Of a stretch of DNA of 64,000 bases, positions 1 through 64,000 are shown one piece after another. A program made the position numbers and the translations under genes. The stretch's first letter is position 1, and each line of letters starts with the position of its first letter. The stretch is from Beroe forskalii (lineage: Eukaryota; Ctenophora; Nuda; Beroida; Beroidae), in the NCBI GenBank assembly GCA_011033025.1, contig WFMF01000197.1, positions 248,001 through 312,000 on the forward strand, in the 5' to 3' direction. The notes beneath the pieces were generated by a model. That model did not search any database. It saw only the letters and a list, made by a program, of their open reading frames with translations, and had not been told where the DNA came from.

Positions 1-1010
1 AGTTCACTCGAATTTACGTGAACCATGCGAATACATTATACACGTTGACTGGGTTTTTGCTAATTAAAGTGAATAGTATACACGTGAACTGAGTTCACGT
101 GAATCCACACGTGGACTGAGTTCACATGGATTGAAGTGAATTCGCATGGACTGAGTTCACCTAAATCCACGCGGACTTGTCAGACCATCATTTCAGTGAC
201 CGGACGCGAAGAGGTCAGACGTCTGACAAACGCGGACTGAGTTCATGCGAATTCACGTAAATCCACGTTGACTGAGTTCTCGTGAATTAAAGGGAATCCA
301 CGTGAACTGAGTTCACGTGAATTTAATTGGGAATCCACGTGAACTGAGTTCACGTGAATCCACGTGGACTTAGTTCTTATGAATTAAAATGAATTTGCGT
401 TAACTGAGAGTGAGTTCACGTGATTCCACGTGGTCCGAGTTCACCTGAATTAAAGTGAATTCGCGTTTACTGAATTCACGTAAATCCACGTTGCCTGAGT
501 TCACGTGATTTAAAGTGAACTGAGTTCACGTGAACCAACGTGGACTGGGTCACGAGAATTCACGTGAAATATGAATCCAAGCGGACTGAGTTCACGTGAA
601 TTCAATCGAATTCGTGTGAACTAACTCAAACTGAACAGGAACTGAGTTCACGTGAACCAACGTGAAATGAGTTCACGTGAATCCAATTGGACTGAGTTCT
701 CGTGATTTCACGTGGACTGAGTTCACCTGAATTCATGTGGAGTTTGGACTGAGTTCATCAAGCCAAGGTTTACGGCGGACATCAGTTCGCCGCGAATTCA
801 CGAGAACTTATAGTAGTCGTTCACATGGAATTAGTCCAGGTTGACTGGAAAATTCATGACGAACTTGAACACTGAATTCGCGTGTATTCGTGGCGAACTC
901 AGGTGAATTCGCCGAAGTCCGTGGCGAATTATGGCGGAGTTCGCCATTTTTTAGCGAACTTCACCGTGAATTCATCTGAATTCTCCTCAATTCGCCGCGA
1001 TTCCAGGTGA
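1..1010. repeat. Degenerate E-box-rich satellite
   Basis: About 1 kb of diverged direct repeats of roughly 25-36 bp built from the words TTCACGTGAA, TCCACGTGGAC and TGAATTCGCG. Many units contain CACGTG or the palindrome TTCACGTGAA. No coding frame is visible. The array runs off the left edge and decays after about 900. Confidence 0.8.
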
Positions 1011-1608
1011 ACGTGCTAAAATCAAGGATTATACTTTATTTGATAGAATGAGGATAAATATATTGTGGTTTAATATGCAGAGAAAACACCAATTTACACT
1101 TACAGCGAATAAAATTAGTTTCTAATTTTACAATTTGAATTACATCACCATTATTCTTAAAGTTAAAGTATTATAGTGGAGAATAAAAATGGCCACTTTA
1201 ATACTACAAAATTAAAAATTCTATGAAAAAAACTCAAAATATGAAAACTGATAAAAGTTAAATCCAGATGAACTTCAAGAACCATATTCGAAACGAAATT
1301 TGTCGTTTTCTAGGCGGAGGGGGGGGGGCTTTAGTTACAGTTTAAGTTATAATACTCTGATTTCACAAATGGATCTAATTTCAAATGCATTATAGACCAG
1401 CAAAACCAGTGAAGGCCTCTATGTTTGCAGAGTGTCTTCAGCAAACGTAGCTGTTAGAATTGCAGTGCCCTCAATTTTCAAACATGTATAAGCGCTTGAA
1501 CATGAGTGCAATTGAAGAAAAAAGCATTGTGAATATTTTGTTTCACATCAAAGCCTTTTTCATGTTTTCAGTTTAAAAGATTTGATTGTCACTAATCTTA
1601 CGTTATAT
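1011..1608. other. AT-rich spacer, no feature seen
   Basis: AT-rich DNA with a short G-run near 1,317-1,327. I see no exon, RNA gene or repeat array here. It is downstream of the NHL gene on the minus strand and may hold its 3' UTR. Confidence 0.5.
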
Positions 1609-1609
1609 C

Positions 1610-1965
1610 AATATCCATGGTAACGCTATCACATCACGTTTCCATTGTAACACTGTCGCATCACGTATCCATGGTAATGTTGTGTCACATCACTTATTCA
1701 TAGAAAAGTTGTGTCACATCACGTATCCATTGTAACGCTATCACATCACGTATCCATGGTAACACTGTCCACGTCATATCACGTATCCATGGTAAATCTG
1801 TCCACGTCACTACGTGTCACTTCACGTATCCATGGTAACGCGGTGTCAAATCGTGTATCCTCTGTACACGTCATATTAAGTATCCATGGCAACGCTGTCA
1901 TATTACGTTTACATGGTAACTTTGTACACGTCATAATATCACGTATCCATGGTAACGCTGTACAC
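1610..1965 (-). repeat. Minisatellite seeded on the last coding exon of the NHL gene
   Basis: About ten diverged units of 30-40 bp containing the plus-strand core CACGTATCCATGGTAACGCT. Read on the minus strand, the unit matches the final codons of the NHL gene, including the codons for S-V-T-M-D-T and the TGA stop. The array continues that sequence into the 3' flank. The core CCATGGTAAC also resembles half of an RFX X-box. The apparent ORFs inside are repeat artefacts. Confidence 0.75.
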
Positions 1966-4900
1966 CTTGTGGTTGTTACAGTCACTAATGTACAGGTTAT
2001 CTTCAGTATCCACTGCTATTGAGTTGGGTGTAATCTGGTCCCCTTGTGCTGTGTATACACCGAACTGCATCAACCCAGCGCCCTTCAGGTTCACTACCTG
2101 CAACGATATATTCTCTGAATCTCAATGTCAAACAAAGTTTGTATGCTACCTTCAGAATATTGGATCGAGTCAAATGTCGATTTTTTCATGATTAGAAATT
2201 AGAACCTTGATAATATAACCTTGATTTTAGACCAAACATTTCATGTTGTCGCCAAAAATCATAATGAGACAGCAAGTGAAGGGACAGATAGTAACAGTGA
2301 TTGTAACTGTAAAAAGTCAACAAGTTTCAGGACCATGATGATTTAGTACCTGAATGAAAGTGTATCCCCAATCCACGACAAACAACTTGCCCCTGTTGAT
2401 GGCGATGCTCCTGGGAGCTTGTAAGTGTAGGCTGTCTCCCAGGGTCCTCTGGAACTTTCCCTCCTTGTCAAACACCTGAGGACACATGAGTCAATTAATA
2501 ACCAATGATAAACATCTAACTTTTAAGTTCAATACGTTACAAGACGTGCATTTGATCTATTACTCACGGCTACTCCATGCTACCTAACTATCTTACGATT
2601 TGAGAGTTGATGTGTATCATCAACTGCACCACGCTATGGAAAAAGCGCGCGTTATGGAAAAAGCGGCAGTTACCTCACGTATTTGCCGCAGGTAAGACCT
2701 GTATCCGCTGGTTGTAGAGGTCCGCCACGTAGATATTGTCGTTCTTATCCACCGCCACGGAGTGCGGCCCGTCGAAGTCGCCCTCCTCCTTGCCGTACTT
2801 GCCGAACACGATGTTCCGGCGCCCGGTCTGCGATATGACGCGGACCCTGTGGTTGCCGGTGTCAGCCACCACCACCGAGTTCTCTGAGTTAACGCACACG
2901 GAGAAGGGCCGGTTGAGGATGCCACTAAGGGACCGCTGGTGGGAACCCTCCTGGGTGTACCAGTGCAGCGAGTTCCTGGGGTGGCAAGGTAATAATGAAC
3001 AGTGAGTTCCTGGGGTGGCAAGGTAATAATGTGAGTTTATAAAAAAATAATGTGAGTTTAAAACCTTAATCCTCCTTTCTCCTCCAATCCTCAATCTCGT
3101 AACTCTCTGATATTTATGATAATTTTTACTATTTTAGGTTTGGTAAAATTACCACCAATATATTATTGCCAATTCAGTAAAAACCAACAACCAATCATAT
3201 GATTGAATCACCAAATTACCTGAAAGTATCTGCCACGATGATCATGCCGTTAGTGTCGATGCACACATCGTTAGGTCTGTCGAAAGAGCAGCCGTCCCCG
3301 TCCTGCTCTATGCTTAGTTCGTGTTGCAGAGTGGAGTTGAGGATCTGGACACGGTGATTGCCTGCATCCGCGATGTACAGGGCCCCACGGTGGGACCGCA
3401 GCCCCAGCGGGTATTGGAACTGTCCTGGCTCACTCCCCCGTCCCCCGACAATGTGCCCAGTTAGGGCCGAGTTACCTGTACCAGAGGAGGGGTTATTAGG
3501 GCCGAGCTACCTGTAGGTATCAGAGGAGGGGTTATTAGGGCCGAGCTACCTGTACCAGAGGAGGGGTTATTAGGGCCGAGTTACCTGTATCAGAGGAGGT
3601 GTTATTAGGGCCGAGTTACCTGTATCAGTGGAGGGGTAACTGGTGTGCAGTGGAATTTCTGTCACCTGTTTGCAAGGAGAGGACTATGTTCTGTCACCTG
3701 TTTGCAAGGAGAGGACTATGTTCTGTCACCTGTTTGCAAGGAGAGGACTATGTTCTGTCACCTGCTTGTAAGTAGAGGACTATGTTCTGTCACCTGTTTG
3801 CAAGGAGAGGACTATGTTCTGTCACCTGCTTGTAAGTAGAGGACTATGTTCTGTCACCTGTTTGCAAGGAGAGGACTATGTTCTGTCACCTGTTTGCAAG
3901 GAGAGGACTATGTTCTGTCACCTGTTTGCAAGGAGAGGACTATGTTCTGTCACCTGTTTGCAAGGAGAGGACTATGTTCTGTCACCTGTTTGCAAGGAGA
4001 GGACTATGTTCTGTCACCTGTTTGCAAGGAGAGAATTATGTTCTGTCACCTGTTTGCAAGGAGAGGACTATGTTCTGTCACCTGTTTGCAAGGAGAGGAC
4101 TATGTTCTGTCACCTGTTTGCAAGGAGAGGACTATGTTCTGTCACCTGTTTGCAAGGAAAGGAATATGTTCTGTCACCTTTTACAAGGAGAGGACTATGT
4201 TCTGTCACCTGTTTGCAAGGAGAGTACTATGTTCTGTCACCTGTTTGCAAGGAGAGTACTATGTTCTGTCACCTGTTTGCAAGGAGAGGACTATGTTCTG
4301 TCACCTGTTTACAAGGAGAGGACTATGTTCTGTCACCTGTTTGCAAGGAGAGGACTGTGTTCTGTCACCTGTTTGCAAGGAGAGGACTATGTTCTGTCAC
4401 CTGTTTGCAAGGAGAGGACTATGTTCTGTCACCTGTTTGCAAGGAGAGAATTATGTTCTGTCACCTGTTTGCAAGGAGAGAATTATGTTCTGTCACCTGT
4501 TTGCAAGGAGAGGACTATGTTCTGTCACCTGTTTGCAAGGAGAGGACTATGTTCTGTCACCTGTTTGCAAGGAGAGGACTATGTTCTGTCACCTGTTTGC
4601 AAGGAAAGGAATATGTTCTGTCACCTTTTTACAAGGAGAGGACTATGTTCTGTCACCTGTTTGCAAGGAGAGTACTATGTTCTGTCACCTGTTTGCAAGG
4701 AGAGTACTATGTTCTGTCACCTGTTTGCAAGGAGAGGACTATGTTCTGTCACCTGTTTACAAGGAGAGGACTATGTTCTGTCACCTGTTTGCAAGGAGAG
4801 GACTATGTTCTGTCACCTGTTTGCAAGGAGAGGACTATGTTCTGTCACCTGTTTACAAGGAGAGGACTATGTTCTGTTACCTGTTTGCAAGGAGAGGACT

Positions 4901-5425
4901 ATGTTCTGGTCCCCCAAACTGCGCACAGCCCTGCAGATGTTATCCAGGTTGTGGGGCTCGAAGGTCAGGTCTTTGGTTTCCACGTACTGTACGGAGGAGG
5001 GGGCAGAGGGGTTACTCAGCAGATCCCCCACTGCCTGCTCCATCAGATCGGAGTCGGAGTACTGCAACGTCTCCAGGACTTTCTGCTTTCGCTGCAAAGA
5101 TTATACACGTGAGTAGTTTAGAGACCACATCCCTGCTTCTGTGAAGAAGTCGAAGAAAAATAATAAACGTATCGTTATAATAGAGACTCTCTTTATCATA
5201 TTGATGAAATAGAAATATCAAGCTCACTTTGTCAAGTGCGTTCTTCTTGGAGATAAGTCGTTCTCTCTGTCGGTTGAGGATCTCTTGAGACAGTCTCCTG
5301 TCTCTATCCAGTGCCGAAATGAGACTCTTCTCTCGGCCACGCAGTGCTGCGATGCATTTCTCCACCGAGTCTGATATCACTTTCTTAGCATACGTCATCG
5401 ACCCTTCTAGCTGGCTTTTTGATTG
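1939..5425 (-). CDS. TRIM-NHL-type protein, coiled coil plus six NHL repeats (3' part of gene)
   Basis: I assembled six minus-strand exons with consistent phases: 5425-5228, 5091-4881, 3475-3220, 2975-2699, 2475-2350 and 2097-1939. They give 408 residues and a TGA stop. Residues 1-90 are a charged coiled coil. About 140-408 hold six NHL blades with typical signatures such as YIADAGNHRVQIL, VVVADTGNHRVRVIS, IYVADLYNQRIQVFDKEG and LYISDCNNHKVY, enough to close a propeller. NHL propellers of TRIM proteins usually bind RNA or protein partners. No start codon or B-box is visible upstream of 5,425; RING exons on the same strand at 26.4-26.8 kb are candidates for the N-terminus. The intron 3476-4880 is built from repeated splice junctions, and the acceptor at 2975 is also duplicated. 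The donor at 2698 is the weak GTCTTA. Confidence 0.85.
2976..3060 (-). repeat. Duplicated 3' splice junction of an NHL exon
   Basis: A 34-bp unit containing the acceptor tract TTGCCACCCCAG and the first exon bases GAACTC is present twice, with starts at 2,971 and 3,005 on the plus strand. The inner copy keeps the NHL frame. A 14-16-bp unit (AATAATGTGAGTTT) is doubled next to it. Two competing acceptors are therefore 34 nt apart. Confidence 0.75.
3476..3640 (-). repeat. Tandem copies of a 3' splice junction
   Basis: Four extra copies of a 36-40-bp unit lie directly upstream (minus strand) of the NHL exon that starts at 3,475. Each contains the acceptor and first exon bases, TACAG|GTAACTCGGCC or TACAG|GTAGCTCGGCC. 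The native junction is the fifth copy. One copy carries an extra GTA. Every unit is a juxtaposed AG|GT acceptor/donor-like site. Confidence 0.85.
3656..4880 (-). repeat. 32-bp minisatellite, about 38 copies of a 5' splice junction
   Basis: A highly uniform 32-bp array. On the minus strand each unit reads CTTGCAAACAG|GTGACA followed by GAACATAGTCCTCTC. The unit equals the last 26 nt of the NHL-gene exon ending at 4,881 plus the first 6 nt of its intron, so the donor is repeated throughout. A few units vary (TACAAGG, GAGTACT, GAATT or GGAATAT forms on the plus strand). Because 32 is not a multiple of 3, all three plus frames stay open over 400 codons; these are not genes. Confidence 0.9.
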
Positions 5426-7277
5426 CTGAAAAGATAAAGAATTTGTACTGCTGAGTTACACTTACAGTTATCTGATCATTTTAAGTTTTTCTACAAATGC
5501 TTAAAATAACATCGTTCATATGAACCATTAAGATTCCGCATATTTTTAGTTTGCATATCTGGACAGAATTGCTGAAAATGACACATTTAAGGACATGTTG
5601 TGACGTAGCAGGAGTTTATAGCTTGAAATTACAGGTAAAACTAATTTAGCTATTAAATGTTGGCTTAAGTACTGAAAAATGATAGTAATTAGAAATCGTA
5701 ATATTTATGTTTATTGATCCGAAAATTTGTTTGGATTAAGGATTGAATTACCGCATCGCGTCATCAGAAATTAATTACGACATAACATGCACCAGCTACA
5801 GGCTCTGGAATGCGGCCCTTTTAACAGTAGTTTGTATTGTGATATCCCATCGATTCCCACATCATACGTAAGCATTGATATTTCAGCTTCCTATACTGAG
5901 CGCTGTGTACAATTTATAATGCCCGGACTTTCATACATTTGTTAGCCTTTGTTAGCCCAGAGCACTTGTTGTTAGCCCAGAGCACTTGTTGGTTTTTAGG
6001 CCTTAAATTATTATTAAAATCATTGAATCTCCTTTATTCATACATTTAGACACTTGCATAAATCTATGAGCATGATATGAGCATGATATGAGCATGATAT
6101 GAGCATGATATGAGCATGATATGAGCATGATATTAAATTACTCCTTTATTATTTTTGGATTACTAACTATAAAGACTTGGTGAACACTGAACAGACTTCA
6201 GCAATTCTGTACTGTAGTTTGTAGATAAAAATACATGTTATTGATATAGTGTCGGGCGTGGTTTGGCATAATTATCTCAAAATTTTTTGTAATGATCAGT
6301 TGGCCTTTAAGGGGCTGAGGGCATGTTCTAGAATTATGGACGAAAAGACTGATTAGATACGCTTCACCGAAATCCAACTGAAATCCAATGATAATTTCAC
6401 CCCTAGAATTCCAAGAATCGCAACATTTTTGTTCAGATATCTGAAAAAATGTTGCGATTCAACACAGACATGTTTTCCCGTCGAGTAATTTTTACTCGTA
6501 ATGAGCGCTTGATAGTACAGCTAACGAGCATTTAACAACCGTCAACTCAAATATAACCACTTTTAAATAGCCTTGGCTATAAGTTTTATAACCTTTCGAA
6601 AGGTCGTAAAACCTCAACAATACCCATGTTCATTATCCTCATTAGTCAAAGTTAACGTGGCAATCGATTTTTAATCACTCGGAAAACGTTGACGCCCGTG
6701 AACCTTGACCAGATGCACTATAACCACCCAATAATTTCAGTAACAGCTATAAAAACTTTATTTGTTCGAAGGCCGTTGTTTTGAGGGCCTGTGCAGTAGT
6801 CGCTCACTCATTCCCTACCGACCTTGTTCGCACTCAAGGTTACTGCGACCCTAGCAAGCTAGTACTCGGGTAGTTTCAGCTTGGTGTATGTCGTATGCCT
6901 CTCTCCACTTAAAGCTTCTTCATTCCTCTCAAATCTATGGTTCAATTTCACTGGATTATCTGAGTTATACTCATAGGTTCCCATTTCATCACTTCGAAAA
7001 CTGGAGGCTTTACTGCCTCGCAGAATAGCGAATATTAGATTTAGGGAGCAAGTTAATACGAATATTAGATATATACGTTCATGATCAAAACCAAAAATAT
7101 AAATTCCAAAGAGTTTCAATAGTTTATGACAACAAAAATGACACTTTTTCAGTCTGAATATAATATCCTGTATCTTTAAGAAGCTTCTCCAAAATTGATA
7201 CGATCGGACATGAGTTATCCATCTAACCCAGCTGAACCCAGATCAGGCATAGGAAGGTCTAAAACATACAACCCACT
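5426..7277. other. AT-rich intergenic or intronic stretch with small repeats
   Basis: No convincing exon. It holds six copies of an 11-bp unit (GAGCATGATAT) at about 6,067-6,132, a 16-bp perfect hairpin at 6,415-6,460, and a small palindrome around 6,583-6,610 (CCTTTCGAAAGG). The 86-codon minus frame at 6,859-7,119 shows no recognisable domain. If the distant RING exons belong to the NHL gene, this is part of its intron. Confidence 0.5.
6415..6460. repeat. Perfect hairpin, 16-bp stem
   Basis: GAATCGCAACATTTTT is followed by a loop of about 13 nt and its exact reverse complement. I see no transposon termini or gene context for it. Confidence 0.7.
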
Positions 7278-8098
7278 ATGCTGTGGAGCAAGATCTTATT
7301 GCAGTGTCTCATTCTGTCTGCGAATGTCTCAACGTATCTTGCAGGGGGTAAAGTTTGTTTTATATAGTTTTACTTTTCATCATTATGATAATACCATTTT
7401 CATTGTGAATTCCTGAAGGGGCAAAAATTCACAGTTGAGTCTCTTCCCTTTCCTCTTTGATCCTGAGATTAGAAAATAGATGCTCTGTATTGATTTGATG
7501 CTATACCCTATTTCCACACACCTTCAAAGAACCCTCAGATGATTATAATTATCATTTTCAGATTGCACATTGAAGATGACGTGTGACAATGTTGTGATGG
7601 CTCTGTATGTCGACGGAGTTGAGGAAACCCTCGAGCCCGAGAATGTAGTGAGGTACTGGAACCTGGAAAAGACGGCAGCTGTTTCGAGTAGCCTTGCAGT
7701 GATTGCAGTGCAGTGCCAGGACAGCGGGGGGCGCTGCTGGCATCCTCCTGGCAGTTCAGTGTCCTGAAAGTGTGATGTTCGAGACTTCCACCAGCTGGAA
7801 ATGCAGCCCGTACAGCACTGCCGGATGGCAAAACCCTGGCTTTCTCATGTACCAGCACCAGTGGCTCAGTGCCAGTGCCGTCACAAGTCTTGACCATGTG
7901 AAACCAGTTCAGAGCATCCCGAGTTCCGCCACGTGGATATGGGCACAAGCCACTAACGGGATGGCCACTCCCAACGAGGTCTACTGCAGAGGCGCTCTCT
8001 CAGGGAACTACACGATGATAGGTAGATACCAAGCGTTAATAAAACGTGCTTCTCAGTCAGAATTCAGAGTATTTTACACTTACAGTTTTCTGGTTTGA
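7278..8098 (+). pseudogene. Secreted CDN-domain protein, paralogue 1 (frameshifted)
   Basis: Exon 1 (7278-7347) encodes a signal peptide, MLWSKILLQCLILSANVSTY. It ends in phase 1 at GTAAAG. Exon 2 starts at 7,562 after TTTTCAG and encodes a domain beginning D-C-T-L-K-M-T-C-D-N. Motifs shared with the three paralogues downstream are LYVDG, AVQC, GILLAVQC, SWKC, WIW and VYCRGA, with six conserved cysteines. A run of six G at 7,726-7,731 puts the two halves of exon 2 in different frames. The second half then stays open to a stop at 8,096-8,098, so this is either a recent pseudogene or a homopolymer sequencing error. It is the most diverged member. A possible donor (G|GTAGAT) at 8,022 matches the position of donor-like sites in the others. 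Function unknown; extracellular by its signal peptide. Confidence 0.7.
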
Positions 8099-8100
8099 GC

Positions 8101-8293
8101 AGGGCCGTAAATCGAAAAGAAAAACTGGAGGGGACATGGAAATTTTGTAAAGCCATAAAGTGGCAGACATGCCCGCCGCAGGCGAAATTTTTAGAAAATT
8201 TAGATTTTTATTGAATTTTGAGCACTTTTTCAGCAATCTACCAAAAAACTGAGGGGGACTAGTCCCCCCTGTCCCCCCAGGAATTACGGGCCT
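8101..8293. mobile_element. Short MITE-like element
   Basis: About 190 bp with inverted ends GGGCCGTAA and TTACGGGCC and an internal GGGGGACTAGTCCCCC palindrome. No coding capacity. I could not identify a clear target duplication. Confidence 0.5.
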
Positions 8294-9430
8294 GGGTTTG
8301 AGGCTCTGAGGGCATGGCCGAGACCAATACTCGGCACGTTACCCGATGAGCAAGAGATCAAATGCGAGTTCCTTTGTTATATGTATCAGTGAATGCTTCT
8401 CTATTCTTTCATAATTATCTTAACCAGAATTTAAAATGAGACGGTATTCTTAACCAAGATATTACATCTGTTTAAGGGCCTCAGGTTTATCTAAAAACGG
8501 ACTGATCAGTACCTTGAAGATAAAACTCAGTTCATTTACAAGCACTCCGGCTTATTCAGGTGAGAAAGATTGTCCCGGTCTTATCCTAGGCTCTAAAACC
8601 CAATAATAGCTAATGACAATTTGTTAACAACAGCATCCTTTTCATAGTCAAGGAGTTTTCTAGTCAAAACCGCTCCAGGGCTATTCACTTTAATTATTAT
8701 TAATGATCACATGAACTTTAGAACATGATCCCACTTCAATAACATCAAATTATAATATGATCTAATTCCAACCACATAAGCCACCTAGCCAACATAATAT
8801 GACGATATAACACCTGGTGAAGTACGCATGCCTCCGTCCTAATTATAGCACCTCCAAAATTCATTTACAAAATGCCGTTTGTTTATGAGCAGGTTCCTTC
8901 ATGAAATGATGAATTCCTCTTTGATCCATACTTATTGCCTGTGCAAAACTGTCGTTGGTTTATTTATGCCGTTTTTTAACGTGTTTTCACTTGACATTTG
9001 AAGTATGATCATTGAACTGTATGCTTTATTTCTCTATTTAGCCGAATAGAAACAAATTGTTTTGAATCGCATTGCGTCAAACAAGCCTCACGATAATCAT
9101 TCCACTGGAATCGCAGCCCTATTCAACACTTTGATTATATTATAAGTCAAAGACCAAGCCCCCAAAAAGCTCAGTCGTTAGATTTCTCTGTTAAAAGCGT
9201 TTTCTCGACTGATTTCGGTAATAAAGACCATCCAAAACAAAATGGGCCTTGTTGACAACGAAATTTTTGTTGGCAACAGGCCCAAATCGGCAACGCCCTT
9301 TTTCTGAAATACGCTAGGTCGATTTTCTGTATCTCGGCCCAGGAAGGTCGTAGAGACTTAGTTTTGTGTACAATTATACGATTCTTGATCCTGGATATTT
9401 AATTCTGCTGGATATTTAATTCTCCTGCTC
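8294..9430. other. Intergenic AT-rich DNA
   Basis: No gene seen. Around 9,313-9,390 is a fragment of the dispersed repeat TATCTCGGCCCAGGAAGGTC, which recurs at 11 kb and, in the form TATCTTGGCTCAGGAAGGTC, in many copies at 43.7-47.0 kb. Confidence 0.5.
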
Positions 9431-9436
9431 TCTAAT

Positions 9437-9848
9437 TCTCAGGAATTAGAGGGCAAACCCAGCTACTCCTTGAGCAAACCCAGCTCTTTGAGAACAAACC
9501 CAGCTTCTTGAGACCAAACCCAGCGATCCCTGAGAGCAAACCCAGCTCCCTGAGAGCAAACCCAGATCCTTGAGAGCAAACCCAGCTGCTCCCTGAGAGC
9601 AAACCCAGCTCCTCTCTGAGAGCAAACCCAGCTGCTCCCAGAGAGCAAACCCAGCTGCTCCCAGAGAGCAAACCCAGCTGCTCCCTGAGCAAACCCAGCT
9701 CCTTGAGAGCAAACCCAGCTCCTTGAGAGCAAACCCAGCTGCTCCCTGAGCAAGCCCAACGCTCCCTGAGAGCAAACCCAGCTGCTCCCTGAGCAAACCC
9801 AGCGCTCCCTGAGCAAACCCAGCTCCCTGAGAGCAAACCCAGCTCCTT
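9437..9848. repeat. Minisatellite, 14-20-bp units
   Basis: About 22 units of the form GAGCAAACCCAGCTGCTCCCT with spacing of 14 to 20 bp. On the minus strand all three frames stay open through it (repeated G-L-L-S-G-S-W-V-C-like residues); these frames have no gene context and are repeat artefacts. Confidence 0.85.
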
Positions 9849-12606
9849 AACAAACAAATAAAATACAGTACCGCAAGGGGCATGAATCTGGGCCCTACAA
9901 CAAAAATACCGGACTCAGGACATTCTTTTCCATTTTTCTTGTCCTGGATACTTGAAATAAATAAGAAAATGGAGGAGAAACCTTTGCCTTTTTCATCTCC
10001 TTAATCAGGAAACTGAGCATATTTTTTCGACTCAAGTCGGTTAGGCAGTTAACTTCTTGAGTTGAGGCCATTGGGGTCTATTACCCAACTGGTACTTATA
10101 GTTAAGCGTCCAATAGTTTGCTTAGTTACCTGCCCTCTACTCTTCAGACAATTTGGCACGCCAACATATCAGCCTCGCCGCTTGCGGCACGACCGTCACC
10201 CCTCAGACTTAATTGTTAAATATGAGGGGTCTTGTCGTTGGCACAGCGCATCCTCGGAAGCGCACATACATACAGCTAAGGATATTTATGCTAATAATGA
10301 AAACTCTAAGGTTAGTAACGGTTAGGTTGAGGGGTTATGAATTGGATTAGAACTATACGCGTGAGGACTCCGATTATGGGCGACAATTAGGGCTTGAGTT
10401 ATGGTTATAGCCAAAGGGATTATTGTTGGAATGTGAGGGTTCAGGGTTGGAGTTTGGGGTTTGGCTTACCGGCTTAGGTTTATGGTAAGGTGGTAGGGTT
10501 ACGGTTGAAGTTATATTAATACATATACACGCGCCTATCGGGTCCATTTTGGGATACTTCCAGAGGGCGTTAGCCCGAGGGATGTATCCGGTTTTGGCCC
10601 GAGCCCGTAGGGCGAGAGTCTAAACCAATATGGACCCGATCAGGCAAGTGTCTATATATTATTATAGACCCGCATGAAAACGTCAGAGGGTTCTATAAAA
10701 TATATACAAGAGGTTAGTGGTGACTGGTAAGGGATTGAAGGTAGGAATTTTGTAATTGTCGCCGTAAGGGCTTTAGGCCTTAAGGGTACGTATTAGGTCA
10801 CGAGATAGGGTCAGGCCTAAAATTAAAGTTAGAGTTAGAAGAGGCCGTAGATAGAAGGTTAAGGTTAGGGCTAAAAGTTAGGATTTATGAGTGAAGGCAG
10901 TAATACCCTCAATATGCGTGGCTTCCATCACACAATGGCCATGTTTATATACATACGACTTGTTGATAATTTTCTATAATATGCCTCAGATATTCTCAGG
11001 AACAGAGTTCTGGATCGAACTTTGGCAATAATTTGGCAAGGGCAATTTTTGTTTCTCGGCCAAGGATCTGTACATGTCTAACCCTTGACACTAACCCTCC
11101 CAAGAAATATATATTTACTAGCAAGTCACTATTACAAACATGGCCACTAAGTTGCTGCTTTTTTGTGTCCAAAACGAAGGCTCTACGAAGTACGAACTTC
11201 CTGGGCTGAGATACTAGAACTGCCTTTGCCATGTCTTGCAAATGAACAAAAAGAAGTTTTTGCCCGTAACTCCGTTCCTTAGCATTTTAGGGCATGTGTC
11301 TATTTGACAACTGACAAGTCGTATATAAACATGGCCATTGCGATTCACTTGCGCCAAAAACGAAGCCTCTACCACCATCCTGGGCCGAGGTACAAAAATT
11401 GCCTCTGCTATGTCTGGCAAATGACTGAAAATCAATTTTTGGCCCATAACTCTGTCCCTGAATGTTTTAGAAGAAGTTCTCTGTAAAAATAACATAATAA
11501 CATGGCCTTTGCGATTCTTTTGCGCCCAAAAAAGTCTCTGCGACATTTCTGGGCCGAGATACAAAAATTACCTCTGACCTGTATATTGCGCTTCATTGAA
11601 CAAGTGGTGCTCGGCCCATAACTTTGTTCCTGAGCACAATGGGGCATATTTACAGAAAGAATTCTACAGAAACATGACATTTTGCGATTCTTTTGCGCTC
11701 AAAACGAAGTCTCTATGACCTTCCTGGGCCGAGATACAAAAATTACATCCGCCATGTCTTGCGAATGACCAAAAAATTAGTTTGTCGCCAACTACTTCGT
11801 TCCTGAGCATTTAAGGGCATATATATTTAAGGGATGAAACTTTATAACTAACCTCTTACGCACTGTTAAATTCATTTGACTGTCATCATATTACACAGAT
11901 AATGACCTAAATTATAATTTTAGACCAGGATTTGAGTTTTTGTATGTAATTCACTTAGTATAAGTTGGTTTTCGTGGCTTTTCTTGAGAAAAAATGTCTT
12001 GGTTCGGCAACTGCTAGAAAAATTTTTGTCCAAGGGGCCGGTTAAAATGGTTCAAAAATGATTCGAATTTTGTCCATAAGGCCGGTTAAAAAAAGGGACG
12101 GTTAAAAAAGGCCGGTTAAATAAAGGCCAATAAGGTATAGTGATAACAAGTGTGACCACAAGATTATTGGTTCATATCAAGGAATGATTCATATACCTTC
12201 TTATTTCAATATTGGAATCTTGACGGCCGGCGGGCTCTACTCCCCTGAATAATACAAATATTGAAGCTTGTATGTCACTGATTTTCCGTTTAAAATCATG
12301 ATAATGACGCTTCCTTCCACCTACTTCTAAATTATCTGCTGCTTGGTGATTACTAAACGAATGAACATGGGCCTCAGAGACCAGCCACTGTTCACAGTCT
12401 GAAGTTAGACTGGGAAGGTCGGCAGGTCTACCTTCAGGGGGATATAAATAGCCTTGTTCTCTGAATAGAGCATCGCAGCTGAATCGCAGACGAATGATGA
12501 AAAACATGAATTATTTAAATCAACTCTCTTTTGAATCTCATTTTACTTAAATTTTACTAAAATTCATCGTAATGAAAATAGGCATGAAAGCCAAGGCTTA
12601 CTTGCC
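9849..12606. other. Repeat-rich spacer between secreted-protein genes
   Basis: No supported gene. It contains degenerate GGTTAGGG-like sequence at 10,310-10,500 and 10,705-10,890 around a MITE at 10,520-10,700. Relics of the CTCGGCC(A/C)AGGAAGGTC family occur at 10,930-11,830. A dispersed repeat with GGCCGGTTAAA motifs lies at 11,830-12,135 and recurs at 22.3-22.7 kb. A 111-codon minus frame at 12,172-12,507 starts with ATG but matches nothing I recognise. Confidence 0.5.
10520..10700 (-). mobile_element. MITE copy 1 (GGGTCCAT family)
   Basis: An element of about 140-180 bp with inverted ends of the type TAGACAC..GCCT.ATCGGGTCCAT and an internal CCCGAGGG..CCGGTTTTGG..CCCTACGGGC core. Two further copies lie inside the BRK1 duplication in the opposite orientation. 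No coding capacity. Confidence 0.7.
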
Positions 12607-12715
12607 TCAATCGTCACATTGCAGTCGATAACCAAAATCTTCCTTGCCTCTATCGTCACATAGCAGTCGATAACCAAAATCTTCCTTGCCTCTATCGTCA
12701 CATAGCAGTCGATTA
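12607..12715. repeat. 48-bp direct repeat, about 2.3 copies
   Basis: The unit CTATCGTCACATAGCAGTCG followed by ATAACCAAAATCTTCCTTGC is repeated just upstream of secreted paralogue 2. Confidence 0.75.
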
Positions 12716-12835
12716 ATTCATGAAACTATTATTCCTGTAAACTGTGATTGATCATACCTTTGTACCCTTTTCTGAACCCAGTTCATGGTTCATACGACTC
12801 TCCGTGATACTTAAAAAGAGCCTGCACACCTAACT

Positions 12836-13571
12836 ATGACTAGGAGTACTGTCTTATTGCAGTGTTTCATTCTTTCTGCCACTGTCCCAACGAGTCTCAC
12901 CAAAGGTAAAGTTGTCTTCCTTGTTTACTTCAACAGTTTAGCATCACATTTTCATCAGAAATTCAGGTGTTATAATGGAAGTGGAACAAAATCATTGAAA
13001 TATTCATTGTGCTCAATCTAAGGGACGATATATAGTATCTTTTTCAGATTGCACCCTAAAGGTGACTTGTGACAATACTGTGGATTCTCTGTTTGTGGAC
13101 GGAGCTAAATCCCTTCTCCCAGAGGCTGAGATTGGGAACTGGCAGAAAGAGAAGAGTGCAGTTATTTCCAGCACCATTGCCGTGGTCGCAGTGCAGTGTA
13201 CGGATTCTGGTGGGTCTGCCGGCATTCTGCTATCTGTGCAGTGTCGAGATGATGTGGTGTTTGAGACGTCTGGCAGCTGGAAATGTAGCACTGAGAGCCA
13301 TGTTGGGTGGGAAAAACCCGGCTTCCTCATGTACTCAACCCAATGGCAAGCTGCCAAGGCCATCAAAAAACATGGAAGTCCGCCTTGGTACACTATAGGC
13401 GAAATTTCGAGTTCTGCAATGTGGATTTGGTCGGAGACTGCTGCCACTACAGTATACTGCAGGGGTGCTGTCAATGGCATCTACAATATGATAGGTATTA
13501 TGGCATCTACACTGATAGGTATTACGGCATCTACACTGATAGGTATTACGGCATCAACAATATCAATATGA
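12836..13571 (+). CDS. Secreted CDN-domain protein, paralogue 2
   Basis: Exon 1 (12836-12905, 70 nt) encodes the signal peptide MTRSTVLLQCFILSATVPTS and ends in phase 1 at GTAAAG. Exon 2 begins at 13,048 after TTTTTCAG and restores D-C-T-L-K-V-T-C-D-N. The domain of about 150 residues has the motifs LFVDG, AVQC, GILLSVQC, SGSWKCS, GWEKPGFLMYSTQW, AMWIWSE and VYCRGA, with six cysteines as in the other copies. It looks like a lectin-like or galactose-binding beta sandwich, but I cannot assign a named family. The frame then runs into a 24-bp repeat that adds copies of G-I-T-A-S-T-L-I before a stop at 13,569-13,571. An alternative is that the exon ends at the donor-like ATAG|GTATTA at 13,495 and an unseen 3' exon follows. 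Confidence 0.75.
13488..13565 (+). repeat. 24-bp in-frame repeat over a donor-like site
   Basis: Three units of GATAGGTATTACGGCATCTA plus CACT lie at the 3' end of secreted paralogue 2. Each contains ATAG|GTATTA, the donor-like sequence that paralogue 3 has once and paralogue 4 has as ATAG|GTATTT. Because 24 is a multiple of 3, the reading frame is kept. Confidence 0.8.
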
Positions 13572-14392
13572 TAGGCGCATATTAAGGTCGTAGAGGTTAT
13601 CTAGTATCTACAGATCATAGATTATGAAAATTTCTACCAGGAATTTCTGATAAGCTTCTTTTTAACATAGATATCATCTGTCAGGGGCATGAATATCTGT
13701 CATTCAAGACAAAGCCTTGCGTGATTTGATGCCGTGTAAAATTAGAGAACCGTAGCCGACGGAGCAGACAAATGAATTACCTCGTCATTTTGCTATTGTA
13801 TCTCGCTTTACAATTAATACTCACTAGTTATTCACATCAATTCTCATGATCGTCTATGCTGGTCATTAATCATCACGATTGAGATAGAATAGTAGAGTTA
13901 AAAGATCTTCGACTGGAGCTAGGATACGATATACTATTATATGAATGGCACTTCGTATCATTAAATATTCATAACATTCGATTTAGATAGCAGATTAATA
14001 GTCCATAATCGTGGCTCTTTCCAGAACGGATATAATTAACCCTTCGAGGACATTATTTCTTTCATCGATTCGAGTGAGTTTAAACTCTTGTGAGGCCGCC
14101 GTTTTAGACTAAAGATTCCCAGATAAGTCCTGTCCGGAGTTGCTATGTCCTTCCAGCACCCATAAAACCACTTCTTGTGTGCAATAATGGTGCAATAATA
14201 CCCGAAGTGACATTTAAAATCGTTTTTCTATCATTATTATTACCAATTAATTTCATTTGAACCTCTTAGAGTAAGAAAAGGAATATACCATGATTCGATG
14301 GAGAGTTCCTCAGTAGATTTCTATCTGACCATCTGATCGGAATCGCATGATAAGGCAATAGAATTGTGCATCTGAAGAAGACAGAAGCCACT
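13572..14392. other. Intergenic, part of the tandem gene duplication unit
   Basis: No separate gene. Segments such as TTTAACATAGATATC and CAAAGCCTTG at 13,650-13,790 align with 15,360-15,480, and the 14,235-14,392 promoter side aligns with 15,965-16,112. Whole-gene units of about 1.6 kb were therefore duplicated. Indels that are not multiples of 3 between the copies argue against a hidden coding exon. Confidence 0.6.
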
Positions 14393-15093
14393 ATGTTGTG
14401 GGGTGCAGTCTTATTGCAGTGTCTCATTCTGTCTGCGATGATGCCAATGACCGTTACCGGAGGTAAACGTCTATTCCATCTTGCCGAACCACAAATAGAA
14501 ATGAAATGAATATTAAGTGCAAGCCGGCAATTAAATTCAATGCAATACTCAATAAATATAGTTCAATACAGCTACATGAGTTTGATATTATATGAACAGT
14601 ATCACTGTCAGATTGCACATTGATGATGACATGTGATGATATTGTGGATGCGCTATTTGTGGACGGAACACAGGAGACCCTCTTACCAGAGCATGAGATG
14701 ACAAATTGGAAAATTGGGAAATCGATGGTGATAAATAAAGACTCTATCACTGCAGTCGCAGTGCAATGCAGAGACATGGGCTGGCCGGGTGGCATTCTGC
14801 TATCTGTGCAGTGTCGAGATGATGTGGTGTTTGAGACTTCTGGCAGCTGGAAATGTAGCACTGACAGCCATGTTGGGTGGGAAAAACCCGGCTTCCTCAT
14901 GTACTCAACCCAATGGCAAGCTGCCAAGGCAATCAAAAAACATGGAAGTCGGCCTTGGAACACTATAGGCGAAATTTCGAGTTCTGCAATGTGGATTTGG
15001 TCGGAGACTGCTGCCACGACAGTATACTGCAGGGGTGCTGTCAATGGCATCTACAATATGATAGGTATTAAGTTGATAACTGATAGGTCGTAG
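14393..15093 (+). CDS. Secreted CDN-domain protein, paralogue 3
   Basis: Exon 1 (14393-14462, 70 nt) encodes the signal peptide MLWGAVLLQCLILSAMMPMT, ending in phase 1 at GTAAAC. Exon 2 starts at 14,612 and reads D-C-T-L-M-M-T-C-D-D, then LFVDG, a variable W-K-I-G-K-S stretch, AVQC, GILLSVQC, SGSWKCS, GWEKPGFLMYSTQW, AMWIWSE and VYCRGA. The frame reaches a stop shortly after the conserved N-M-I-G (15,091-15,093), giving about 185 residues. The second half is nearly identical to paralogues 2 and 4, while the first 50 residues differ more, suggesting gene conversion or domain-half selection. Extracellular by its signal peptide; ligand unknown. Confidence 0.8.
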
Positions 15094-16112
15094 ATGAGTA
15101 GAAGTCATCTAAAATTCATGGGTAGAGCTAGAAAGAATTTATGAGAGTAATTTCGTTTAACGTATTCCAAATTGGATAGCTGAAACCCCAGCGGTATAAA
15201 GAATTATCCCTATTCGATGAGTAACCTTCATTAGTTCATCGCTGTGCAAGACATAGGATAATTCAGCTTTCATGGAAATTGGAAAACTTGTCACCAATTT
15301 TTATTATTACGTAAGTTTGAAAAGACATAGAATATAAAAACCTCTTTAACTCGAATTTTAGATAAGCTTCTAGTTTAACATAGATATCTGTCGGGGGCTC
15401 CAGTCAGTCGAGATAAAGCCTTGGGGTGATTTCATGCAGTGTAGGAATAGAGAATGGAAGCTGAGGGACCAGACTAATGAACTATCTAAAATAAAGCCAT
15501 TTCTCTACGGTATCTCATTTTATTAATCGAATTTACATTCACGATCGTATACTCATCATTTTGATCATCACAATGGAACTAGAATTAAAAGAGCTTCGAC
15601 TCGATCTAGCGCTTGATATCGTTGAATATTCATTATTATTCCATATGAATTATAAAATTGTGGTCCATTATCTTGCTCTTTTCAGAACAGCGATCATTAT
15701 TAACCCTCTCTGTCAATCATCTTATTCACCCATTCAAACGGGTCTATTTCATAAATCCCTACGTCCGACACCTATATGGGATGCACTCTTTTATTATTGA
15801 CAAGATTCCCTAAGTCTTGCCCGGAGACAGACCCATTCGCATATTTTTATATTTTAGCTTTTTAGTGCCCGTAGGACATCCAGCATTCATTCAAGTAGTA
15901 GACGATAATGTGGCAACAAATACAATAATTGCAGTGAATTCTAAAATTCATCTTCATTTGTCATCATCCCAAATTAATATCATATGAACCTCTGAAAGTG
16001 AGTTAAATGATGATCCAATAGAGAATGCATCAGTAGATCTCTATCTGACGGTTTCGGACTCACATATTGATAAGACAATAAGATCGTACATAGGAAGAAG
16101 ACAGAAGCCATT
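15094..16112. other. Intergenic, duplicated upstream region of paralogue 4
   Basis: No gene seen. The last 130 bp (AACCTCT..CAGTAGAT..CTATCTGAC..GAAGAAGACAGAAGCCA) matches the flank just upstream of paralogue 3 and so probably holds a shared promoter and 5' UTR. Confidence 0.55.
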
Positions 16113-17976
16113 ATGTTGCGGGGTTCAGTCTTATTACTGTGTCTCATTCTGTCAACGAAAGTCTCAACGATGTCAACAGACCACCCGGAATCGGCAGGTA
16201 AATATGGTTTACATCATTTCATTTTCATATGTAGCACTGATTACAGCTGTGGTTGATCAATGGACCTAACATTCTTTTATTAATAAGAATAACGGACATT
16301 TTGCCTGACTGGACATTTGGTCTTGCCTAATTCCAACTCTAATTTTAAAATTCAATAAGACACGTACAGTTTAGGCCACTTGTCCACAAATTGCATACTT
16401 AAAAACAGTCTAAACGATACAGTTAAATATGAAATATAGGGTTTCTGATTATGCCGAGTTTAATTGGAAAGCTGTCAGAAGGCCTGACACCAGCAACAGC
16501 ATTGTGGATAGCCAGCTCGTATAGTAGTCCAGAAGATTGAGGTGATTGATTAGGGGCACTGATGTCCAACTAATTTAAAATATAGTGAAAAACTGCTAAT
16601 TTAGTTCGATATTATACGCTAATCTAACGACCCGTAGTAGTGGTATTGTTGCTGTAATTGGACGAGGCATTGCCGAGTGCTAATTACAGTAATAATCACA
16701 CGAGGCGAAGCCGAGACTGATTAGTACACTAATTTCACGAGGCGAAGCCGAGTGCAATTAGATTTGCGTATTTTACCACGACACAAAATGGTCACATTAC
16801 TAAGCCAGTGCACATGTAGTAATTCCTTATCAGTAAGGAATAACTACCTTCGCAAGGAGATATTGCACTCAGTGCATATTTAGATGACATATTGCACTCC
16901 GTGCAAATGTCAGATACCTTAGGAGGTCTATTTATATGGGTCGAAATTGCGGTGTTTGAAATTTTGGTAGGTTGAAAATATGGGTATTTTTTTCAAAAAT
17001 CCCCAAATTTCACCCAACAAATAAAATTGGGTGATTTTCTAACTTTTTGCTGACAAATGAAAGATTTTTGGGAAAACAATGGAAAAATAGATTAATTCTA
17101 ATATTACAAATCGAATTCTTGATCGTCTTCCTGAGCCTCTGCTTCATTAATTACTGTTCTAAATTTTGAATTTCAATTGTTTTAACCATTTGACTTTGAC
17201 TAAATTATCTGTAACTATCTGAAAACTCATCTCTGAAACGAAATTGTACTGTTTTAGTACAGATAGTTCAAGAAATTTCGAAAGCGGGTTGAATTAAATC
17301 GGGGAGTAAAATTGTGGCGGGCAAAATTTTGGTAGGTTGAAAATATGGGGATTTTTTCGAAACATCCCCAAATTACACCCTTTATAAATAGACCTCCTAA
17401 GGTATACAAATAAATATGCACTGAGTGCAATATGTCCTGTTAGTGCACTGTGGTTATCTGCACTGGAGTAGTATAATATGAACGATATCATTGTCAGATT
17501 GCACATTGATGATGACATGTGATAATCTTGTGGATGCTCTATTTGTGGACGGAACAAAGGAGACCCTCTCACCAGATCATGAGATGAGAAATTGGAGAAT
17601 TGGAAAATCGATGGTGATAAATGAAGACTCTATCACTACGGTTGCAGTGCAATGTAGCGACGTAGGGATGCCGAGTGGCATTCTGCTATCTGTGCAGTGT
17701 CGAGATGATGTGGTGTTTGAGACTTCTGGCAGTTGGAAATGTAGCACTGAGCGCCATGTTGGGTGGGAAAAACCTGGCTTCCTCATGTACTCAACCCAAT
17801 GGCAAGCTGCCAAGGCCATCAAAAAACATGGAAGTCCGCCTTGGTACACTATAGGCGAAATTTCGAGTTCTGCAATGTGGATTTGGTCGGAGACTGCTGC
17901 CACTACAGTATACTGCAGGGTTGCTGTCAATGCCATCTACAATATGATAGGTATTTGTATTGGTCAAATTCGATAA
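16113..17976 (+). CDS. Secreted CDN-domain protein, paralogue 4
   Basis: Exon 1 (16113-16197, 85 nt) encodes the signal peptide MLRGSVLLLCLILSTKVSTM plus eight further residues; at 85 nt it is longer than the 70-nt exon of the other three. It ends in phase 1 at GTAAAT. Exon 2 starts at 17,498 and reads D-C-T-L-M-M-T-C-D-N, followed by the same motif series as paralogues 2 and 3, to a stop at 17,974-17,976. The intron is about 1.3 kb instead of about 150 nt because a repeat-rich insertion occupies 16,616-17,440. YCRVA replaces YCRGA near the end. Function unknown; secreted. Confidence 0.8.
16616..17440. mobile_element. MITE-like insertion in an intron of paralogue 4
   Basis: Several repeats account for the enlarged intron. 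The motif CACGAGGCGAAGCCGAG occurs twice (16,700-16,760), with a related GACGAGGCATTGCCGAG near 16,660. Inverted words GCACTCAGTGCATATT, TACCTTAGGAGGTCTATTTA and TAAATAGACCTCCTAAGGTA, AATATGCACTGAGTGC lie near 16,868-16,938 and 17,384-17,430. Inside is a direct repeat, ATTTTGGTAGGTTGAAAATA, at about 16,964 and 17,325. Confidence 0.65.
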
Positions 17977-19669
17977 CAAATCATTATAGATGAGTAGGGC
18001 TAGAAAGTTTTAGAGTGAGTGATGACATGGTGCAGTAGTAACACGGCACAGACCACAGTGGTAACATGGCGGTAAGGATACATGGCGAGAGGTCACATTC
18101 TGGGGAGGTTACATGAAGGAATGGCAACCTTTTGAGTTCGAAGAATGACGGAAACATCTTGCTCTTACAAACTGTTGACAGAGCTCGAGTTTTCGGGAGG
18201 GGGCTAACTCTCTATAATTCGACATTATCATCCATCTCTTAACTTAGATATTTTATACAGAAAAGGAGCCCTATCCTATTATCGCAGGTATAATATTAGT
18301 TTACCTTTATAGCTATATGAACCCGAAATATAGCTATATGACCCCGAAATATAGCTACATGACTCGGATGTCGTCTTGGCATTGACCAATCAGCGGACGA
18401 GTTTGCAGTCAACTCTTTCACTGAATGGTCAATGCCGAAGGAGCCTAGCATCCCTTCTCACTTTCCCACCTGATGTGGCTAAGTCTGCTTTCCACTTCGC
18501 TTTGAGAGGACGAGCAACTGTGTTCAACGCTGTGCAGCTTAACTCGTACCTGAAATGGACTTTGACAATGGTATGATTTAAACTTTATTAAATTTTATAG
18601 TTCAATACAATCAAATTATCTTGATCGCCTCTTTGGACATCCCCAACCACCTTTGATAATTACACAACTATTGACAAGTGGCTTCATATAATATGATGCA
18701 GCCCAATTAACCACACCTCAGTATTGGTCATTGTCCAAGAATATGACCTGCTGTTTTACCAAGAATTTAGTGGATCACAGTCAACGTATCTCATTTCTGC
18801 AGTCTGTAGTCCCACTCATAAGAGTTGTGAACCAATTAAGCAATTAAGTACAGCTGTCAAGATTTCCTAATCGGTTTAGGAGGTTCAAACAGCAAAGTCA
18901 CTTCTTGACTAGAAACTCACCTCATCACTAAAAACTCACCTCATCACTAGAAACTCACCTCCTCACTAGAAACTCACTTCCTCACTAGAAACTCATCTCC
19001 TTCCTAAAAACTCACCTCCTGACTAGAAACTCACTTCCTCACTAGAAACTCATCTCCTCACTAGAAACTCATATCCTCACTAGAAACTCACCTCCTCACT
19101 AGCTTGGGCGAGAGTGGTAGTGCTGTGTAGCTTGTGTGTGGTCACTGCACACAGGGTACAACAACTTTCACTGCAATCCTTGCAATACATCTGAAATAGA
19201 ACAGTTCGTTTTGGGAGTGCAGTGGTTTAAAAATGGAAAGAATATGATTTTTTTGGTACATCGAGCAAACGCGCCCCCAAGTCCTGGTGAACTTTTTGGC
19301 AAAGTGCTTGGTTATGGAATACTCTCCTTTGTATTGTCAGAAGTTGTCTACCCCCGCGAGGGAGTGAGACAACATCGGACAATCTTTGTATCCCCTTATA
19401 TTTCCCAATTTATTTCCCCATTCCCCCTTTGGTTCCCTACTTATTAAAATATTTCACAATTTAAGTATCTATGGAAGAACATTTGCTGTTCTATAAGTGT
19501 GTTCTATTACGATATAGCTAGCGTCTTAGCGGACATTACATCTGTATGTATTCCTTCAGTTAGCGAAAATTCCACCCATTATATCGATTCCCTTCCCTTT
19601 TCTTGCGTCTTGCGCCCATTGTGTTGAATTTTAGGAGTTTTATCCAATGCGGAAAGGAGCACCACTTAC
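17977..19669. other. Spacer with an 18-19-bp minisatellite
   Basis: About ten units of CTAGAAACTCACCTCCTCA lie at 18,905-19,100. A 66-codon plus frame at 18,376-18,576 ends at a donor-like ATG|GTATGA and is GC-richer than its surroundings, but I recognise no domain and no matching acceptor phase. Nothing else is supported. Confidence 0.5.
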
Positions 19670-19708
19670 CTTCAGAGTCGCCACACTCTCTAGAGTGGCA
19701 GACAGTTT
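19670..19708 (-). CDS. Possible 39-nt coiled-coil exon of the TRIM-NHL gene
   Basis: On the minus strand a good acceptor (pyrimidine-rich tract ending in CTTCAG) is followed by 13 codons, KLSATLESVATLK, and a strong donor AAG|GTAAGT. Both ends are phase 0, matching the phase-0 start of the NHL-gene exon at 5,425, which begins Q-S-K-S-Q-L-E-G. The joined heptads read as a TRIM-type coiled coil. This is inference: the exon is tiny and the intron would be 14 kb. Confidence 0.35.
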
Positions 19709-20540
19709 CTGAAGTTTACCCAGCGGAAAACCAGGAAGCCCGGAAATCAGATGACGACTTATACTCGCACTTAAATTATCATTTGCCCAAAAAGTACCAA
19801 ATTATTGTACAACTGGTTGATTAATTTCAATTACTTGTGGTAGTCTTGTGGACTTTATTAGAACCGAAAATATTTGATTTTGAGTTTTTAGGTCAGGCAA
19901 TTATTCTCAAAAATAGCTTTTTGAAAATTCTAAATCGAATATTTTTATTGATTGGCAAAGCAAGTTTGAAGATCGTATGTAGAAAAATGTGGTCATAATG
20001 GTGCGCTATTTCGCAAGGCCATAACTTGGTAGTTTTGTGGTCCAATTTTGATGAAAAATACTCTAAAATGATAAGGGGCCATCCATAAAGGACTTCCGCA
20101 ACGAGGGGGGTCTGGTCAATGCGGACGTTTGCGAACATAGGGGGAGGGGGTGTTTGGCCAAATGCGGACGTCCGCAGTTTATGGAAATTTTGGTCCATTT
20201 GACGGTTATTTCACTAGAAAATCGTGAAATTTCGGGCCCAAAAATGATGACTCAAAAGATTTTCAAGAAATATGCGGACTTCCTGGGGGGAGGGATGGGT
20301 TTCTGAAATGCGGACGTTTGCGGACAAGGGGGGAGGGAGAGGTCTAAAATGACCGAAATTTTGCGGACGTCCTTTACTCCTTTATGGAAGGCATTGGCCC
20401 CTAAGACGGCGGGACGAATTGAAAGTTGTAATCTTACATATTATAAAAGATAACAAAATAAAGACTCAGTTTTAGTTAAAGCAAAAAAAAATAATTCTGG
20501 GTATTTTTGAATGAAGATTAAGATCCAACTGGAGCACGGT
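19709..20540. other. Spacer containing a GCGGACGTCC-type MITE
   Basis: No gene supported. The region 20,078-20,402 is an element with inverted ends (CCATCCATAAAGGACTTCCG and a matching CCTTTATGGAAGGC side) and repeated TGCGGACGT and GGGGGAGGG words. Related fragments lie at 37,640-37,940, 39,190, 40,095, 42,000 and 42,930. Confidence 0.55.
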
Positions 20541-20544
20541 CTCG

Positions 20545-21272
20545 TCTTCCAAGCTGATACTCCAGGCTGGTACTCCAGGCTGGTACTCCAAGCTGATACT
20601 CCAGGCTGGTACTCCAGGCTGGTACTCCAGGCTGATACTCCAAGCTGATACTCCAGGCTGGTACTCCAGGCTGGTACTCCAGGCTGATACTCCAGGCTGG
20701 TACTCCAGGCTGGTACTCAAGGCTGGTACTCCAGGCTGATACTCCAGACTGGTACTCCAGGTTGGTACTCCAGGCTGGTACTCCAGGCTGGTACTCCAGG
20801 CTGGTACTCCAGGCTGGTACTCCAGGCTGGTACTCCAGGCTGGTACTCCAAGCTGGTACTCCAGGCTGGTACTCCAGGCTGGTATTCCAAGCTGGTACTC
20901 CAGGCTGGTACTCCGGGCTGATACTCCAGGCTGGCACTCCAGGCTGGTACTACAGGCTGATACTCCAGGCTGGTACTCCAAGCTGGTACTCCAGGCTTGT
21001 ACTCCAGGCTGGTACTCCAAGCTGGTACTCCAGGCTGGTACTCCAAGCTGGTACTCGAGGCTGGTACTCCAGGCTGGTACTCCAAGCTGATACTCCAGGC
21101 TGGTACTCCAGGCTGGTACTCCAGGCTGGTACTCCAGGCTGGTACTCCAGGCTGGTACTCCATGCTGATACTCCAGGCTGGTACTCCAGGCTGGTACTCC
21201 AGGCTGGTACTCCATTCTGATACTCCAGGCTGGTACTCCAGGCTGGTAATCCAGGCTGATACTCCAGGCATC
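20545..21272 (-). repeat. 13-bp minisatellite, about 55 copies
   Basis: A very regular array of GGCTGGTACTCCA with variants AAGCTGGTACTCCA and GGCTGATACTCCA. It begins about 25 bp past the stop codon of the PAN-like gene. Since 13 is not a multiple of 3, several frames on both strands stay open; the repeated E-Y-Q-P-G-V-P-A-W-S-T-S-L peptide is an artefact unless read-through occurs. Confidence 0.9.
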
Positions 21273-21297
21273 TGGTGTACGAAAACACGTCGATCCC

Positions 21298-21888
21298 CTA
21301 CGCCACAGTAAGAGTAACCTTGTCTGACTCCCCTGCTTTTCCGTCCAAAGTAAACTTCGCAACCCACATGCTGCCGTTAGAGAATCCGGACCTTCTGGTG
21401 TAGAAGGTCTGGGTAAGTCGGGAGATACGCCTAGCTATCAGCACGCAGTTTGGCGAACCTGACTTAATTTCACACAACTTCAAATCTGTTATCCCAGCCT
21501 TGAAAAGATCGCTGAATGGTTTGAGGACTTTGCCGTCGTATTCCAGATTGAAATGGACTCGGCACACCGTCTTTTCCTGCCAACAAGGCACTCTTTCCAC
21601 CTTCAGTTTCACGGTCTTCGCAACAACGCACGCTCCAGGAGTTTTCTTTACATACGCGGTGTATCCTGCAACTACAGCTGCCATAGTCCCATGGGATTGT
21701 ATGTCCGTTTGAGACCCACACTTTCCATTTGGATTAGTGTTATAAAATTCGCATCCTCCGCAGTCAGGGTCCTTTGCACAGTCTTCAAGAGTACTAACTC
21801 CTCTCAATGATTTTACTGAAGAATGAAGTGCTTTGCTTTTTTCCGCTTTGTAGCAGGCCTTGGTATCGGTTCGAACCAGCATGGCCAT
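21298..21888 (-). CDS. PAN/apple-like secreted protein
   Basis: The minus-strand frame opens with TKACYKAEKSKALHSSVKSL and ends at a TAG stop (21,298-21,300). The first 80 residues resemble a PAN/apple domain by their cysteine spacing (CYKAE, EDCAKDPDCGGCEFY, GKCGS, then a Y-T-A-Y-V ending). About 110 residues follow with further cysteines (VPCWQEKTVCRVHF, LCEIKSGSPNCV) and no fold I recognise. I chose the in-frame ATG at 21,888. The open frame extends further upstream, without an ATG, through a hydrophobic stretch F-P-L-I-L-G-I-L that would make a good signal peptide. An ATG-AAG-ATG-ATC start at 21,928 lies one base out of frame with it, so a frameshift or sequencing error there is likely. 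PAN domains bind proteins or sugars outside the cell. Confidence 0.6.
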   Translation of the reverse strand: MAMLVRTDTKACYKAEKSKALHSSVKSLRGVSTLEDCAKDPDCGGCEFYNTNPNGKCGSQTDIQSHGTMAAVVAGYTAYVKKTPGACVVAKTVKLKVERVPCWQEKTVCRVHFNLEYDGKVLKPFSDLFKAGITDLKLCEIKSGSPNCVLIARRISRLTQTFYTRRSGFSNGSMWVAKFTLDGKAGESDKVTLTVA

Positions 21889-21929
21889 TGAAAGGATTCC
21901 CAAAATGAGCGGAAATGATCATCTTCATC

Positions 21930-23299
21930 GTATAACACGTTGCAAGTAACAAGCCAAATCAAATTTAACTGTTAGAAATGGGTAGGGTGAGGACAATCCT
22001 CTTATTGAAAATTAGTCCCTTTTTAAATTTTTGTTTCGCCATATCCATTGTCTTGATGACCTTTGTTTTTCTCCTTTCTTTCGCACCTGACCTTGACCGC
22101 ACTTGTTTGCTAGTATCACAACTCTCATCATTAATTCTAAAGTTACGAACCACTCCATTCATAATATAACGTTTCCATAGTTGTAAGAAAATGATCATTG
22201 TTGCCACCGAGCTCAAGCGCCGCAAATCCTTCCACTGGATTGTAAAGCTCGAGTGTAACATTTTACTAAGGCACCGAGTGGACCTCTTGAGATGAATCAA
22301 AAGTATGATAATATTATTATGGGAAATGCAAAAACGACTTTGAGATCTTTGTCCAAAGGGGCGGTTAAAAATATTTTAACCCGTGGGTCAGTTAAATTAA
22401 AAGTTAATTCATGTCAGATGAAACTTTTTGTTACTTGGCTTATGTGCTGTTAAATTCCAAAGGTCATTATATAACACAAAATGGCCGTGTTTAGACTGGG
22501 ATTGGGTTTTTCGCAATTTAAATTAAGTTGGTTTTGATACTTTTAAGGAAAATGTTCAGATGAAAATTTTTGGATTGGATCAAATTTGATTGATGGTTCA
22601 AAATTGATTAGATTTTTGTCCATATAGTGCCGGTTAAAAAGGCCGGTAAAAAGGCCGGCTAGATGGCCAATAAGGTACTTTGATAATGAAGTAAAACCCC
22701 ACTGGAAATAAGTTTGTTAAGGTTTGTATTGCCTATAATATCATTTAAGGGGTTGCCAATTTCTTGGTTTAGCAATTGCTTGAACATAATCAATCAATTT
22801 TTCCATGTCCAAGGGCCGGTTGAAATGCAGTTTTTTCCCACTTGCTCAAATGGATCAAATTTGATAATGCCATTATGGCATTTTCATGCACCTTCAGTCC
22901 TTCAAGCTCAATCTGTTCATTCAGTGCTCCATCCAGAAATTAACGGGTTTTTTCAGGTGAAACTAAATGCCACTAGTGTGAGTGACCACTCAATTTATAC
23001 TCAATGTTAACAAAACAGAAGTGATGTTTGAAAAAGAAACTAGTTGTGACCGGCACAATGTCATCAGTGGTCATGTAATGTAATTTAATATCTGAATGTC
23101 GGTTTCTAGCGAGTAGAAATGATCAAGTTGCCACGGTAACAGTGCTCGGTAACAGAGCTAGGATTGAATGTTATTAATACTCGCTTTGTGCTAGCTGTGC
23201 ATGTGTTTCTTAGTAGTGTCCCATTTCATCTGCAGTTGTTTTCTTGAGTCCGCGTGTGTTGATGTCATCGTGAAGTAATATCACCTAGTTCTTCGATTC
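21930..23299. other. Spacer with dispersed GGCCGGTTAAA repeat
   Basis: No gene supported. The region 22,330-22,690 is a second copy of the dispersed family seen at 11,830-12,135 (shared GATGAAACTTT, TTAAGTTGGTTTT-like and TTTTTGTCCATA, then GGCCGGTTAAA-like and GGCCAATAAGGTA). Confidence 0.5.
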
Positions 23300-23697
23300 A
23301 TCTTTTGCACAGGTTTTCGTTTTTGCTCTTTTGCAAAAGTTTTCCCAGTTTTTGCACAGGTTTTCGCAGTTTTTGCACAGGTTTTTGAAGTTTTTGCACA
23401 GTTTTTTGCATTTTTTGCAAAAGTTTTCACATTTTTTGCACAGGTTTCCACAGTTTTTAGCACAGGTTTTTACAGTTTTTGCACAGGTTTTCACATTTTT
23501 GCAAAATTTTTCACATTTTTTGCACCGGTTTTTACAGTTTTTGCACAGGTTTTTACAGTTTTTGCTCAGGTTTTTCCAGTTTTTGCAAAAGTTTTCACAG
23601 TTTTTGCACTGGTTTTTACAGTTTTTGCACAGGTTTTTACAGCTTTTTCACATTTTTTTACAGATTTTGCACAAGTTTTCAAAGTTTCTGCACAGGC
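23300..23697 (+). repeat. About 21-bp array of acceptor-like units
   Basis: About 19 units of the type GTTTTTACAGTTTTTGCACAG end some 25 bp upstream of the Kelch-like start codon. Most units contain one or two T-rich tracts ending in CAG, as in a 3' splice site. The minus-strand K-T-C-A-K-T-V frames are repeat artefacts. Confidence 0.8.
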
Positions 23698-23721
23698 CGG
23701 TTTCAGCGATGACCCGGTGAC

Positions 23722-25924
23722 ATGGACATAGAATACACGAAACCGAACCATGCCGATACCTTGGTCGAGTCCTTCTACTCTTTCAAGCAACACGAACTAT
23801 TCATAGATGCCACATTGGTTGTGGAAAATGAGCAAATTGGTAAGAATGTACAGAAATCATTTATCAATCTTCAGCAATCTTATTTCCGATAAAAGAGGTG
23901 TATCAATGTTGAATCTTTGAAGGTTTAATAATTGCCAGCATAAAATGTCCGTATTGTAATGATGATTTTACCGGTTCCGCTACAATTTTTATCCCGAGTT
24001 CTTACCCCCGTCCCTCATTGCATCTTATCATACTTCTATGTAAACTGCAATTCGAACCCTTTTGTATTGTACCCTATTCTGGACCTTATGCGACCTAAAT
24101 CCTAAGGTCGCGTACTATTGCAGGGGTACACAGAGCGGTGTTGTCCCAGGGGAGCACCTACTTTCAGAGTCTGTTCGACAGCAGATACGCACAGGACCAC
24201 ATCACACAGGTATGTACACAATACATTGTACGAAGTACATTGTACACATTGACCATTGTACCATAACCATAGTACACAGTACCATAACCATTAACCATAG
24301 ATTACACTGTACCATAACCATAGATTACACTAAAAACATATCTGTTTTGAATGACCACTGATCAGTCTGAATTGAATCGCCCCATGGCAGTGACAAGGCC
24401 CTCAAACTTCCCCCTAGTAATCTGGCATTGCTTCCAAGCCACATATCACACAGTTCCTCCTGCCAGGTAGTCCTACACAACGTTGAGGCAGCCTCAGTGC
24501 GCTCTGCGGTGGACTACATCTACACCGGCAAGATATCCGTAGTGGAGCGGACTGTGGAGGAACTCTACTGCGTGGTGGACTTGTTCCAGCTCACAGAACT
24601 CAGGAACCTGTGCATTGAGATCCTGGAGAAGGGACTCACCCACCGGAACTGCATCGACAGACTGAGGTTCTCGGAGCAGCAGGAGATAGAGAGACTCTAC
24701 CACGCCGCCATGAGAGTGGCTAAAGCCAGGTTCAGGGAGATCATCCTGGAGGAGGACTTCAGACTCATGCCCTTTGAGAAGGTCTACGAGATGATATCAG
24801 CAGACGATCTGAATGTGGATGAGGAGAAGGTGGTGTACGAGGCGGTCATGAAGTGGGTGAATCACTGCCAGGAGAAGCGGAAGAAGCACCTGTCTCAGCT
24901 GCTGAGTCACGTTAGGTTCCCCCTCATCCCTCCCATCTACCTGCTGGAGATAGTCGCTCAGGAGAAGATCGTCCTGGAGGATCCCACCTGCAGGAAGATG
25001 CTGGACGACGCCAAGGACTTCCACATCCTGAAGAGCTCGACAGGTGTTGACACGAACATCCTGACACCCAGGCAGGGGGTACAGTCAGGGGTGGTGTTTG
25101 TGTTCGGGGGTGAAGGGACGGAACACTCAGTGGACTGCTACAACCCGCACTCCAACAACTGGAACAAGAGGGGCAAGATGCGGGCCCCCCGGCGGGAGGC
25201 GTCGGCTGTGTGCATCAAGAACAAGATCTACATCCTGGGAGGGGAGAACGACAAGCGGGGCATCCTGAGCAGCACCATCATCTACCTCATCGACTCCGAC
25301 AAGTGGGTGGCGTCCACCAAGATGCGCCACCGGAGGGCCGGCCACGGCTCCTGCGTCATCAACGGACAGATCTACGTGACGGGGGGACACAACGGGGAAA
25401 CTATCCTCAACACGACGGAGCGCTACGAGCCGGACACGGAGCTGTGGATGACGGTGTGCTCCATGAACATGGAGCGGTGCTGGCTGGGGGTGGCTAGTGC
25501 CGGGGGCCACATCTTCGCGGCAGGGGGTTACGACGGAGACTGCGTGCTGGACAGTGTCGAGGTGTATATCCCTGACAGCGACACGTGGAGTTACGTGGCG
25601 CCCATGCTCCTGCCAAGGGAGAGACTCGGACTCTGCGCGCTCAGAGGGACGGTGTTCGCGGTGGGCGGACGCAGAGGACGGGCCGTGGCGGACTGCGAGG
25701 CGTACGATCCGCGGACCAACACGTGGCGGAAAATAGCGCCCCTGCTGGCGCCGAGGGACGGCATGGGGGTGATTGTGAGCGATAAGAATATCTACGCTAT
25801 CGGGGGCTTCTCGGTCAAGTCTCACGCTCTAACGGTAGAGAAGTATGTCCAGAAGAAGAACTTGTGGGAGAGAGTGTGTCCCATGACGAGACTTCATGAT
25901 CTGGCAGCAGTCGTGGCAACGTAA
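23722..25924 (+). CDS. Kelch-like protein (BTB-BACK-Kelch)
   Basis: Three exons join in phase: 23722-23839 (starts MDIEYTKPNHADTLVESF), 24124-24209 (VHRAVLSQGSTYFQSLFDSR) and 24467-25924 (VVLHNVEAASVRSAVDYIYT onward), giving 553 residues. Residues 1-115 form the BTB domain, about 120-230 the BACK domain, and about 255-553 six Kelch repeats with G-G doublets and spaced Y..W pairs (YILGGE, IYVTGGHNG, IFAAGGYDG, VFAVGG, IYAIGGF). Proteins of this family are substrate adaptors for cullin-3 ubiquitin ligases: BTB binds CUL3 and the Kelch propeller binds the substrate. The last exon is strikingly GC-rich against AT-rich surroundings. The gene lies on the opposite strand next to the RING exons and may be nested in a TRIM-type gene. 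Confidence 0.92.
24210..24345 (+). repeat. Low-complexity array starting at a Kelch-like splice donor
   Basis: Directly after the donor CAG|GTATGTACAC come degenerate repeats of ATTGTACC, ATAACCATAG and TACACAGTACC over about 130 bp, filling half of the second intron. Confidence 0.6.
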
Positions 25925-26402
25925 CATTTCAAATACAAGGCAATTAGTCAATAACGGACAAATTACAGAACATGAATCTAGCATGATTCAGATGGCTGGA
26001 TTTTTTTCTGAACTCTGTGAAAATTGCATATCTAAACATTTTCAAGGATCTAAACATAATTAATTACCTTAATTATTTCACTTCGGTGACTTTTGCATAC
26101 TTTTAACTGAGACAGACTCTTTTTTGAAGAATCTCCCCTTTCCAATGTCAGTAAATCCGCTGAAATGATTGAAGTTTCTGAGTATGATTCAGTAATTAAT
26201 GAGTGTAATTTTAGTGTGGAAATAGTTTTGTATAGCGTTATAGTTTATAAGTTCATAATATTATTGTGAACGAAGACAGACGAAATTCGTTTACTTATTT
26301 TTATTGTCATTTTTGATTTGTAATGATACCACTTATTAACATCAATTATGTAAGTTATGTCATATAATACTAAATTGTAACTTTTATTAATTTGGTGTCT
26401 AC
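25925..26402. other. Spacer between convergent Kelch-like and RING exons
   Basis: AT-rich, no supported gene; it probably holds the 3' UTR of the Kelch-like gene. A minus-strand C-x2-H peptide near 26,080-26,140 looked B-box-like but does not fit the phase of the RING exon. Confidence 0.5.
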
Positions 26403-26787
26403 CTATTTCGAGAAGATTATTCACGCTGAGATTTACCGGGAAACCAAATGTTCCATTGAAGGGAACGGTGAATGATTGCCTACACGTGGGGCAATTCAGA
26501 ACTGAGCCTGCTTTCTCTGAAATGAAAAAATAAGTCGGGTGCTATCAAAATCTTATATTTGTAAACTAATTGTTGACACAAAAGTGGGGCCAAGTATTTG
26601 TAATTGTTGACACATAATTGATTCTAAAACACTGAAATTTACCGTTTTTGAGGAATATGGTGAGACATGCACTGCACAAGGAATGAAGACAGGGGAGGGC
26701 TCTGGGGGACTTGATGGGACCGCCATACCGTTCCAAGCAGATGGGACACCGCAATTCTAGGTCTATCCGCTCTGATACAGCGTGACT
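26403..26787 (-). CDS. RING-finger exons, probable TRIM N-terminus (partial)
   Basis: Two minus-strand exons, 26787-26643 and 26516-26403, join in phase 1. They encode a C3HC4 RING: CPIC, then CLHSLCSAC, then CPTC with a following R-Q-S-F. After it comes V-N-L-S-V-N-N-L-L-E-I, the usual ending of a TRIM RING. RINGs of this kind recruit E2 enzymes for ubiquitin transfer. The first exon enters in phase 0 from an unseen 5' exon, and the second leaves in phase 1 at GTAGAC. No B-box exon follows before the Kelch-like gene on the other strand. The NHL part at 1.9-5.4 kb on the same strand lacks an N-terminus, so the two may be one gene of about 25 kb with nested genes. If not, both are partial genes. 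Confidence 0.75.
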
Positions 26788-28775
26788 CTGAGGGGGATCA
26801 AAATCAATTATCAAATCAAAACCTTAACTTCTAATATTAAAGTTACAAGTGTCAAATTTATCATTAATTGGAAGCTATCAAAGTATTCAAACTTGGCATA
26901 ATTACTAATTATTTGTAACAATATAGGCATTTGGAATTTGAAAGAAAAAGTGATAGTAACACCAAGAAGTCAAATAACCATATCTGAAGAGCCAGAAGCA
27001 GCCTGCATTCCAGCGCGGGCCTCTAGTTTAACTCTGAGAAAGAGAAGACGATAGTTGGATACAAGAGCCTGCTACTCGTAGAGCTAGAAATATGATAATT
27101 CGAGTTGATTACTTGCATGTCTATGCTGAACTGTGTATTGTATTGCTTTGACAAGCATATGACTGTCTTTAACACTCCATGTTCACGTGAGAAGGCAGTG
27201 GTCACCGCGCCGTGTAGTCCGGAAGTTGGCAGACACACCATCGTGACCCGTCACATGACCTGTGAATTGGTAATCAGTCCACACCCCTTCACACCAACTG
27301 ATGTCACCCTCACATATTCTGCACCCTGACTCACTGATATCACTCATTGTACATTCAATCATAACCTCCTGGATCCATAAATAGCCCCGAAGTGATTCCA
27401 CTATTGAAGAGTCAAGAGAAGATCATGTTAAAACAACACAATTATCTGCAATTGACATCACTCCCACTGACACCACGTTTAATTTAAATTGAATTTAACA
27501 CACTTTCCTGAAAAGGGAAACGTATTATTTGACTTACTCTGATCATATGCATCACGACATTTCGAGCAATCGAACATTGCGGAACTGAGAATTCAGCAGT
27601 ATCCAAGATGCCGGAACACCATTGGTAGAACTAGAAGAAAGTGTACCACTTGAATGAATTGATTCTTCAGTATTTCTTATCATCATCTTCGAACAGTCCA
27701 TTAACTAATGGGGTAATAAATAATTACCTACGTCATAAAGTTAATATGTAATTTGGCTGAGAACTTATTCAATGAATTTAGTAAATGCCCAAAGTAGTGA
27801 TGATGAGCTTACATTTTAAAACAAAATCAAGGTTTAAAACACTGATGAACAGATTTATCATAGAATTTTAATATTTTTATTTCAAATTCAATAATAATTT
27901 GGTTTGTCGAGCATTTTAACGATGCAATAGAAATACAAATTTTACAGAATTTGTACCATTACATATTCATTTTGTAGAAACCATTTTAAGTCTGATTTAG
28001 AACTTAAGACCCCACCTTAAGGTAGTAAGATGGAGGGAAAGTATGATAGATAATAAATTAAGAAATAAGTTTTAACGTTATCACAGCATATTTGCCAATT
28101 ACTCAATTAAATGTGTCTGACAAAATCAACTCATAACTCAAAAATCACTCAAATTGAATGATAAGAAAATCTAGTTTTGTACTTTCCTGTATTCTGCAAT
28201 TATAACATTCAACCAAATGATTCTCCCATTAATACAATCAAAATGATTGAGCAACAGAGGATCAAGGAGAAGGCATCGGCAAGTAAGGATTAATTTAATA
28301 GAAATGAACTTTTCTGATATTGTGATTCCAGCAAAAATCTATTTTTTAAGATAAAGAAAATATTAAGGAACGCTTAATCTGGTTACAAGATCAGTTAAGC
28401 TAAATCTACTTCTAGTTACAAGATCAGTTTCATGATCTATTCAAGATGATGCACGATCAGCCATCACTTTTCTCTGTCCAGATACAGTTTGTTCCAAATA
28501 TTCCTAGCCGAGTTTTCATCGCCCTCAACTTATCAAGTAAAAAAAGATTTTCCGTTGAGATTTTCCGTTGAGTCTGGATGTCTATTGTAATTGTATAAAC
28601 CATTGTTATATTTGAATATCAGAAATCCTCTCTTTAAAAACCAACAGATCGCGTTATTAAAAGAACAGGCGCCAGCCTGGAGTAACATCTTCGCCATTAT
28701 TGACAATTCATTAAGAAGTGTCAATTTATACGCCAAACCGTCCATCTTTCACGCAGAGACTCCATACCCACCCTC
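26788..28775. other. AT-rich spacer upstream of the RING exons
   Basis: No firm exon. A minus-strand start MFDCSKCRDAYDQ at about 27,550-27,585 is followed by a strong donor A|GTAAGT. It could be a first exon, but its phase does not match the RING exon directly. Confidence 0.45.
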
Positions 28776-30590
28776 TCAGACTCCGGAGTTTGAGAACTGA
28801 CCGTCATCCGAATCACCGTGTGCCTTGTCCCGCTTCATCTTAGCCCGCTTATTCTGGAACCACACTCGGATCTGGGTGGCAGACAGCTGGATCTGCTCGG
28901 CCAGCTCCTCCCTTTCCAAGCTGGTCAGTCGGGGCTGGCAGGAAGAATGTGTTAACTAAAAAACAATAAACAGTTTGACCTGATTTACGATGTGTTTACT
29001 CGATGTGAATATTTAGCACTGCCTGACATTGCCAGTGCTATGCAGTATGCTACCATACTACCACACTACCACACCGGTATGCTACCACGCGGGTATACTA
29101 CCACGCTAGTAAGCTACCAGACCGGTTAGTTTACCATACTGGTATTCTACCACGCTGGTATCCACCACACTGGTATGCTACCACATAGGTATGCTACCAC
29201 ACTGGTATGTTACCACACTGGTATGTTACCATGCTAGTATGTTACCACATAGGTATGCTACCACGCTGGACGCTGGCATGCTACCACACTAGAACTCTAC
29301 CACGCTGGTATGTTACCACACCGGTATGCTACCGCACCAGTATACTATCACACCGGTGTGCTACCACACTAGATCTCTACCACACTAGATCTCTACCACA
29401 CTAGCATACCACTACACGAGCCCACGTACCTGAGACTTGAACCTGTCCTCCAGAAGTTGAAGCTGGTCGTTAGTGAAGACAGTCCTTGCCTTTCCGTTCC
29501 TTCCTGTGGCGTCTCAGAGGTCCGATTGGGATGGTAGCTGAAGATATGAATTGTGAATCAGTGACGAGATTGGCAGAGCAATATAAGTATTAGATTGATC
29601 TAACATTGAAAACCAAGAATCACGCATGGTCGCATGAATCTGTACCACTCCAGTACCACAATCCTGATAATAACCTTCGTATTCGAGACCGAGTCTGAGG
29701 GCAGTGACTTCGTCCAGCACGTCCGCCGTAGCGACTATCTTGTCGTAGTCGTCCTCCGACACGAAGGCCGCCCCGAACGAGCTGTTCCTGTTGCCGTCGT
29801 ACCGCTTAGCTATGTGCACTACCGGGACTTTCTGATTCCGCTCCACCTGAACTCGCGATGTAAAACCAAAATTAACGAGCGATTCAATGATATATGTTTT
29901 TTGAGGGTTTTACTTCTATTCCAACAGCCATACGGCCAATGACAGGAATCGAAGGATCCAAGTAATGAAGCCCGGGTTATCCATACTTTCTTCGCCGAGA
30001 TATTCAAAGAATTTAAAAAAGTAATAATAATATTTGTTAGAAAGCTACAACAATCTTGTTTCGCCTTCCTTGTGTGCAACATAAGATTGAGCTAGAGATC
30101 TAGAAGATGCGGATCGTACCTGTGACATTCCGAGGATATCCTGCACTCCGAAAGGGGTCGGGGACTTGGCGCACTGCGAGGAAGCCATGTTCGGAGCTGC
30201 GGCGAAGTAGTCCGAGTGAAAGCCTCCGTCAGACGTCTGCGAGATGGTTACAATGTTACAATATATTATTATTTGGTAAGGAATTTAGCAGTTCAAGGGG
30301 TAAATGTACAATTATAGATTATCACGTTCGATTAAAGCTAACTATCATCCAGCTAGGAATGATAGGCTATGCTTTTATCACTCTTATGAAAGCATAAAAT
30401 AACAATAAATCCTATCAAAAAAGGAAAGAGGACTCAAAAACTAGGAATTTGATATAGCAGTTTGAAACACAGCTGCACAACAGACCTGCATGAGAGAACA
30501 GGAGGATTGGGCACCAGGAGGCTGATGATTGGTGAACAGACCATCTGTGATGTGGGGCACATTGTTCACTGAGCTGTAGTAAATGTTCAT
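28776..30590 (-). CDS. ANTP-class homeodomain transcription factor with eh1/TN-like motif
   Basis: Five minus-strand exons join in phase: 30590-30486, 30236-30120, 29846-29675, 29512-29430 and 28934-28776, giving 211 residues with start MNIYYSSVNN and end QFSNSGV. The homeodomain spans about residues 137-196. It has R5, F8, L16, F20, L40, W48, F49, Q50, N51 and R53; helix 3 is ATQIRVWFQNKRAKMKR, with K at position 52 as in engrailed-type proteins. Position 25 is R instead of the usual Y. Residues 62-72, TPFGVQDILGM, match the TN/eh1 repressor motif that binds Groucho in NK-type factors. I infer an NK-like or engrailed-related nuclear repressor but cannot name the family. An intron splits the homeodomain after residue 23. 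The exon-3 donor is uncertain: GTTATT at 29,674 or GTACTG at 29,656, both in phase 1. Confidence 0.88.
29040..29420. repeat. About 17-bp minisatellite in homeobox intron 4
   Basis: About 22 diverged units of TACCACACTGGTATGC with variants (ACCGGT, TAGATCTC). On the transcribed minus strand it starts about ten bases after the donor CAG|GTACGTGG and fills most of the intron. Units carry GGTATGC or GGTAGC words resembling donors. Confidence 0.8.
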
Positions 30591-33500
30591 CTTCCTGCAA
30601 CGAGCGATCAGAGTGTTAGGAAGCAGTTTAATAAGGAGTAATCCTACCACTTTTTACGTAGCATTGTTTTTCCGTACTACCTTATCGGACATAATTATCA
30701 CGGACATTACAGTCACGCTCAAGGGTGCCAAATACGTGAAAATATCGCCAAAAAGTACGACGTGTTGGCCACTGAAGGGAAGTACGCGTATTTTTCTCAC
30801 GAACTTCAACACGGATTCTGAATAGGGGTTGTTAAATACGTGAAGAAGTACGCGCACATGGGTTACCAAATATAACAAAACGATGGTATCGTAAACATTA
30901 AGAGTGCGCGGCGCGCGCGATCTATACATGACAATACAGCTTATTCGACGTTTAATGGTGGCGTGTCGAACTCATATATGCGCGGCTTTTCAATGCGCGG
31001 CGTAATAGTGCGCGGCTCGCTGCCTGTAATTAACAGGCAGCGAGCAGCCGCGCACATAACAAAAATTTTCAAAATTGAACTTGAAGGAGAAAAAGAACGA
31101 CAGCTTCTGCCAAAAAATCCGAATTGCATTTTGCCGTATTTAAAAAACCTTGATCACGCTCAGAGTGAATTTCACTGTCCGTGAAAATTAAGTCCGATTT
31201 ACCTATAAATTCCTCTATAAATTTCTAGGGTAAGGACGCAAAATGTTTGACTTAATCTCAAATAATAAATTTTTTATGGAAATTATGCTTCGTTTTCATG
31301 CTTAGTACTAATACTATACCTGCAATAAGGAAATTCATCATATTACTAGATCAATTAAGGATAAATATTGAAAGATCTTCAATTCAAGTATTCAAATCGT
31401 GGAAGAAAATGGGAAAAATCAAGCCGAATTTTTGAAATATGAAGTGGCAGGATTGAGCGTGAATATAATGACGTGAAGTTTTAGGTCCGTAAGGTAGTTA
31501 GAGGATGTTAATGAGTAGTTTGTTACCAGAACAGCTTGTCTCTATATAGTGCGCTGTCTCTTTACATTGCGGTAATCGGAGGGATGATTATGAACATTCG
31601 AGGGAGGTTCAGTGAGTTTAATTAACGAAGTACAAATGACGCGGTTGCCCGGTGGTTTTTCTAATGGATAGGAGAGATAGAGTTGCAATAGAACACAAGT
31701 GCCATGAGATGAAAATTTGACCATCAATATGAAAATTTCCATATACCGCATGATCTGTATATATTCTGCTTCTCCCCACTTGCTTTGAAACAATAGGTCA
31801 TCTTCAAATTTTCAAATGAATTTGTATCGGCGTACTATTTTCTACCCAACTAGAAAACGAAAGGGGGGTACGATTATGCTCCACTCCCCATTGAGTGCTC
31901 ATTCTGCATAGATTGGTACATAAATTGGCTTCGTATCTCTAACAGAAGATGCGATATTGCTTATCAACGTTTTTGTCCCATTTAGGAAGAAAAAGGGTCC
32001 AAAAAAACGTTCTAAAACCTACTATACATTCCGTTCACATCACACCATGTTACAGTTCGGGGCACATACGACCCTTACTAAACTCCCACACACAACGGAA
32101 GATGAAGTTACAGCAGTACCGTGCTCTTGACTTCTTCACTGTGCAATAGAAGAGCTCCCCAAGAGTTACCATTTGTCAGGGGTTCATCCAATAGAAGCGC
32201 GCAATATATATTCTAGGTTTCACAATAATCGTGAGATATCTACTATAAACCGCTCACTGTACTGCAGCGACGGATCTTTCGACTTTCACATCGAGTCTCA
32301 ACTCCAGCATCAGTAACAGCTCACTGTACGCATTATTCAAATTCTCACGCCGAGAGCGAAGCGCAGCCGCTTCGAAATAACGTCATTATCAAGACGTAAA
32401 ATGGTGGAGTTGGTGACGCTGAATGAGTCCTTTTCGCTGAATACACTGGCAATACTCTCTCTTTCTCTCTCTGTCTCTTGAGTTCGCAGATAACGGAGGG
32501 TTTTAAGTCACGTGACCTTCCCATATCACACCTGTCAAGAGGAAATGGACTATCTCAACCCACCTCACGTATCACTCGCACAGCAACTTACTGCTGCTCG
32601 AGAGCCTTTCAGTTGTGGTGGAGATGACGTCATTATCATAGCGCAGAGTGGTATGTTGATGATGCTGAATCGCGTACGCGGTTCGGAGAAATGTGGCGAA
32701 AATGTGGGAGGGAACGAAGTAAAACAGGCATAAAAGTGCTAGTGAGGATATAGTAAATTTTGGTGAGCTAGATTACAACACTCACTCTTACCTTTCCTGA
32801 ATTTGGTCAGATATTGTGATTCAAATATCGAAAAATGTCGGAATTTCGGAACTGTCAACAAAAAATAGTACCATTTCAGAAAAGGGCCAAAAATCTTCAA
32901 CAAAAATGGTACCATTTCCTCATTTCAGAAAATGAACAAAAATTCTGAACAAAATGGTACTAATTCCTTAATTCAGAAAAGGACCGAAAATCTTCAGCAA
33001 AAATGGTACCATTCCGTAAAAAAGCCAAAATCTTGAACAAAATCAATCATAAAACAGCAAAATTTAACTAAATTAAGCCCCAATGAACCCCCAAAAATTA
33101 TACCCCCATTTTGCAATTTTTCGATATCCACCGGGGGTTTGTGGGGTTGCCCCCCCTCATTGTAGCGAAAGAAAAGGTAAATCCGGTAAACCTTCTAAAA
33201 ATGTTCTAAAATTTCCTTAAAAACTATTGTACATACTATGGTGGTCAAGGACATTACTTTTCCTCCCCATGATAGTCCTATTGTTTTATCGAAATTCGGA
33301 TTTTCCAGAAACCTTATATGTTGATACCGCAACAGAAACCCTGAAAACTGAAACATTTAGTCTGAACGCCAATTCATCACAGTCGTTTGACTTTAAATTT
33401 CGGGGCGCTTGGTTTGATTTCAAGTCATAAGTATTATCATTACGAGTAGAGATATCGTGATAATATGTCGGAGACTTGAAACTTGAATCATCTGAGCGAA

Positions 33501-36180
33501 GGACAGACATGATTCCACTAAGCCGAGCTTGACTAACGTGAGAGGTGTAAGGGAGCAGTTGAATGAAAACGACATAAAAATGAACGACATAAAAATGAAC
33601 GACATAAAAATGAACGACAATGACTGACACAACACCAGCACATGTTTCAGATTTAACAGTATAGATATAAAAGGTAGTGTACACAAGCCACAACCAGCAA
33701 CCCTCATTATATAATTTAAATATCTGCTTACCATTCCCCCATTCCACGATGCCTTTTTTAAACAGGGGAGGAAATACCCGAGGAAACAAACATTTTGAGT
33801 TTCCTCGGATATTTCTCCCGAAGAACAAGGGACACTGAAATGCAAATGTTCATTACTACCAAGAATAAATGAATTTTGGAAGCGTGTTAGTCCCATTCAT
33901 AATATCAACATTTCTAATTATAGGTGAAAATGTCAAAATTGATGGCGAATGTCAACTTTCAGAGAACCCAGTTGTTTTTGAATGGCATTAATTGTTGAGT
34001 GAAATGAGAGGTTAATGGTGAAATATATTCTTTATTTGATTTACGGAACACCACACATGCCAACATTGCCAGCAGAAATTGACATTTCATTAAATAGCGA
34101 AGCCCGAAAAAGATTACAAAAGCAAAGCTTGAAAACGTGGCTTTTGTTTCGATATTATCAATGAAATTTTGGAATGTAGTAGTGGGAAGTTTTACTTTTG
34201 TTCCATATCGGGAGACTCAGTATAATTAAGATTCAGAGCAACTCTTGAAGTTTTTTCCGAAATCCTTTAAATAAGAGGGTGCAAAATGTCGTATGTCCGT
34301 TTTTAGTTTTTCGAATTTTTAAATCTCCACAAAATACTATTTAAGTCAAATGATGGTCAAATCTTTTGGATAATATGCGGGAGACATACAAGTCTCTTGG
34401 AACAGCAGTTTTCCTTATGGAACTAAGAGGTATAGTAATGGGACTATTTTAAATGCCTCCTAAAAATGTTTTTCTTCAGACATACGATGTTTGATTTTAT
34501 AGGGTATGGTCTGTTCAAGTAATTTATTGATCAACAAACTGGATTACCATTTTAGTTTTACTATTTTAGGTGGGACCAGAAATGGTATCACAATTCATGA
34601 AAGTGGCAAATAAATGACGATTCGCGCTTCAATCAGTTAATGAACAACACCAGTAAGATAGTATTAAGATGACTGAAGAATAACATTGATTTCAAAAGTA
34701 TATCTTTGTTTAGCTGTAATCAGTTATCAGCTTGTGATTAAGATTCCGAATTAAGATTTCTATCTCAGAGTACAGCGGTCTACGACTACGTACTATGGAT
34801 GAAGCTGTGCGAAGAAATTCTGGAGGCATGACCTACGCAATACCAAGTGGTCTGCTTGCATCCTGCAGTGCACCTTCTTGTCAATATAGTATTAGTGGTG
34901 CACTAGCTTACCCACAGATCCATTTGACATTGGAAAATCAGCGCGCAAGTTGACTGTAAGCTCACATGCTGATTGGAGCTGAAGAACTTCATGAAATTGA
35001 AAATCAAATGGATATGCTTATGTAAACCGTGCCGTGAATGCAACGAAGTATTCTTAAACTTTGAAAAGAAAGAATAAAAAGAGGGCTTTATTGAACAACT
35101 ACTGAGCTCACGTTGGGAAATCGCCTATTTCATGAAATGGTCAATATCATGAAGGTTTAACGTATGTTATTAGAACTTACTAGAAATATAACTGAAGTTT
35201 ATTAATTGCGATCGTAGTGGCAGTAGATTTACAACTTGATCAAAAGCAACACATTACCATCAACTTGGGCCGTAGTAGTATATACTGGGTGAGCTCAGCA
35301 AACTGACAGTTTATCATATGATAATGTGATTGGGTACATGTAAACGCCATGTTCACTCTATACTCCCGGCACAATTAATTGGCTGCACGAAGCCACGTCA
35401 TTTTCAGGACTTAAAACGGCGAATTGACGACTTAAACCGTCTAATGGCGGTGCAGGACATGTGCTCAATATTCACTAAAGACATAACAAGTGAGAAGATT
35501 AGTAAATTATACGGTATGTTAAGTATGTAACGACACAATTATAAGAGCTCCAGTGTTCATGGTGTTGGGTAAGGGGGTAGCTGAGGAGGAGGAGGAGGAG
35601 TTTTGCTTGTTAATTGGAGTTCGGGAGAGACGGAGAGAAGCAGGAGCAAGGGGAGATGTCAAATGTTGACATGTAATAACGTCATTGCTCCTCACAACAC
35701 CTGAACTAGCATAGAACACAGAGTCTCAAGTTGAATGGAGCGAACTTTTGGGTGACTAGGTGGAATCTACAGGAAATGTGAACAAAAAACGAGATATTAT
35801 TATGATATTCAAATTTCAATAAGATGATATTAATCCATTACAATCAACCGGGGTCCCAGAAAGCCAGAATACATTCCCGGTCTAGATTAATGAAAATTCT
35901 CGTTTTTCTAAAGCCGGACTATTAAATCAAGAGGCGTAAACATCGCATCATTATTACCAGGAAGTGTAGACCGAAGCCTCGACTGTTAATAGTAGGAAAC
36001 ACATAAGAATACGAAGATACCATTATGGCTAAATATGAATGGTTACGCAGCAAGATCAGAAGATGAAAGCACGAAATCCACGAGTGCAGTAGTACACGCG
36101 AAACACTATACAAACAACAAATAGGAAGCTCTTATGTAAACACGGCAACAAAATGTAACGAAAGTGACAGGTCTGCCCCC
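30591..36180. other. Long stretch without a supported gene
   Basis: This holds the 5' flank of the homeobox gene. Small features are: a GC-rich hairpin at 31,008-31,054; a CT-rich run at 32,455-32,480; four diverged units of about 58 bp with AAAATGGTACCATTTC at 32,860-33,050; four copies of the 15-bp unit AACGACATAAAAATG at 33,555-33,620; and a GAG run at 35,580-35,600. ORFs at 33,286-33,896 and 35,330-35,530 show no recognisable domain. Confidence 0.5.
31008..31054. repeat. GC-rich imperfect hairpin
   Basis: GTGCGCGGCT..CGCTGCCTGT around an AATT centre pairs with ACAGGCAGCG..AGCCGCGCAC, with a 3-nt bulge on the right arm. It sits in AT-rich DNA about 420 bp upstream of the homeobox start codon. 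Confidence 0.7.
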
Positions 36181-36255
36181 CTGGAGATGATATTAGGTAC
36201 TCACCCTAACTGAATTAGAGGTAACATCATCACGATTGACGCGTCCCCCGCGTGT

Positions 36256-36362
36256 CACGTGACTTTGACCACGTGATTCCTGATACTTTGCACGTGGCCG
36301 GTGCTTGACATCGGTCCGGTGCTATGGCAGCGTACCACGTGACTCTGACGTCATGTCACGTG
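36256..36362. promoter_or_regulatory. Cluster of five CACGTG E-boxes and one CRE
   Basis: CACGTG occurs at 36,256, 36,270, 36,291, 36,336 and 36,357, and the full CRE TGACGTCA at 36,346. Several are in the extended form GTCACGTGAC or GTCACGTGAT preferred by USF/MITF/TFEB-type bHLH-zip factors. The local GC content is above that of the flanks. It is probably a promoter or enhancer, though the gene served is unclear. A further AGTCACGTGAC lies at about 32,508. Confidence 0.55.
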
Positions 36363-38204
36363 ATGTAGCTCAGGCTCTTTGGGCGCTATCCTGCAAATTA
36401 CGTAAACTGATTGAGTTCAATTTGGTCTGACCTAACCAGTCTGGACTGCTACAATTCATTATGTTAAACTACTATTACCCTTTACTAAACCAATATTTCA
36501 TTTTGCTCGGCGCCCACAAGCTAAAATGCCTTGAAAAACAAGGAAAAAAATCCCGCATTCTCAATCTAGAGAAAAACGTATATAGTATTTGGTAGCCGGT
36601 AGGTATGGCCCATGGAAACCCCAGGGCCAGGCCAAACCTACTATGTTTAAATTTTCAATCATTCAAATTCAATAGTTTAATGTTTAACAAGGCAGTTCCT
36701 ACGTCCTAGATAATAGATATAATTTAATAATATACCTGTTACCCAATTGTCAGCGCTAAGCAATAAAAGGTACCCACGGTCGATCAAAATCAAATGGAAT
36801 TGTTCGATCGATCAACTGTATTCTATCGTTTTTTGCCTTTGATCGAGTGATAAATAAACGCCTAATTAAACAATAAACTATTGAATAATTACAAACAATT
36901 ATCAGTAGCTCCCTCTCCCCTATCTGATGTAAACAATAATCCCAAATACTCAGTTGAAATTAACGCACGGGAATGGTTCCATATTAATAATCAAAAAGAT
37001 GAGGTAGCAGTGTTTTTACAATAATTTTAAGGTTCTCAAAATATCTGTATTCCACAACCCAAGGGATCCTGGAATCGGGGACCGAGAATTCGGCGACATT
37101 ATATTCCACACGGTATTTTAAGGGCTCAGATATCTAAATTAGTAAATTAGGAATTCCTGTGGAATTCGACAGCCCGTATGGGGTCTTTAGGGACTAACAA
37201 CGATAATTTTCAAAGCTATGATTTTGAATTCTTAGAAATAGATGATAGGACATTCTAAATTTTGAGGTTGCACTACATCAGACGTCCGTCTAGGTACTTA
37301 CTTCTAGTTGCTGAAGCCTCTTTAGTCTTGAAGTGTACAACTACACTCTCCTGGAATTCTTGACCATACTCTACTACTCTAGGTCTTGTACTCCAATGGC
37401 TCACTTCCAAACCTTATAAAAATAATATTTTATCAGCTTCAATTATAACTTCAATTATAACTTTAATATTTACTTCCTGAATGGTTAACAAGGGGTTTAT
37501 AGCTAAATCGCACCTGTGGGAAAAAATAGACTAAACACTGCAGACGAGCACTTTCATAAACTCAAGGCAAATCAGTGCAGTAGATTTTGACATGGCCAGG
37601 ACTTATTGATTAGCTAGGTTCGGACTAACAAGATGCTATTGGGGTCATTCATAAGGGACGTCGGCAACGAGGGTGAGGAAGAGTCTGGCCAATGCGGACA
37701 TAGGGGGAGGGCCAGGGGGCGTTAGGCCAAATGCGGACGTTAGGTACAGGCATTTTTGTCGATTTGAGGGGCATTTCACTAGAAAATCGCGGAATTTCGT
37801 GCCACAAACTGATGACTGAAAAATTTTGTGGAAAAGTGCGGACGTTTGCGGACAGGGGGAGAGAAGGGGTCTATAATAGCCGAGAAGGGGTCCATAGAAA
37901 CAAAGAATGGCCGAAATTTTGTCATATGTGGACCGGATCACAAGTAAATAGTGCGCGGCTTCGCGCAAATCAACTTTCTATAAATTTTGAAGCCACAAAT
38001 TCAATATTAGTTGTCAGCACTACAAATGCGCGTCACGCCGCGCGCGCAAGGCCCACAAAAATAACATCCATGTTCGTTCCATGGCCGAATTACAAATTTC
38101 AAGAGTAGAAGGGACACGGGTTACATCGGCCATCGTGCAATGGTAGACTTTTTTCGAAAGATGGTTTGGGTAACTGCTTAGTGAGTTTGACAACAGCAAC
38201 CATG
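36363..38204. other. Spacer with a GCGGACGT-type MITE fragment
   Basis: No gene supported. The region 37,640-37,940 is a diverged copy of the element at 20,078-20,402 (GGGGTCATTCATAAGGGACG start, TGCGGACGT repeats). Confidence 0.5.
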
Positions 38205-39517
38205 TCCTCAGTCAACTCGATGATTACTTTTACCGATATCAGTGAAAGTTAGATGCTTACTTGATGCACCAGACAGTACATCTAGGCGTCCATGAGGTTC
38301 ATTGGCTGAAAATGAAATTATAGAATATCTCTAAATAAAGCATTTTGTGGAATAACAGGATTTTATATTGAAGTACCATAAGTAACAGATTTCATATGAA
38401 TTTATGCATTTAAAGCATAGAAACAATAATATAAATAATTGAGAAAATTTTCAAATGTTCATTTCATGTATACAATTTACAAAATCGAAGCGTAAAATAA
38501 AATTGAATAACCAACAGTAAAACTCAGTTAATTTTCTATTTAAATCCAGGCATGACTGACTGATGTTTGATCATGGCAAATTAAAAAAATATCGGATTCA
38601 TGGATTGTCAATAGAATACATATTGCAATAGGCATTGCAATTTGGCATTGTATAGCATAGGCCATAGCATTGTACATAGTGTAATACACTGCATAAGAAA
38701 GGTATACGTAATCTCATTGTTAAACATATCATCTGGCCATTTTGTTCATTAATTATTCGGTGATTAACAAAATTCCTAAATTGTTTTAATGGACTATCAT
38801 TTTGAATTCGTACAATTTAAAAACTTAATCAATAGTCGAGCAAAAACAGGCTTTGGGCTAATAATTGTCGCAACTGTATCAAGCTTTCAGCTGCATTCTA
38901 CTGATAGCGATCCGAGTCAAATCTTCTCATTGAAAATGAAGCTCCTCTGCTGAAGTGAAACGATATACCGTAGTATTTTGTGTATTTCAAGAAGTAAAGT
39001 CAGGATCAACTGTTCAAGTGACTGGAGTGCCATCCTCAGAAAATCAATCACAAAAAGAATCATAATCGTCGCATGATCTTACCGGAGAAACGGATCTTGA
39101 TTTGTTCATCATCTCTGTAACATAATTCATGACTCGACTGATTCATTATTCTCAAGAATAACGTTGTTTGATCATCTCCGCAATGCATAGGGGCGTAGGG
39201 GGTCTTTTGCCGAATGCGGACTTGGTCGATTTGACAAGCATTTCGCTTGAAAACCGACGATTTTTCAGAATTTGGACTTATTTTGTCGACATTATGACAA
39301 ATAATCAAGTTTATTTTGTCGCAATAAAGCAATAATTAGGACAATGGGCATAACAATGTGGACGCAAAAAATCTTCGAGATGAAAATGGATATGTACGGG
39401 GGAGACGGTGTTTGAGGTTGCGGATAAGGGAAAGGGGGTCTTAAAGAGCCAAAAGCCATGCGTCCTTATCTTGATTGGTTCGCGTTATCTTTCTCAATTT
39501 GATTGGTGCAGCAGTTT

Positions 39518-40680
39518 CTAGGTCTCCGATTGGTGGACTCTATTCAGGTCCTCCCCGGTGACTCTTGCTTCCAGATACTCTATCTTCCTTTCCAGTGTCG
39601 TCAGCTTCTCGTTTAGCTGTGCTAGTTTCGATCTGCGGAGAGATCTGGTCATACTGTGCAAAACTAGACTAGAGGAAGGCTAGGGGAATTTTACTGATGC
39701 GCATTAGATTTGCAAATCGAACAGTAATTGTATGATGCAATGAGATGACTATGAATCGGTTATATTAAATTTGAACTACCTTTACTTAACTTAAATTATA
39801 ATCGGTACTTTTCTAATAGTCAAAATTCGAATTTTTGACTAAAATTTGGCAAACCATAATAATCACCGACAATAGAAAAAGTCGAATATCATTTTCCGTG
39901 AAATTTTCGAGATTCATTGCAATCCATTTTCGAGATTCATAGCAAATTGGAGGAGTCAGTTACACTAAAATGTCGGTATTCCAACACCGTCGCCGTTTGT
40001 TTAGGGATCGGTAACTCATCAATTTCCCTGCACAATTTAACCCTCCAATCAAGTTGACACCGGGACACAGTAGATATCTTTGTTGAGGGCGATCTATAAA
40101 GGACGTCCGCAATGAGGGAGGGGGTGTTTGGAAAAATGCGGACGCCCGCACTTTATAGAACCTTCTGACGTTTTCATGCGGGTCTATAATGTATAGACAC
40201 TTGCCTGATTGGGTCCATATTGGTTTAGACCCTCGCCCTACGGGCTTGGGCCAAAACCGGATACATCCCTCGGGCTAACGCCCTCGGGAAGTATCCCAAA
40301 ATGGACCCGATAGGCGTGTGTCTATGTATTTAATATAGACATTTTGGTCGATTTTACGGTTATTTCTGAAAATGTCAAAACATTTCAAAGGGGCCTATGT
40401 TAACACAGGCCCTTTCTATGTTTAGGTCACGATGTATGTCCTATTCCATTGTATTTACTACGTTACAGTATTAAAGTAGCTCTTCTCCCTCCCCTACCTG
40501 ATGAAAACAATCCCGAATACTGTACCTAGCTAACTCAGTTAGTATCCCGTACCTGGCACTCATATCGAAGTTGTTGAGGAAGTGGGCAATACGCATGATG
40601 CTCGTAGTTATCACCTGGATCAGTTCTCTGTTGTCCCAGTCAGCCTGAATCTGGTCCTGCACGGTAACTACACTAGACAT
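39518..40680 (-). CDS. BRK1: BRK1/HSPC300, WAVE regulatory complex subunit, copy 1
   Basis: Two minus-strand exons, 40680-40553 and 39632-39518, join in phase 2 to give 80 residues. Exon 1 encodes QADWDNRELIQVITTSIMRI, then HFLNNFDMSAR. Exon 2 encodes SKLAQLNEKLTTLERKIEYL, then EARVTGEDLN. This matches BRK1 across its whole length (animal proteins are about 75 residues): N-terminal W-x-N-R-E, the helix with I-T-x-S-I, FDMS, and the L-N-E-K-L-T-x-L-E-R coiled coil. BRK1 stabilises the WAVE complex, which activates Arp2/3-driven actin branching at the membrane. The intron holds a MITE and GCGGACGT-type fragments. Both splice sites are canonical. Confidence 0.93.
40160..40345 (+). mobile_element. 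MITE copy 2 (GGGTCCAT family) in BRK1 intron
   Basis: Same element as at 10,520-10,700, inverted: TATAGACACTTGCCTGATTG at the left and GACCCGATAGGCGTGTGTCT at the right, with the CCCTCGCCCTACGGGC core. Confidence 0.7.
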
Positions 40681-42335
40681 GCCTGGGGCACGGTTATATC
40701 TGCCAATCTTGCTTAAATTTCTAAATATAATTTCACTGAAGTTCCTTATTATGATATAACGTTCAAATTATGTGACATAATTTTGGCTCAATTGAAAATA
40801 CAGTATGCCATCTAAACGTATGCTAGAAACAGGCTGAAATGAGGATTATACAATTTCACAATTCAGGCTCCATATTTGGAAACGTTCAGTTGCAGAAATT
40901 ATTGTCCATCCGGTTTGCAGTTAACTTCTATACTAATGAACCCCATTTTAAAGCAAACTTAGTGTTTGTGAAACATTTCACAGTTCAAAAACGTTTAGTA
41001 TTACCTCAGTCAACTCTGATTACTTTTACCGATATCAGTGAAAGTTAGATGCTTACCTGATGCACCAGACAGTACATCTAGGCGTCCATGAGGTTCATTG
41101 GCTGAAAATGAAATTAGAGAATATCTCTAAATAAAGCATTTTGTGGAATAACAGGATTTTATATTGAAGTACCATAAGTAACAGATTTCATATGAAATTA
41201 TGCATTTAAAGCATAGAAACAATAATATAAATAATTGAGAAAATTTTCAAATGTTCATTTCATGTATACAATTTACAAAATCGAAGCGTAAAATAAAATT
41301 GAATAACCAACAGTAAAACTCAGTTAATTTTCTATTTAAATCCAGGCATGACTGACTGATGTTTGATCATGGCAAATTAAAAGAATATCGGATTCATGGA
41401 TTGTCAATAGAATACATATTGCAATAGGCATTGCAATTTGGCATTGTATAGCATAGGCCATAGCATTGTACATAGTGTAATACACTGCATAAGAAAGGTT
41501 AGAAGGTATACGTAATCTCATTGTTAAACATATCATCTAGCCATTTTGTTCATTAATTATTCGGTGATTAACAAAATTCCTAAATTGTTTTAATGGACTA
41601 TCATTTTGAATTCGTACAATTTAAAAACTTAATCAATAGTCGATCAAAAACAGGCTTTGGGCTAATAATTGTCGCAACTGTATCAAGCTTTCAGCTGCAT
41701 TCTACTGATAGCGATCCGAGTCAAATCTTCTCATTGAAAATGAAGCTCCTCTGCTGAAGTAAAACGATATACCGTAGTATTTTGTGTATTTTAAGAAGTA
41801 TAGTCAGGATCAACTGTTCAAGGTCATAAGTGACTGGAGTGCCATCCTCAAAAAATCAATCACAAAAAGAATCATAATCGTCGCATGATCTTACCGGAGA
41901 AACGGATCTTGATTTGTTCATCATCTCTGTAACATAATTCATGACTCGACTGATTCATTATTCTCAAGAATAACGTTGTTTGATCATCTCCGCAAAGCAT
42001 AGGGACGTAGGGGGTCTTTTGCCGAATGCGGACTTGGTCGATTTGACAAGCATTTCGCTTGAAAACCGACGATTTTCAGAATTTGGACTTATTTTGTCGA
42101 CATTATGACAAATAATCAAGTTTATTTTGTCGCAATAAAGCAATAATTAGGACAATGGGCATAACAATGTGGACGCAAAAATCTTCGAGATGAAAATGGA
42201 TATGTACGGGGGAGACGGTGTTTGAGGTTGCGGATAAGGGAAAGGGGGTCTTAAAGAGCCAAAAGCCATGCGTCCTTATCATGATTGGTTGGTGTTATCT
42301 TTCCGAACATCTCGATTTGATTGGTGCAGCAGTTT

Positions 42336-43521
42336 CTAGGTCTCCGATTGGTGTACTCTATTGAGGTCCTCCCCGGTGACTCTTGCTTCCAGATACTCTA
42401 TCTTCCTTTCCAGTGTCGTCAGCTTCTCGTTCAGCTGTGCTAGTTTCGATCTGCGGAAAGATCTGGTCATACTGTGCAAAACTAGACTAGAGGAAGGCTA
42501 GGGGAATTTTACTGATGCGCATTAGATTTGCAAATCGAACAGTAATTGTATGATGCAATGAGATGACTATGAATCGGTTATATTAAATTTGAACTACCTT
42601 AACTTAACTTAAATTATAATCGGTACTTTTCTAATAGTCAAAATTCGAATTTTTGACTAAAATTTGGCAAACCATAATAATCACCGACAATAGAAAAAGT
42701 CGAATATCATTTTCTTGGTAGGTTTTCCGTGAAATTTTCGAGATTCATTGCAATCCATTTTCGAGATTCATAGCAAATTGGAGGAATCAGTTACACTAAA
42801 ATGTCGGTATTCCAACACCGTCGCCGTTTGTTTAGGGATCGGTAACTCATCAATTTCCCTGCACAATTTAACCCTCCAATCAAGTTGACACCGGGACACA
42901 GTAGTTATCTTTGTTGAGGGCGATCTATAAAGGACGTCCGCAATGAGGGAGGGGGTGTTTGGAAAAATGCGGACGCCCGCACTTTATAGTACTTTATAGA
43001 ACCCTCTGACGTTTTCATGCGGGTCTATAATATATAGACACTTGCCTAATCGGGTCCATATTGGTTTAGACCCTCGCCCTACGGGCTCGGGCCAAAACCG
43101 GATACCTCCCTCGGGCTAACGCCCTCGGGAAGTATCCCAAAATGGACCCGATAGGCGCGTGCCTATGTATTTGATATAGACATTTTGGTCGATTTTACGG
43201 TTATTTCTGAAAATGTCAAAACATTTCAAAGGGGCCTATGTTAACACAGGCCCTTTCTATGTTTAGGTCACGATGCATGTCCTATTCCATTGTATTTACT
43301 ACGTTACAGTATTAAAGTAGCTCCTCTCCCTCCCCTAGCTGATGAAAACAATCCCGAATACTGTACCTAGCTAACTCAGTTAGTATCCCGTACCTGGCAC
43401 TCATATCGAAGTTGTTGAGGAAGTGGGCAATACGCATGATGCTCGTAGTTATCACCTGGATCAGTTCTCTGTTGTCCCAGTCAGCCTGAATCTGGTCCTG
43501 CACGGTAACTACACTAGACAT
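42336..43521 (-). CDS. BRK1: BRK1/HSPC300, WAVE regulatory complex subunit, copy 2
   Basis: Exons 43521-43394 and 42450-42336 join in phase 2 and encode the same 80 residues as copy 1. Differences in exon 2 are synonymous (for example CTG/CTC leucine and GTC/GTA valine), while the flanking introns carry several substitutions and small indels. This suggests selection on the protein or conversion of the exons. About 55 nt upstream of the ATG the 5' flank is split by a 3.6-kb fold-back element, so copy 2 has lost its close contact with the promoter region that copy 1 keeps. Role as for copy 1. Confidence 0.92.
43010..43195 (+). mobile_element. MITE copy 3 (GGGTCCAT family)
   Basis: The duplicate of the copy in BRK1 copy 1, at the same place in the intron. 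It has point differences (CTAATCG for CTGATTG, GGCGCGTGCC for GGCGTGTGTC). Confidence 0.7.
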
Positions 43522-43576
43522 GCCTGGGGCACGGTTATATCTGTCAATCTTGCTTAAATTTCTAAATATAATTTTA

Positions 43577-46500
43577 GTACAGTCAAAATTGGATTTAAAA
43601 GTGGACAAATTCGACTCCAAGCGATTTTGCGTGGTTTCCATGGTTTTTTGCATGAAAAATCGATCTAGCAACTTTCCACACCTCTCCGAGTTGTGGAAAG
43701 TGCCGAAAAATCGATTTTTAGCCGAGGCGCAGCCGACTGATATGTAAAAAATCGTATCTTGGCTCAGGAAGGTCGTAGAGACTTCATCTTGGGCGGAAAA
43801 TGTGTGTAATGGCCATGTTTATATACAACTTGTTAATCTATTATTATAATCGAGAGAGGTAGTTATAAGTAGGAGCCTCCGCTCTCCCAGAAAATCTGAC
43901 AAACTAGGAGTTGAAAAACCGCGATTTTTTGCAGGGTGGTAGAAAAAAGGTGTCTTCGTATTGCTACATTCTTCTTTTTTGAGTAAAGGCTTTAGATTTT
44001 TTGTGGTTAACGCTCAAAGTTGGAAAAAGGGTCGCGAAAACATGATCGAGTTTTAGATTTGATTCACCAGTTGAGCGCGTTGTTATGGATACATGGCTAC
44101 GCGCGCAAAACTGCACGTGCATTTTCACGAAGAATCTGCCATTTCGTTGTTGTATATTTTGGAAACGTTTCCACTGTTGAAATTCATAATTTATACGTTC
44201 CCAATAGAATTTTCGAGTTCGGTAAAAAGTTTTTGACCGAAGACTAACTTATCACCGTCGTAGGAGAAATGGTAAGAGTTGTTCCATCTTTCCATTATGA
44301 AAATTAGCGGTAATTCTTTCAAGAAAACAATTCGATGGTTTGCTGCGAGAATTCGACGGAATGAGGAATTCAATTATTTACTGAAGCTAGAAGTGGGTTA
44401 TGAAAAGATAAAAAATGCAAACAATTTTGATTTTAATGAGCTCGGATTCAAATTTGTTGCCCATCTATTCTCCTAATCTGAACTTAAGATTAAAAAACAT
44501 AATTTTTGAGTTCTTCTTATTTAACAGCTGTTTGTTCGAGGTTGATATGCAATCGTAAAATTTGGTCTATATTTTCATTTATTTTCAAAGCCCTTATGTG
44601 AATATTTCGTAATTTCGTTACGTTGCACCCCCACCCCCAGTAACAAAAAATTGCATCAATGAATAACTTAGTGTAAGATATCACATTTTACACTTCCAAA
44701 CTTAAAAAAACCGCAATTGTTCATTTTATTCCAATTTCATACGTTTCAATTGTTTTTGTCATTAATTTTCATAATTCAATATTATTATTCATTAAACTTG
44801 CGTTGTGGCTCATGAATTTTGAAAATACTGCGTACTTTAATGTCCATTTTTCAACTTTTCAAGTCTAAGAAACCAGGTCCTGACTAGGGCAATTATATGC
44901 TGGCATGGTGGTGCCCTGTAGCCAGCATTGAAAGGGTCGGGTGTCCTGTGACCCAGAAGGCCCAACGGGCCTTCTAGTAAACATATGCTCTAAAATGCTC
45001 ACAAACTGAGTTATGGGCCAAAAACCATTTTTGGGGCACCCGCATGGCCTAATTTAGGTTATTTCGATATCTTGGCTCAGGAAGGTCGTAGAGACTTCAT
45101 CTTGGGCGGAAAATGTGCGCAATGAGCATGTTTATGTACAATTGTTAATAGACAAATGCTCTGAAATACTCAGGAACCGAGTTATGGGCCAAAACCATTT
45201 TGGGGCACCGCATGGCCTAATTGAAGTATTTCGATATCTTGGCTCAGGAAGGTCGTAGAGACTTCTTCTTGGATGGAAAATGTGCGCAATGGCCATGTTT
45301 ATATACGACTTGTTAATAAACATATGCTCTGAAATGCTCACAAACCGAGTTATGGGCCAAAAACCATTTTTTGGGGCACCCGCATGGCCTAATTTAGAGT
45401 ATTTCGGTATCTTGGCTCAGGAAGGTCGTAGAGACTTAATCGTGGGTAGAAAATATGCGCAATGGCCATTTTTATACACGACTTGTTGATAAACATATGC
45501 TCTAAAATGCTCACAAACTGAGTTATGGGCCCTTCATGGTTTAACGCAGGGTATTTCAGTATTTCGGTGCCTTGCCTCTTGGCTCAGGAAACATGCAGAT
45601 ATTTGGTTTTGGAGTTTTGGGTTGTGTGTGCGCAGTTTATTGACAACTTTTTAACAAACTTGCACCATAAAATGTTCGAAGGCCGAATTATGAGCCAAAA
45701 CTGGTCTCAGGACACCCATGAGTTGAATTCCATGCTTCAGCTAAGGAAGGTCGTAGAGAATTCATTTTCGGTGTGAAAACTATAACATGCATTATGCAAT
45801 GGTCATTGGTCATGTTTCTTATATACGTCATGATTTGCTCATAAAGATTTGCTCTGGAATACCAACGACTCAAAAATTCGGTTTGAGTCTAGTAGGAGTC
45901 GAATGCCAAGGCTGCAAACCAATATATATGGGCCAACCCAAAACAAAATATCTACGGCTTTACTGAGTCAAGACACCGAAATACCCTGAATTAAACCATG
46001 AGGGTGCCCAAAATGGTTATGGGCCCATAACTCAGTTTGTGAGCAATCTATAGCATATGTTTATTAACAAGTCGTATATAAACATGGCCATTGCGTACAT
46101 TTTCACACCGAAAATGAATTCTCTACGACCTTCCTTAGCTGAAGCATGGAATTCACCTCATGGGTGTCCTGAGACCAGTTTTGGCCCATAATTCGGCCTT
46201 CGAACATTTTATGGTGAAAGTTTGTTAAAAAGTGGTCAATAAACTGCGCACACACAATCCAAAACTCCAAAACCAAATATCTGCATGTTTCCTGAGCCAA
46301 GAGGCAAGGCACCGAAATACTGAAATACCCTGCGTTAAACCATGAAGGTGCCCAAAATGATTATGGGCCCATAACTCAGTTTGTGAGCATTTTAGAGCAT
46401 ATTTTTATCAACAAGTCGTATATAAAAATGGCCATTGCGCACATTTTCCACCCAAGATGAAGTCTCTACGACCTTCCTGAGCCAAGATACCGAAATACTC

Positions 46501-47183
46501 TAAATTAGGCCATGCGGGTGCCCCAAAAATTGTTTTGGCCCATAACTCGGTTTGTGAGCATTTCAGAGCATATGTTTATTAACAAGTCGTATATTAACAT
46601 GGCCATTGCGCACATTTTCCATCCAAGAAGAAGTCTCTACGACCTTCCTGAGCCAAGATATCGAAATAGCCTAAATTAGGCCATGCGGGTGCCCCAAAAA
46701 TGGTTTTTGGCCCATAACTCGGTTCCTGAGTATTTCAGAGCATTTGTCTATTAACAATTGTACATAAACATGCTCATTGGTGCACATTTTCCGCCCAAGA
46801 TGAAGTCTCTACGACCTTCCCAAGATATCGAAATAGCCTAAATTAGGCCATGCGGGTGCCCCAAAAATGGTTTTTGGCCCATAACTCAGTTTGTGAGCAT
46901 TTTAGAGCATATGTTTATCAACAAGTTGTATATAAACATGGCTATTGCGCACAATTTCCGCCCAAGATGAAGTCTCTACGACCTTCCTGAGCCGAGATAC
47001 GATTTTTTACATATCAGTCGGCTGCGCCTCGGCTAAAAATCGATTTTCGGCACTTTCCACAACTCCGAGTGTGGAAAGTTGCTAGATCGATTTTTCATGC
47101 AAAAAACCATGGAAACCACTCAAAATCGCTTGGAGTCGAATTTGTCCACTTTTTTGGCTATTTTTTGCCAGATTTGACTGTAC
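43577..47183. mobile_element. Fold-back transposon with long inverted repeats
   Basis: It starts GTACAGTCAAA and ends TTTGACTGTAC, flanked on both sides by TA (43,575-43,576 and 47,184-47,185). The outer 200 bp are inverted copies (AAGTGGACAAATTCGACTCC, CCATGG, GCCGAGGCGCAGCCGACTGA). Each arm then carries direct repeats of about 175 bp containing CTTGGCTCAGGAAGGTCGTA and CCCATAACTC on the two strands. The left arm also holds about 1.1 kb of non-inverted DNA (43,840-44,980) with two short ORFs of unknown nature. TA duplication and the GTACAGTC end fit a Tc1/mariner-related non-autonomous element. No transposase is visible. Confidence 0.85.
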
Positions 47184-47446
47184 TACACTGAAATTCCTTA
47201 TTATGATATAACGTTCAAATTATGTGACATAATTTTGGCTCAATTGAAAATACAGTATGCCATCTAAATGTATGCTAGAAACAGGCTGAAATCAGGATTT
47301 TACAATTTCACAATTCAGGCTCCATATTTGGAAACGTTCAGTTGCAAATATGGAGCCGGTTTGCAGTTAACTTCTATGCTTATGAACCCCAATTTAAAGC
47401 AAACTTAGTGTTTGTGAAACATTTCACAGTTCAAAAACGTTTAGTA

Positions 47447-47872
47447 TTAATTCTGTAAAAAATTATGTACACCAAAATTAAATATACATTGTAATTATTC
47501 AATATTACAATCTCGATTAATCTCGATTTATATATGTTATATATTATAATCTCAATTCAATTACATTATATCGGGTTTATAATGCCAAAAGTTTAGAAGA
47601 CTCGAATAAATTTTCTGTGATGAGCGGTCACGTTTAATATCACAGAATTAATAGTGCCGGCATTACATTTAAATTGGTGCTCAGCCATCTGAAACGTAGC
47701 TTTATTATACATTTAATAACTGCGTTCATAGAAATTCAATTCAAGTATATAATATACAATTTTATATATCAATGAAAAGTATGACCAATTGAATACATCC
47801 ATGAAATATCTAAGTAAATTGTAATTTAATTTAATAATTATAATAATGCTTCATATTAAATATTGATATCTA
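47447..47872. other. AT-rich spacer
   Basis: Very AT-rich. No gene seen. It is downstream of ATG13 on the minus strand and probably holds its 3' UTR. Confidence 0.5.
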
Positions 47873-49089
47873 TCAAGAAGACAAGTCATCAAACGATAAT
47901 CCATCCAGAAATTCCTCCATAGCCCGAACATCTTGTTCCACTTCACTAGGATTTACATTTGAACTCTGCGAGTCAGACTCAGAAAAGAGTTTCAATTTGG
48001 GTACACTGCTACAGTCTCGGAAAAAGGATCCAGCATCCTCGGGCGATTGTGATGCAAAGGGAGCAATAAGGACAAAACTGTCAGAAGTCATGACATCTTC
48101 TCTTTGGATCAATTCAGTGACTCTGGGAGACAGGGCTGACAAAATGGGGGAGGACTGGGGTGAAAGCGTTGCTGCAGAATTAGTAGGGAGAGTTGGTGGG
48201 GCAACTTGGCTAGATTCTCTGTCTACCGTACTTTTCACTACTGGGCTGCATGAAGACTCTGATATTGATTGCTGAGACACTTGAGAAGTGGATATGCCCT
48301 GTGAAAATGGAAAAGCAGACTCAAGAAGTGATGCAAATGGCGTCTCCCTATCATCGATGAGATTTGAAGATGTGATATCGGACAACTGGGGAATCGTTGT
48401 GTCTGCAAAGGGACAAAAGGAAGGCAATCTGGCTGCTGGAATGGAGTTGGGTCTGCCTCAACTGATTTGTTTTCAGTTATAGTAGGAACAGGTGTGGGTA
48501 TTTCAAGAGAAGTTCGATAAAAGACACTAACAGACAATGTTCCTGATGGGGTTCCAACCACACCAATCCTCTCACATTTCACACTATCTCCAAGGAGCAT
48601 TTCCACTGGCACAACTTCATCACTTATCTCATGGGATATGAAGAAGAAGCCACCATTGGTCTGTTTTCTTGTAAGACGATAGGTTGGAGTAGCTCTAGAT
48701 GCACACATAACACTTCTCAAAAGCATGCACAAGGCATTGTATACTGTAAAAGTAACTTTGACCTGTTCATACTTTTTATCGAGTGAAAAGGTCCAGATTT
48801 CAAGTGCCATAACTTCATTCTCAGAGGTATGAAGCTGAATTTTGAGACTGATAGTCTTGCCATTAAAAACATTGTTCATAATAACCTTTTCTTTGCAGTC
48901 CTCGGCAACTTTTGCACTTTCTGACAAAGTTACATTGAACCAGCTAGGAGACGTTGAACTTGATTCAGATGATAAAGCAGATCCATGACGGGAACACACT
49001 ATTGTTTGTATGGACTTGAAACAAAACTGTTTGAGATAAACTTCAAGATCTTTTTTGTCTTTACTGTTCAATGGATATGGACTGTTCAT
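47873..49089 (-). pseudogene. ATG13: ATG13 homologue, intronless with one frameshift
   Basis: Two overlapping minus-strand frames make one ATG13. Frame 1 starts MNSPYPLNSKDKKDLEVYLK at 49,089 and holds the HORMA domain: F-K-S-I-Q-T-I-V, W-F-N-V-T-L, LEIWTF, TVYNALCMLLRSVMCASRAT, PTYRLTRKQ and VGVVGTPSGTLSVSVFYRT. Frame 2, open from about 48,460 to the stop at 47,873, holds the serine-rich linker and the ATG13 C-terminal signature SDSFVLIAPF..DAGSFFRDCSSVPKL, ending EEFLDGLSFDDLSS. The total of 1,217 nt is not a multiple of 3, so one net base is missing between about 48,240 and 48,460. ATG13 links ULK1/ATG1 to FIP200 in autophagy initiation. The lack of introns beside intron-rich neighbours suggests a retrocopy, though no poly(A) tail or target duplication is clear. 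A sequencing error in a working single-exon gene is the alternative. Confidence 0.8.
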
Positions 49090-50199
49090 CAAAAACAAAT
49101 ACCAATTCACTTATATAGGGTGAAGCTTTCTGCCATATTCCATACCCTCAAAAGTATAATTCATTAGTGTGATCAAAGTGAAATAAATATCATACTGTAT
49201 GGCAATAAATCTGGGATAGCAACAGTACACAGCAATATTTGGACCTGTCTTTCAGGCAAAAATTGCTGTGTACTATGCCCTAAGGTGTGCAATATGGGAT
49301 CATTCACATATAATGTAATCATCTAGGGGGGTTCAAATGATTACATTACATGTTATTGTAAAAAGTAAAACTACTCTAACCTTTATTACGAGGGGAGGGG
49401 GGGGGGTTAAAACCAGCTAAAAATTGATGTTGTAACATGTGAACCATCCCTATTCATCGATAGCAGCCAAAATGTAAGTTGGCTATATTTGACATTTATG
49501 GCTTCTTTGCAGTGAAATAGTGAAAAATGACGATTTTTCAAATTTCAAAATTTCATATTTTCATGCGAGCCAATCAAAAATTGGCTCGCATGCAAGTTTT
49601 GTTTTATGCCCTAGAACATTGCTACCAAGTTTCAAGGGTTTTCCTCAAAAACTGTAGGAGATTTTAAAGTTGATTTTCGGCAAATGGCATTGTAAGTTCA
49701 CATGCACTGTAATTATAGGTGAAATCTTGATTTGAAAAATTCATAACTGTGGCTAGGAACAATATTTTTTGATGTGGTAAAAACCTACTGGTAGCTGGCC
49801 TTCAGCTCTATCAGAAACAACAAAAAACTGAAAATCGACCTCAGACACCCCCTCACAAAAGGATTTGTAACTCAAAAACTAGAAGAGATACAGCCTTTGG
49901 ACCTATCTCAAAAATTCAAGGATACATTTTTATATAAGAAGAGTCTTCACTGGAAAGGATAACTCCTGGCAGTATCCAAGTTGCCCAACACACTTAGTGG
50001 AATTCCACTATTGAGTTAGGAGAATTCCACTATCGACTTAGTAGACAGTTCCTAACGGGCTCATCTTCTACTTCAGCATCAAGTGCATGACAAACATCGC
50101 CATCTCACAGCTGGTTGGGTTGTAAATAAATAAATATCAAAAATTTATAAATCGCTTTAAAGCTCTAAGAGAACACTGTTTGTGACTGGAGGATCTACA
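49090..50199. other. Spacer with several inverted repeats
   Basis: No gene. It contains AGTACACAGCAAT and its complement at 49,224-49,274, AATGTAATCAT/ATGATTACATT near 49,315-49,355, and a perfect 13-bp hairpin CATGCGAGCCAAT at 49,562-49,592. Probably MITE debris. Confidence 0.55.
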
Positions 50200-50490
50200 T
50201 CCACACCAGAGTTGCAGACTGGCTAGCTGTTAACTCCACTCCCCTTGGAGGTCCTGGAGTGATACTGATAGTTGAGATGGACAAGGCTAAGTTTGGGAAG
50301 ATGAAGTACAACATGGGTGCTTACAGGGAGGGACAGTGGGTTCTTGGAGCAGTGGACAGGAACACCAATCAGTGCTGCCTTTTCATTGGCCCTAACAACA
50401 GTTGGGATGCTGCTATACTCCTTCACTTGATTCAGCAATGGATCCTCTCTGAGAGCATTATGTGCACAGATGATTGGGGAGCCCACCACC
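50200..50490 (+). mobile_element. Merlin/ISXO2-like transposase fragment
   Basis: The plus frame encodes GGPGVILIVEMDKAKFGKMK, then Y-N-M-G, GQWVLGAVDRN, and IMCTDDWGAHHHL. This matches the ISXO2-like DDE domain of Merlin transposases: V-E-x-D with K-F-G-K-x-K-Y, G-x-W-V-x-G, and the second catalytic D in S/T-D-x-W. The third catalytic residue and both ends are missing. The rest of the frame (to 50,786) is unrelated. A decayed fragment, not a working gene. Confidence 0.75.
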
Positions 50491-50883
50491 ATCTCCCGGC
50501 CTCCCTCCAAGTGCTCCTCCTGCTCCATCCAGAAACGGAGTGTCACAGTGAAGGATGGGATACAGCAGACCATATCAGAGACCAAGCTGTGTCCGAAGCA
50601 CCTTGTTCATCACACCACCCCAACTCCTCCACAACCTCGAGACAACTTAACAGACATCATCCTGGATCAACTTGTGGCAGAAGCAGACCCTTTAGCATCC
50701 TGTCTTTGGACGTCACAGCACCTGCTCCTTCTTCATCCTCCTGTCAAAGATGCCATCCAGGGTACTGGCTCCTGCAAAGAAACTGACAGAAAAATTGGGG
50801 ACCAGAGAGTGAACTTGAGCAGTACATTCAGCAGAATGATTCTGTATCAGTTGTATCATAACTATTAAAAGAATCAAAAAGTT

Positions 50884-51441
50884 CATTCCAAATGACCACT
50901 TTAAGAAGCTTTATCACACTCTCTTTGAATCGCACCTTAGTTATGGCATAACAACCTGGGGCTCCTGCTCCCCGCATAAAATTGACAAAATTTTTTCCAT
51001 TCAGAAACGGTGCCTTCGTCTTCTGTTTGGGAAAAAGCTTAACTTTGACCATGCTGAATTTTATAAAACATGTGCTAGAGTCAGATCATATGATGATCAA
51101 ATGCAACCAAAAACTTTGTACTTGAACACACTAAACCATTATTTAAGGAACACAGCTTGCTCACTGTTCAAAATCTGCAAAACTTTATTGCATGAATGAA
51201 ATCTTAAAATTAAAATATCGGTATCCAATTTCTCTTTTGTAACTTTCTAAACCTCAATGTGACCCCTAGGCAATGCAGGAAAAACCTGCTTTCATTGCCT
51301 AACTATCACCTACTCACCTCCAGGTACCAATTTTTATTTCATGGCATTGGTATCTGGAACAAATTGTTCCTGCACTCAATTTCCTTTAGATTTTTTCTAT
51401 CTCCTCAAGTTTCTTCAAAAATAAATGTAAAGAAATTTTAA
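50884..51441 (+). mobile_element. Non-LTR retrotransposon 3' end (reverse-transcriptase C-terminus), decayed
   Basis: The plus strand encodes HTLFESHLSYGITTWGSCSP, then K-I-F-S-I-Q-K-R-C-L-R-L-L-F-G-K. This is the conserved region after the reverse-transcriptase domain of CR1/jockey-like LINEs (L-x-Y-G-I-x-x-W-G, Q-K-x-x-x-R). After a frameshift near 51,110 the homology continues as FVLEHTKPLFKEHSLLTVQN and later S-R-Y-Q-F-L-F-H-G-I-G-I-W-N-K-L. Stops and the frameshift show it is dead. Confidence 0.75.
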
Positions 51442-53955
51442 TGAAAAATCAGAACAATGGCAACTCAATTCTTTGGGAGAAACACAACTTAAACTAGTTA
51501 GCAAAATCAGGTTATACTATTACCTTACTAGCTTCTTAGTAATTGTATTTAATCAGTTTTTTTTTAAATTTTTGATAATTGTTAAATAGCTTGAAGAGTT
51601 GAATAAGTAACTAATAATAATAATAATAATATCAATTTTTTACAGCACTCATTCTAAAAATATCCTTTCTTCCCATATAAAAAGAGGCAAATTCCATGTG
51701 CTGAGGGCAGACATCAAGTCAATTATGAAAACTGTTAATAGAGTCACCCACTAAGGACTAATAATAGTTATATGGTTAATTATATTGGAAACTTAATTCT
51801 CATACTTATTGTTAGTTTGGTTATTTTAATGGTTACTAACTAGGGATTTGATACCATTACAACATTATTTTATTTGGATATCATGACAACAGTTTTTATT
51901 TTCTATATAATGTATCAATTATTTATACGAAAGTCGGTTCTGTCCCACGGACGGCGAATGATGGCAGCCATGATGAGCTAAAGGCACATGTCCTTTGACA
52001 GTGATTTGATGGTGTAAGTTTGAGGAAATTTAGAAACGTTAATTTCGCGAAAAAAAAGCTTGGCCCACGCCCCCAACGGTAACCCAATATTGCCGAAAAT
52101 ATTCTCAAACCTTACGATCATAAGCAACCCATAGCGAAGGAATTTTGAAAAATTCGAAAATCTATTTTTTGCGAAAAAGGCCTCCACGCCCTTTAGGGTG
52201 ACCCAATAATTCCGGACAAAATTCTCAAAATTTTATTCATCATCGCAAAAGCAACTTGATGGCGAAGGAATTTTGAAAAAAATTGAAAGTTTTAATTTTG
52301 AAAAGGGTGGCCTCCCACGCCCCTCAGAGTGACCCAATAATTGACAAAATTCTCAAAATTTTTATTCATCATAAGCAACTCAATGGCGAAGGAATTTTTA
52401 AAAAATTCGAAATTTTAATTTTTAGTGAAAAAGGGCGTGGCTCCACGCCCCTCAGGGGTGACCCAATTGCGGACAAAATTCTCAAAATTTTATTCATCAT
52501 AAGCAACACGATAGCGAAGGAATTTTGAAAAATTTAAAGTTTAATTTTGCGGAAAGGGCGTGGCCACCCATGCCCTCAGGGTGGCCGACAAAATTTCTCA
52601 TTATTTTTCTGATTTATTATAAAGTTTTTGCAACACGATTAAATAATAATTTCATTGCCTACTTGAAATTGCTAACGCCTGCCATATATATATATATATA
52701 TATTAACAACACGCATTATATATAGTAAGATAATATGATATATAATTATTATTTATAATTTCTGCTGTTTTTCGTTAATTCAGCCTGTATTTTATTTATT
52801 TATTAATTTTAATTAAATTATTTCGTAATGCTATGGATATTTGGCAGCTACTTTATTTCGAAGTGCTATTTGATTTCAATTTAATCTAATTTAATCAACC
52901 TTGTTGAAGTTGTGCCAAAAGGTGATATTCAAGTTATTAGACAGATATTTCCCTCACCAGCAACGCAAAGCAATTGATATTAAGTTTGTATAACTACCTA
53001 AAACCTAAAATTTATTTGTATTAGGTTACTTAAATTATTACGTCATGTTACCCTATTAATATTATAATGATATATGTATATTTGCTTTTATGTTGTATAT
53101 ATGTGGTTCTTATTTTCATACCTAGTTAGGTACTAACCTATTTATAATTCATCACATTCATATGTTACCTAATTTTCATTGATGATGTTTGGTTGAAATG
53201 GTGTAAAATATAACATTTTATTGTTTTATTAACATTTTATTGTTTTACTAGAAAGGCCCGTTGGGCCTGCTAGATAAGTAGATAATACAGGACCAAATAA
53301 TAAGCTCTCAAAAAGTTTATGAAGGAGCAGAATTTACCATTATTCGTTCGTTACCTACTTTTAGTTATGCTGGACCGTGCAAGTTTTGATCATTATAATT
53401 TGCTCTTGTGTATGAAGTTTTAATCTGAAAATTTAAACCGAGTATCGTACTGTACGTTGAATCAAAGCATTGATTTACGCCTGGAGCAGCATTCCAAAAT
53501 TGCAATGTGCAATGCCCTAATTCGATTCAATTTGATTTCGATTTTGTTCAATCTTAAATTGCTGTAGTTCACAATATTTCCGTTACCATCAACTCAGCAT
53601 TGATTTAAATTGACCGACGTCTGCCACATATTTATGTATCTATGAAGAGATGCTAACGGAAATAGCCTCTACGATGCTAGCCATACCCGTTCTATATTTT
53701 CAAATCTTGAATTTCAAATGAAAAAAAGTAAACATGTCACTAAAACGCAGTAATCAACAACGTATCAAAAAGCACTCGTATAGAACTGTTCATAATCTGC
53801 ACGTGCAGATTATCTGTATCCATAACAACGGCACCTCTTTTCTCCCTTTTACCTTTGTTTCACTTGATATTGTCTTGGCAAGCTCAAATTTAATTGTGGA
53901 CAGCGGCACATACAAAAATTATTCACGTGTGACTTTACTTTATATATAAGATTAC
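51442..53955. other. AT-rich DNA with a tandem repeat
   Basis: No gene supported. The region 51,930-52,600 holds about five diverged units of 110-120 bp (GCGAAGGAATTTTGAAAAATT, CCACGCCCCTCAGGGTGACC, CAAAATTCTCAAAATT). A TA dinucleotide run is at 52,684-52,702. Confidence 0.6.
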
Positions 53956-54072
53956 TTATTTGAATTAAAAAGAAATCTTTCTTCAAGACATCAATCTGCA
54001 AGACTTTTCTCCAACTCCGTACTTGAACTCCAACATGATCCCTTTAGGTAATGCGATGTAGAGAGCAGCAGG
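53956..54072 (+). repeat. Inverted repeat, left copy (partner at 57,821)
   Basis: About 117 bp containing ATCAATCTGCAAGACTTTTC and TCCAACTCCGTACTTGAAC, repeated in reverse complement at 57,821-57,939 with a few differences. The pair encloses 3.7 kb that includes two retrotransposon parts. Confidence 0.75.
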
Positions 54073-54178
54073 ATATAAGATTACTTACAATATAATATAA
54101 GAAATATGCTAACAGTAAGAACTCCACCTGCTTAGATCTTCTAATTAGATATGCAGGAGTTTCAATTCTAGATAACAC

Positions 54179-54499
54179 TTAATTAGAAACGTTCCAATAG
54201 TAAGCACCTGAACATAAACCTTCTCTTAGACATGCAGATTTAAAGTTTTCAAGGTTACATTTAAAACTGATAATTGAATCAGAGTCACGGACAAAAAATG
54301 GTAGTTTATTCCAAATTTCCCTTATTCTCTCTGTTAGAAACCTTCTGTGTAACTTTTTGACGCCATTAGGAATAGTGGTACTAGTCTTCAAACAAGTCTT
54401 CTGCAAGAATTTTCTCCAACTCTCTTTTTTTCTCTCTACTATCTTTTTCTCTCTACTATCTTTTAATGGAAGTCCATTGCTATTTATCAGTTTTCTCAT
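54179..54499 (-). mobile_element. LINE reverse-transcriptase C-terminal fragment
   Basis: The minus frame of 106 codons ends with GVKKLHRRFLTERIREIWNK, then L-P-F-F-V-R-D-S-D-S-I-I-S-F-K, and a stop. This is the usual F-x-x-R-x-x-x-x-W-N-x-L-P ... F-K terminus of CR1/L2-like LINE ORF2. It runs on the opposite strand to the ORF1 next to it, so the two are not one element. Confidence 0.65.
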
Positions 54500-54628
54500 T
54501 GCTATTTATCAGTTTTCTTGTGCGTGTTAATTAAGCAGCTCTCTTATCAGTACATTGCAACTTGAACGCACTCAGCAAACCTTTACCTTGTTGTACACAG
54601 CTGTGTACAATTTCAAAGATTCGACAAC

Positions 54629-55573
54629 ATGGAATTCTCCTTGGAAAACCTATACAGCGTGGAGAAGGAAGTAGACTCAGTGTTCGGCGCTGTGTTTGGA
54701 GTGAACTGGACTGAGGTCAACAAAACGACAGTGACGAAATTTGACAAAGCGACTCTCACCAATCTCGTTTTGTCAGCTGTTAGTGTGCTCGGGAAAAGTA
54801 AGGAGGTGCTACGGTCAGCTGCTACGAGTGTTGAACAACTCAGAAAGGAACAGATTGAGAACCAGAAGACGTTACTCAAGCTCCAAGAAGATCTACTGAA
54901 GAGCAAAAGTGATCAAGTTGTGGAAGTGCAGAAAACCGTGAAGGATGAAATTCGGAGTTTCAGTGATGCTGTCAAGAAGGGATGTCCAGAGGCAGGCATG
55001 ACGACAACACTTGTTAAAGCTGCTGTGAAGACTGCGGTGAAAGCTGCTGTGACGGAAGACGACAGGACAAAATCATTCATGGTGTTTGGACTAGGCGAGG
55101 GCCCCGACGAGAACTTGCGGATGAAGGTGGAGGATTTACTCTATGTAAGCTGCTCAGGAGAAAAGCCCCAGTCAATGACTGTTACCGTTGGAAAGATAAT
55201 GCCGGATTCTGGGCGAGCAAGCGAAGTGGTGCTCCATAGCGGAGAAGCAGTGACAAGGGTGCTGAGGAATGCCAAAGTTTTGAGAGCTTCGACACGTTTC
55301 AGAAAGGTGTACATCGCCCCCGACAGGAGCCATGAAGAGAGAGAACAGAGGAAGAATCTCGTTGCTCAGATGAAGGAGAAAATAAGCAGCGATCCCCAAC
55401 AGTACCATTTCATCAGAAACGGTACTGTCTGCAGCAGAGACAAGGATCAGGCAGCCCCCACCTCATCAACGACCAACTCCTCCTCATCGACAGCTCGGTC
55501 TACAGCGTCATCACGAACTGTGCCCCCAGCCCAAACTTCAACACCGCGATCTCTGCATCCTAAATCGCGCTGA
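54629..55573 (+). mobile_element. Intact LINE ORF1-like protein (314 codons), ORF2 absent
   Basis: The open frame starts MEFSLENLYSVEKEVDSVFG. It has a coiled coil at about residues 75-125 (QLRKEQIENQKTLLKLQEDL), an RRM-like middle (SFMVFGLGEG ... VTVGKIMPDSGRASEVVLHS) and a C-terminal part KVYIAPDRSHEEREQRKNLV, then YHFIRNGTVCSRDK. A serine/threonine-rich tail follows. These are the features of ORF1 proteins of CR1/L2-type LINEs, which bind their RNA as trimers. The frame is uninterrupted. The next kilobase has no reverse transcriptase, so the element is 3'-incomplete or internally deleted. Host reuse is possible but unproven. Confidence 0.75.
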
Positions 55574-57820
55574 ATAGGACAACCAAAACTCCCCGACTAG
55601 CGCATTTCAAAATTTTGGGTGCTTTTATTTTTGTGATGTTTGCATTTGAGTGCTGCTTGTGTGTGTGGCGTTTGATTTTGTGGCAATGGGCCACACGTGC
55701 TAAGGACACATGCCTTGATTGGCATCTCTCTGTACTTGTGGTTTATCTGATATCATTATTGTAAATATATATAATATTGTTTCAAAGCCCTTATGGGTAC
55801 CCCACCGTGGGTTTTCAACAAAAAAAAGCCAACTATCTATTAACGGAAGTCCACTATCAGTTAACGGCGCTGATTCTCGAGAGGGTCTGTCAACGCCAGA
55901 CAAACTTTTTTGAGTCCCATTTGTTCCAATTTCTCTGTCCCATTTGTCCCAAATGTCCCAATTGTCCCAGTCCACTTTCACTTTTTGAGTCCCATTTGTT
56001 CCATTTTTACTGTCCCATTTGTCCCAATTGTCCCATTTGTCCCAAATTTCCCTGTCCCAATCCACTTTTTCTTGAGTTTGAGACAATTGGGACATGGACA
56101 GTGAAATGGCTAAAATCAAAAAGGGTGATCGTTTACATATTACATAATCATCTCAGTAAAACAAGAAAATTCAGTAAAACAAGAAAATTAATATTTGCGC
56201 CTATCTTTACAGGACAATTAAATATATAACATAGCACGAAATATAGGCTAGTATGCCTGCACCATCTCAAAGAGCTGTGAAAAGCTTAAGGGGCACAAGG
56301 GTACTCGTGCTGTTCGCTATTGTGTACACCACAACTCAAGCTGTTCCACGTTTTAATTTTGTATAGCAACTTTTATTACTAGGTTTGATTGCTGTTGCTT
56401 AGGCAGGTACTTATCTTTGATGATGATGCAGACTTCTCCAGCATTGATTTTATGGTTCTATTTTGAGAAGCCTTTGGACTTGTTTGTAAAGAGGATCATT
56501 TTTACTATTTTGTCTTTAATATTCTATCAAATAAAATATAGCAAATCAATTTATTAATCAATCAACAAACAATAAATAATAAAATGGGCAACTATTAAAG
56601 ATCAAAAATGAGATGAGGGCCAGTCAACCTCGATACCTACCTAATACTATTGAGTTTCATTGGGTGTAGATTCATCATTCACATAAGAGAGCTACAGTCC
56701 AACAAAAAAGAAAAAAAGAGAAAAATTATCCAGGAAAATGGCGCCGCGCCGTACACGTTCATAGTAAACACGTATATCCCTGTGTGGCTCGCACGGCGCG
56801 CTTATAATCCCCGTAGGGAAGCGCGCGGCGCGTACACACACCTTTGCGGGCTAAGGAAATTATGTTTCAATTTTGGAAAATTCTGATAAAAATATTTACA
56901 TTGAAGAACGTTTTGAAAAATGTTGCTGAAAATGTCAGTTTTAAGTCGGTTTTCTGAAAATTTTACCAAAAAATATTCTCCTAACTAGGAGCTTGCCGCG
57001 CCGCGCACTCCGTGCGCAAAAACCAGGGTCTTGGTTAGGGCAGCAAAAATTGAAAATTTTTGGCACAAAATTTCAAAATTTGTGTCGAATTTTGGATATT
57101 TTGATACGTAATCAACCACAAAACCCCCTCCCCTTTAACAAACAAAATCATTTGAAAACACACAGTACACACATCCCCCTAGAACTGTTAGTGAGAAATA
57201 GGGCACTGGTTTAGCGGCTTGCCGCGCCGCGCACTCCGTGCGCGAAACCAGGGCGCTGGTTAGGGCAAGCCGCGCAGAATAGAGTTGTTTGACGCGCGCG
57301 AGGGGTCAGGCAACGCCTGAAAAGTCATTTTATAAACCAAATTATTCCTATTGATTTTATCATCACTCATATCTCTTCCACTTCCATTGATCTCTATTTC
57401 CAATACCCCTTTCTCTAAACTGTGATGCTCAAAGTTCCAGAGTTCTGGGTGGCCAAGCCTTGCAACCAAAACCTCGCCAGTCTCTCTTGTCCCCTGGTGA
57501 TGGAAAAGCTCATCACAGTTGATAAGGGACTAAGGGAGGACCTTGTATCTGATGATTCACAGTTTATAGTCTCTTCCCTCTCCACTCCGATCTTTGGATT
57601 AGAAAATCTAGTAAATTTTTAATTTCGTCTGCAGGGTAACCACTGATGCAGGGTAACCACTGATGATTCACAGTTTAGTCTCTTCACTCTCCACTCCGAT
57701 CTTTGGACTAGAAAATTTAAATTTATAATTTCTTCTTCAATTTAAACACCCCGAAAGCTGAGGTAGGTATTGGACTGAAGATGCCTGCACACCACTCATC
57801 TTGGTGTGACTCACTTGGAT
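55574..57820. other. Repeat-rich spacer
   Basis: No gene supported. The region 55,905-56,065 is built of TGTCCCATTTGTCCCAATTG words (7-9-bp units). A 37-codon plus frame at 56,252 looks signal-peptide-like but has no context. The word CTTGCCGCGCCGCGCACTCC followed by GTGCGC occurs at about 56,992 and 57,221, each time followed by an ACCAGGG(C/T) and TGGTTAGGGCA string. Confidence 0.55.
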
Positions 57821-57939
57821 CCTACTGCACTCCTCATTGCATTACCTAAAGGGATTATGTTGGTGTTCAAGTACGGAGTTGGAGAAAAGTCTTGCAGATT
57901 GATGTGTTGAAGAAAGTTTTCTTTTTGATTCAAATAATT
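57821..57939 (-). repeat. Inverted repeat, right copy (partner at 53,956)
   Basis: Reverse complement of the 53,956-54,072 segment. It contains GTTCAAGTACGGAGTTGGAG and AAAAGTCTTGCAGATTGATG. Confidence 0.75.
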
Positions 57940-58744
57940 TCAGTAGAATAGTATTCAGTAGAATAGTGGAGTATAGTGTGTGGGTTAGATTACTTTATTG
58001 AAAGTTGTTTGTTTCACTGCATCAATGATCAATCACATCAAACAAATAATTTCTTGTTAGAAAATATAGCCATCTTTGCAGTCAAGCCACAGAACCCTCC
58101 AACAGCCCCAAATGCTTTCATATCAGAGGGCTAGGACCAAATAAAGCATGAGACACCAAAAATGATATGGTGTAATGAAAGCTAACCATGTTATGATGTT
58201 GAATATATTTGATGGCTGCCTAACACTCCCCCAACCACAAGATGTAGTGTGTTAGTTTCAAAAGCTCTTAGTTCATCAAGGAAATTAAGTTTCTCAATGT
58301 CTTTTTCCTGTTTAGGGAATCTAAAGTTCCATCTGGTTCAGACAAGATCAAAAGATCAAGTCACCTTTGCTTACTTCTAAACATAAATCAGGCTGCAACT
58401 CCAAAGAGACAAGAATGAACCTGAGAACCTGTGGCACACCGAATTTATTTTATGTTTGTCATATATACCCATACACCTTTATAGATAAGACTTTGGATTT
58501 ACCATAATTTTAACTTTTGCCTTACCTGTGTCTATTGCCTAACACAAACTAGCTGTTCACTTTGGGGCTCAGTTTGCTGCCTTCCGCAGTGTACTTGCTC
58601 AAATTACTTGCCATCACTCACCCAAGGCTTAATGGGGGACATCTATCCAAGGCACTCTTGTAGGAATAAATTCTTTGTTGTGACTAAATTAAATGATTAA
58701 ACATTTACTTCCATAAAACATCACCCCCATATTAACAATATAGG
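57940..58744. other. AT-rich spacer upstream of the FERM gene
   Basis: No repeat array or exon is evident. It probably holds the promoter and 5' UTR of the FRMD4-like gene. Confidence 0.45.
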
Positions 58745-60614
58745 ATGGCTTCTAGCAGCAATACATACATAGTGCTGCTCCTTGATGGAAGACAATACTC
58801 CTGTAAGCTGAATAACAAGACTCATACTGATGAATTATTTGAAGGTGTTATATCATACCTTGGAATTCAAGAAAGGGAATATTTCGGTCTTTGTTATATC
58901 AGTGAACCAGGGAAATATAGAGAGTGGATTGCATTAGAGAAGCGATTGGTTTGTAATTTTTATGATTATGTTTTTTACTAACAGTGATATATTGTTATAA
59001 ATGTTATCTTATGTATGTCTGACTTGAAGGATGTTGAACTGTTTTAATTTACTTACATTTACACATTCAGAGATGAATTTTGAAATAGTATGATTGCAAT
59101 TTAATTGATGTAATTATATCAGATTGCTATGTTGATAATTTATAAGGATTTCTCTCCATCAGGGTGAGCATGATTTACCCAGAAGCAATGGTAATATTGT
59201 TATACACTTTGGAGTCAAGTTCTACATTGATAACATCTGCTGGCTACATGATCCAGCAACTGTAGAACAGTTTTACTTACAGGCATGTTTCATCTTCTGC
59301 TGGCAATACAGCAACAAAACTTTCATAGCATTTTTATTGTTGAAAATTTGTGTTATAGCTGTGTTACATACACAGAATGTTTTTATAGTTTAGTTAAACT
59401 TAAACTACCTGAGACAGAAAGTTGCTGTGGTAGGTTACAGAAAAATCTTCTATATCTATCAAGCTCCTTTTTAGGCTCGGGAAGCTGTTTACACTGAACG
59501 ACTCCAATGTGACAAAGATCTTGCTCTAAAGCTAGCTGCTCTGGCACTCCAAGAAATAAGAGGTGACTACACAACTGATGATGCTGCTATGAAAATCCTC
59601 CAGAAACACAACCTATTGGCTCCTGGCTCTCCTCCAAACTCCTATCAAGAGGTGTGTTTAGTAGGCTGCACTTTAGACTATGATTTATGATTATTACAAA
59701 TCAGGAGTAGAAGCAGCTTCCAGATGACAAAGTCATGTTTTTATGAAATTTGATGTTTCATAAAATTAGTCATCTCTCATTCATATCATAAATTATTCAT
59801 AGTACAATTGTGTCCATCGACTAATATACCAATAATATATCAATACTTAATAATGTGTACTGCAGTTGACAGGAATGTTTACCATCCGTTTATCATCAGT
59901 TAGTTGGAGTGTTTAACTAACTCATAATGTCCTCTTCACATTACATGATAATTATATTACTCTTCTTCTTATATACAATCCTATACTCGAATATGAATCC
60001 TATATATTATATTAGAATAATTTATGGGAGCATTATGGGCTCACTATCTGGTCATGCTAAATTAATTCTCTGCCTAACTTTTATTTCTAGTTTTGTATAC
60101 CAACAAGTGTAAGATGTAAATTATTCCCTATTCGTCGTGCATACACTGGTGAAACTGTAAAGTCCAAGCTTCCTAATGCCATATCTCGATGCTCAATGAC
60201 TTCTCGCCCCAGGGTGCACCTGAGTGTATAATAAATATGTAATTATGAATTAACCATGCTCTAGGACTTGTAGTACCGCAGGTCACTAATCGACGCAATA
60301 TTTATTGGCCGACCCCTTCACACAATTGAATTAATTAAGCTCTAGTAGATGGTGGATTTGTTAAGCTCCACGGGTGTAGCATACTTCGTCATGTCACCAT
60401 GACCTGGTATAACATGCATATATACAGTGTATTGAGTATCAGAGACTGAGCACGTGTTTAATTAATTAGTGTTTTGCGGGAGGGCATTGAGCACTGATTC
60501 TCTGATTGATTGGACAGCTCTATGAGCAGATTGTATCTCGTCCTGAGCTACAGAAGTCTTCGACATTTGCAGTGGTCTGGACTGGATACAGGATACTTCA
60601 ATCTCTGGAACCTG
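58745..60614 (+). CDS. FRMD4-like FERM-domain protein, first four exons (partial)
   Basis: Exons 58745-58948, 59163-59282, 59475-59651 and 60518-60614 join in phase to 199 residues. Exon 1 gives YIVLLLDGRQYSCKLNNKTH, then QEREYFGLCYI, the ubiquitin-like F1 lobe. Exon 2 gives GVKFYIDNICWLHDPATVEQ and FYLQ. Exon 3 gives REAVYTERLQCDKDLALKLA and LALQEIRGDY, the start of the helical F2 lobe. Exon 4 gives LYEQIVSRPELQ. The L-L-D-G-R, F-Y-I and Q-E-x-x-G-D motifs and their order are closest to FRMD4A/B, membrane-cortex scaffolds that link cytohesin and Par3 in polarity. Intron 2 begins with the rare donor CAG|GCATGT (GC-AG). The donor after 60,614 (GTCGAA) is weak. The rest of FERM is not visible before the satellite at 61.7 kb. 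Confidence 0.8.
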
Positions 60615-61685
60615 GTCGAAAAGAGTGTATCGCTTCAATCAATGTAAACTATACAATGTTCATTTTAGATTCTGGTAAAAATGAGAAAATGTACACCGAA
60701 CATAATGAAATGTAAACGATACAATGTATAATTTACAATGTATATACATTGGGTACACTGCATGCGAGCCTGGTATACAAACACACATACACTGTAATGG
60801 AAGTGATTTACATCAGGAATAATGGAAATACCATCGCGCAGACGTGTACCTTTGTGGATAATTTACTTAATTGCTTTGTAAAATTATATGGTAATTAGGT
60901 AGCCAGGCCGTAGTCTGCACAGCAGGATTTCTGTCTTGTGTTGTGAAATATACGACACACGATCAATTGGTGGGTATGATGGCGTCACTGCCATAGGTTT
61001 AGGTGGCGATTTGATGACCTAGAAGTGCCTATCGTTTGCACGCAGCACTAGTTCTGTCTTGTGAAATAATATCCTCTACTGACTCCCACTTCTGACAGCA
61101 AAATAGAATGTTATCTATAGCTATAGACACATCGGCAGCGCTTAAATTTCAATTTCTATGACTCTATGATTGAGTTTAGATGAGAAACTAATTAAAGAGA
61201 TCATGCTAAAGTCTAGTAGCTGTGAAGTTAACTATTATTTATCAACTACTTAACTACACTATGTATTGGACATTAACTTAAATGAGCATCTCACAATAAT
61301 CTTCCCTGGAGCATCTTCCCTATATAGGTACTACTCAATTCTACACCTACCTCTCTCTAGTAAACCTGGAAATTCTCCGCCATATCTTGGGTTTGTGCAC
61401 CTGCAGCTGATTATAAACAGTTGTTTTGTGACATTCGAGTTAGAGGGATGGCGTCTAACAACCATGGCCAGATCATTGGAGAATAAAAACGGGTGTATAC
61501 AACGAGATGGCAAGTGAAAAACACCTGTTTTCCCATATTGGTTTGCATGAAATCCCAGAACTTGCTGCACATGCTGACCAGTCAGTCTGTCTGTCCGTTA
61601 CAGGTGGCTTCTCACTTGACCACTCCCACTGATTAATTGCCCCGGACACCGGTCCATTAAGGAATTAGGGGGCATAGATCCGTTT
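60615..61685. other. Possible intron of the FERM gene, no exon seen
   Basis: AT-rich with repeats of TACAATGT near 60,650-60,760. I could not find the expected next FERM exon on the plus strand. Confidence 0.45.
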
Positions 61686-62833
61686 GCCACTTTGTCCAGG
61701 CGCCAGTCTAATGCAGGTCTAGCGCCGGTTTAATGCAGGTCTAACGCCAGTCTAGTGCATGTCTAATGCAGGTTTGGCGCCGGTTTTTTGCAGGTTTAGC
61801 GCCGGTTTAGCGCGGGGCCAGCGCCAGTCTAATGCAGGTCCTGTGCCACTCTAATGCAGGTCTAGCGCCGGTTGAGCGCGGGTACAGCGCTGGTGCAATG
61901 CAGGTCTAGCGCCGGTTTAATGCAGGTCTTGTGCCAGTCTAGTGCCACTCTAATGCAGGTCTAGCGCCGGTTTGGTGCAGGTCCAGCGCTGGTTTAGCGC
62001 GGGTGCAGTGCTGGTCCAATGCACCTCGGATGCTATCTCAATATTACTTATGCATTTTATACAGATTTGGCGCCGATTAAATTATGCAGGTTTGACGTCG
62101 TTTCATGCATGTTTGGCGCTGTTTTAATGCAGGTGCAACGCCATTCCAATGCAGGTTAGTTACCACCGTTAGCCATGGTAACGTCCGTTAGCGCCCATCG
62201 GTAACCATTGTAACATACGTTACTACATTAGTGACCAGTGACCACCGTTTACCATGATAACCCACGTTAGTTACCATCGGTAACCATGGTAACCCACCTA
62301 AGTTACGACCGGTAACCATGGTGACGTACGTTAGCTACCATCGGTAACCATGGTAACCAACGTTAGTTACCAGGTCGGTAACCATGGTAACGTTCGTAAG
62401 TAACCACCGGTAACCATGGTAACGTTCGTCAGTTACCACAGATAACCATGGTAATGTACGTAAGTTACCATCGGTAACCATGGTAACCTCTGTTAGTTAA
62501 CACCGGTAACAATGATGAAGTACGTTAGTTACCACCGGTAACTAGAATTGAACATGCTAAACCTGCATGAAACTGGCGCCAAACCCGCATTGGAATGGCG
62601 TTGCACATGCATTAAAACAGCGCCAAACATTCATGAAAAGACGTCAAACCTGCATAATTTAATCGGCGCCAAATCTGTATGAAATACATAAGTAATATTG
62701 AGATAGCATCCGAGGTGCATTAGACTGGCGCTGACTCCGCGCTGGACCTGCACCAAACCGGCGCTAGACCTGCATTAGAGTGGCACTAGACTGGCACAAG
62801 ACCTGCATTAAACCGGCGCTAGACCTGCATTGC
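61686..62833. repeat. Inverted satellite with X-box-like centre
   Basis: Left arm: about 20 units of 18-20 bp, GGTCTAGCGCCGGTTTAATGCA. Centre (62,150-62,540): repeats of ACCGGTAACCATGGTAACGT. Right arm: the left arm in reverse complement (CCAAATCTGTAT, CGCCAAAC, GCGTTGCAC and GAGATAGCATCCGAGGTGCA all pair with 62,020-62,140). The whole is a large fold-back structure that resumes at 63,926 and runs off the window. Confidence 0.85.
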
Positions 62834-62841
62834 ACCAGCGC

Positions 62842-63917
62842 CCCAGTGACAGAACACAGTCAGCACCTCGCCGATCCCAAATTTCAGGAGTATCAAATCA
62901 CGTCTTCCATCACCAGCATAATTGTTACCGAAATTATACCTTATCAATTTTTTATCGTCTCACAGCATGGCATGAATCTACTCAGCGAGCGTGTTTCGTT
63001 CATTGATTTTTTATGGCGATCACGCATTGCTGTGCGCTGGGTACATGACACAAAGTCAAAAGCCGAGGTATTTGTGGGACTACCTTGCTGACCGGAGAGC
63101 AGCAAGGTATTTGACACGTAGATACGGCACTTACAATAGTAATAGATGATGCACTTATAAATGCACTTATAAATATTTTCCTTGTGTTTGAATAATGAGC
63201 GTAATTAAGCAAAGAATTGTGAACTTATGACATCAAAATACCGTCAAAATGTCATAGTCCATCGCAACGAAAAGTTTTGCAGCTATCAGATAATGTCTTC
63301 ACACTCAGATCAGTGTTTTGCCATTTTCAGAGCGGAGACGTGATTTCAGATCACGTCTGCACGCTCAGATCAGCATTTTGCCACGCTCAGCGCGGAGACG
63401 TGATTTTCAAATCACGTCTCTGCTCTGAAAGTGGCAAAACACTGATCTGAGTGTGAAGACATTGTCTGATAGCTGCAAAACTTTTCGTTGCGATGGACTA
63501 TGTCATTTTGACGGTATTTTGATGTCATTGGTTCACAGTTCTTTGCTTGATTGCGCTCATTATTCAAACACAAGGAAAATGCTGAGAGTGGTAAAACGCT
63601 GATCTGAGAGTGCAGACGTGATCTGAAATCACGTCTTCACTCTCATAACGATTTTAGTCATTGCGGGAGCTATAACGACATTTTCTGACCAATATCGATT
63701 CCAAAGCCATGCCTACATTAAGCTATGAATATGATAACGTGCCGTGCGAAATGGTGTATTTATTCAACGACGAAATTTGGTGAAATTGCCAATGTCATGA
63801 ATCGCCCTTTTGCGTCCAAAGCTATTATATAGTTCATTTTTCGCCAAAATCACGTCTCGAGAAGGCCGACTTGTCGCCACGCTGAGCGTGGCAGATCAGC
63901 AGTGTTCTGTCACTGGG
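62842..63917. mobile_element. hAT-like non-autonomous element inserted in the satellite
   Basis: Perfect 16-bp inverted ends, CCCAGTGACAGAACAC and GTGTTCTGTCACTGGG, are flanked by an exact 8-bp direct repeat ACCAGCGC at 62,834-62,841 and 63,918-63,925. An 8-bp duplication is the mark of hAT-type transposition. The 1,076-bp interior has no transposase. It contains an inner inverted repeat (about 63,165-63,590) with CATCGCAACGAAAAGTTTTG and repeated GAAATCACGTCT and GATCAG hairpins. Confidence 0.88.
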
Positions 63918-63925
63918 ACCAGCGC

Positions 63926-64000
63926 TGTACCCGCGCTAAACCGGCGCTGGACCTGCACCAAACCGGCGCTAGACCTGCATTAGAGTGGCACAGGACCTGC
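63926..64000. repeat. Continuation of the GCGCCGG satellite
   Basis: The units CGCGCTAAACCGGCGCTGGA and CTGCACCAAACCGGCGCTAG continue the right arm interrupted by the hAT-like element and run off the window. Confidence 0.85.

Follow-up and report, generated by a model that had tools for sequence, protein, structure and literature searches.

We identified an NHL-repeat gene on the minus strand at ~5.1-1.9 kb of the window, by which we mean the whole 64,000-nt stretch of DNA that was analysed (contig positions 248001-312000, from a 216-Mb assembly of 1134 contigs). The three exons of this gene, once joined, match the Pfam NHL family (PF01436) at 1.6e-29, and a separate piece at 2121-1942 matches at 2.2e-5. 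An exon at 19190-19092 carries a B-box domain (Pfam zf-B_box, 1.1e-5), and the presence of B-box and NHL domains on the same strand and in this order suggests that they may belong to one TRIM-NHL gene. Between the two lies an exon at 5.4 kb that looks coiled-coil-like by eye and has no Pfam match. We focus here on the 1405-nt intron that precedes the first NHL repeats, whose exon boundaries were set by the reading frame, the Pfam NHL match on the joined exons, and the splice consensus. Its parts are collected in Table 1 together with other arrays of the window that span, or probably span, exon-intron junctions; a slash within a sequence marks the junction.

Table 1. Parts of the 1405-nt intron of the NHL gene and its flanking exons, with further junction-spanning or probably junction-spanning arrays of the window.
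Feature	Position in window	Strand	Basis or remark
Upstream exon, NHL gene	4881..5091	-	Open frame RKQKV...VLSLQT, phase 1 donor, preceded by TTTGCAG
Intron GTAACA...TACAG, 1405 nt	3476..4880	-	Sole pair of 904 with the NHL frame open
Array 1, donor side, 32-nt unit in 38 intronic copies (one copy 31 nt)	3666..4880	-	TRF 3657-4908
Unique remainder between the arrays, 46 nt, GTGACAGAAATTCC...GATACAG	3620..3665	-	
Array 2, acceptor side, 4 extra copies of the acceptor plus the first ~15 nt of the next exon	3476..3619	-	TRF 3461-3637, family D2
Downstream exon, first NHL repeats	3220..3475	-	Pfam PF01436 on joined exons
Acceptor duplication in the next intron, 34-nt unit x1.9, CACCCCAG/GAACTC	2966..3031	-	TRF; real exon starts at 2975
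Donor-spanning array, 19-nt unit x10.3, CTAGTGAGGAG/GTGAGTTT	18908..19102	-	TRF; end of the B-box exon 19190-19092
Probable donor-spanning array, 24-nt unit x3.4, GGCATCTACACTGATAG/GTATTAC	13476..13559	+	TRF, alignment A1

The first-pass annotation had described this intron as ~38 extra copies of a 32-nt unit at its start and four extra copies of the acceptor and exon start at its end, with ~46 nt of intron remaining if the copies are removed. The unit list and TRF bear out the first of these statements with 38 intronic copies, the site positions agree with the second, and the third follows from the composition of the intron, in which array 1 accounts for 1215 nt, unique sequence for 46 nt, and array 2 for 144 nt of the total of 1405 nt. 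Of the 39 units in array 1, 38 measure 32 nt and the remaining one 31 nt; all are intronic apart from unit 0 (4907-4876), which is mostly exonic and whose exonic part is the last 27 nt of the upstream exon (4907-4881). The annotated derivation of the unit from the exon end plus the intron start is correct, while its supposed identity with the first six intron nucleotides is not, as the real donor reads CAG/GTAACA and the copies read CAG/GTGACA. TRF reports 39.2 copies with 95% matches and a score of 2301, and with 39 copies chance is not an issue. Ten unit sequences follow one another in a structured order, with the modal form in 21/39 units and nine other forms in the remainder, and a higher-order duplication of 14 units is apparent from the identity of non-modal units, which is 5/14 at lag 14, 3/17 at lag 1, and 2/14 at lag 13. 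The unit is bounded by CAGAA words 32 nt apart, one of which begins 28 nt upstream of the end of the exon, while the other, as read downstream of the last copy, begins at position 5 of the intron. In gene order, the five acceptor copies of array 2, the real one among them, are spaced by 35, 35, 39, and 35 nt, and TRF gives the unit of this array as 35 nt with 89% matches.

Minisatellite copy numbers are easily misassembled, and a single genome was at hand, so that the array or its length might be wrong. An assembly artefact is nonetheless very unlikely, given the ten different unit sequences that stand in structured order among the 39 units and the several unrelated junction arrays found elsewhere in the genome. 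The plus strand also contains stop-free frames (3772-5112, 3836-5116, and 3840-5144) from which a coding repeat with three open frames of 426-446 aa might be read. A stop-free 32-nt unit is, however, automatically open in three frames, and on that ground we dropped the idea; moreover, the array ends where a recognisable gene of the opposite strand has its splice junctions. A dispersed satellite or intron-like element (e.g. an introner) would be characterised by many genomic copies, whereas a search of the whole genome with the 32-nt unit gave 18 matches, all on the window's own contig and at this one locus, a result that carries a caveat for common words; with the same caveat, this idea was dropped as well. 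That the array is a plus-strand coding repeat or a dispersed element of either kind appears to us scarcely credible.

Between the first donor and the last acceptor there are 44 AGGT sites, against an expectation of ~4.6 on one strand of 1405 nt, calculated from the outside density. As had been noted, each looks like a 3' site that runs directly into a 5' site; 42 of them read CAGGT and two AAGGT. AG/GT is intact in 39/39 units of array 1 and at all five sites of array 2; the chance of its being intact in 39/39 is ~0.20 (12 distinct changes, 4 of 32 positions), and its retention in array 1 neither supports nor refutes selection. When 904 donor/acceptor pairs were tested, all at least 45 nt apart, the frame into the NHL exon was open for one of them (4880/3475), in agreement with the earlier statement that, short of stepwise removal, the frame is kept only if the first donor is joined to the last acceptor. 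Among the 903 wrong single-step products, 901 keep a GT...AG stretch of at least 46 nt whose removal gives the exact right mRNA, a count that describes what is possible and not what happens; in the remaining two products, 32 or 35 nt are left behind. Out of the 11 positions of CAGGTAAGTAT, the real donor matches 7, array-1 copies 5-6, and array-2 sites 7-8. The modal array-1 unit contains one UNAY motif (TGAC) and a short CT-rich tract, and the RNA fold of six array-1 units showed nothing unusual (z = +0.84).

In addition to the two arrays of the 1405-nt intron, we identified junction-spanning arrays with other units in the window. The acceptor of the next intron of the NHL gene, whose flanking open frames read ...ADTFR and NSLHWY..., is duplicated. 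At the B-box exon, the 19-nt unit consists of the last 11 exonic and the first 8 intronic nucleotides and recurs about ten times in the intron, with changes; GT is kept in 7/10 intronic copies and lost in 3/10, so that the copies of this array are not maintained as splice sites. The 24-nt array at 13.5 kb begins where three paralogous exons (13.5, 15.0, and 17.9 kb) cease to be alike, a point that we infer to be the donor. It is probably a derived state, as the paralogs at 15.0 and 17.9 kb have a single copy of the unit and no array.

One explanation of the AG/GT sites in the 1405-nt intron is a working splice ladder, in which the AG/GT copies would act as dual-specific or recursive sites, the intron would be removed stepwise, and copy number would tune the output. 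A ladder of this kind might, as the first-pass annotation suggested, buffer, regulate, or ratchet splicing. Such a device would suit the AG/GT present throughout array 1 (39 units) and at the five sites of array 2, the 901 products that still allow the right mRNA, the UNAY motif and CT-rich tract of the modal unit, and the partial matches of the real donor and array-1 copies to CAGGTAAGTAT. However, the 901/903 count arises because all sites are AG/GT, as it would in any nested AG/GT set, and needs no selection, and a spacing of 32 nt between adjacent sites very probably leaves too little room, given minimum intron sizes, for a single splicing step. The loss of GT from three copies of the 19-nt sister array and the unremarkable fold likewise argue against a ladder. 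While passages of PMC10809524 report that human AGGT dual-specific sites are used above expectation and are present in tandem repeats (e.g. UBC), the amphioxus arrays known as mirages, to which we return below, reportedly leave splicing undisturbed (passages of PMC3087553 and PMC3902484). A working ladder therefore seems to us improbable; for the NHL intron, stepwise removal is a possible, if unsupported, process that the form of the sites would allow.

Exon ends copied into introns recur elsewhere in the genome. We sampled 20 internal exons, hand-picked with their sequence unseen from 135 protein-kinase matches and represented by partial domain matches, and at each of the 40 edges compared the 45 nt at the end of the domain match with the flank beyond, using 40 interior windows as controls. 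The exon end was copied into the flank at 5/40 edges (L036, L038, L040, L046, and L053; scores 18-26), as compared to 0/40 interior controls (maximum score 9); among the remaining edges L044 scored 12, intronic on inspection, and the others at most 10. The paralog-like L036 and L038, and L046 likewise, have the acceptor and exon start duplicated, L040 has a duplicated exon end with a decayed donor, and L053 has four donor-like sites, three of which, the real one included, come with the exon end. TRF arrays lay in the junction zone of 3/40 kinase edges and in the outer zones of 7/40 and 4/40. L048 and L052 were ruled out as junction-spanning TRF arrays because both stop short, and L053 alone truly spans its junction. 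L044 (G000:C539; 685-1024, gene orientation), which was spotted by reading and not by its score, is a 339-nt kinase intron that consists largely of arrays at its two ends, with six donor-like sites at one end and, at the other, three acceptor copies spaced by 37 nt; the real sites are counted in both numbers. It splices in frame to GTPAYL/APEV, its units contain little exon, and as far as its putative splice sites go it has the same two-ended design as the 1405-nt NHL intron.

A second kinase sample of seven complete introns (hand-picked neighbouring match pairs, and not every such pair) had copied exon ends at 0/14 junctions, with a best score of 9 that equals the best control. Edges and interiors in the first sample differ with a Fisher p of 0.055; the pooled samples give 5/54 and 0/54 (p = 0.057, 95% interval of the rate 3-20%), or 4/53 and 0/53 if the paralogs L036/L038 are counted once (p = 0.12). 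The rate is thus loosely known, and the excess of edges over exon interiors is borderline. Recurrence itself is clear from the individual cases, because an exact 18-nt match by chance is expected ~1e-7 times per edge.

The 224 kb that we examined for repeats (the window, L009, and 15 further stretches) contain 160 arrays of period 10-100, which total 22.4 kb, or 10%, and some are therefore expected to straddle junctions. Among array units of period 18-80, CAGGT is present in 10/97 where 3.8 +/- 1.8 were expected, above all 200 draws with ten motifs tried, and this excess is compatible with the presence of junction-derived arrays. MAGGTRA is present in 3/97 units (1.4 +/- 1.1 expected), which is no clear excess in a test that is blunt, since the 19-nt and 24-nt arrays lack this motif; its three matches all fall in the NHL gene, with one of the three on the other strand.

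Several other arrays were observed. Two with units of ~171-173 nt (window positions 44978-45531 and 46340-47000) are apparently inverted forms of one satellite (CCCATAACTC...CCGCATGG), to which the array at 11508-11822 may be related. The window also contains a 13-nt unit in 55 copies (TCCAGGCTGGTAC; 20548-21269), with several frames open, and dense 11- and 22-nt repeats (GTCTAATGCAG / GTCTAGCGCC; 61701-62841) with apparent inverted counterparts. In the NHL paralog L016 (960-1011; G000:C425), 24-nt repeats with GAGGTGAG lie just within an intron and apparently include no exon sequence.

We consider it highly probable that the 1405-nt intron carries two mirages, that is, minisatellites that straddle its 5' and 3' junctions and are masked by splicing. 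This reading is supported by the structure of the array, by its variants, and by the higher-order repeat of 14 units, all of them commonplace in minisatellites, and also by the CAGAA words at both ends of the unit, the abundance of minisatellites, and the recurrence of such arrays with unrelated units (34-nt, 19-nt, probable 24-nt, and kinase L053/L044). The original mirage paper is said to be Canestro 2002. Passages of PMC3087553 and PMC3902484 describe amphioxus mirages as minisatellite-like tandem duplications across 5' or 3' exon-intron boundaries, with units of 10-160 bp and AG/GT in many copies. The genes named there are Adh3, the globins BflGb6 and BflGb9, and TnC, the last of which is cited in PMC3902484, where similar repeats in PGBD5 are added; RT-PCR is described as suggesting regular splicing (a passage of PMC3087553). 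Both arrays of the NHL intron likewise have tandem units that contain exon and intron sequence at a boundary, these units (32 and 35 nt) are of minisatellite size (~10-160 bp), and AG/GT signals are present in the copies at the 44 AGGT sites. Judged by every mirage feature that can be checked from DNA alone, the intron fits, and it differs from the amphioxus cases in being affected at both ends, with 39 units at one of them.

The first-pass annotation had regarded an array of this kind as new, a view that does not hold, since amphioxus mirages, a VNTR of human CBS, and human duplicated genes with comparable repeats had already been described. The paper on the CBS VNTR is reportedly Lievers 2001. 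By its name, c.1444_1467+7(16_21), this 31-bp VNTR includes 24 exonic and 7 intronic nucleotides (a passage of PMC2630376). Its donor-side design is like that of array 1, while it has 16-21 copies, a number that in CBS varies between people; it is sited at a different intron of CBS from 844ins68. For human duplicated genes, passages of PMC2812944 report tandem repeats at exon-intron boundaries, with 162 alignments and 27 intron modifications kept after inspection, and report that these repeats affect splicing. The position of the repeats is shared with the NHL intron, whereas in the human genes new introns and alternative transcripts can result, and variable exonic units are central; the exonic share of the NHL intron unit is ~26 nt.

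Dual-specific AGGT sites in the tandem repeats of UBC and VCX3A could serve as donor or acceptor, and a model proposed in the same source holds that an expanded repeat is tolerated since splicing removes it (passages of PMC10809524). The NHL intron resembles these in its tandem AGGT sites, each a potential donor or acceptor, and differs in that a single repeat spans both ends there and the intron measures a whole number of units, whereas the NHL intron has two unrelated units and 1405 is no multiple of 32. Recursive splicing at Drosophila ratchet points is known from long introns (PMC8605326). The adjoined 3' and 5' sites counted above give the NHL intron the form of such points, and the form only. 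In contrast to the Drosophila cases, the host intron is 1.4 kb long, all but 46 nt of it is array, its sites are 32 nt apart, and it is described here from its DNA.

Both junctions of the 1405-nt intron read ACAG/GTAAC, and the intron itself might have been born by tandem duplication of an exonic segment with this sequence, the two copies then seeding both arrays. That introns can be gained through duplicated AGGT segments is an established idea, and mirages have been proposed as a route to new introns (a passage of PMC3087553). CAG/GT is, however, common at junctions, with further inferred junctions in the NHL gene reading CAG/GTCTTA and CAG/GTGTTT, and the 46-nt remainder does not resemble a copy of either exon, which makes such a birth an unlikely history. 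A comparison of six NHL paralog loci (L017 was left out, as it overlaps L013) gave no meaningful match across the junction, and the age of the intron is consequently not datable from them.

If the arrays are mirages, a slip between the two CAGAA words would have duplicated the donor segment, and a comparable event would have duplicated the acceptor segment. Slippage or unequal exchange would then have multiplied the copies, a step whose pattern is seen in the near-identical units and the 14-unit higher-order duplication. As far as the DNA shows, the result would be harmless if the outermost donor joins the outermost acceptor, which is the sole frame-keeping pair among those tested. Because every site is AG/GT, an internal splice would usually only shorten the array and leave a removable intron. 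The AG/GT ladder would thus be a by-product of minisatellite position and not an evolved device, its form needing no function because the exon end -CAG is copied together with the intron GT. Regular splicing and length variation of the 1405-nt intron are assumed by analogy with amphioxus, the 14-unit higher-order duplication being an indirect hint of unstable copy number, and harmlessness is not a given, because human boundary repeats are reported to change splicing (passages of PMC2812944).

We also surveyed the genome for markers of its host. An Antp homeodomain, used as the query, gave 18 matches, the best of them 44% identical over 59 residues, and identity peaked at 56% over 36 residues; in bilaterians, Hox matches are as a rule far closer. 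Wnt gave 11 matches, while the GFP family and zf-C4 gave none in the genome, in searches whose controls were silent too, so that these negatives do not establish absence; SRCR, with 90 matches, was uninformative as to phylum. The homeodomain, Wnt, GFP, and zf-C4 results fit a ctenophore (PMC3038971, PMC2959044) and speak, short of proof, against amphioxus or any bilaterian as the host. Mirages, whose reported range is the cephalochordates, a distribution and not a definition, therefore probably extend beyond chordates. A partial literature search, covering titles and abstract openings, found no report of junction-spanning repeats outside chordates; the repeats described in passages on C. elegans minisatellites (PMC4039745) and earthworm metallothionein (PMC12783039) are presented there as intronic and not as junction-spanning.

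In the literature covered here, junction-spanning repeats are described in amphioxus and human, and in the present case they occur repeatedly in a genome that lacks a close Hox-type homeodomain match. We doubt that junction copying is a common mode of intron growth in this probably non-bilaterian animal, with ladders that are removed stepwise and a copy number that tunes the gene. Were it so, almost any internal splice would, under stepwise removal, be a harmless shortening, and only a transcript left with one unit (32 or 35 nt) would have no way out; the frequency of such dead-end transcripts would depend on copy number, by which the gene would thus be tuned. More generally, our findings suggest that junction-spanning repeats are a general by-product of repeat-rich genomes, persisting where purely exonic repeats would not because splicing hides them. 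Junction arrays may accordingly serve as natural test objects for how the spliceosome chooses the outermost among dozens of near-identical sites, as well as for the proposed seeding of new introns by repeats of this kind.
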